Assembly (NCBI GenBank): GCA_028696815.1 | Contig: JAQVGG010000012.1 | Coordinates: 1-36,852, forward strand | Source of the DNA: Candidatus Altimarinota bacterium | GTDB lineage: Bacteria; Patescibacteriota; Gracilibacteria; BD1-5; UBA6164 | Direction: 5' to 3' | Length of the DNA: 36,852 bases | In this document: one piece after another, positions 1-36,852 of the stretch | Numbering within the stretch: the first letter of the stretch is position 1 | Layout: each line of letters starts with the position of its first letter | Notes under the pieces: generated by a model | The model's input: the letters and a program-made list of their open reading frames with translations, nothing else | The model's database searches: none | Told to the model about the DNA's origin: nothing | Position numbers and translations under genes: made by a program

Positions 1-135
1 AAAGAAAATAAATTTGATTTAGCCTCAAAAGAAATTACACTTTTAAATAATAATTATCTAGATCAATTCTATGAATTTCTAGATTCTAGTAAAAGTGGTC
101 CGATTTGAAACGGGACGATAGATTTTAAAAATTAA
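1..135 (+). CDS. C-terminal fragment of an unidentified protein
   Basis: The left edge cuts this gene; 44 codons remain, ending in TAA at 133-135. The visible tail is polar, with an in-frame TGA that must be glycine (PIGNGTIDFKN at the end). I do not recognise the family. The frame is supported by its continuity across the TGA and by the intergenic gap that follows it. It could be any soluble protein; only the C-terminus is seen. Confidence 0.55.
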
Positions 136-192
136 TTTTTATTTATTAACAATTTAATTATACTTAAAATGTATATTTTTTAATTTATTTTT

Positions 193-1413
193 ATGAAAAA
201 AATTTTTATCTTTATTATATTACTTTTTATTTCAAAACAATCTTTTGCTATCGATTATTCTTGTTTTGAAAATACTTGAATAATAAATAATCCGGAAAAT
301 AAAACAATAAAAGTAATTACTGATAGTATAAATAATTATTATTTTCAAAAAGATATTTTATTGAATTATAAAATAGTAAAACAAAATTTAGAGAAAAAAT
401 ATTTTAAATTTTTTATAGATTGAAAATCATATTCAATCTATAACTATGATTTTAATCAATATGAAAACAAAAAAGAAATCATTATTAAATTTGAAAAAAC
501 ATTAAATAAAAACACCTTTAATTATTCATTTTATACAAATAATTACAATTATTTTTTTGAAATATCAAATGATAATATTAATTGGTTTAGAATAGAAGAT
601 GATATTAAAAATTATAATTTAGATTATTTAAAAATAGTTTTTGATAATAAAAATCTAAAAAATACATCAATTTATGAATTAAGTTTTTTTGAAAAATTAA
701 ATAATAATGAGATACTTATAAATAGTTTATTTAATAGTGATATTATTGTTTATAATAGTTATGTTTGTGATGATAACGAATTATCAAAATTAATACAAAA
801 AACAAAAAAAACACAATATTTTCCTATAGATATTAATACAAAAACATATAATTTAACTTTAAATAAAAATCTAAACTATAATCCAAATCATATAATTAAT
901 TATTTAAATAAAGATACTGATTGAGATTGAATACCTGATAATAATGATAATTGTCCTAATCATTTTAATCCTGAACAACTTGATTCAACAGCAAATTGAA
1001 TATGAGATGTTTGTAGCGATGATGATAAAGATGGGTTTTTATGACATTTGGATAATTGTACAACAATTTACAATCCAGATCAACTTGATGAAAATAAAAA
1101 TTGAGTATGAGATGCTTGTGAGATAGATATTGATTTAGATTGAATACCTGATAGTATTGATAACTGTTCTTTAATTTATAATCCAGAACAGTTTGATAGT
1201 GATTTTGATTGAGTTTGAGATATCTGTGATAATTGTATAGAAAAATACAATCCCAATCAGAAAGATATTGATAAAGACTCTATTTGAGATGCTTGCGATG
1301 AGAAAGATGATAGATATATAGAATCTAATTCAAACTTTTTTATATGATTACTTATTTTTATTACTGCTGTATTTTTCTTGTGAATATATATGACAATTAG
1401 AAAACTAAAATAA
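193..1413 (+). CDS. Secreted, membrane-anchored thrombospondin type 3 repeat protein
   Basis: 406 residues under code 25. An N-terminal signal peptide (MKKIFIFIILLF...SFA) is followed by a long Asn/Tyr/Lys-rich extracellular region of unknown fold. From about residue 240 there are four to five thrombospondin type 3 calcium-binding repeats, such as DTDGDGIPDNNDNCP and NGVGDACEIDIDLDGIPD. One hydrophobic helix near the C-terminus (FFIGLLIFITAVFFLGIY) and a short basic tail follow. The glycines of the calcium loops are mostly TGA codons, which strongly supports the recoding. The family normally forms a rigid Ca2+-dependent stalk or wire, so I infer a surface-anchored structural or adhesive protein. 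The start is the ATG directly before the signal peptide. The next gene follows after 36 bases, probably in the same operon. Confidence 0.85.
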
Positions 1414-1449
1414 TTATAAATTTTTATCTTATCTTTTAATAATAAAGTT

Positions 1450-4386
1450 ATGTTCAAATTACTTAATAGATTTGCATGGTTTATATCACTATCATTTTGA
1501 TTTATAATTGCTTTAATTATTATATGAACAAATTCATATAGTTTATGAGGAGAGGAAGTATTTTTTTCTGGTATGTTGTGACTAATATTTTGATTTATAA
1601 TTAAAAAACTTTTTCTTTCTAAATCATATATAGAATCTAGATTAGAGTTTTTTGCTGAAGCTTTAAATAAAAATCCTAATAAAGTGAAAATAAAAAATGA
1701 AGAAAAAAATGAAACACCAGAAGTTGAATTTGTAGAACAAACTCAAGATTTTGAAGAAACAAATGAATATATAAGTAAAGATATGGAATCAAAAGAAAAA
1801 ATACAAAAAGTACAAAAAAATAAAAAACCTTCTAAATTAGCACTATACATAAAACAATTTTTTGCAGAAAATTTGCTTGCAAAACTAGGTTGAATACTTG
1901 TATTTTTATGAGTTTTATTTTTACTGAGTTTAGTATACTCTGCTATATGACCAGTTTGAAAACTTATTATATGATTTAGTATCTGATTTTTTGTTTACTT
2001 TGTTTGAGTATGGTTAGATAAAAAGAAACTTGAAAATGAAGCAAGAGTATTACTAGGAATAGCAATACTTATAAACTATTTAGTTATACTTTGAGGAAGA
2101 TATTTGATATGAGACAACGTAGATAATTCTTACTTGCAAATTTGAACAACATTTTTATTTTTAATTTTTAATACTGTTTTTGCAGTTGTAACATCTTTAT
2201 TATATAAATCAAGAACTCTTCTATTATTTTCATTTATATTTGCTTTTTTAAATCCACTACTTATTTGATGAAGCTCTGATAATCCTTATACATTATCTGG
2301 ATACAGCTTAATAGTATCTTTTGGATGACTATATTTATGAACAAAACACAAAGATATATTACTTACTTTATGAGTATTTATACTTTGAAATTTATTATTT
2401 TTAATAGCTCCATATAGTAGTGATTTACACTGGATTATTAAATTAGCATCAAGTGCTATTTTATCTATTTCAAGTATACTGGCAATATACAATATAAATT
2501 CAAAAAAATTATCACTTGCTTTTTGATTGTCTTATGTATTTTTAATTATACTACTTTGAACTTGAGATAATTATTTAAAAGAAACTACAAGTTTTGTCTC
2601 GTATATGATAGCAATACTAGTTTACTTTGGATTATGAATTTACTATTTTATAAAAACAAGTTTTAACTCAGTCATTTATATATTATTATTGCCTATATTT
2701 ATAATTTTAGGTTTATGTTATACTTCCCTTCTTTTAAGCATACCGTTAACTTTGGCTATAATCGTTCTTGCATATCTTATATGATTTAATTTTGCACAAA
2801 ATAAATTTCCAAGTTTTTTAAAATATACATTTTTTGTTATACTTTGAATTTTTATCATATTAACTAATTCATATTTAAGTATTGAAAAAATAGTACTTGA
2901 ACTTCCTAGTTTTATAACTGTTTTAGTAGTTTCATTTGTATTTATATTTACATCATACTATTTAAGTACAAAAAAGGATTTAGAGTATTTATATAGTATT
3001 GGAACTATATGATGAATATTTACTCTTGCTCCCATATTAGTTACAAAATTAACTCCTAGTACTACATCTTTCTATTTATCTATTTTCTCTCTATTGTTAT
3101 TTTCAATATTAAACTGGATTCTACCTTATATAAATAGAAATTTAATTGAAAAATCTAGTAACTTAAAAAACCTTGTAATTTGAATTATAGCTTGAGTATT
3201 ATTTTTATGATTTGAAATATATAATTATTGAACACTGTACTTTCCTTGAATAAGTCTAGGGTATGCATTTTTATGATTAGCAATTGTATATTTTGTATTA
3301 GCATACTTCATGATAAACAAGATTTGAGTAGAAAATATTAAAAAAGAAGAAACAAGTAAAAACGCTATATATACATATTTATGAGTAACCATATCACTTT
3401 TTTCACTTGCTATAGCATATATATTCTCAGGATATGAGGCTGTAATAAGTGCTATCTGGTTGTTTGAAGCTAGTTTACTATTTTATTTCTACAATAAAAC
3501 AAGTGAAAATAAAATTGCGACAGCTTGAATCATACTTTTTGCCATTTGAGTATCAAAATTATATAATCTTATACCATTAGTTGAAACTAGAGACTTTGTA
3601 TTTTTAATACCTTTTGCAATTATCTTTATATCACTTGTTTTAAATATAAAATTTGTTAGCTCTAAAAAACTAGAGTGAATTAATTTAATACATGATATAT
3701 TACATATATTATGAATATGAATTTTATGAGTTTTACTTTTAAAAATTATTCCTAGTACAGGTCATGGTTGGAGTACACTTTGAATCTCAGTATTTTTAAG
3801 TTTTATAGCAACAGTTTATGCATATTTCAACTCAATGACATTAAAATACTTTTTCATAGTAATTTTTACAATTTTTTGAATGTATCAAATATGATGATTT
3901 GAAGGGGTAGTAAATAAATTAGACAGAGATAGTTTAAGTAATTTGATTATATTACAATATACTTCAACTATTCTACTTTGATATATAGCATATGTTTGGA
4001 ATAAACTAAATAGTGATACTGTAGTTAAAAATATACTTAATATTATATTTTCAATATACATTATTATAATTACTTCTTTATATATATATGATATATTTGA
4101 TACTACCTTTGCGGTAACTATTTATTGGTGATTAGCTGCTTCAATAATACTTTTCTATGGTATATGAAAAGATATCATAAAACTTAGAACTATATGACTA
4201 TACCTAATAATTTTAACTTCTATGAAAATATTTGGATATGATATATGGTATGGTATAGAAGATGCTGTTTCTAGAGTAGTTGCTCTTATAGTTATATGAA
4301 CACTTTTCATAATAATTTCAACTAGATATACTAAAAAATACGGAAATAATATATCATGAGAATTTAATATAAATAACCTAAAATAA
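1450..4386 (+). CDS. DUF2339-like giant polytopic membrane protein
   Basis: 978 residues. Two N-terminal membrane segments (about 10-30 and 42-55) are followed by a highly charged Lys/Glu linker (about 79-135). The remainder is well over twenty consecutive hydrophobic segments with almost no long loops. This architecture, with a charged linker and then a continuous run of helices including a NPLLIGGSSDNP-type loop, matches the DUF2339 predicted membrane protein family, whose function is unknown. In other bacteria the family is often near cell-envelope genes. It is preceded by the thrombospondin-type protein and followed by the aminopeptidase with only two bases between, so the three are likely co-transcribed. 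The family call rests on architecture and is inference. Confidence 0.7.
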
Positions 4387-4388
4387 TT

Positions 4389-5480
4389 ATGTTAAAGATA
4401 ATCTATACAGATTCTGATAAATCAGGAACTAATAGAAATTTTTATTATTTGCTATGATTTCAACCAAGTTTATGAATTATAATTTATTCTAAAAATAAAG
4501 TACATATTTTTCTTGATTGAAGATATATAGGCAAGAAAGATAGCATTGATATAGAAAAATTAAAAGAAAGATTATGAAATAATGATTTAGAAATTAATTT
4601 TATAAAACTTACAAAAGAGTATATAAAAGATATAAAAGATATTTGCAAAAAACACAAAAAGATATGATTAGAGAAAACAATTCCCTACTTTTTCTATGAA
4701 GAAATAAAAAACACTTTAAAAGATACAAAATTTATTTTTAAAGATAATGCGTTTAGTAAACAAAGAATTATAAAAGATTTAGAGGAAATCAAGTACATAA
4801 AAAAAGCAATAAATATAATAGATAAAGTTTATCTAGAAATAGAAAAATTAAATAAAACTTGAAAAATTATCTGAAAAACAGAATTAGAATTAAGATCATT
4901 TATCATACAAAAGATATTTGAGTTTTGAGGTGAATGAGAAAGCTTTGAGACTATTGTTGCATTTTGAATAAACTCTGCTATTCCTCATCATACAACCTGA
5001 AATACAAAAATATGAAATGGACCATTACTTATAGATATGTGAGCTTTATATAAATGATATGCTTCTGATTTTACTAGAACATTTTGGGTATGAACTATTC
5101 CAAAAAATAAATTTAATAAAAATTTTAAACTATACAAAGAATTTATAGATATTTACGAAATAGTTAAGTTATCATATATTGAAGCTTTAAAAACTGCAAA
5201 TATATGAACTAAGACTAAAGATATAGATATAACTGCTAGAAAAGTAATTACCTATGCATGATATGGTGAATATTTCTCACATAGCACATGACATGGTATA
5301 TGACTTGATGTACATGAATTACCTAGCGTAAACAAAAATTCTAAAGAAAAAATCAAATCTTGATTTGTATTTACAATAGAGCCATGAATTTACTTACCTA
5401 AAAAATTTTGAATAAGACTTGAAAATATAGTTATATGTGATAAAAAATGATGAAAATCATATAGTAAAGTAAAAATATAA
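4389..5480 (+). CDS. pepP: M24 family metallopeptidase, Xaa-Pro aminopeptidase-like
   Basis: 363 residues. An N-terminal creatinase-like domain (about 1-130) precedes a C-terminal pita-bread M24 domain. All five metal ligands are visible with family spacing: Asp216 in LLIDMG, Asp227 in SDFTRTFW, His302 in STGHGIGLDVHE, Glu331 in TIEPG and Glu345 in IRLEN. The enzyme class removes an N-terminal residue before proline, using two divalent metal ions in the cytoplasm, so a role in peptide scavenging is expected. Methionine aminopeptidase is less likely given the N-terminal domain and length. The ATG lies two bases after the stop of the upstream membrane-protein gene. The gene ends in a strong terminator that overlaps its TAA. 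Confidence 0.88.
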
Positions 5481-5514
5481 AAAAGATTTGTCATAAATAT
5501 GACAAATCTTTTTT
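5479..5514 (+). terminator. Bidirectional Rho-independent terminator
   Basis: A perfect 16-bp stem (5479-5494 with 5499-5514), loop AAAT, runs of A and T on the two sides. It separates the converging aminopeptidase and acetate-CoA ligase genes and overlaps the ends of both stop codons. Confidence 0.9.
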
Positions 5515-7624
5515 ATATGTAAAACTTAGCATCTACAATTACTGATTCCTTATCATCTGAAAATATAGGATTTATATCAATTTCAATTATTTCTTCAAAA
5601 GTATTAAACACATATTGTAGTTTATAAATTGTATCTATAAGTGAATCAAAATTAATTCATTTTTGTCACCTAGCTCATTCAAGTATGGGATATCACTTTA
5701 ATTCTCTAAACATTTCTCTTATTTTTCTTTTGCTTACAAGTCATATAGCTCTAGTTACATCTTCATACACATTTACAAATATTCATCACATACCAACTAT
5801 AAGTATATCTCAAAAACTAACATCTCTCTTAAATCAAACAAATATTTCTTGTGTTGAATCAGTTTTTTCTATCATTTTACAAAATGTAACTCATAATATA
5901 AGTGCATCTTTTTTATGTTTTTGCACATTTTTAATTATTGATTTATAAGCATCAATTGCTTCTTCTTTTGATTTAATATTTAAAATAACTCATCATACAT
6001 CTGTTTTATGAGCTATATCTGGAGAAGAAATTCTAGCTACAAGTTTAGATCATCAGAAATTATCATAAACTCATGAAATTTCTTCTACATTTTTCACTAA
6101 TATTTCATCTAAAAAGTTTATATTAAAAGTTTTAAAAATTTCTCATGTAAGATAATTATTGCACAAAGATATTTCGTCTTTTATTTTACTTTTAATATTA
6201 TTTATTATATCTTCAGATGGTAAACTTATTTCATCTAATGTTTCTTCTTTTTGTAAACTCCATCTCTTTTGTTTTATAAGTTCACTATATGCTAATATTG
6301 CTTTTTTAGGATAATCATATTCTAAAATTCAAGCATTAGATAAAATTTCTCTTCATTTTTGTACAGCTTCTCATCACATAAATGATACCATGATAAATTC
6401 ACATGGATTCTTTATTTTAAAATCAATTATTATATTTGCTATATTTTCAACATCTGTAATCACTTGAGCAGTTAATAAAATCAAAATTGCTCTTTTTTTA
6501 TTTAATTTAGACAGATTATTTAACACCTGAGCATAAGTTTTTGATGTCGCATCTCATATAATATCTATAGGATTTTTAACAGAAGCAGCATCTGGTAATC
6601 CAGTTTTTAATACATCTTTTTCTTCTTGAGTAAACTCACTAAGTACAACATTATTAAAATCAACATGATCCGTAGCCATAACTCATGGTCATCAAGCATT
6701 TGTTATTATAACTAGCTCTTCAGGTATATCACATATATGAGATCTTGAAAATATATGACTCCATAAGAAAAAATCTTCTAGTGATTGTGTATAATGGATT
6801 CATGCATTTTTAAATGCAGTTTCAAGTATTTCTTTTTGAGATGATAGAGCTCATGTATGAGAAGAAGCTGCTAAACTTCATTTGTCAGATATACCAGACT
6901 TAACAAGTACAATAGGTTTTTTCTTTGATAAGTTTTTAGTTATGTTAAGAAATCTTTCTCAATCGTCTATACTTTCTAAATACAAAGATATAACGCTAGT
7001 TTTAGGATCATTTTCTAGTTCAATAAGTAAATCATTTTCATTTATTCAAGCTTTATTTCACATAGATATCATTTTAGAAAATCACATATTTCTTGATAAT
7101 GCCCAATCTGTTAAAGCAACTGCCATCGCTCAGCTTTGCGATACCATAGCTATATTTTCACAAATTCATCCAACACAAGCAGAAAGAGTTTTTGTTCAAA
7201 AACTCAAATTAAGATTTTTTGAAGTATCAACATATCATAAACAATTTGGTCAAAGTAAAGAAATATTGTACTTTTTTGATATTTCAATTAATTTATTTTC
7301 TGAATCCATATCTCATATCTCTTTAAATCATGCTGATATTACAACAACTCTTTTAATTCATTTTTTTCAACAGTCTTCTAAACTTGTTTGTACAAACTGT
7401 GCAGGAATTGCTATCACTGCTATATCTGGAACAGTTGGTAAAGATATAATATCTTTGTAAAATTTCACTCAATTGTACTCTCAACCTTTAGGGTTTACTC
7501 CAAACTTTTCTCACAAAAATAAATCCAAATTTTTTACCAAACTATTTCATATTTTTCACTCTACTTCTGAAGCTCAAATTATAACTACAGATGAAACTTC
7601 AAAAAAATTTAAATTACTTTTCAT
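5513..7624 (-). CDS. acdA: Acetate--CoA ligase (ADP-forming), fused alpha-beta type
   Basis: 703 residues, the usual size for the single-chain enzyme. Domains in order are a CoA-binding Rossmann fold (about 1-130, VVIIGASEVEGKIGNSL), a succinyl-CoA-synthetase-like flavodoxin fold (about 150-450) carrying the phosphohistidine site SLAASSHTGAL (His256), and a C-terminal ATP-grasp domain (about 480-700, VARISSPDIAHKTDVGG). It converts acetyl-CoA, ADP and phosphate to acetate, CoA and ATP, a substrate-level phosphorylation step typical of fermenters. The specific acyl substrate cannot be read from the sequence. It is the last gene of an apparent recX-ygjP-acd operon, 10 bases after the peptidase gene. 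Most conserved glycines are TGA. Confidence 0.9.
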
Positions 7625-7634
7625 ATAAAAATTA

Positions 7635-8159
7635 TTATCAAATTAAACTTCAATGCTTTTTTAACCATTTTTCACATTCTTTATAATCTGGCATCATATA
7701 TTCTACTTCACTCCAAAACTTTTTAGAATGATTCATATGTTTTAAATGTGCTAGTTCATGGACTATTACATAATCAATTACTTTTGGTGTTGTAAGTATA
7801 AGCCTATAAGAAAAGTTTAAACATTTTTTACTGGTACAGCTTCCCCATCTAGTTTTTGCACTTGTGATTTTTATAGTATTGTACTTCAATCAAAATTTTT
7901 CAGATAATTCTTTAGCTTTGGGTATTATATAGTCTTTAGCTTTTTGTTTTAACTCAAGTATTTGCGTACTTGTATATATAACTTTATTTTTATCTTGTTC
8001 CAATTTTGATTTAATCCAGTCTATGTGTTTATTTACAAATGATTTGATTGTAGCTTCAAAAACAAAAATCGGAGCCTTTACTATAACTTCACCATTTCTT
8101 ACCTGTAAACTTAAGGTTTTACGAAAAGACTTTTTTACTTTGTATTCTATCTTATTCAT
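7635..8159 (-). CDS. YgjP-like (SprT/DUF45) zinc metallopeptidase
   Basis: 174 residues. The C-terminal half holds the family signature: TKITSAKTRWGSC-type segment (ITSAKTRWGSCTSKK), then VIVHELAHLKHMNHSKKFW with the HELAH zinc site at residues 134-138 and a third His/neighbouring residues downstream (NHSKKFW). YgjP-type proteins are minimal gluzincin-like metallopeptidases with poorly known substrates. The frame passes through an internal TGA after residue 89 (SEKFGLKYN) and another near the end; it stops at TAA 7635-7637. Under the standard code it would appear as two ORFs. It sits 8 bases after recX and 10 before acd, so is likely co-transcribed. Confidence 0.88.
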
Positions 8160-8167
8160 AATATTTT

Positions 8168-8785
8168 TTAACTTCTATCAATTATTTTTTTAATATCATT
8201 ATATGAAAATCATTTTCTAAGCAACTTTTCTATAACTTTATTTTTTTCATATTTTCAATTTAATTTTTCATACTCAAAGTTGATTTGCTCTAATTCTCAA
8301 TCTAAAAAAGCTTCCTTAAGTAAGCTTTCTACTAATATTTTATCCTCATCTCTTTCTATTAACTTCTGTTTTATATATAGCCTAGATTTTCATTTTGATT
8401 TATATAAATTTATCTGTTTTCTTATATAATCTCTTGTTAACAAGCTTTCTCATTCAGATAAAAATTCATCTTGTAACAACTCATCAATCATCTCGTTACT
8501 AAAAAGCTTCTCTCTTAATTTTTGCTTTATGTAATTTAGATTTTTATTCTTTGCTATATAGCTTTTTATTTTTGATCTTAAAACTTCTTTTTCTTGTATA
8601 ATATTTTTTAGTTTTTCTTCTAATATATAATTTATCTCTTCATCATTTATTCAACCATAGATTTTTCACTTTTTAGAATCAGGTCAAAACTTTTGTTTTA
8701 ACTTGTTTTCAAGTTTTTTTATTGATGGATAATACCTAAGATAATACCAAATCGCATAATCAATTATTTTTTGTGAAATTTTCAT
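8168..8785 (-). CDS. recX: RecX-family regulatory protein
   Basis: 205 residues, all helical and rich in Lys/Glu. The N-terminus AIWYYLRYYPSIKKLENKL matches the first RecX three-helix repeat. A middle repeat contains LTRDYIRKQINLYKSKGKS, and the C-terminus VIEKLLRKGFSYNDIKKII matches the last repeat. RecX proteins bind RecA filaments and inhibit or modulate recombinase activity. No recA is visible in the window. It heads a small minus-strand operon. The ATG is at the edge of a long inverted repeat that may terminate the gene upstream. The family call rests on helical-repeat similarity, so it is good but not certain. Confidence 0.78.
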
Positions 8786-8787
8786 TT

Positions 8788-8840
8788 TGAAATAAATAAA
8801 AAATAGCTACTTGAATTATAGCTATTTTTTATTTATTTCA
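8788..8840. terminator. Long perfect inverted repeat / terminator
   Basis: A perfect 22-bp stem (8788-8809 with 8819-8840) and 9-base loop, containing A6/T6 tracts on either side. It lies between the stop of the Kazal/FnIII gene and the start of recX, so it probably terminates the former and insulates the latter. Confidence 0.75.
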
Positions 8841-8842
8841 AA

Positions 8843-9673
8843 TTAGTAATTATTAAATATTTCTTCTAATTCAGATAAACCATTATCATAGTTATCTAGT
8901 TTTACCTGTAATTTATCTACAAAATAATTTACTAGTGCTTGTAATTTAGGATTTTTTTCTCAAACAGCCTTAAGTTTAGATATTACATCTTCTATAACTA
9001 CTATTCTTTTTTCTGTAGTAGTATATTTTTGCTCTATTTTTAATATAAAATTTAATATTACTTTATCAGCCTTTACTCTTAATGTATAACTTAAATTATA
9101 AGTATTTGTATAAGTATTATTTATTGTAGTAGATTCTCAACATTCTCAACTATATAAATATTTAGCTCAAGCAGCATTTAACATACATTTATTTGAATAA
9201 GTCTTTTTAGCTCAATCTTTTTCTCCACACATTGGAGCATATTCCATAGTACAAACAGTAACTTGTTGTTCAGATTTTTCTACATATATTTTTACCACAT
9301 TACTACAATATCTATTATTTTCTGAAGTAATAGCACAAACTCTGTAATAAGAAGTTCAGACTTTAGGACTATAATCAACAAAATCCAATTTATTTATATC
9401 TGATTCAACTTTTATATATCAATCATCTGGGTAAACAGGATTATCATTTGTTTGAGATCTAACTACTTTATAATACTTAAATCATTCATTTTTCTCAAAC
9501 TTAGTCCAAGATATAAATACATCTCCATTTTCATAATAAGCATCAAAATCAATACTTCAATAAATAGGAGTATTATATCAACCACTCGAAGAACTAGTAC
9601 CAGTAGCATAAGCTATAGAAACAAGTAATAACACAGATAATGTTACAGATAATATTTTAATTATATATTTCAT
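8843..9673 (-). CDS. Secreted protein with fibronectin-III-like and Kazal-type domains
   Basis: 276 residues. It has a clear signal peptide (MKYIIKILSVTLSVLLLVSIAYA). A fibronectin type III-like domain spans about 40-135 (YYENGDVFISWTKFE, YYRVCAITSENN). A Kazal-like cysteine module spans about 145-185: VCTMEYAPMCGEKDG, then YSNKCMLNAAGAKYLYSGEC, the classic C-x-PVCG-Y-N-C spacing. The C-terminal 80 residues are helical with possible coiled coil. Kazal modules usually inhibit serine proteases by presenting a loop; FnIII domains mediate adhesion. I infer an extracellular protease-inhibitory or host-contact protein. Two cysteines outside the Kazal core (VCAITSENNRYC) may form an extra disulfide. 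It is followed by a strong inverted-repeat terminator. Confidence 0.82.
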
Positions 9674-9786
9674 AAGACAAATAATTAAAAAATAAAACAA
9701 TACTATTTTACAAAAAAATTATAATAAATCAAATGAATAAAAATTTTGAAAAATTTATTTTTATTTATATTATGTACAATTATTAA
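9674..9786. other. AT-rich intergenic gap with a small hairpin
   Basis: Between two minus-strand genes. An A/T-only stem around 9737-9765 could be a weak terminator for rsmA. Nothing else is visible. Confidence 0.35.
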
Positions 9787-10611
9787 TTATAACTTCTTTA
9801 CTAATTTTATCCAATTTTTTATATCTAAATCCTCCCCTCTAATATCTTCATCAATTCACAATTCTCTAAATACAAATGAAACACTTTCTTTATCAAATCA
9901 ACTTGTCACAAAATTTTTAAATAGTTTTTTTCTAGGTTCTTTAAATCATTTTTTTATCAAATCTAAAAATTTTTTATCATCTATATCACTGTATAAATCA
10001 TGTTTTTCAAAAAGTAACACACTCGATTCTACTTTTGGAGCTGGTACAAAATTTTGCTTTCACACAAAAAGCACTTCTTGTACAAAACATTGTTTAGCTA
10101 CAAATAAACTCAAAACTGAACTTTTCATTTTTCACTTTTCACTTTTCACTCATTTAAGTATCTTATCCCCTACATCTTTTTGCATCAAAATAAGCATTTT
10201 ATCAGGAGTATTTTTTACATCATATAAAAAATGCCTAAGTATTGGGGATGTTATATAGTAAGGAATATTTGCAATAACAGAATACTCTTTAAATTTTGGT
10301 TCAAACTTTAAAATATTTTCATTTCTTAATTCAAAATCTACGTCTTTTATCTTTAAATCATTATCTTTAATTCTAGATTCAAGAACTTTTATCATGTCTT
10401 TATCTAACTCAATTAGTACCAATGATTTTGGTTTTTTATCCAATAATTTTTCTGTTAATGCCCCATATCAAGGTCATACTTCAACTATGTTTTCTCAAGC
10501 TACTTCTACAGAATTGGCAATTTCTTCTATTATCTTTTCGTTTACCAAAAAGTTTTGTCCTAAAGATTTTTTTGCCTTTATATTGTACCTCTTAAGTATC
10601 TCTAAATTCAT
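9787..10611 (-). CDS. rsmA: 16S rRNA (adenine1518-N6/adenine1519-N6)-dimethyltransferase
   Basis: 274 residues, the usual KsgA length. It begins AKKSLGQNFLVNEKII, the conserved KsgA N-terminus, followed by the SAM-binding motif VEVGPGYGALTEKLL. Motif IV is NIPYYITSPILRHF, and PAPKVESSVLLF matches the conserved pre-C-terminal segment. It dimethylates two adjacent adenines in the 3' hairpin of 16S rRNA during 30S maturation. Between the KDVGDKIL and SVLSLF segments, a Lys-rich stretch (KGVKSEKGKMKS) replaces the normal KPGSKDYGRL-type loop. Its DNA is a period-7 repeat (10131-10150). Start and stop fit the family ends. Confidence 0.93.
10131..10150. repeat. Heptanucleotide repeat inside rsmA
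   Basis: Almost three copies of the 7-base unit TTCACTT in tandem, with a degenerate flanking copy. It encodes a Lys-rich surface loop of RsmA. The period is the same as that of the intergenic repeats elsewhere in the window. Confidence 0.8.
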
Positions 10612-10688
10612 ATTTACTTACATAAAAAAAAATATATAATGCATATATAATAATTAAAACTTTAAAATAAAAAAATAATTATTTTTTA

Positions 10689-13600
10689 ATGACTCATTTT
10701 TCTAAAAAAATAACACTTTTTACACTGATACTAATAGTACAGCTTTTAAATGTTGTTTTAACAACAACTCAAACTCATGCTGCAACTACTACTCTAACAT
10801 ATGCTTGAACAGCAAACGACATATGATGAGGTAGTTTTTCTTGGTCAAATCCATCAAATGCTACTTGAGATACAACAATTACTTCAGCTACAAGCACTAT
10901 TAGCACAAGAAATGCTTATACTAATTACTTATCACTTACAAATTTCAATCTTGCATGAGCTTGATTACCATCAAATGCAGTTATAAATGGGATACAAGTA
11001 GAAGTAGAACGGCAAGTATCAAATAATAAAGTGAAATGAACCACGGTACAGCTTACAAAAAATTGAGCAAGTCCAGTATGAAATAATTATTGAAGTGCTT
11101 CTAATTGACCTACATCAAAAACCATAACTACATATTGATGATTAACTAATTTGTGGTGAACAACATGGAGCACATGAGACTTATTATCAAATAATTTTTG
11201 AGTTATATTGATGTATCAATATACAAATAAATGAAGTGCTAGTGTAAATATATATAGAGTAAGGATAATTGTAGATTATACTGAAATAAATAATCCTGGT
11301 TGAGTTTGATGAACATCTTTATGGTTAAAAGCTGATGCTTGAACTAGCACAATTTCTGATTGAACATCACTAAACTCATGGAATGATTCTTCATGAAATT
11401 GATTTAATGCAATAGCTTGAGTATCTCCAACTTATTTAAATAATGATAATGATAATCTTAATTTTAACCCTGTTGTAAGTTTCAATGGTTCAACTCAATA
11501 TATGCAAAACTTAAATAACTGAGCTTATTCACACAGTTATTATACTGTAATAGTACCAAATAACACAACTAATGGTACTGTTACATGACAAATGCCTTTT
11601 TGATTTGATTGTAACTCATGAATTTTAAGTAGTGGGACTTGTTGACTTCCATTTTCATGACTTACTATATGAGCTTTTACTATAGCAATAAATGATGAAG
11701 TTATAACTCATGCTATATGAGCAAGCACTTCTTGGAGATCTGCTCAAATTTGAGCATATTCATATGAGGCAAATAAACCAATACTTATTTGAATGAATGA
11801 AAATTCAACTTGAAATTGAACAGATATTTATGAAAAATGAATAAAAATTAATAATTATACCGCTAATGATTATCAAACTTTATCAAACGCTAATTATAGA
11901 ATATGAATGAGTATGGATAGCGCTAATCCATTTCCTTATAATTGAAAAATTGCTGAAATAATAAATTTTAGTTCTAGACTAACTGATACTGAAAGACAAA
12001 AAATAGAATCTTATTTATCTCTAAAATATGGTATAACTTTAAATTCTGGAACACAAAATTATATAGCATCAGATTGAACTACTTCTATATGGTCTGTAAA
12101 TAATGCCTGACTCTATACATATAATATTTTTTGAATTGGTAGAGATGATGATTCAGAATTATCACAAGTTAAATCAAAATCATCTAATAGTGACTCTGTA
12201 ATTACAATAGAAGCATTATGAGAATGAACAAATATGAATCCTAGCTTTATAGACATAGATAATCTTGAGTTTTTAACAATATCAAACAATAATTTATGAA
12301 ACACTTGGTTAGCTGTTGGTGCTCCTGCTTGATATTATAATTTAGAACGCAATTGGAGAGTACAAGAAACATGAGAAGTTTGAACTTTAAATCTTATTTT
12401 TGATGTTTGAAACACAAATTTTGATATACCAGACTTAAATATATGAACACAGTATTATTTTGTATATGACAGTAATAATAATTGAATTTTATCAGATGAA
12501 ACACCTATTTCAATGACAAATGTTTGATGAAATATATGGGAAGTTTGATCAATAAATTTAAATAATAATCAAATATTTACTATAGCTACACAAGCTTCAA
12601 CAAATAATATACCTACAGATATAAGTCTATCAAATAATACTATAAATGAAAATGTTGAACCTTGAATAACTATATGAATATTTTCTACAAGTGATGCTGA
12701 TAGCTGAGATACTCATACATACACTTTAATTTCTTGAGCTTGAGATACAGATAATTCTTATTTTTCTATAAATACAAATATTTTATCCATAAATGATTCT
12801 CCTGATTACGAACTAAAAAATACTTATAGTATAAGAGTACAAACTGATGATAGCAATTGATGACAATTTCAAAAACAATTTACTGTATATATAAATAATA
12901 TAGCAGAGGACCCAGATACTATTATAGATTTTGAAAGTGTTTCTGATGAATCAAAATACAATGTTACTTCATGAAATTGGACTAGAACCACTAGTATTCA
13001 TTATGAGTGACTGTATTCTATTGAGAGTAATAATGGAGGACTTCCAAATACTCAATCTTGTTTTGAAATAAACTCTACATTTAGTACAACTTGAACTATT
13101 TCATTTTATTACAATGTATCATCTCAAGCAAACTGAGATTACTTAAGATTTTATATAGATAATATAGAACAACAAGCATGGTCTTGAACAGTTCCCTGGA
13201 CTAACTATATTAAAAATAACATATCTGCTTGAACACATAGTTATAAATGGTGTTATATAAAAGATACATCAACAAATAGTTGAAGTGATAAAGCTTGGAT
13301 TGATTATATAACTCTTAATAGTGTAAATATTGATTTAGCACCACCAACAATAACTAGCGTCAATTATACAAATGGTTCTCTACTACCTTGATGAAATCAT
13401 AATATAATTATAAATTATAATGACTCTGACTCATGAATAGACACGACTTCTGATAATATCAATCTATATAAATGGAACGGGAGTAGTTGGTGAAGTGATA
13501 TATCAGCTATATGACTAAATCTCTGAACAAAAACCATAACAACAACTAGTGCAACATATACTACAAATAACTTGAGCTTTTGAAAATATCGTTATAACTT

Positions 13601-14057
13601 TCAAATTTCAGATAATGAATGAAACTTTTCTTCAACTGAAGTTATATTTTATATAGATGAACCTGAGTTAATAATAAATACTTGAAGTTTAGATATATGA
13701 AAGCTAAAATCATGAAATGATTATTTTACTCCTACAGAGTTTCAAATCACAGTAAAAACTGTTTGAGTATGATTTAATTTAGTATTAAATAAGATATGAC
13801 CTGTTATTTATGATATATTTGAAATAGTTGATTATAATTGAGTTAATTGAGTTTGATATGATAAAGAACCATATACTTCCTCAATACATAAAATAAATCC
13901 AAATGAGATTATTGCTACTCAGGGTGGAAGTATAAATACTAACTGAGAAAAAAATATATACATTTATAAAATACGTATGTGAGCTTCTGTATGAAATGAA
14001 CAAGCAGCTTGAAATTATATATGAGGTATGAAATTTACTTTAGATTTAGATTATTAA
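10689..14057 (+). CDS. Large exported multi-domain surface protein with cadherin-like and WxL-like C-terminal domains
   Basis: 1122 residues, very Asn/Thr/Ser/Gly-rich, with about every second or third TGA-coded glycine in short loops. The N-terminus is a signal peptide ([16 protein letters not shown]...). A segment at about 437-560 ([16 protein letters not shown], then [12 protein letters not shown]) resembles a domain common in large Bacteroidota-type surface proteins. A cadherin-like repeat lies at about 639-737 ([31 protein letters not shown]). A jelly-roll/carbohydrate-binding-like sandwich follows at about 744-880. The last 125 residues (998-1122) start TGSLDIGKLKSGN and end [19 protein letters not shown]. 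This segment is clearly similar to the C-terminal domain of the next gene and reminiscent of WxL domains. I infer a cell-wall or S-layer-attached adhesin. Confidence 0.85.
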
Positions 14058-14096
14058 TTCTTAAATAAAGAATTTAGAATATAGTAATTAATTTTT

Positions 14097-14124
14097 AATA
14101 AATGGCTTTTATTAGCCATTTATT
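14097..14124 (+). terminator. Rho-independent terminator after the large surface protein
   Basis: An 11-bp perfect stem (14097-14107 with 14114-14124), loop TTTATT, followed by a T-rich stretch. Confidence 0.75.
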
Positions 14125-14176
14125 TTATTATATTTTTAAAATATTCTGCTGTAGCATTAAAATATAAGTTAATTTT

Positions 14177-14206
14177 TTGACAAAAAAAAAAGAAGTATGT
14201 TAAAAT
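14177..14206 (+). promoter_or_regulatory. Strong sigma70-type promoter for the small surface protein
   Basis: A perfect -35 TTGACA (14177-14182), an 18-base A-rich spacer, and -10 TAAAAT (14201-14206) preceded by an extended -10 TG. About 75 bases of untranslated leader precede the start codon. It is the best promoter visible in the window, consistent with high expression. Confidence 0.8.
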
Positions 14207-14282
14207 ATAAAAGCAGATAAGAAGTAAAAAACTTCTAAAATCATGTAAAAATATATTTTATTTACTTTAATTAATCATATAT

Positions 14283-14957
14283 ATGATGATAAAAATAAAA
14301 ACACAAAAAGTCTTAGCTACATTAGCATTAACTGCTATGGCTACAGCAACTTTAGGTAGTACTTATGCTGCTACACAAATCGGTACGGCATCTGTTAATA
14401 ATACAACTAGTTTCGATACAGCAATTATGTGGGATGAATCTTTCCCAGGTACTGCATCTGGTTCTGTTTCAGGAATAGTTGTAACAGCTACTGTAGATCC
14501 AAGTTTAAGTATGGAGTTATCTACAGGTGCACTTGATTTAGGTAATTTAGTAGCTGGAGTACAAGCTACAGGTACATTAGATATAGAAGTTGGTACAAAT
14601 GCTGCGAATGGATTATCTATAACTGCTAGATCAGGAAGTGGTTGATTAACTAATACTTCTGACAGCTCTATACAAATCAATGATTTAACAACTGATGGAG
14701 TTGCTGAATCATATAAATTTTTGTCAGCTATCAATGCTACTGCTGATTCTACAATTGCTGGTTTTACTCAAACTGCAAATTTAGATACACAAATAAATAA
14801 TAATACTACTGAACATACAATATATACATCTAATAAACCTCAACAAACAAATGGTTTAGATGATATTACTTTTACAGTTGCAGCTACTTCTAATGCACAA
14901 ACTGCTGCAGGAAATTATCAAGATACTATTACATTTACAGTAACTGGTAACTTCTAA
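14283..14957 (+). CDS. Abundant exported surface protein, WxL-like domain
   Basis: 224 residues. A signal peptide (KVLATLALTAMATATLGSTYAA) is followed by a Thr/Ala/Gly-rich beta protein. Residues about 80-224 begin TGALDLGNLVAGV and end QTAAGNYQDTITFTVTGNF. They align by eye with the last 125 residues of the upstream 1122-residue protein. The closing strand resembles the second half of WxL domains (aGtYtatLtWtL), but the Trp is replaced by Phe. Only one of nineteen glycines is TGA and the rest are GGT/GGA, unlike the neighbours. With the consensus promoter and strong terminator, this suggests a very highly expressed structural surface protein. Two ATGs are adjacent; the first is used here. 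Confidence 0.85.
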
Positions 14958-14984
14958 ATTTAGATAAATTAAAATTGAAATATT

Positions 14985-15024
14985 AATGTCATTTCACCAC
15001 TTCGGTCGAAATGACATTTTTTTT
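14985..15024 (+). terminator. Strong Rho-independent terminator
   Basis: An 11-bp stem (14985-14995 with 15008-15018) extended by an inner ACC/GGT pairing, followed by a T-run. It follows the abundant surface protein gene and probably limits readthrough into the DUF916-like gene. Confidence 0.88.
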
Positions 15025-15104
15025 TGCTTTTTTAAGTTTTTTAACTAATATTTTTTTAACATTTTTTAAACAAATATTTAACTTTTTAACATCATTGTGA
15101 AAAA

Positions 15105-16490
15105 ATGAAAACAAAAAAAATACTTCTAATCATTTTTACTTTTATCTTTTTTCTTTTATCTTTTAACTTTGTTAATGCCTCAATCAATCTTTCAGTATCA
15201 CCAATAAAAGAAGAAATACAAGCAGAAATTTGAACAACTATTACAAACATCGCAAAGCTTACAAATCATACAAATGAAACATTACATATATATACTTGAA
15301 AATCAGATTTTGAACCTAATGGAGATAATTGAAAACCTAAATTTATAAGAAAAAGTGAGCTTGTAAATCCAAATCAGCAATTAGCAGAATGGATAAATAT
15401 TAATACAACAGATTTTTATATAGAACCTTGAGAAACAATAGAGATTGAATATACCATAACAGTTCCATCTGATGCAACTCCAGGATGACATTATGGAGCT
15501 GTATTTTTCAAAAATAATAGTAGTGAAACTTCTTGATGAGCAGCTGTTTCTATAAATGTAGATTACTGAGTACTTGTTTTAGTAAATGTTGCTTGAGAAG
15601 TTAAAACAGATATAGACATAAAAGATCCTGTGATTTTATGAAATATAGGTGCATGAAGTAAATTAGAGAGAGATAAGTGTCCTATGTGAGATTTATCTAG
15701 GAGTTATTATGATTGAATATGTATAGATAAATTTGAAGATATTATTAATTGATTAAAGTGAGATAAAAAAGATAATACAAATACACAAACTTGAGAAACT
15801 CAAGATAGAGATTTCAATATATCATTTGAAATTCCTATTGAAAATACTTGAAACACACATATAAAGCCAAGTTGAAAAATAATATTAGTAGATGAAAATT
15901 GAAATGAGTTAAAAGAAGTATGAAAAGAAATAATAACAAATGATAAATGAGCAATTATCTGAGAAAAAATAGTAGATTACATCCCAATAAATGATTTCTG
16001 ATGAAATATATTACCTGGATCAGAAAGGAAATACCAGTGTGATTGGAAATGATTTTGATTTAAAACATATGATGAAGGTTGAAATGAAATAGTAGATTAC
16101 TGGGACCCATCCGAATACTATACAAATAAAAATAAAAAAGAAGCGTGATTTTTAATGTTTTGGGAGAGAGTTTGTGAAAGGCAACAAAATAAAAAAATAA
16201 CCGCTATATTTGATATATCATACCTAGATGAAAACTGAGAATTAATAGAATATAATGCAGCAAAAGATTTCTACATAGACTATACTGAAGAATATATATG
16301 ATTAAATCCTTATGTTATTATTCCATTATCTTGATTAGCTTTAGCTATATTTACATTTTGGATTATAGCAATTCTAAAGAGAAAAAAATGTCCAAATTGT
16401 AAAAAGAGAGTTAAAAAGGATATGAAAATATGTCCATATTGTTGAGAAAAACTTAAAAAATGAACACCTTGAAGAAAAAAGAAAAAATAG
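15105..16490 (+). CDS. DUF916-like surface membrane protein with cytoplasmic zinc ribbon
   Basis: 461 residues. A signal peptide (residues about 1-25) is followed by an extracellular immunoglobulin-like domain beginning INLSVSPIKEEIQAE. Its core (FYIEPGETIEIEYTITVP, TPGGHYGAVFF) matches the DUF916/WxL-interacting-protein N-domain pattern. A second region (about 200-400) has several Trp and Cys. One membrane helix (YVIIPLSGLALAIFTFWIIAIL) is followed by a basic cytoplasmic tail with a four-cysteine zinc ribbon (CPNCKKRVKKDMKICPYCG). Proteins of this type in Firmicutes bind WxL proteins and peptidoglycan. The zinc ribbon tail is not part of the standard architecture as I know it. The gene ends in TAG inside its terminator. 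Confidence 0.8.
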
Positions 16491-16513
16491 TCCCGAGCTC
16501 GGGACTATTTTTT
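16482..16513. terminator. Perfect 32-bp palindromic terminator
   Basis: A6-TAGTCCCGAG mirrored exactly by CTCGGGACTA-T6. It works in both directions between converging genes. It contains the TAG stop of the DUF916-like gene and touches the TAA of the minus-strand gene. Confidence 0.9.
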
Positions 16514-17201
16514 AATTTACATAACGAGTTTTTGATGGCCATTTTTTCCAAAGTCTTTCTATATATCAAATATTTATTCTTACTAAATCAATTAATTTAT
16601 CATAACTTTTTCTTTGAGATTGCGTAAAATATTTATGATTATCTCTTAGTATGTTTTGTTTATTTTCTTTTAATATATTATAAGCAATATCTTTATATAA
16701 ATTTAATTTAGTTTTGTACATTGATACACATTGTGATCACTCTAAAAAATCTTTTACATTTATATTACTTGTAGTTCATCATAGACATTCAATTACCTCT
16801 GGTACAATTCAATCTTCTCAAGTACTACAAATAGCATTATATCTTGTAGCATACTCTCAATGATCTCAAAGTAGTTTTTCTATTAAATCAACTCATACAG
16901 TAAAATCCTGTATCTTACTTGGTCAAAAATAATAATTTTTTGATCTATATAAATTATCTAAGAACACTTCTATTTCTTCATCTAACTCTTTAAATTTTTC
17001 ATCTAAAACTATTTGATAAACTATCCTTTCTTTTGATCATTGTATACAAACAAAATCTTCTATACTCCTATGAGTTTCTTGATTATTTACACATTCTTCT
17101 ATCTTTCAAGAATATGCACAATTATAAGATTCTTCTCAATGTGCAATATATACAAAAAATCAAGAAACTAAAAAATACAAAAATAATACTCTTTTAAACA
17201 C
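16512..17201 (-). CDS. Exported hypothetical protein, Cys-containing
   Basis: 229 residues from a GTG start (VFKRVLFLYFLVSGFFVYIAHG), which gives a plausible signal peptide; an ATG two bases away leads to an immediate TAG in its frame. The mature part is helical and charged, with scattered cysteines (SYNCAYSGKIEEC, AICSTGEDG, GSQCVSMY), suggesting disulfides outside the cytoplasm. I do not recognise a family. The open frame contains ten or so in-frame TGA codons, all read as Gly. It converges on the DUF916-like gene, and both end on one shared palindrome. Confidence 0.68.
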
Positions 17202-17223
17202 ATTTTTTATGTTAAATTTTAAT

Positions 17224-17454
17224 TTATTTTTTCTTACAAAAAAGAGAAACTCATTTAGCTAAAGCCTTTCAAAACAAAGCATATGCTTTTCAAGCTACTT
17301 TTCATCATTCTTTTTTAACAACTTCTGTTACCTCTTTTCCTTTTTCAGTTTTTGATAAACCTATCATTCATGCAACTGCTCAACCAATAATAAGTCAAGT
17401 AACTAGTTTATCAAGCTTCTTTGTATGTGATTCTTTTTTCTTTCTAAAAAACAC
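17224..17454 (-). CDS. Small YtxH-like membrane protein
   Basis: 76 residues, GTG start. A basic N-terminus precedes a single Gly-rich hydrophobic segment (LVTGLIIGGAVAGMIGLS), then a Lys/Gly amphipathic stretch (KTEKGKEVTEVVKKEGGKV) and a basic C-terminus. This layout resembles YtxH-like proteins, which are small general-stress or envelope proteins of unclear role. It lies directly upstream of the exported Cys-containing protein. A heptad repeat array occupies the space before it. The call is by architecture only. Confidence 0.6.
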
Positions 17455-17462
17455 TGTAATTA

Positions 17463-17551
17463 ATTACGAATTAAAAATTACGAATTATCAATTAATACAA
17501 CAACTATAAATTACTTATTCGTAATTCGTAATTGTTAATTTTTAATTGATT
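17463..17551. repeat. Paired AT-rich heptanucleotide arrays, inverted
   Basis: 17463-17497 reads as five tandem 7-base units of the form ATTNNNA (ATTACGA, ATTAAAA, ATTACGA, ATTATCA, ATTAATA). 17517-17551 reads as five more in roughly the reverse-complement form (ATTCGTA twice, ATTGTTA, ATTTTTA, ATTGATT). The two halves can pair imperfectly around a 19-base centre. It fills the whole gap between the Hsp20 stop codon and the next gene's start. Confidence 0.75.
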
Positions 17552-17555
17552 TAAT

Positions 17556-17981
17556 TTAGTCTTCAATTTTTTCTATAGTAATTGATTGATTATTAAATCT
17601 CAATTTTGCTATTTTAATAATTAAAACATTTTTTTCTAAGATAGCTTTAATATCTTCTAAATCTAAATTTTCTGGTAAAATAACATCTCTAGAAAATCTT
17701 CACCAAAAACATTCATTTGTTCTTAATATAAATCCAGAAGAATATATCTCAACTGGTTTTTTTCTTTCTCAAGAAATTGTTAATACATTTGAATTAACCT
17801 GAATATCTATATCATTTAAATCAACTCCCGCAATAGGAGCAACTATTATTATTTCATCTGCTTTTTCTATTATATCTAAAGCAACTTGTCATTCTTCTTT
17901 TACCTCTTCTTCACCATATATATCATCTTCTAAATCAAAATCTTGTTTTTCTTTTTCTGAAGCTCAAAATAGTTTAATCAT
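17556..17981 (-). CDS. hsp20: Hsp20/alpha-crystallin small heat shock protein
   Basis: 141 residues. An acidic N-terminal arm (residues 8-35) is followed by an alpha-crystallin domain. This contains IIIVAPIAGVDLNDIDIQV, LTISGERKKP, FWGRFSRDVILPENLDLE and AILEKNVLIIKIAK, the standard order of beta strands with the E-R-x-F-type strand and the ILP segment. Small heat shock proteins hold unfolding clients in an ATP-independent manner in the cytoplasm. It diverges from pilC across about 100 bases. The C-terminal I-x-I motif is approximated by SITIEKIED. Confidence 0.88.
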
Positions 17982-18029
17982 AAAAAAATTGTCATTAAGT
18001 ATAAAACTAATTTTAATTCTATTATTTTT

Positions 18030-18058
18030 TTGAAAAAATTCAAGAAAAATGATAAAAT
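18030..18058 (+). promoter_or_regulatory. Probable promoter for pilC-like gene
   Basis: TTGAAA (18030-18035), 17-base spacer, TAAAAT (18053-18058) preceded by an extended -10 TG. It lies 30 bases before the ATG at 18088. Confidence 0.65.
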
Positions 18059-18087
18059 ATTAATAATTGTATAATCTATAATTAATA

Positions 18088-19224
18088 ATGAATAATTACA
18101 AGAAAAAACTACAACTCTTTTTTGATAAAATTATAAGCAAAATAAAGGCATATAATTCTTCAAATATCAGGATCAACTCTAAAGAAAAGATAAATTTCTT
18201 AGAGCAGTTTTCAAATCTGCTTAATTCTTGAATTCCAATATTAAATTCATTAAAAATTATAAGCTATCAAACTAAAAACAAAAAAATTAAGCTACTTATC
18301 TCAACTCTTATAGAAGATATAAATAAATGAGCTCCTCTAAAAGAAGCTTTTATGAAGTATCCTCATATCTTTAATCAGTTTGATTATTCAATTGTAGATA
18401 TGTGAGAATTAACATGAAAATTATGAGAATCAATAGAGCTAATAAGAGATAAAGAAGAAAAAGTTAGAGATTTAAAGTGAAAAATACTTTGAGCACTTAT
18501 ATATCCAATGGTTATAGTAACGCTTGCTACAGCTATGATATTTGTCTTTATGATCTATGTTATACCAAAGATTACAGATATGTATAAAGATGCTAAAGTA
18601 AATCTACCTTCACTAACCCAAACAGTTATAGATATCTCAAACTTTTTACAAAACAATATAATAGAAGTTTTGTTTTGAGTAGCCATATTTATTGGAGCTA
18701 CTATAGCATTTAAAAAGCATCCTAAAACAAAGACACACTTTGATAAATTTATACTACACTTACCTATTTTTGGAAAACTCCTAAGAAAGAAAATACTTGC
18801 TCTATTTACATCTAGTTTATGAACACTTTTATCAAGATGAGTAATTATAAATAAGTCTCTTGAAACAAGTATGTGAGCTTTAGAAAATGCTTATTATGAA
18901 AAAGAGTTAAGAAAAATAATAGCTTGAGTATCAAAATGAACTGATTTAAGTAGTATGATGTGAATAGAAAATATAAGTTCTTGAAAAGAAAACTTTTTAT
19001 TTCCTGTAGAGCTTGCATCAATAGTAAAGATATGAGAACAAACTTGAAGACTACCTGATCTACTTATAAAAATCTCTCAAAAATACAATAAAGAAATAGA
19101 TAATATTGTAAAAAATCTATCTACTGCTATTGAGCCACTTGTAATAGTCTGAGTTTGAATTATTGTCTGAACAATAATCATGGCTATCATGCTACCATTT
19201 TTCAATATGGTTAATGTAATTTAA
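18088..19224 (+). CDS. pilC: Type II secretion/type IV pilus inner-membrane platform protein PilC/GspF
   Basis: 378 residues with two T2SSF domains. Each ends in hydrophobic segments (ALIYPMVIVTLATAMIFVFM near residue 145; a middle segment FGVAIFIGATIAF; a C-terminal VIVGVGIIVGTIIMAIMLPF). Conserved features include PLKEAFMKYPHIFN, the LIYP start of the first membrane helix, YKDAKVNLPSLTQ (the family's LPxxT motif) and KVGEQTGRLPDLLIK (the GExxGxL motif). PilC proteins anchor the assembly ATPase and coordinate pilin extrusion. No pilB, pilin or pilD is next to it, so the rest of the machine must be elsewhere. It ends at a heptad repeat element. Confidence 0.9.
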
Positions 19225-19313
19225 GTTGTAGGCAGTAGGATACTTTGTTTTTAGGTTGTAGGTTTATAAAAGTTAAAATGCATTTTTTTAACCTACCACC
19301 TATATCCTACAAC
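19224..19313. repeat. AGG-heptad inverted repeat element, copy 1
   Basis: The left part reads in 7-base units on the plus strand (AGTTGT, AGGCAGT, AGGATAC, then AGGTTGT, AGGTTTA). The right part reads in the same units on the minus strand (AGGTTGT, AGGATAT, AGGTGGT, AGGTTA). 19253-19264 and 19290-19301 can pair with one mismatch. It lies between converging pilC and rluD. Confidence 0.8.
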
Positions 19314-20234
19314 CTACCCACCTATAATTCTTTTCATATCATCTTTTAATTCTGCTTTAAAATGTACTTCTTTTCAATATAATTCTATATCAAGTTCATA
19401 AGCATGTAGTGCTTGTCTATGAAGCTGGTAAAGTGTTCCTACTTCTTTGTTTACTTTTGGATTTCAGTAAACTTTATCTCATATAATTGGATATCCGATA
19501 GAAGCGAGATGAACTCTTATCTGATGAGTTCTTCATGTTTCTATTTTTAGTTTTACCAGGGTATATTTATTATCAATATAATCTATTACTTCTCAGTAAG
19601 TAACTGCTATTTTAGGATTTACAGGATTTCTTGTAGTCATTCTCTGTCTATTATTTGGATCACGTCCTATATAACTTTCTACTTTAAAGTTTGATTCAGT
19701 AATTATACCACTAACGACGGCTAAGTAATACTTACCTATTTTTCTATCTTTAATTGTCTGAGCTAAATAATTCATCATCTTATCTGTTTTAGCAATCATG
19801 ATAAGTCAAGATGTATCTTTATCAAGTCTATGAACTATACCGGGTCTTTCTACTCAACCAATACTTGGTAAATTATCTTTACAATGATAAAGTATAGCAT
19901 TTACAAGTGTTCATTCTTTTCATCATTCTCATGGAACCGGATGTACATTTATTCCGGCATCTTTATTTAAAATTAATATTTCGTTGTCTTCATATACTGT
20001 TTCTAAATCAATTTTTTCTGGACATAAATCTAAACTTTGAGTTTTTATTTCTAAACTTATCTCATCTTTGTGATTAATTTTAAGGTTTTTAGATATAGTT
20101 TTCCCATTAACAGTTACTTGTCATCTATCTATCATCTTTTGTATGTAGCTTCTTGAAAACTCATTAAAAAGAGCTGATAAATACATATCAACCCTTTTAG
20201 ATTTTTCTGATAATACACAAAAGTTATACTTCAT
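19314..20234 (-). CDS. rluD: RluD/RluA-family 23S rRNA pseudouridine synthase
   Basis: 306 residues. An N-terminal S4 domain (about 14-75, FSRSYIQKMIDRGQVTVNGK) precedes the catalytic domain. The active-site motif is GIVHRLDKDTSGLIMIAK with the nucleophile Asp138. It is followed by YLAVVSG and the conserved GRTHQIRVHLASIGYPIIGD, then QLHRQALHAYEL. It isomerises specific uridines in 23S rRNA; the exact position (RluC-, RluD- or RluA-type) is not decidable by eye. The stop is TAG. Upstream, a heptad repeat fills the space to the preceding minus-strand gene, with which it may be co-transcribed. Confidence 0.93.
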
Positions 20235-20243
20235 TATAATTTT

Positions 20244-20267
20244 TATTTGTTATTTGTTATTTGTTAT
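20244..20267. repeat. Heptanucleotide repeat, ATTTGTT unit
   Basis: Just over three tandem copies of ATTTGTT fill most of the 38-base gap between two minus-strand genes. There is no inverted partner arm here. Confidence 0.85.
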
Positions 20268-20272
20268 CTAAC

Positions 20273-20671
20273 TTAAAGTCCTAAACTTTTTTTAATCTCT
20301 TCTTCTTTTTTCTTTGCTTCATCTTCTAAAGCTTTATTTGCTTGTTCAGATTTATACAAATCTCCAAGTTGCATCCACTCTGTTTGTTGCTTTTTTAGAA
20401 GTTTTTTTATATCATCTGGATGCTCTTTTGCTAAATCTCTAAACTTTTCTCTTTCCTCTGTAAAAACTTTTGCAAGTTCATCAAACTGGAATTGAGAAAG
20501 AGTTGGAACAGCATCAACTACCCTCTTTTTTTCAGCAGTATTTAGAGATAAGCTGTGTTTAAGTAAATCTAAGAATTCTTCTTCATTTACCTTTACATCC
20601 TCACTGTGTCATTTTAAAAGCTCCAAAATTAAGCTATCAACCTCTTGCTCAGTTATTTGCATTTCTGACAT
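20273..20671 (-). CDS. Hypothetical charged helical protein
   Basis: 132 residues, no signal peptide or membrane segment. It is strongly helical and rich in Glu, Lys, Leu and Gln, ending in a long KALEDEAKKKEEEIKKSLG coiled-coil-like helix. Features include LPTLSQFQFDEL-like middle segment (AVPTLSQFQFDELAKVF) and TEWMQLGDLYKSEQ. Only one TGA is used. I do not recognise the family. It looks like a small conserved cytoplasmic protein of CPR type; its position upstream of rluD suggests co-transcription but gives no function. Confidence 0.7.
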
Positions 20672-20755
20672 TTTTTACTTGATAAAACAAATAAACTCGC
20701 TAACATTATAACTATATTTTTTAGATTTCAACATTATTTTTTAAAAACGTACTGT

Positions 20756-21331
20756 TTGTCAATATTTAAAACATCTTGAGTCATAATAAAAATAGATAAG
20801 GTATGAATAAAAGATTTTGTTTATACTATCTTTACATGTGATTATGGCAAGATAAAAGCAAATAAAAAATTAGCTTCAAAAGAAAAAACTCTTGATTTAT
20901 GATACATAATAAATTTTGAGATAGAGACAAAAGAAAATAGAAATATACACAAGATAAGAAATATAAAAATAAAAAGCGAATTTTTAAATAAAAATAGAAG
21001 TTTCTCAGAGATAAATAGTTATTTAGTGCTATTAAGTACTATACTAAAAAAAATACCTGATTGAGTTCCTGTAATGGAAGTTTATGATATAGTTGAGAAG
21101 ATAACTATCCTCCCCCCTCCTTCAGGAGAAAAAATAGCTACAAGTATCGAAATAAAACAAATTTTAGCAACTTTAAAGGTAATAGATATAGCTTGAGAGT
21201 TAGATTTGAAGCACAGAAATGAAACTATTTCAAGGATACTTAGATTTATAAATGCAAATAAAATAGATAGTATATTGAAGTTAAGTTGAATTGATGAAAA
21301 TACAAAAAAAGAATTAGAGAGTTTACTCTAA
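20756..21331 (+). CDS. recO: Short RecO-like DNA repair protein (OB-fold N-domain)
   Basis: 191 residues from a TTG start. The N-terminus reads SGVIIKIDKVGIKDFVYTIFT then CDYGKIKANKKLASKEKTL, the RecO OB-fold pattern (GIVL...LLTLFTxxxGKI). The ATG at 20803 in another frame hits a stop after 20 codons, so it is rejected. RecO anneals ssDNA and loads RecA with RecR. The protein is shorter than usual RecO (about 240), and no CxxC zinc finger is visible in the C-terminal half. The start codon is uncertain because no ribosome-binding site stands out. The gene's TAA lies in the descending arm of its terminator. Confidence 0.72.
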
Positions 21332-21341
21332 TTCTTTTTTT
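21304..21341. terminator. Bidirectional terminator between recO-like gene and dnaJ
   Basis: A perfect 16-bp stem (21304-21319 with 21326-21341), loop AGTTTA, A7/T7 on the two sides. It contains both genes' stop codons. Confidence 0.9.
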
Positions 21342-22026
21342 AATACCCTACATTTTCCCTAATACGTTCCAGAAGTTGTTTATCAACTTCACTTATCTTT
21401 TTAGGCATACGAGCCACCACTTCAACTATTAGGTTTCATTCTTTTATTCACACTTTTTTACCAAATCACTTTACTCTAAACTTTGTTCATGGTTTTGTAT
21501 TTTCAGGAATCTTTAATTTAGCTTTTTTTCTTCATTCTCATTCTACTTCAATCTTACAACCCAAAATCAAGTCAAAAATAGGTACCTCGTAAGTTCTTGT
21601 AATATCTACTTCTACTTCTTTTGCTTTAGTTTCTCTTCTTGCACCAAATCCTGAAAATGAATCATTTGTTGTTCATCCAAATCATCAAAATAGATCTTCA
21701 AAATCAAATTGAGCTCCAGAAGTTCTTCCTCTAGTTCATCCAAACTGAGAAAATATATCCTCAAATCAAGAAAAACCTTGAGTTCATCAGGCTCATCCAA
21801 ATCAAGCTCTTCAAGCACTTCCAAAAGTATCATATTGTTTTCTCTTTTTTTCATCTGATAATACTCAGTATGCTTCATTTATCTCTTTAAATTTTTTTTC
21901 GGCATCTTTATCAGCTTTATTTTTATCAGGGTGATACTTCATAGCCAGTTTTCTATATGCTTTTTTTATCTCTTCAGTAGTTGAAGTTTTATTTACTCCT
22001 AAAATATCATAATAATTACTTGACAT
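21340..22026 (-). CDS. dnaJ: DnaJ/CbpA-type co-chaperone lacking the zinc finger
   Basis: 228 residues. The J domain is at 1-70 ([38 protein letters not shown]) with the HPD tripeptide. A Gly/Phe-rich linker (about 70-130) has many TGA-coded glycines. One C-terminal substrate-binding beta domain ([38 protein letters not shown]) follows. No CxxCxGxG repeats are present, so it is a type II (CbpA-like) J protein, shorter than the roughly 300-residue norm. It stimulates DnaK ATPase activity and delivers clients. It diverges from the small secreted gene at 22078. Confidence 0.92.
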
Positions 22027-22077
22027 AATTTAATAAATCATTATAAATATATAAATTATTTTTATAAAATCTTTCCT

Positions 22078-22533
22078 ATGAAAACTTTATTTAAGAATAT
22101 TATAATTATATCATTTCTATTTTCAATACTATTTTATAATAATGGTTATGCTGATTATATAGAAGATATACTTGATTTTGATACTGGTATAGAAAAAAGA
22201 GAGATAGACTTAAAGCACATAAACTATATAACTATTAGATCTGAAAAATACAACAAAGTTCAAAGTGAATTAAAAACAGCTGATATATACTTAAGAACTT
22301 GAATCATAACAAATTATAAATCTTGAGAATATTGATATTATCAAACTCAAGGAATTATAAAAAATTATAATAGCTTTGTATACTACACAAATCAATTTTT
22401 TTATTACTTACAACAAAAAGAATACTATCCAAATTATACAAATATAGATGATGAAGTAATAAAAAGCTACAAAAATATGAAAATATACTACACAAAAGTA
22501 AAAAATTTGACAACAAAAAGAGGTTTAAACTAA
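22078..22533 (+). CDS. Small exported hypothetical protein
   Basis: 151 residues. A signal peptide (MKTLFKNIIIISFLFSILFYNNGYA) precedes a Tyr/Asn/Lys-rich mature domain with segments IDLKHINYITIRSEKYNK and YYLQQKEYYPNYTN. There are no cysteines. It contains three TGA codons near residues 75-86 and ends in TAA inside a terminator. No family is recognised. The high Tyr content resembles other exported proteins of this genome, such as the N-terminal half of the thrombospondin-type protein, but I see no real homology. Confidence 0.7.
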
Positions 22534-22544
22534 ACCTCTTTTTT
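22515..22544. terminator. Bidirectional terminator
   Basis: A 13-bp perfect stem (22515-22527 with 22531-22543), three-base loop, A and T runs. It overlaps the stop codons of the converging secreted-protein and ftsE genes. Confidence 0.9.
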
Positions 22545-23229
22545 ATGCGTCTATGTTGTATGTTCATTTTTCTACATCTGAAAATATTTCTTTATCTTTA
22601 AATGTAATTACTCTTTTTTTATGCTTGTTTACTATATTTTTATCATGTGTTGCAATTAATATTGTTTTGCCTTGTTTATTTAAACTCTCAAATATATCCA
22701 TAATACCAGCTGCTGTTTCTGGGTCAAGATTTCAAGTTGGTTCATCTCATATAAGTATATCTGGATCACGTACCAATGCTCTAGCTATAGATATCCTTTG
22801 CTTCTCTCAACCAGATAGTTCTTGCACAAACTTATCTTTTTTTATTAACAATCAAACTTGTTCTAAGACCTCCGGTACTTTTTTTGCTATAACTTCATCT
22901 TTGTATCAACATACCTCCATAGCAAATGCAACATTTTCATAAACTTTTTTTGATTCAAGTAGTTTATAATCTTGAAAAATCACTCATATATTTCTTCTAT
23001 ACTCTTCTAAAACTCTTTCATTTAGATTTTTATAAAGTGCCAGATTATTATCAAGCACTATATCTCAATTCCTAGGTTTAAAATCTCAAATAATTGATCT
23101 TATAAGAGATGTTTTTCAAGATCAAGAATGACCAATAAAAAATACAAATTCTCATGATTTTATATCTATGTTAATATTTCTCAAAACCACTTTATTTCAA
23201 AAAGCGAGAGTAACTTTATCTATTTTCAT
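22543..23229 (-). CDS. ftsE: FtsE-like ABC transporter ATPase
   Basis: 228 residues. Walker A is GHSGSGKT (33-40), the Q-loop is VIFQDYKLL, the signature is LSGGEKQR (138-145), Walker B is ILIGDEP (158-164), the D-loop is GNLDPE and the switch is IATHD. The motif spacing and length match FtsE, which with the membrane protein FtsX couples divisome state to peptidoglycan hydrolase activation. No ftsX is adjacent; upstream there is a heptad repeat element and then a thioredoxin-like gene. A LolD/MacB-type ATPase is an alternative. Glycines of Walker A and the signature are largely TGA, a clear sign of recoding. Confidence 0.85.
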
Positions 23230-23310
23230 GAGTTAGAAGTTAGAAGTTAGGTGGTAGGTGGTAGGTGGTAGGTTACCTAAAAGCGAAGCGTCCTACAACC
23301 TGTCACCTAA
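23230..23310. repeat. Heptad inverted repeat element, copy 2
   Basis: From 23231 the plus strand runs in strict 7-base steps: AGTTAGA twice, AGTTAG, then GTGGTAG three times. The facing side (about 23290-23310) reads as AGGTGAC, AGGTTGT, AGGA on the minus strand. It lies between two minus-strand genes, directly before the ftsE start codon. Confidence 0.85.
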
Positions 23311-23336
23311 TAACTATAATTAGTATACAATTTTTT

Positions 23337-23684
23337 TTATTTATTTCAATTTTTTAGAAAATCAAATATTTTATTTTCATCTTCTATTTTTACAGTTTGT
23401 TTTCAATTTTTATAGTATATCAATGTAGGAGTAATCTGTACACCAAGATTTTTTGCTAATATTGAGTTTTCTTTTACATTACAAAACTTCATAGTTATCT
23501 TTCTTTTATAAAGTTTGTAAAGATAAAAAGGAAGTTTAAACATAATAGTTTGACAAGGTTTACATTTTGGGTGACCAAAAATAACTACAAGATTAGTAAA
23601 TCTTTCAAGCTCTTCATTAAAATTTTTCTCTCATGAAATCATAAACTTTGTATTTTTTTTCATCAATTTAGCTCAAAAAATCAT
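23337..23684 (-). CDS. Thioredoxin-like protein
   Basis: 115 residues from ATG 23684; an in-frame ATG at 23663 would give 108. It has the thioredoxin fold signature: VVIFGHPKCKPCQTIMFKL with a CKPC active site, then FCNVKENSILAKNLGVQITPTLIYYKNGKQ, where ITPT is the cis-proline loop. The active-site pair is CxxC, but the usual WCGPC is altered. It is likely a cytoplasmic disulfide reductase or redox carrier. No thioredoxin reductase is visible here. It is followed by the heptad element and ftsE. Confidence 0.85.
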
Positions 23685-23752
23685 TATTTTATCAATTAAT
23701 TTTCACATATATAAATTTATAATATTTAAATTGATTAGATTTTATAAAAAAT

Positions 23753-23790
23753 CCAAAAAAAAGCAAAAGAGATTACTGCTTTGCTTTTTG
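23753..23790 (-). terminator. Terminator of the TraG-like gene
   Basis: Facing AAAGCAAA and TTTGCTTT arms around the stop codon of the ATPase gene, with a T-run on the minus-strand side. Confidence 0.65.
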
Positions 23791-26277
23791 TTCTGCTTGA
23801 AGTTTTGCTTTTTCCTCTTTTTTCTTTTGATCGAGCTCTATTTTTTTCTTTTCCCATGCTTCCTCTTGTTCTTCAAGTTCTTTTAATCCTTTGTTTATCT
23901 TTGCTTCAACTGTTTCTTTTGATTTAGAATACTTTTCTCTACTTACTTGTAATATCTTGTTATATCTTGCTTCAAATACCTCTGGATTTTTTGCATGTGG
24001 AGCAAATGTTCAGGCAGAAAATACTGGTGAAGGCATACCATCTATAAGTTGTTTTAAGTACACATTATATTTACTTAAGTTTGTTAAGTCATCTTCTGAG
24101 ATTCATTTTCCAAATACTTCTTTAAGTATAGTTGCATCATGATAACCTACTTGAAAAGAAACAAGACTTCATACATTTCAAAAAACTGCTCATTTTACTT
24201 CCTCTTGCATCTGGTCTATATATTGGTTCGCCATAACTAGATTTAATTTATACTTTCTAGCTTCTGACAAGATAGTTGCAAATGAGTCTGTAGCAAAGTT
24301 TTGAAACTCATCAACATATAAGTAAAAATCCTCTCTTTTTGACTCTGGTATATCAGCTCTACTCATAGCATCCATCTGGAACTTGGTTACTAACATAGCT
24401 CAAAGTAAAGCAGAAGCATCTTCTCATATAATTCATTTACTCAAGTTTACTATTATAATTTTTTTATTATCCATAGCCCATCTAATAGAAAAACTATTTT
24501 TTGGTTGACCTAAAATATTTCTTAAAATAGTACTTGATAGAAATTGTCACACTTTATTTAGTATAGGACCTGCTGCCTCTGTTTTTTGTGTTGGAGACAT
24601 CTTTGCAAACTCATGAGTCCAAAACTTTTTTACAACAGGATCTGTAATTTTAGCCACTACTTTACTCCTGTATACATCAGAAGTAAGCATCAAAGGTATA
24701 GAAATTAAAGTAGTATTTGGGTATTCAAGTAATGCTAATATTGTATTTCTAAGAGTATGCTCTAGCCTAGGCCCCCAAGAATCACCAAATATCTTTTTAA
24801 ATATACCAACAATTCCTGATGCTACTAAAGATCTATGTTCAACACTTACATTATCAAGCATATTAAAAGCTATAGGCCATTTAGTATCAGTTGGATCAAA
24901 GATAATAGTTTGATTTGTTCTTGATTTTGGTATATGTCCTATAACAGCCTCCGCTAAATCTCCATGCGGATCAATAACAGCAACTCATCTTCACTTTTTT
25001 ATATCATCCAGTATCATATTTTCTAAAAGTGTAGATTTACCCATTCATGTTTTTCATATGATATAAATATGCCTTCTTCTATCATCTGGTCATATTCAAA
25101 AACTTATATTTGTACCTCTAAAATTTGTTTTTCAAAATGGTGTTAAATCTGTTTCAGGTACCACGTCATCACCTAAATCTGGATCAATAATTGGTAAATT
25201 TGATGGTGGTTCAAAAGCACGTGCTGACACCCAATTTATCTGAGGAGTTTTAACATATGTAGTAGGTAAATGTACAAATCCTGAAAGTTCTCAAGTATTA
25301 AATACAAATCATTTTTTTATTTCTCTATTTTTAACACTCGAAATTACGTCTTCTTTATCTGTTATATTTTTTAATCTCAACTGATTTTGTCCAGGTCATG
25401 AAAATATTCAAAGAGTTGAAACTATTTCTTTTATACTAGATCTAGCTTCCACCTTATCTTCTCAAGCGTGTATTATATTTATACTAGTACTGTAACCTAG
25501 TTTATTTAACTTTGAAACAAATACTCTAGGTATTTCTATTTTTTTATCTCATAGTTCTACTTCTTCCATTACTCTTGAATTATCTACATTTTCATTTCAA
25601 TTATCTGGTTCTAAGGTTACAGAATTTTTAGTAAATAAAAGTCAAAATAACTTAATTATGATTATAAAAGGAAGTAAAAGTATTTTTAAATAAATAAATT
25701 TCTTACTTAAAAGTACTTTTTTTATGTATTCTGGATAGTTTGATATAAGTATACTTATAAGTCTTTGTGCATCTTTTTTCCATAGTTTACTTTTTACAGG
25801 AGAAAAGTTTATTTGAAAAGTGTTTAAAGTATATTTTCCTGTTCTACCTAATGCTGATGTAATAGAACTAAAAGGATCAACCATATCTCAAGCTCAATCC
25901 TCTTGTATCTCTAAAAATGTTTTTATAGGATATAAATAATGTTTTGATAACATAAGTTGTCAAACTTGTATCTTATCACTTGGGATGTTTTCTAAATAGT
26001 CTCAAACTTCATAAACTTCTACATCACTATAATGAGCATATATCTGATTTTTTAAGAAATTTTTGTATTTTGCTGGAGACACAATAAAAAACCTAATTCT
26101 ATTTCCTATCTTTGTTATTTCAAAAGAAAAATTAGGTTGATCTCATGATTTTTTAAAGACTCCGTTTTTAGCATGATCTTCAAAAACATTGTGTAAAATA
26201 ACTAAAACATGTTCAAAAATACCTGGTCATTTCTCATTATTTCTATCAACCAGTATTTCAAGTATTACCTTTTCCAT
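23773..26277 (-). CDS. TraG/HerA-like conjugation-type ATPase (type IV coupling protein-like)
   Basis: 834 residues. The N-terminal ~200 residues form a soluble mixed domain, followed by one strongly hydrophobic segment (about 205-230, FIYLKILLLPFIIIIKLFG). A RecA-like motor then begins with Walker A GKTGMGKST (about 408-416) and GVAVIDPHGDLAEAVIGH. It contains KIFGDSWGPRLEHTLRN and the Walker B-like FYLYVDEFQNFATDSFATIL (about 648), then VMANQYIDQM. The last ~60 residues are a Glu/Lys coiled coil. These are hallmarks of TraG/VirD4 or DUF87 family DNA-pumping ATPases. No other conjugation genes are near, so its job (DNA import, pilus or secretion) is not determined. Confidence 0.82.
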
Positions 26278-26320
26278 TGTGTTTTTAAATTGTTAAGCGC
26301 TAGTTTCAATAACCACAAGA

Positions 26321-26394
26321 GTTACCAATTCCCTCGCCTTCAATTTCTATTTCAGGCACCCCCTTTGCTCTCAAAGGGAGAAATATTTGGTAAC
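26321..26394. repeat. Nested imperfect inverted repeat
   Basis: The outer arms GTTACCAA/TTGGTAAC (26321-26328, 26387-26394), middle arms ATTTCT/AGAAAT (26343-26348, 26379-26384) and inner arms CCCTTTG/CAAAGGG (26361-26367, 26372-26378) are co-linear. They could fold into one long interrupted hairpin. It is unusually GC-rich for this genome. Confidence 0.65.
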
Positions 26395-26611
26395 TTCAAG
26401 GATACAAAATAAGCTACTTTTAAATGTTTTATTAAAACATATTTATTCTAACATAAAAAAGCAATAAAAGCAATAAAAAAATTTGCATTTTTGATATTTT
26501 TTTATAAAATCCTCTTGCTTCTAAAACCTTGTATATTTTGAAATATAAAAATATTTAGTTGGTCCCGAAAAACTAAACAAAAATATTTTTAATATAAGAA
26601 AATATATAAGC

Positions 26612-26726
26612 TATAAAATGATATCCCTTTCTGGTCTAAAGACCATCTTTCCCTTACTCATAAGGGCAAGAAGAATTAAGGAAATTCTCCCTTTCTCACA
26701 GTATTGTGGGATACCCCCTTTGGGTA
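26612..26726 (+). promoter_or_regulatory. Structured leader of rplK with promoter-like TATAAAAT
   Basis: A TATAAAAT box (26612-26619) is followed at once by consecutive small stems. These are TGGTC/GACCA (26632-26645), CCCTT/AAGGG (26651-26666), AGAATT/AATTCT (26672-26688), CACA/TGTG (26697-26708) and TACCC/GGGTA (26712-26726). TATCCC (26622-26627) and GGGATA (26708-26713) could close the first four into a multibranch fold. Ribosomal-protein genes often carry autoregulatory leaders. This one resembles none I recognise. Confidence 0.5.
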
Positions 26727-26771
26727 AAATGATAAAATAAAGGATAATATAATAATATTTAAGAAATAATT

Positions 26772-27236
26772 ATGGCAAAAGCAATTAAAGGATATATAAA
26801 ACTTCAGATCAATTGAGGACAAGCTACTCCTGCTCCTCCGGTTTGACCAGCTTTAGGTCAACACTGAGTACCTATTCAAGAGTTTACTTCAAAATTCAAT
26901 GAACAAACTAAAGATAGAATGGGTAAAAGATTACCAGTTGTAATTACAGTTTATGATGATAGAACATTTTCTTTTATAGTAAAACAACCTCCTATGAGTA
27001 ACTTAGTAAAAGATAAAATAAATCTTAAATCTGGTTCTAAACTTCCTCATAAAGAAAAAGTTGGTCATCTTACTTTTGAACAAGTTAAAGAAATAGCTAT
27101 TGAAAAAATGCCTGATTTAAATGCTGTTGATATAGCTGGTGCTATGAAAATAGCTCAAGGTACAGCTAGAGCTTCTGGTATAACTACTGATGTAGATGGT
27201 ATGACTAAAGCTGAAATAACTGCTAAATTAGGATAA
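26772..27236 (+). CDS. rplK: 50S ribosomal protein L11
   Basis: 154 residues, slightly longer than the usual 141. The N-domain has GYIKLQINGGQATPAPPVGP, then ALGQHGVPIQEF, the conserved L11 start. The C-domain has FIVKQPPMSNLVKDK, HLTFEQVKEIAIEKMPDLNA and IAGAMKIAQGTARASGI, which bind 23S rRNA helices 43-44 in the GTPase centre. The usual partner rplA is not next to it, and nusG is not upstream. Only three of thirteen glycines are TGA, all within the first 40 codons. It is preceded by the hairpin-rich leader and followed by an AGG-heptad element. Confidence 0.97.
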
Positions 27237-27242
27237 TTATAT

Positions 27243-27321
27243 AAATAGGTTGTAGGTATAAGGTTTGAGGTTGTAGGTTTTATTTTCCTAACACCTCCCT
27301 CCTAACACCTTTAACCTATTT
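27243..27321. repeat. AGG-heptad inverted repeat element, copy 3 (terminator-like)
   Basis: 27247-27281 is five exact 7-base steps: AGGTTGT, AGGTATA, AGGTTTG, AGGTTGT, AGGTTTT. The other arm reads on the minus strand as AGGTTAA, AGGTGTT, AGGAGGG, AGGTGTT, AGG. The outer ends AAATAGGTT/AACCTATTT (27243-27251, 27313-27321) pair perfectly and are followed by T's. It probably terminates rplK. Confidence 0.85.
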
Positions 27322-27325
27322 TTTA

Positions 27326-27401
27326 GCTCCCATCGTCTAGTGGCCTAGGATGGAACCCTCTCACGGTTCAGACACGAGTTCGATTCTCGTTGGGAGTACC
27401 A
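27326..27401 (+). tRNA. tRNA-Glu (anticodon CUC), CCA encoded
   Basis: A 76-base cloverleaf. The acceptor arm GCTCCCA pairs with TGGGAGT (first pair G-U), followed by discriminator A and an encoded CCA. The anticodon stem GAACC/GGTTC encloses loop CTCTCAC, giving anticodon CTC. The T arm is ACGAG/CTCGT with loop TTCGATT. The sequence TCGTCTAGTGG is typical of bacterial tRNA-Glu. It reads GAG codons, which are rarer than GAA here, so a second tRNA-Glu (UUC) is expected elsewhere. It marks the left end of the defence gene block. Confidence 0.93.
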
Positions 27402-27422
27402 AAATGAAGAAAAGAGATATTT

Positions 27423-27467
27423 AAGACCTTTGAAAAGTGGAGTTTCCGCTATTTGGAGGTCTTTTTT
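27423..27467 (+). terminator. Terminator after tRNA-Glu
   Basis: Outer arms AAGACCT/AGGTCTT (27423-27429, 27457-27463) with an inner AGTGGA/TCCGCT pairing, followed by T6. Confidence 0.8.
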
Positions 27468-27524
27468 AGTGTCTATTAAAAGTTCGAACAAAATTTTAGT
27501 CTTTTACTCAAAATTATCATTTAT

Positions 27525-27553
27525 TTGACATATATATTATTTTATGTTTTAAT
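27525..27553 (+). promoter_or_regulatory. Probable promoter for the Mrr-like nuclease
   Basis: TTGACA (27525-27530), 17-base spacer, TTTAAT (27548-27553) with an extended -10 TG. The start codon is 31 bases downstream. Confidence 0.6.
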
Positions 27554-27584
27554 AATATAAATATTATTAAATAATTCAAGTTTT

Positions 27585-28484
27585 ATGAAAATAAATAAAC
27601 TAGATTTAGCTAAAATCATAAGTGATTTTATGTTTCTATGAGTTGATAGTCCAGAAGAAAAAGCAAAAGTTATATTTAAAGTAAAACATAAATTAACTGC
27701 TCATTGATTTGAGAAGTATATGCAATATTACTTTCAAATCAAAAAATGATATAAAGTTAAGTTAAATTGAAATACTAATCAATTTGACTGATGAATAGAT
27801 TTAAAGTGAATAAAAGTTGAAAATTGAGTTAAAAAATACTTAGTTGTTCAATGTAAAAAATATTCAATTAAGGATATTACAGAAAATAATATAAGAAGTT
27901 TTCAATGATGAACTATTCACAAATATGCTGAATATAAAAATGATACTGATACATATTATATAACTACTTCTAAGTTTACAGATAAAGCTGAAAAATTTGC
28001 TAAAGAAGTATGAATAAAAGCTATAGATTTTTCTCATTTATATGATTTACAAAAATCTTATCCTATAGAACAGTTTGAAAAAGACTTAAAAAATCAAGAG
28101 TGAATAAAAGAATATAATAAATCTTTTAATCAAGACCAAATGCTTTTAGAATTAAATAATCAAGTTTACGATACTATATGAGTTACTGATAAAGATGTTT
28201 TTCAATTATTAAAACAAGTAAGAAGAGATTATTCTTATAGTAAACAATTAAGATTATGAGATATTGCTAGAAATGATACCCTAGAATTATTAGCAAGAAA
28301 AAGACCTCATAATTTACAAGTATTAAAAGAAACTGTATCTCACTTATCTACAAGAGAAAAAAATAAATTAATGAAACATTGAAATATATTTATAGAAAGA
28401 CTTAAATATATTCATAATGAAGAAGAAATTGAAACAGAAATTGAAAAATGATTTTTCAGTAAATTAGTTGAATTTATCAAATAA
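27585..28484 (+). CDS. Mrr-like restriction endonuclease with HRDC-like C-terminal domain
   Basis: 299 residues. The N-terminal part (about 35-150) shows an Mrr/PD-(D/E)XK nuclease pattern: GFEKYMQYYFQIKKGYKV, then NQFDGGIDLKG with Asp72 and YLVVQCKKYS with the Q-x-K pair Gln89/Lys91, then NIRSFQGGTIHKY. Mrr enzymes cut DNA, usually modified DNA. The C-terminus (about 220-280) resembles an HRDC helical domain (LRLGDIARNDTLELLARKRP, then LSTREKNKLMKHGNIFIERL), which binds nucleic acid. No methylase or specificity subunit is adjacent. It is the first gene of a block of defence-type genes after tRNA-Glu. The HRDC call is by eye and less sure than the nuclease. Confidence 0.8.
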
Positions 28485-28514
28485 AAAACCCTATGTGATT
28501 TTTCATAGGGTTTT
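28485..28514. terminator. Bidirectional terminator
   Basis: An 11-bp perfect stem AAAACCCTATG/CATAGGGTTTT (28485-28495, 28504-28514) between the converging Mrr-like and RloB-like genes. Confidence 0.88.
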
Positions 28515-28521
28515 ATTATTT

Positions 28522-29121
28522 TTAATTTCTTAGAAAATCTATAATTTTATAAACATCAGAATATGGGTCTCTATCTTTAAAATTTCAGTAATCTTTATTT
28601 ACCTCTTTTACATTTGTTATAGCTGTTTGAACTTTTTCAGTATTTTCTAACCAGTTATAGTCTTCATCTCAAGTCATTTTATAATCCTTTCATTCTGGTA
28701 AATTTGGTAAGAACTTTCTTATTTCATCTAAATACTTCTTTTTTCATTTTCATAAATCATACTTTTTAAAATGTGATAAAACCCAATATTCAAAGCATTC
28801 ATTATTATAAATAAGCTCATAATCTTTCAATACATTTTGAGTATTTTGTAATTTTGACTTATCTACAAATATATCTAAATCAAAAACTATAAACACTTTT
28901 TGTGTTAATCAAGCTGTTTTATCATGTTTAATATCCCCTTTTATCTTCCTTAAAACTTGTTCTGGATGGTCCATTATTTTTGTTCATCATTTTAAATCAA
29001 CTGAAATAACCTTAAAACTATTATCTAAAATTCTGGAAAGTTGTATAAAATACTTTTTTTCTGTAAGTCATTCACAAAAAATATAAACAATAGGTTTTTG
29101 AATCATTACTTTTTTTACCAT
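28522..29121 (-). CDS. rloB: RloB-like protein (AbiLii-type defence effector)
   Basis: 199 residues. The N-terminus IVYIFCEGLTEKKYFIQLSR matches the RloB/Toprim-like start (EGxTExxYF). It is followed by VFIVFDLDIFVDKS and NNECFEYWVLSHFKKYDLG, the N-x-x-FE-x-W-x-LxHF motif typical of the family. RloB proteins are found with AAA ATPases in restriction/abortive-infection loci and have a Toprim-like nuclease fold. It starts 6 bases after the stop of the ATPase gene, so the two form an operon, the usual two-gene arrangement. Two in-frame ATGs are possible (29121, 29106); the longer fits the gene spacing. Confidence 0.85.
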
Positions 29122-29127
29122 TATATT

Positions 29128-30465
29128 TTACAAGTTAAATTCAGATAAAATAGGAATTGCTCAAAAAGCTCAAAGCTTATAAGCTTTTTTGATATCAGAA
29201 TTATTTCTAATTTGGATAACTTTAAAATCATCTAATGAGTAAATTTCTGTTGCTCAGTAGAAATCTTTTGAAGTAAAATAAATTTGGTCTTTTTTAAATA
29301 ATTCTAAATCCATTAAGTCTAAACTATGAGTATTAAAAAGAAATTGAGATTCTCAAATCTTATTTTTTCAATTCTCATTAATTCAATGAATTATACTTAT
29401 TAAACTTTCTATAATCAATGAATGCATATGAGTATCAATCTCATCAATTAACAATATTCAATTATTTTCTATTGTTTTTAAAATAATTCAAACTAATCAA
29501 AATAATCTTTTTGTTCAAAGAGATTCTTGTTTTTCTAAATTAAATCATATATTTCACACTCTTTTTTTGTTTTGATAAACTGGATGAACAAAATTTAACT
29601 CCAAAATTTTATTTGGAATAAATCTTTGTCCATTTTTCATTAATATTATTCAGTCATCCTCTTTATATTCTCTTTCTTCCTGTTTTATATCTTCTATATT
29701 AATATCTGCACTTTTAATAAAATTTAAAATAGTTTCTTTCTTGCTTTCAATTTCAAGCATAGGAAGGGTTAATCATGTTAAATCAAATCTAGAATCTATA
29801 AAGTTTACTCATCTAAAAAACTTTATTATTTTTGTTGCTAAAAATTTTCATTTACTATCTTTATCAGCTAATAATGATATAAAAGTCTGATTATCTCTTG
29901 GAAATAATTTTAATTTTTCGAAGTCTTCATCTTCAAATCAAAAATATGTTTCTTCTATTTCTCACTTAGTTATTTGCCTATTTATAATAACTTTTTCTTT
30001 ACTCTTCTCAAAGTATGATAATCTTTCCTTTAAAATTTCATCTTGATTTAATTTCAGAAAGTATTTATATTTAATTTTATCAATTAAAAACTCTATTTCA
30101 AATTCAATATCTTTCTGTTTACTATCTTCATCAAGTAAGAAACTATCAAAAAAAACTCTAACTCATTGTCTCTTTTCTCTTTCTAATAATTCATCTTTAA
30201 TTCATAATCAAGGTTGAAATCAAAAAGAATTTAAAGTTATATACTTTAAAAAATCCAATCATTTAAAAATATTAGTTTTTCAACTAGCATTAGCTCAATA
30301 AAAAATTGCTGTTTTATTTAACCAAATAGTTTCTCAGTCTTTTAACTTTATTATATTCTTATTATTTACTGTATTTCTATTTTTTATCTTTCTATTTGCC
30401 TCCATTGAAAATCAAGCTTCACCCTTAAATGAAAGATAATTTTTTACTTTAAAATTTAGTAACAT
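29128..30465 (-). CDS. AAA-family ATPase of an RloA/AbiLi-like defence system
   Basis: 445 residues of SMC/OLD-like AAA ATPase. The start MLLNFKVKNYLSFKGEAGFS is the typical beginning of the AAA_15/ABC-like ATPases. Walker A is FYGANASGKTNIFKGL (GANASGKT at 57-64). Walker B is ILLIDEIDTHMHSLI near residue 343, followed by QFLFNTHSLDLMDLELF, the H-loop region. Such ATPases sense infection and control a partner toxin. It is paired with the RloB-like gene 6 bases downstream, matching AbiL-type or related two-component systems. Its 5' region contains several hairpins shared with the divergent DUF3892 gene. Confidence 0.87.
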
Positions 30466-30792
30466 AATACTTTTAATTAAATTTTTATATAAATTAAATA
30501 TGTTATACTCTTATAACACTAAGAGTGTAACATATTTTCTTATATAAATCAAGTTTTTATGTAAAATAAATACATAAAAACTTGATTTATATATTTTAAT
30601 TACTATATTATTTATAATATTAAGTAATATTTTTACATGAAATTAATTTTTTACACAAAATAAAAATCTCCAAACAAAAATATTTAGAGATTCTATATAC
30701 ATTCTCGGTTGAGAATTTTACTTTTTGGAAAGTGGTAAGAGTATATAGTTAAAAGGAATATTTGCAAACTTTTAACATATAATATAAATATT
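30466..30792. other. Hairpin-rich divergent intergenic region
   Basis: There is no gene in these 327 bases. Four hairpins are evident: 30500-30533 (14-bp stem with one G-T), 30541-30593 (23-bp perfect stem), 30665-30692 (6-bp stem) and 30701-30716 (ATTCTC/GAGAAT around GGTT). TATAAT at 30778-30783 may be the -10 for the DUF3892 gene, though no good -35 is visible. Confidence 0.75.
30541..30593. repeat. 23-bp perfect inverted repeat
   Basis: Arms 30541-30563 and 30571-30593 are exact reverse complements around AAATAAA. No clear T-run follows, so an ordinary terminator is less likely than a structural or regulatory site. Confidence 0.9.
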
Positions 30793-31074
30793 ATGGCAGT
30801 TCAAATTAGATGTATTAATAAAGAAAATAGATATAATGCTTATGAAAGAATAACTCATATTTGAGGTCTAAATAATGACTGAACAAAATGGAAAATCACT
30901 CAAAAAGAAGCGATTAACTACATAAAAAAGAAAGAATTTAGTTTTTATGTAAATATATGATGAGATAAAGTAGATGTAATAATATCTACAAGTAGATATT
31001 GAAATGAATATATAAAAACAGAAAATGATTGAGATGAACCAAACAACTTATTATCTCTACCTGAATGTAGTTAG
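30793..31074 (+). CDS. DUF3892 family protein
   Basis: 93 residues, close to the family length. It begins MAVQIRCINKENRYNAYERI, then THIGGLNNDGTKWKITQKEA. It continues FSFYVNIGGDKVDVIIS and ends GDEPNNLLSLPEC, which match the conserved beginning, centre and NNLLxLPxC ending of DUF3892. The family has no known function and is common in mobile or accessory regions. It is diverged from the AbiL-like operon across a hairpin-rich region and ends in TAG before a strong terminator. Conserved Cys7 and the final Cys may bind metal, but that is a guess. Confidence 0.88.
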
Positions 31075-31077
31075 TGT

Positions 31078-31113
31078 AAAAAGAGTTAAATTAATAATAA
31101 TTTAACTCTTTTT
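31078..31113 (+). terminator. Terminator of the DUF3892 gene
   Basis: A perfect 15-bp stem (31078-31092 with 31099-31113), loop AATAAT, T-run. Confidence 0.88.
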
Positions 31114-31119
31114 ATTTAT

Positions 31120-31200
31120 TTATAAATCTAACTTCTCCACTTCATCCAACAACTTCAAAAGTTCTTCTCTACTAACCCCTCAGAAGTACCAAAATATAAA
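31120..31200 (-). pseudogene. Possible gene-tail remnant
   Basis: On the minus strand about 20 codons read WYFGGVSREELLKLLDEVEK and then LDL and TAA, a normal-looking helical protein C-terminus. A TAA lies a few codons upstream and no start or body is present. It also overlaps a tRNA-tail-like AGTACCAAAAT sequence (31185-31195). It may be scar DNA left by an earlier insertion. It is short enough to be chance. Confidence 0.35.
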
Positions 31201-31208
31201 TTATACTC

Positions 31209-31248
31209 AAAAAATAGCTTACTATAAAATATTAGTAGGCTATTTTTT
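31209..31248. terminator. Bidirectional terminator near the HEPN gene end
   Basis: A 16-bp stem with one G-T pair (31209-31224 with 31233-31248), with A6/T6 ends. It lies between the converging DUF3892 and HEPN genes. Confidence 0.8.
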
Positions 31249-31313
31249 ATTTTTAAAATACATCTATTATAGATATATATCAAATTTAATAAAATGTGAT
31301 TTTATAGTAATTA

Positions 31314-32375
31314 TTATTTTTTACATAATATATCTTTATTAAAAAATAGAAAAGTCTTAAAACAAGTTTTTACTATTTTTTCATAATTATCACACATTCT
31401 ATCTTCAGTAAATTCCTCATTTTTTCTTTTTATATCTTTTTCATCTTCTATAAAAAATTTAAATGTTTGATTACTTAATGATAATAAAACTCACCTATGA
31501 GCTATATCACACCTGTACGTATAGAAATTATTTAATATTTCTTCTTCGATATATAATAACCCATATTTCTTTAAAAAATCTTTAAATCTGTTTGTAGTTT
31601 TATAAATTGTACCACCACAACTACATCTGTTAAGTTTAATTTTTAATAAATCTTTTTCTATTTCCATTAATCACTCAATACAAGAAGCTAAAGATACCAA
31701 ATAAATACTCTTATCTATACTTTTTATTTTTAACGCTTTTGAAAAAAGTATAAATGTATTATATATTTTCTTTTTCCATTTATCTTTTAAATTAAAATAA
31801 ACATCAAAAATATCTTTTAAATATACCTCATTTCTTGGGAAATTGTTTTCATCAAACGTACATAATACAGGATAAAATCAGAAATCATAATAATCATTAA
31901 ATTTAATTTTTCCATCTTCTTTCCATTTAAAATCACGTGGAGTAAAATATCAAGCTTGAAACCATTCTGCACTATTTTCAACTTTAGATTCAAAAACTGA
32001 AATACCCCATTTTTGTTCATATCAATAAAAAATAAATGTATTATTTGTTAAAGCATTTAATAAGTAAAAATATTCTAGAAATTTTTCATAAATTAAATGG
32101 TCATTAGCTAAATCATCATCTATTTTATCTGGTAATCAGCAATTATTTTTAATATCTTCAATAGGATTTTTACTATCTAAACTATAAGAAAAATTTGTAT
32201 ATCCTTTTTTACCTTTAATCTCTTCAAAATTAAATTCAAGAATTACAGGGTAATGTCAAATTGTACTTCCAGGTCTTTTAAAGTTATCAGGAGCTCTATA
32301 AACCTTAAAATAGGGAGAATATTCATAATATTCTTTAAATTCAAAATGTGTGAAAATAACTTTTCTTATTATCAT
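31314..32375 (-). CDS. HEPN-domain protein, probable defence RNase
   Basis: 353 residues. The N-terminal ~200 residues (FTHFEFKEYYEYSPYFKVYR, WFQAGYFTPRDFKWKEDGK) are a beta-rich domain I do not recognise. The C-terminal part is helical, with SIDKSIYLVSLASCIEGLME, a LNRCSCGGTIY zinc-knuckle-like insert, and YRCDIAHRGVLLS. This last contains the HEPN Rx4H motif (Arg288, His293). HEPN domains with this motif are usually metal-independent RNases in toxin or anti-phage systems; the layout recalls ApeA-type HEPN proteins. It lies in the defence block between the tRNA and its tail-like repeats. No partner gene overlaps it. Confidence 0.75.
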
Positions 32376-32591
32376 AAATATTTATTGTTATTTTTATAAA
32401 AAATCTTACTTAAATTATAATATTAAAAATTTATTTACAAATTAAACTTATTTAATACAATAACTTTACTACTTTATAATTCTCCATTATAAAAAAGAAA
32501 TATCTACCAAACAAAAAAGTTTGATAGATATCTCGTGAGTACCAAATCAAAACAACAAAAAAAATCCTCAATTGAGGATTTTTTTTGAAAT
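32376..32591. other. Intergenic region with hairpin, tRNA-tail-like sequence and palindrome
   Basis: Held here are a hairpin with arms TATCTACCAAAC/GTTTGATAGATA (32501-32512, 32519-32530), then TCTCGTGAGTACCAAA (32531-32546), which resembles the 3' end of tRNA-Glu, and then the perfect palindromic terminator at 32557-32586. The remainder is plain AT-rich sequence. Confidence 0.7.
32557..32586. terminator. Perfect 30-bp palindromic terminator
   Basis: A8-TCCTCAA mirrored exactly by TTGAGGA-T8. It lies just past the end of the ECF operon. Confidence 0.88.
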
Positions 32592-33314
32592 TTATCTCCC
32601 CTTTCACATAAATGGCCTTAACTCAGTAGCTTTAAAATCATTTTCATTTAGCTTTTCTCAAATAATTTTAATTTTTTCTCAAGGCGCAATAACAACTCTA
32701 TGCTTAATATCAGTAACTGTTTCACTGCTTAAAATAATATTCCATTTTTTATTATTATAATCTTTCAAAACCAATTTATTTTCATAAACTTCTGAGATTT
32801 CTCATATAAGTAATCATTTTTCTTCATTTTGCCAAACTTTAATCATTCTAGAGATTTTATCATCAACTAAAATAGATCTATATTTTGGTACATATTTTTC
32901 TATTTTAGATTCAATATAGCTATTTGTTCAAGTAAAATACAGTATAACTGCAAGTATTAACGCTGATAAAATATTTAAAGTAAATACTTTTAATAAACTT
33001 AATTTATAACCTTTATTTGTATGTCTATAATTATAATATGATGAAATTGAAGATACTACTAAAAAGAATATCCAAAATAAAGGTAAAAACACAAATAATA
33101 TCCTTATTAATCATGCTCTTTTAAACAAATACCAGTCAGCATCTAGTAAATAATCAAAACTAATACTTAATGATAGTGCTCATAATACAATTGAAAAAAG
33201 TAAAAGAAACCAAACTATAGTACTTTTAAATACAAATACATATTTAGGTGTTTGTTTAATATCTTCTTTTTTTATTCTATCAAATAAATCTTTACTAAAT
33301 TTTTTATTATCCAT
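32592..33314 (-). CDS. Membrane protein downstream of ECF sigma factor (possible anti-sigma)
   Basis: 240 residues. A 36-residue basic/acidic N-terminal arm (SKDLFDRIKKEDIKQTP) is followed by three membrane segments (about 38-55, 75-97 and 120-140). A C-terminal soluble beta domain of about 100 residues follows (VWQNEEKGLLIGEISEVYEN, then HRVVIAPGEKIKIIGEKL). It starts 4 bases after the ECF sigma gene, the usual place for an anti-sigma factor. It lacks a zinc-binding HxxxCxxC motif, so this would be an unconventional one. The short N-terminal arm could bind sigma. This role is inferred from position only. Confidence 0.7.
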
Positions 33315-33318
33315 AATA

Positions 33319-33912
33319 TTATAAATAAGAACTTAAATTATTTTCTTCTGCTTTTATTTTAAATTGTTTTTTTCATCTATTTATCAAAGTAGCTACAGTT
33401 CATTCAGGTATTTTCAATATATCACTTATCTCAGAGTAGTTTTTTTCTTCTAAAAACTTTAAAATGATTACTTCCTTATACTTTGGGTCTAATAAATTAA
33501 TAGTTTCAACTATTTTTTTTATGAGATCCTTTTTCTTATACTCTTCTTCTATATTTATTGGAGATTCGAGTAACTCAATCAAATTTACATAATCCTCATC
33601 CTCTGTTTGCATACTCATATCTTTTTTATCTTTATTTTTTCTGTAATAATCTATGGTAGTATTATGAGCTATTCTATAGATCCAACTTGAAAATGTTAAA
33701 CCATCATCAAATTCATTAATATTTTTATAAACTTTTATAAATACTTCTTGTAATAAGTTTTCAGCATCACTTAAATCAATATTTGTTATTCTTAATATAT
33801 ATTTGAGCAATTTTTCTTCATATTTTTCAACTATACAATAAAACGCATCTATATTTCAAGATGATACTAACTTTATTATATCTTTATCAGATTTATTAGA
33901 ACAGTCTATCAT
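33319..33912 (-). CDS. ECF-type (group 4) RNA polymerase sigma factor
   Basis: 197 residues. Region 2 contains LSDAENLLQEVFIKVYKNI and FSSWIYRIAHNTTIDYYRKN, the -10-recognising part. An acidic linker (TEDEDYVNLIELLESP) follows. Region 4 contains LLDPKYKEVIILKFLEEKNY and SEISDILKIPEGTVATLINR, a helix-turn-helix for the -35. The glycine in PEGTVA is TGA. Its operon partners are an upstream lipoprotein ferredoxin and ferric-reductase-like gene and a downstream membrane protein. It probably directs an envelope- or redox-stress regulon. I did not find a convincing shared ECF promoter in the window. Confidence 0.92.
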
Positions 33913-33920
33913 AAATAATA

Positions 33921-34238
33921 TTAACCAATACTTATAGAATCAACTGGGCATATTTGTATAGATCTAGCTACTTCTGTAGAATCTATATTTTTTTGACTTA
34001 TAACCTCAGCTTTACGAGTTTCAAAATTCATTTTAAAATTTAAAGGAGCTATTCTTGCACATTTTCAACATCAGATACACTTTTCATCTATCTGTAAAAC
34101 TTTTTCAATACTATTTACTTTATATACTGCTTGCTCTTTATTTTCTTTTGAATTTGTATTTTTTATATTTGTCTCTGTTTGTGTACAAGAACTAAGTATC
34201 CAGATAAATATCATAAATATTAAAACTTTTTGTTTCAT
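33921..34238 (-). CDS. Lipoprotein 4Fe-4S ferredoxin
   Basis: 105 residues. The N-terminus MKQKVLIFMIFIWILSSC has a lipobox-like end with Cys18, so the protein is likely lipidated and on the outer face of the membrane. After a polar linker (20-45) comes one ferredoxin domain, CIGCGKCARIAP (Cys54, 57, 60) with the fourth ligand in QICPVDSI (Cys97). That makes one 4Fe-4S cluster. It is one base after the stop of the ferric-reductase-like gene and 8 before the sigma gene. I infer it exchanges electrons with the membrane heme protein. An exported ferredoxin is unusual, since clusters are normally assembled in the cytoplasm. Confidence 0.85.
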
Positions 34239-34239
34239 T

Positions 34240-34803
34240 TTAGGATTTTTTAAATTTTAAATTATTTTTATAGTAAGCTATTATATATATCAGAATATAT
34301 AATCATCAAATTATAACTGATTGAGTTACTTTTCATTGGTTAACTAAAGCCATATGAAATAATACACTGAAAAACATAATATAACTCAAATATTGCAACC
34401 TTTTCCAATTTTTTCATCAAAGTTTTATCATAGAAAATTTATTTGAAGTTATAGTTAATGGAATAGAAACAAATAAAGCTATAAATCCCCAAGCCATATA
34501 ATTATCAATAGTCCAAATATTTGGATTAAAAACTATATCTAATCACAGTTTTGTATCTAAAAAGTATCATATAACATGTGTTAATCAAAAAACTCAAACT
34601 AAAATTCAAAACTCTTTTCTATATAAAGTTAATTTTTGAAAAATTTTAACTTTTGGAAATATATCTCTCAACGGTCTTATATACATTACCAAAATAAGTA
34701 AATAAAAAGCCCATTCTCAAAAAATTACATACTCACTAGGTTTAAATAAAACTATTAATCAAAGTATTCAAATGTAAGGAATATATTTTACGATTTTACT
34801 CAT
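34240..34803 (-). CDS. Ferric-reductase-like transmembrane protein (YedZ/MsrQ type)
   Basis: 187 residues with six predicted membrane helices and little else. Two His-containing helices (FGLTHVIGYFLD; SYIMFFSVLFHMALV) are placed like the heme b ligands of the ferric reductase-like domain. KNWKRLQYLSY before helix 5 matches the conserved W-xRLHxLxY of the MsrQ/YedZ group. Such proteins pass electrons across the membrane via heme. There is no FAD/NADPH domain here. It is the first gene of the tight four-gene redox/ECF operon, one base before the ferredoxin lipoprotein. Confidence 0.8.
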
Positions 34804-34857
34804 TGTTATTTTTTAATATTAACTTACTTTACAATATATACATTTTTATACAAAAGT

Positions 34858-34889
34858 AAACAAGCTAAGTTTATATTCTCAGCTTGTTT
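34858..34889. terminator. Hairpin between DUF2202 gene and redox operon
   Basis: A 9-bp stem AAACAAGCT/AGCTTGTTT (34858-34866, 34881-34889) with a 14-base loop. The T-run is on the plus strand, so on the minus strand it may only partly terminate. Confidence 0.55.
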
Positions 34890-34904
34890 TTTTATATATG
34901 AGCT

Positions 34905-36104
34905 TTATTCAAATAAAGTATCAATATTTATTTGATTTTCATTTAAACTATCTACTGCTAACTCTCTTAATCATAATAATATAGAATTATACTTTTGTTT
35001 TGTTGCAACCAAATAATTTCAATTATTAACTTTATCTGATAATATATCTATTTTTTCTATCAAAGTATTTAATTTTTCTTTACTCATTTTAGAGATAGCT
35101 GTAGAATACTTTGTTTTATATTGATTTTTTAAAGTAGAATTATAATTAAACTTATTTTGATTTTGTACTTGAGATGATATATTTTGGCCTTTTTGCATCT
35201 CTACTTCTTCTTTTGCACATTTTTCTTTTATATAATTAGAACTTGCAATATTAGGTAATTCTACTCATTCAGCTTCTAATTTAAGTGCTAGTTTAACTTT
35301 TAATCAACCTCACTTAACGGCTAAATCTTCTTCACTTAAATAATCAGAATAATCTAAATCTGTTTCATATCAGTTGTTAGAAAGTGCATTTAGAAATCAT
35401 CTTAAATGATTATATGAAGCACCTCAGATATTTGTAAAGATTGCTTTTATATCATCATTATCTGTAGATTTAATTGTTTTTACTATATCATCTATATCTA
35501 GCATTTCAATTTTAGCTCATACTTCTAAAGCTTCTTTTAATCATTTTTCTCATTCAGCTTTTAAGTTATCAAACTCATCTTGTAATTCTCCATATCCATT
35601 TGGAGCATCTAATCAATATCTATCAAGTAGTATTTTTACAGCCTCCATATGTTGAGCTTCTGATAAAGCAATATTTTTAAATGTTTGGATACCATATAGT
35701 TCATATAAATAATTATAAGCATCTCTTGCTACCATTTCTTCACTATATTGATAAGTTAATCTTTCAGCTTCAAAATCTGATAAATCACTTGGTTCAATAT
35801 CTGCTATCACAGTTGATATATCTTCATTATGTCACTCATGTTTATCACTTTTACCTTGTCATTGTCATCCTGTAAATCATTTTTCAGATTTTAGTTTTTG
35901 CATATAATCTTGTCTTTCTTCTTGGTTCATAGATTGTATTTCGGCTTTTTGTTCAGTTGTTAAAGTTTTTCAAAATCATTGTCCACCTCATTGTCCACCA
36001 CCATAACCTTGTCCATTTCAACCATAAGCATAACTAGATGTAATACCTAATCATAAAATCATGCTTATAACTAATCCTACTATTAAAATTTTATTTGTTT
36101 TCAT
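34905..36104 (-). CDS. Exported DUF2202 (ferritin-like) protein
   Basis: 399 residues. A signal peptide (ILIVGLVISMILGLGITSSYA) precedes a Gly/Gln-rich linker (GGNGQGYGGGQGGGQ, about 24-42). A four-helix ferritin-like DUF2202 domain lies at about 105-255. It has LTYQYSEEMVARDAYNYLYE, then ALSEAQHMEAVKILLDRYG and GASYNHLRGFLNAL, with Glu and His residues placed to bind a di-metal centre. The C-terminal 130 residues are helical with no family I recognise. It lies upstream of the ECF/redox operon in the same direction, which suggests a shared role in handling iron or peroxide outside the cell; this is inference. Confidence 0.85.
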
Positions 36105-36240
36105 AATAAAAAAATTATTAAATTAAATTGTTTGTTTTTTTGTAGACTTTTTCTTGTCTCACTAGTTAATACGAAAAATAATTTTTTTTCTTTCAAAAAA
36201 GTTTATTTTTATTAAAAAAATTATTATTTACAATTTATAA

Positions 36241-36852
36241 TTATCTCCTTATCCCCAATTTAGCACCACTTTTTCTATCAAGTAGGGTAAATCAAAAACT
36301 CACCTTATGAACTCAGTGTTTTATATTTAATTTATCTATAAGCTTAACTAACATATAATTATGATCTTTACTTCTAAGTGGTTTATCAAATAAACTCATC
36401 TGTCTAGGTAGATAGTTTCTAAAACCTGACAATATAACTCAAGTAGAACGATATAATATTTCCGGACTATAATGTGTATCTAAAAGTGCGAGAAGTTTTT
36501 CTAGTATCTGACTTCTCAAATTTGTATATTCGCTGAATTTATGCTCATAAATATATAATTTAAACTTTTTATCTCTAAACATCAAACTTATACTTTTTAT
36601 CTCAAAATTTTTTCTTGTTATCTCTTCAAAAATTATCTCAAAATGCATCAATATCTGATTTTTTAAAAATCCAAACTCAGAAGTCAGAGTCTTATTAAAA
36701 CTCCTAGATCTAGAAATAGATTTTATCTGGTGAGACTTACTTATAGAAAAAGCATTTACTCAGCAAAGTTCAAACCGTAAATCTGTACCATTTTTTCATA
36801 AGATTTCTTTTATCTTCCAAAATCAAAGAGATATAAAATCATAAATACTTAT
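36241..36852 (-). CDS. dinB: Y-family DNA polymerase (DinB/UmuC-like), C-terminal part
   Basis: 203 residues remain; the window edge cuts the N-terminal catalytic palm. The visible part begins in the thumb (KIKEILGKNGTDLRFELCG). KSHQIKSISRSRSFNKTL is the linker typical of translesion polymerases (kSisrerTF). The little-finger domain follows (KSISLMFRDKKFKLYIYEHK, LLALLDTHYSPEILYRSTGV). The sequence RQMSLFDKP resembles the clamp-binding QxSLF motif, in line with a beta-clamp-dependent polymerase. UmuC and DinB cannot be separated from this part alone. Confidence 0.85.

Follow-up and report, generated by a model that had tools for sequence, protein, structure and literature searches.

In the genome of this code-25 bacterium TGA is the commonest glycine codon (68.4% of all glycine codons), and the genes of the translation apparatus, together with the gene of a 224-residue surface protein, were found to be strongly depleted in it. 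We attribute the depletion, with a probability of about 0.8, to translational selection against UGA-glycine in highly translated genes, among which the 224-aa gene is placed by the presumed abundance of its product. This explanation, already proposed in a preliminary description of the DNA, was strengthened by the codon usage of the ribosomal proteins (33% TGA against 70% elsewhere), by the non-glycine codons of the surface gene (96th percentile of similarity to translation genes) and by the recurrence of the depletion in related genomes.

Glycine codon usage in the genome

The window, which is the whole stretch of DNA analysed (36,852 nucleotides), corresponds to contig C13 of a draft genome of 1.19 Mb in 41 contigs. 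A total of 1025 genes were called under code 25 with our own script, and the translation genes were identified with ribosomal and elongation-factor sequences of E. coli, which served solely as search queries. Four contigs (C3, C23, C27 and C33; L006, L029, L033 and L039, respectively) were found to carry 0-5% in-frame TGA-glycine, unlike all other contigs. They are probably contaminants from a standard-code organism and were excluded from the genome counts, as were three masked contigs.

The 35 ribosomal proteins encoded 138 of 414 glycines (33.3%) with TGA, compared with 14736 of 21161 (69.6%) in the other genes (Fisher p=5e-51), and the median TGA fractions per gene were 0.34 and 0.73, respectively. 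The lowest fractions were those of L7/L12 (0/14), NDK (0/12), a 1145-aa secreted protein (4/86) and an N-methylated pilin (1/20). Near the 224-aa gene in the ranking were L1 (1/19), EF-Ts (1/16) and EF-Tu (5/37, rank 9), followed by S1 (named from its sequence only), L10 and a peroxiredoxin. The preliminary description had held that ribosomal and other abundant proteins with the TGA fraction of the genome average would speak against selection; the ribosomal proteins, EF-Tu and L7/L12 all lie far below it. When all codons were compared between translation genes and the rest, the strongest contrasts were obtained for TGA (log odds -1.65, z -17) and GGT (+1.58, z +18), the next being TCT (z 8). 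The TGA fraction separated ribosomal and elongation-factor genes from the remaining genes with an AUC of 0.93. The S10-spc cluster (C20) contained 41% TGA versus 24% in other ribosomal and elongation-factor genes (p=5e-5), an unexpected heterogeneity among equimolar ribosomal proteins. The 1145-aa secreted protein (C11:28492-31926, equivalent to L051:8492-11926) has no Pfam match and is possibly a major surface-layer protein.

The surface gene, its product and its neighbours

The open reading frame at positions 14283-14957 of the forward strand is uninterrupted under code 25. Its 19 glycines are encoded by GGT (12), GGA (6) and TGA (1), in agreement with the preliminary description and compared with TGA shares of 73% in the window and 68% in the genome. 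Against the genome fraction of 68.4%, the binomial probability of at most one TGA is 1e-8. With an over-dispersed beta-binomial for all genes as the reference, the probability rises to 1.8e-4, and about 0.13 genes as extreme as this one are expected among 740. The gene ranked fifth lowest in TGA fraction among the 740 genes that contain 10 or more glycines. Its similarity to the codon usage of translation genes, with glycine left out, falls in the 96th percentile, a score that is independent of glycine and hints at high expression. The regulatory signals described earlier were also recovered, namely a near-consensus extended promoter (TTGACA-18-TAAAAT with TG, a consensus match only) at 14177-14206 of the forward strand and a strong intrinsic terminator at 14985-15027 of the same strand, in which a stem-loop of -15.7 kcal/mol (z -5.8) is followed by a U9 run.

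No Pfam family matched the 224-aa protein. The NCBIfam profile NF058581 (CPR_Pam_pilin_C) scored 18.6-20.2 bits against it, below the cut-off of 55, with residues 81-224 aligning weakly to the whole profile, and sequences matching both the profile and the family of the 224-aa gene were found in G055 and G098. Judged from these alignments, the protein is a putative distant relative of the CPR "Pam" pilin family, resembling it along the whole profile and differing from its members by a score far under the curated cut-off. A literature search for "Pam pilus" returned no paper. The structure of the protein was predicted with a pLDDT of 79, which exceeded 90 in most of the core and was of low confidence in residues 1-60. 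The best Foldseek matches of the predicted fold were FimF/G, Csu, CfaB and TasA (E of 2e-3 and above), and the VIA Z reached 9.1 against the CfaE pilin domain (rmsd 2.7, 120 aligned) and 7.6 against CsuA/B, so that donor-strand pilins of the chaperone-usher or TasA-like type (FimF/G, Csu, CfaB/CfaE, TasA), which are marked by an incomplete Ig-like beta fold, are the closest folds. We read the 224-aa protein, by its predicted fold, as a structural surface subunit that is secreted and resembles pilins, a role that would fit high abundance.

Both flanking genes lie on the forward strand and encode most of their glycines with TGA, as had been stated before. The upstream gene (10689-14057) encodes a 1122-aa surface protein with a cadherin-like stretch below the cut-off and served as neighbour control (91/108, 84%), and the downstream gene (15105-16490) encodes a 461-aa protein with a weak WxLIP/Fn3-like region and a C-terminal zinc ribbon (34/40, 85%). 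The depletion in the 224-aa gene is therefore not regional, and regional mutation bias was rejected as its cause. The domain that the surface gene had been thought to share with its upstream neighbour was not retained, as the local similarity between the two is weak. In rplK (L11; 26772-27236, forward strand), TGA occurs at codons 15, 25 and 32, all within the first 40 codons as originally noted, although the gene contains 14 glycines instead of 13. A 5' ramp effect, which this distribution suggested, was rejected, since the translation genes have 27% TGA early and 32% late (p=0.36). Elsewhere in the window (27585-30465), a restriction-endonuclease-like gene adjoins two genes resembling an RloA/RloB-type AAA ATPase and its partner; the region is a possible defence island, the genes being named from sequence impression only.

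Homologues in related genomes

Homologues of the 224-aa gene were identified in 57 of 99 relatives, with local synteny mostly kept. The named genomes among them are nearly all Candidatus Gracilibacteria or Patescibacteria; the outlying homologues were one in a Saprospiraceae-labelled contig, which may be misbinned, and a short, weak match in a Dojkabacteria record. A protein related to the 1122-aa neighbour adjoins many of the homologues, and the synteny of the downstream 461-aa gene is kept in most relatives. For the neighbourhood comparison, 20-kb stretches from 40 relatives were used and genomes with a TGA baseline above 20% were considered. In these TGA-using genomes none of the 37 homologues exceeded its neighbours in TGA use, and only one was level with them (Wilcoxon p=1.5e-11), although the 37 are not independent because the genomes are related. 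The depletion holds in two families, and the homologue is mostly the lowest gene of its own 20-kb stretch; the G010 homologue, with 14 of 16 glycines as TGA, is level with its baseline.

The translation genes behaved similarly. EF-Tu was under the local TGA baseline in all 18 genomes for which both values were obtained, and in a class-wide comparison of 24 genomes with in-frame TGA it had fewer TGA codons than RuvB, the shorter protein, in 19, an equal number in one and more in four. Exceptions among code-25 genomes include G088 and G010, with 35 and 24 TGA codons in EF-Tu, and cases like G088 show that mutation pressure can prevail. Homologues of the 1145-aa protein were found in 38 of the 40 relatives, with TGA/Gly counts of 0/82, 6/90, 4/89 and 1/82, and 22/92 in G010. 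Several genomes also contain shorter, TGA-richer paralogues of this protein (e.g. G005, with 26 TGA in about 466 aa).

The sole TGA of the 224-aa gene (codon 121, at 14643-14645 of the forward strand, in the context GGT-TGA-TTA) was compared column by column with the homologues. Among the homologues of TGA-rich genomes, 18 of 22 carry TGA in this position, and 0 of 21 at the preceding Gly120. Over all 41 homologues, 18 TGA were observed versus 4.4 expected, a pattern that was noticed post hoc and may reflect shared descent. Codon context was rejected as the cause: in low-TGA genes, glycine before TTA had 17% TGA versus 30%, and the effect of a preceding glycine was not significant. Recurrent TGA columns were also found in EF-Tu (10/13 and 8/13); site retention is therefore not peculiar to the 224-aa gene and may be common in TGA-poor genes. 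It could be imagined that UGA serves code-25 bacteria as an inherently slow glycine codon, which is removed from abundant proteins and kept at sites such as codon 121, where a pause might aid co-translational folding or export, but we consider this quite unlikely.

Decoding of UGA and the cause of its avoidance

Two tRNA-Gly genes were found, one with anticodon UCA and one with UCC, which settles the copy number of tRNA-Gly(UCA), left as a check by the preliminary description, at one gene in the genome. The tRNA(UCA) (C36:33677-33755) possesses the glycine identity elements G1:C72, C2:G71, G3:C70 and U73, according to the criteria of PMC8629427. No tRNA-Gly(GCC) was detected by ARAGORN, Rfam or pattern search of the genome, and GGT is favoured over GGA, yet tRNA-Gly(UCC) is the sole tRNA found for both codons. 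RF1 is present (g0338), and a search of the draft genome, three contigs masked, with E. coli RF1 as query found no RF2, the absence of which has been reported for the group (PMC6851277). Three other tRNA or tRNA-like genes were recorded: a tRNA whose anticodon loop is interrupted by a 61-nt insertion (C41:5913-6045, L016), a tRNA-like gene that adjoins tRNA-Gln and has an anticodon loop of 6 bases (C21:2164-2238, L027), and a tRNA with anticodon CCG (C31:804-880). A reading of CGG as Trp has been predicted for some Gracilibacteria (PMC8629427).

Under translational selection, AT-biased mutation would have made TGA the commonest glycine codon (68%), and about two thirds of the glycine codons would depend on the single-copy tRNA-Gly(UCA). 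In very often translated genes, selection would keep the two codons of tRNA-Gly(UCC), GGT and GGA. The 224-aa gene would be almost free of TGA because its product, a pilin-like subunit, probably ranks with the most abundant proteins. From the burden on the one tRNA(UCA) we infer a slower decoding of UGA, in preference to a higher error rate. The codon frequencies of the translation genes differ from the rest beyond base composition, and the bias of a given gene recurs in related genomes.

Base composition alone could produce the pattern if genes of higher GC simply held fewer TGA codons. The TGA fraction does fall with non-glycine GC in ordinary genes (rank correlation, rho -0.50), and most low-TGA genes, including the 224-aa gene, are GC-rich for the genome. 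However, the 76 GC-matched ordinary genes have a median of 58% TGA, and only two of them (the 1145-aa secreted protein and the N-methylated pilin) are as low as the 224-aa gene. With GC as a covariate the translation-gene effect persists (-1.39 logit, SE 0.15), and with GC removed the AUC is still 0.91. The remaining codons preferred by translation genes end in A or T for the most part (GAA, AAA, TTA, AGA and GCT), therefore a general GC shift is no explanation, and base composition as the only cause is distinctly improbable. Hardly credible is a recent acquisition of the 224-aa gene from a standard-code donor, with TGA not yet accumulated. The low TGA content and somewhat raised GC (0.33) of the gene would agree with such an origin, but its non-glycine codon usage is like that of native highly expressed genes. 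The preliminary description had doubted such a transfer, and the wide occurrence of homologues almost only in Gracilibacteria among the named genomes, the conserved downstream neighbour and the depletion of the same gene across genera therefore lead us to reject it.

That UGA is avoided for the sake of accuracy rather than speed, being misread (as Trp) or prone to drop-off, is unlikely. In the proteomics of a related bacterium, UGA positions occupied by Trp, Ala, Asp and Lys were found in single peptides (PMC4032931), and a UGA/UGG wobble ambiguity has been noted (PMC8629427). An Akashi-type test of modest power, however, found that glycines conserved in E. coli avoid TGA no more than others (OR 0.91, CI 0.62-1.32; stratified 0.84), which leans to speed over accuracy. 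Sensitivity of charging was also considered, whereby tRNA-Gly(UCA) would become uncharged first under glycine shortage and genes needed in starvation would avoid UGA. One tRNA(UCA) gene for 68% of the glycine codons, and the presence of the peroxiredoxin and surface proteins among low-TGA genes, would be in line with it, but core growth genes such as EF-Tu and L7/L12 are equally affected, and we regard it as improbable.

Translational selection as proposed here resembles classical codon selection in that translation genes and presumed abundant surface genes favour the same codons, most strongly at the top of expression. It differs in that the disfavoured codon is a recoded UGA, the majority glycine codon, with a dedicated tRNA. 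In the ciliate Oligohymenophorea sp. PL0344 the highly expressed genes are reported to make less use of the reassigned UAA and UAG, for which inefficiency has been offered as a reason (PMC10553269); that organism is a eukaryote, its codons and amino acids are others, and expression was measured there and is inferred here. The genome agrees with code 25 of Gracilibacteria and Absconditabacteria as described in PMC4032931, PMC6851277 and PMC8629427 (UGA as glycine, no prfB, and identity elements of tRNA-Gly(UCA)). Expression-dependent UGA use in code 25 is not described in the literature passages searched. In PMC10746230, high UGA usage is taken as support for efficient UGA decoding, an argument that the codon data presented here question.

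The TGA fraction had been suggested as a simple expression predictor. It does rank translation genes, but it is confounded with GC, is uneven from one ribosomal protein to another and does not hold in certain lineages, and the non-glycine codon score shows hardly any relation to it outside the extreme tail. A GC-corrected TGA ranking is usable for likely abundant proteins of uncultured Gracilibacteria, such as the surface protein, the pilin, the pilin-like fibre and the peroxiredoxin. For TGA-dense phages of code-25 hosts, more efficient translation should not be assumed. The recoded codon has become the majority and yet is used like a non-optimal one in proteins presumed to be abundant, so that "frequent" is separated from "efficient". 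This bears on how a codon reassignment is completed, in that mutation pressure would fill the ordinary genes before it reaches those that are highly translated.
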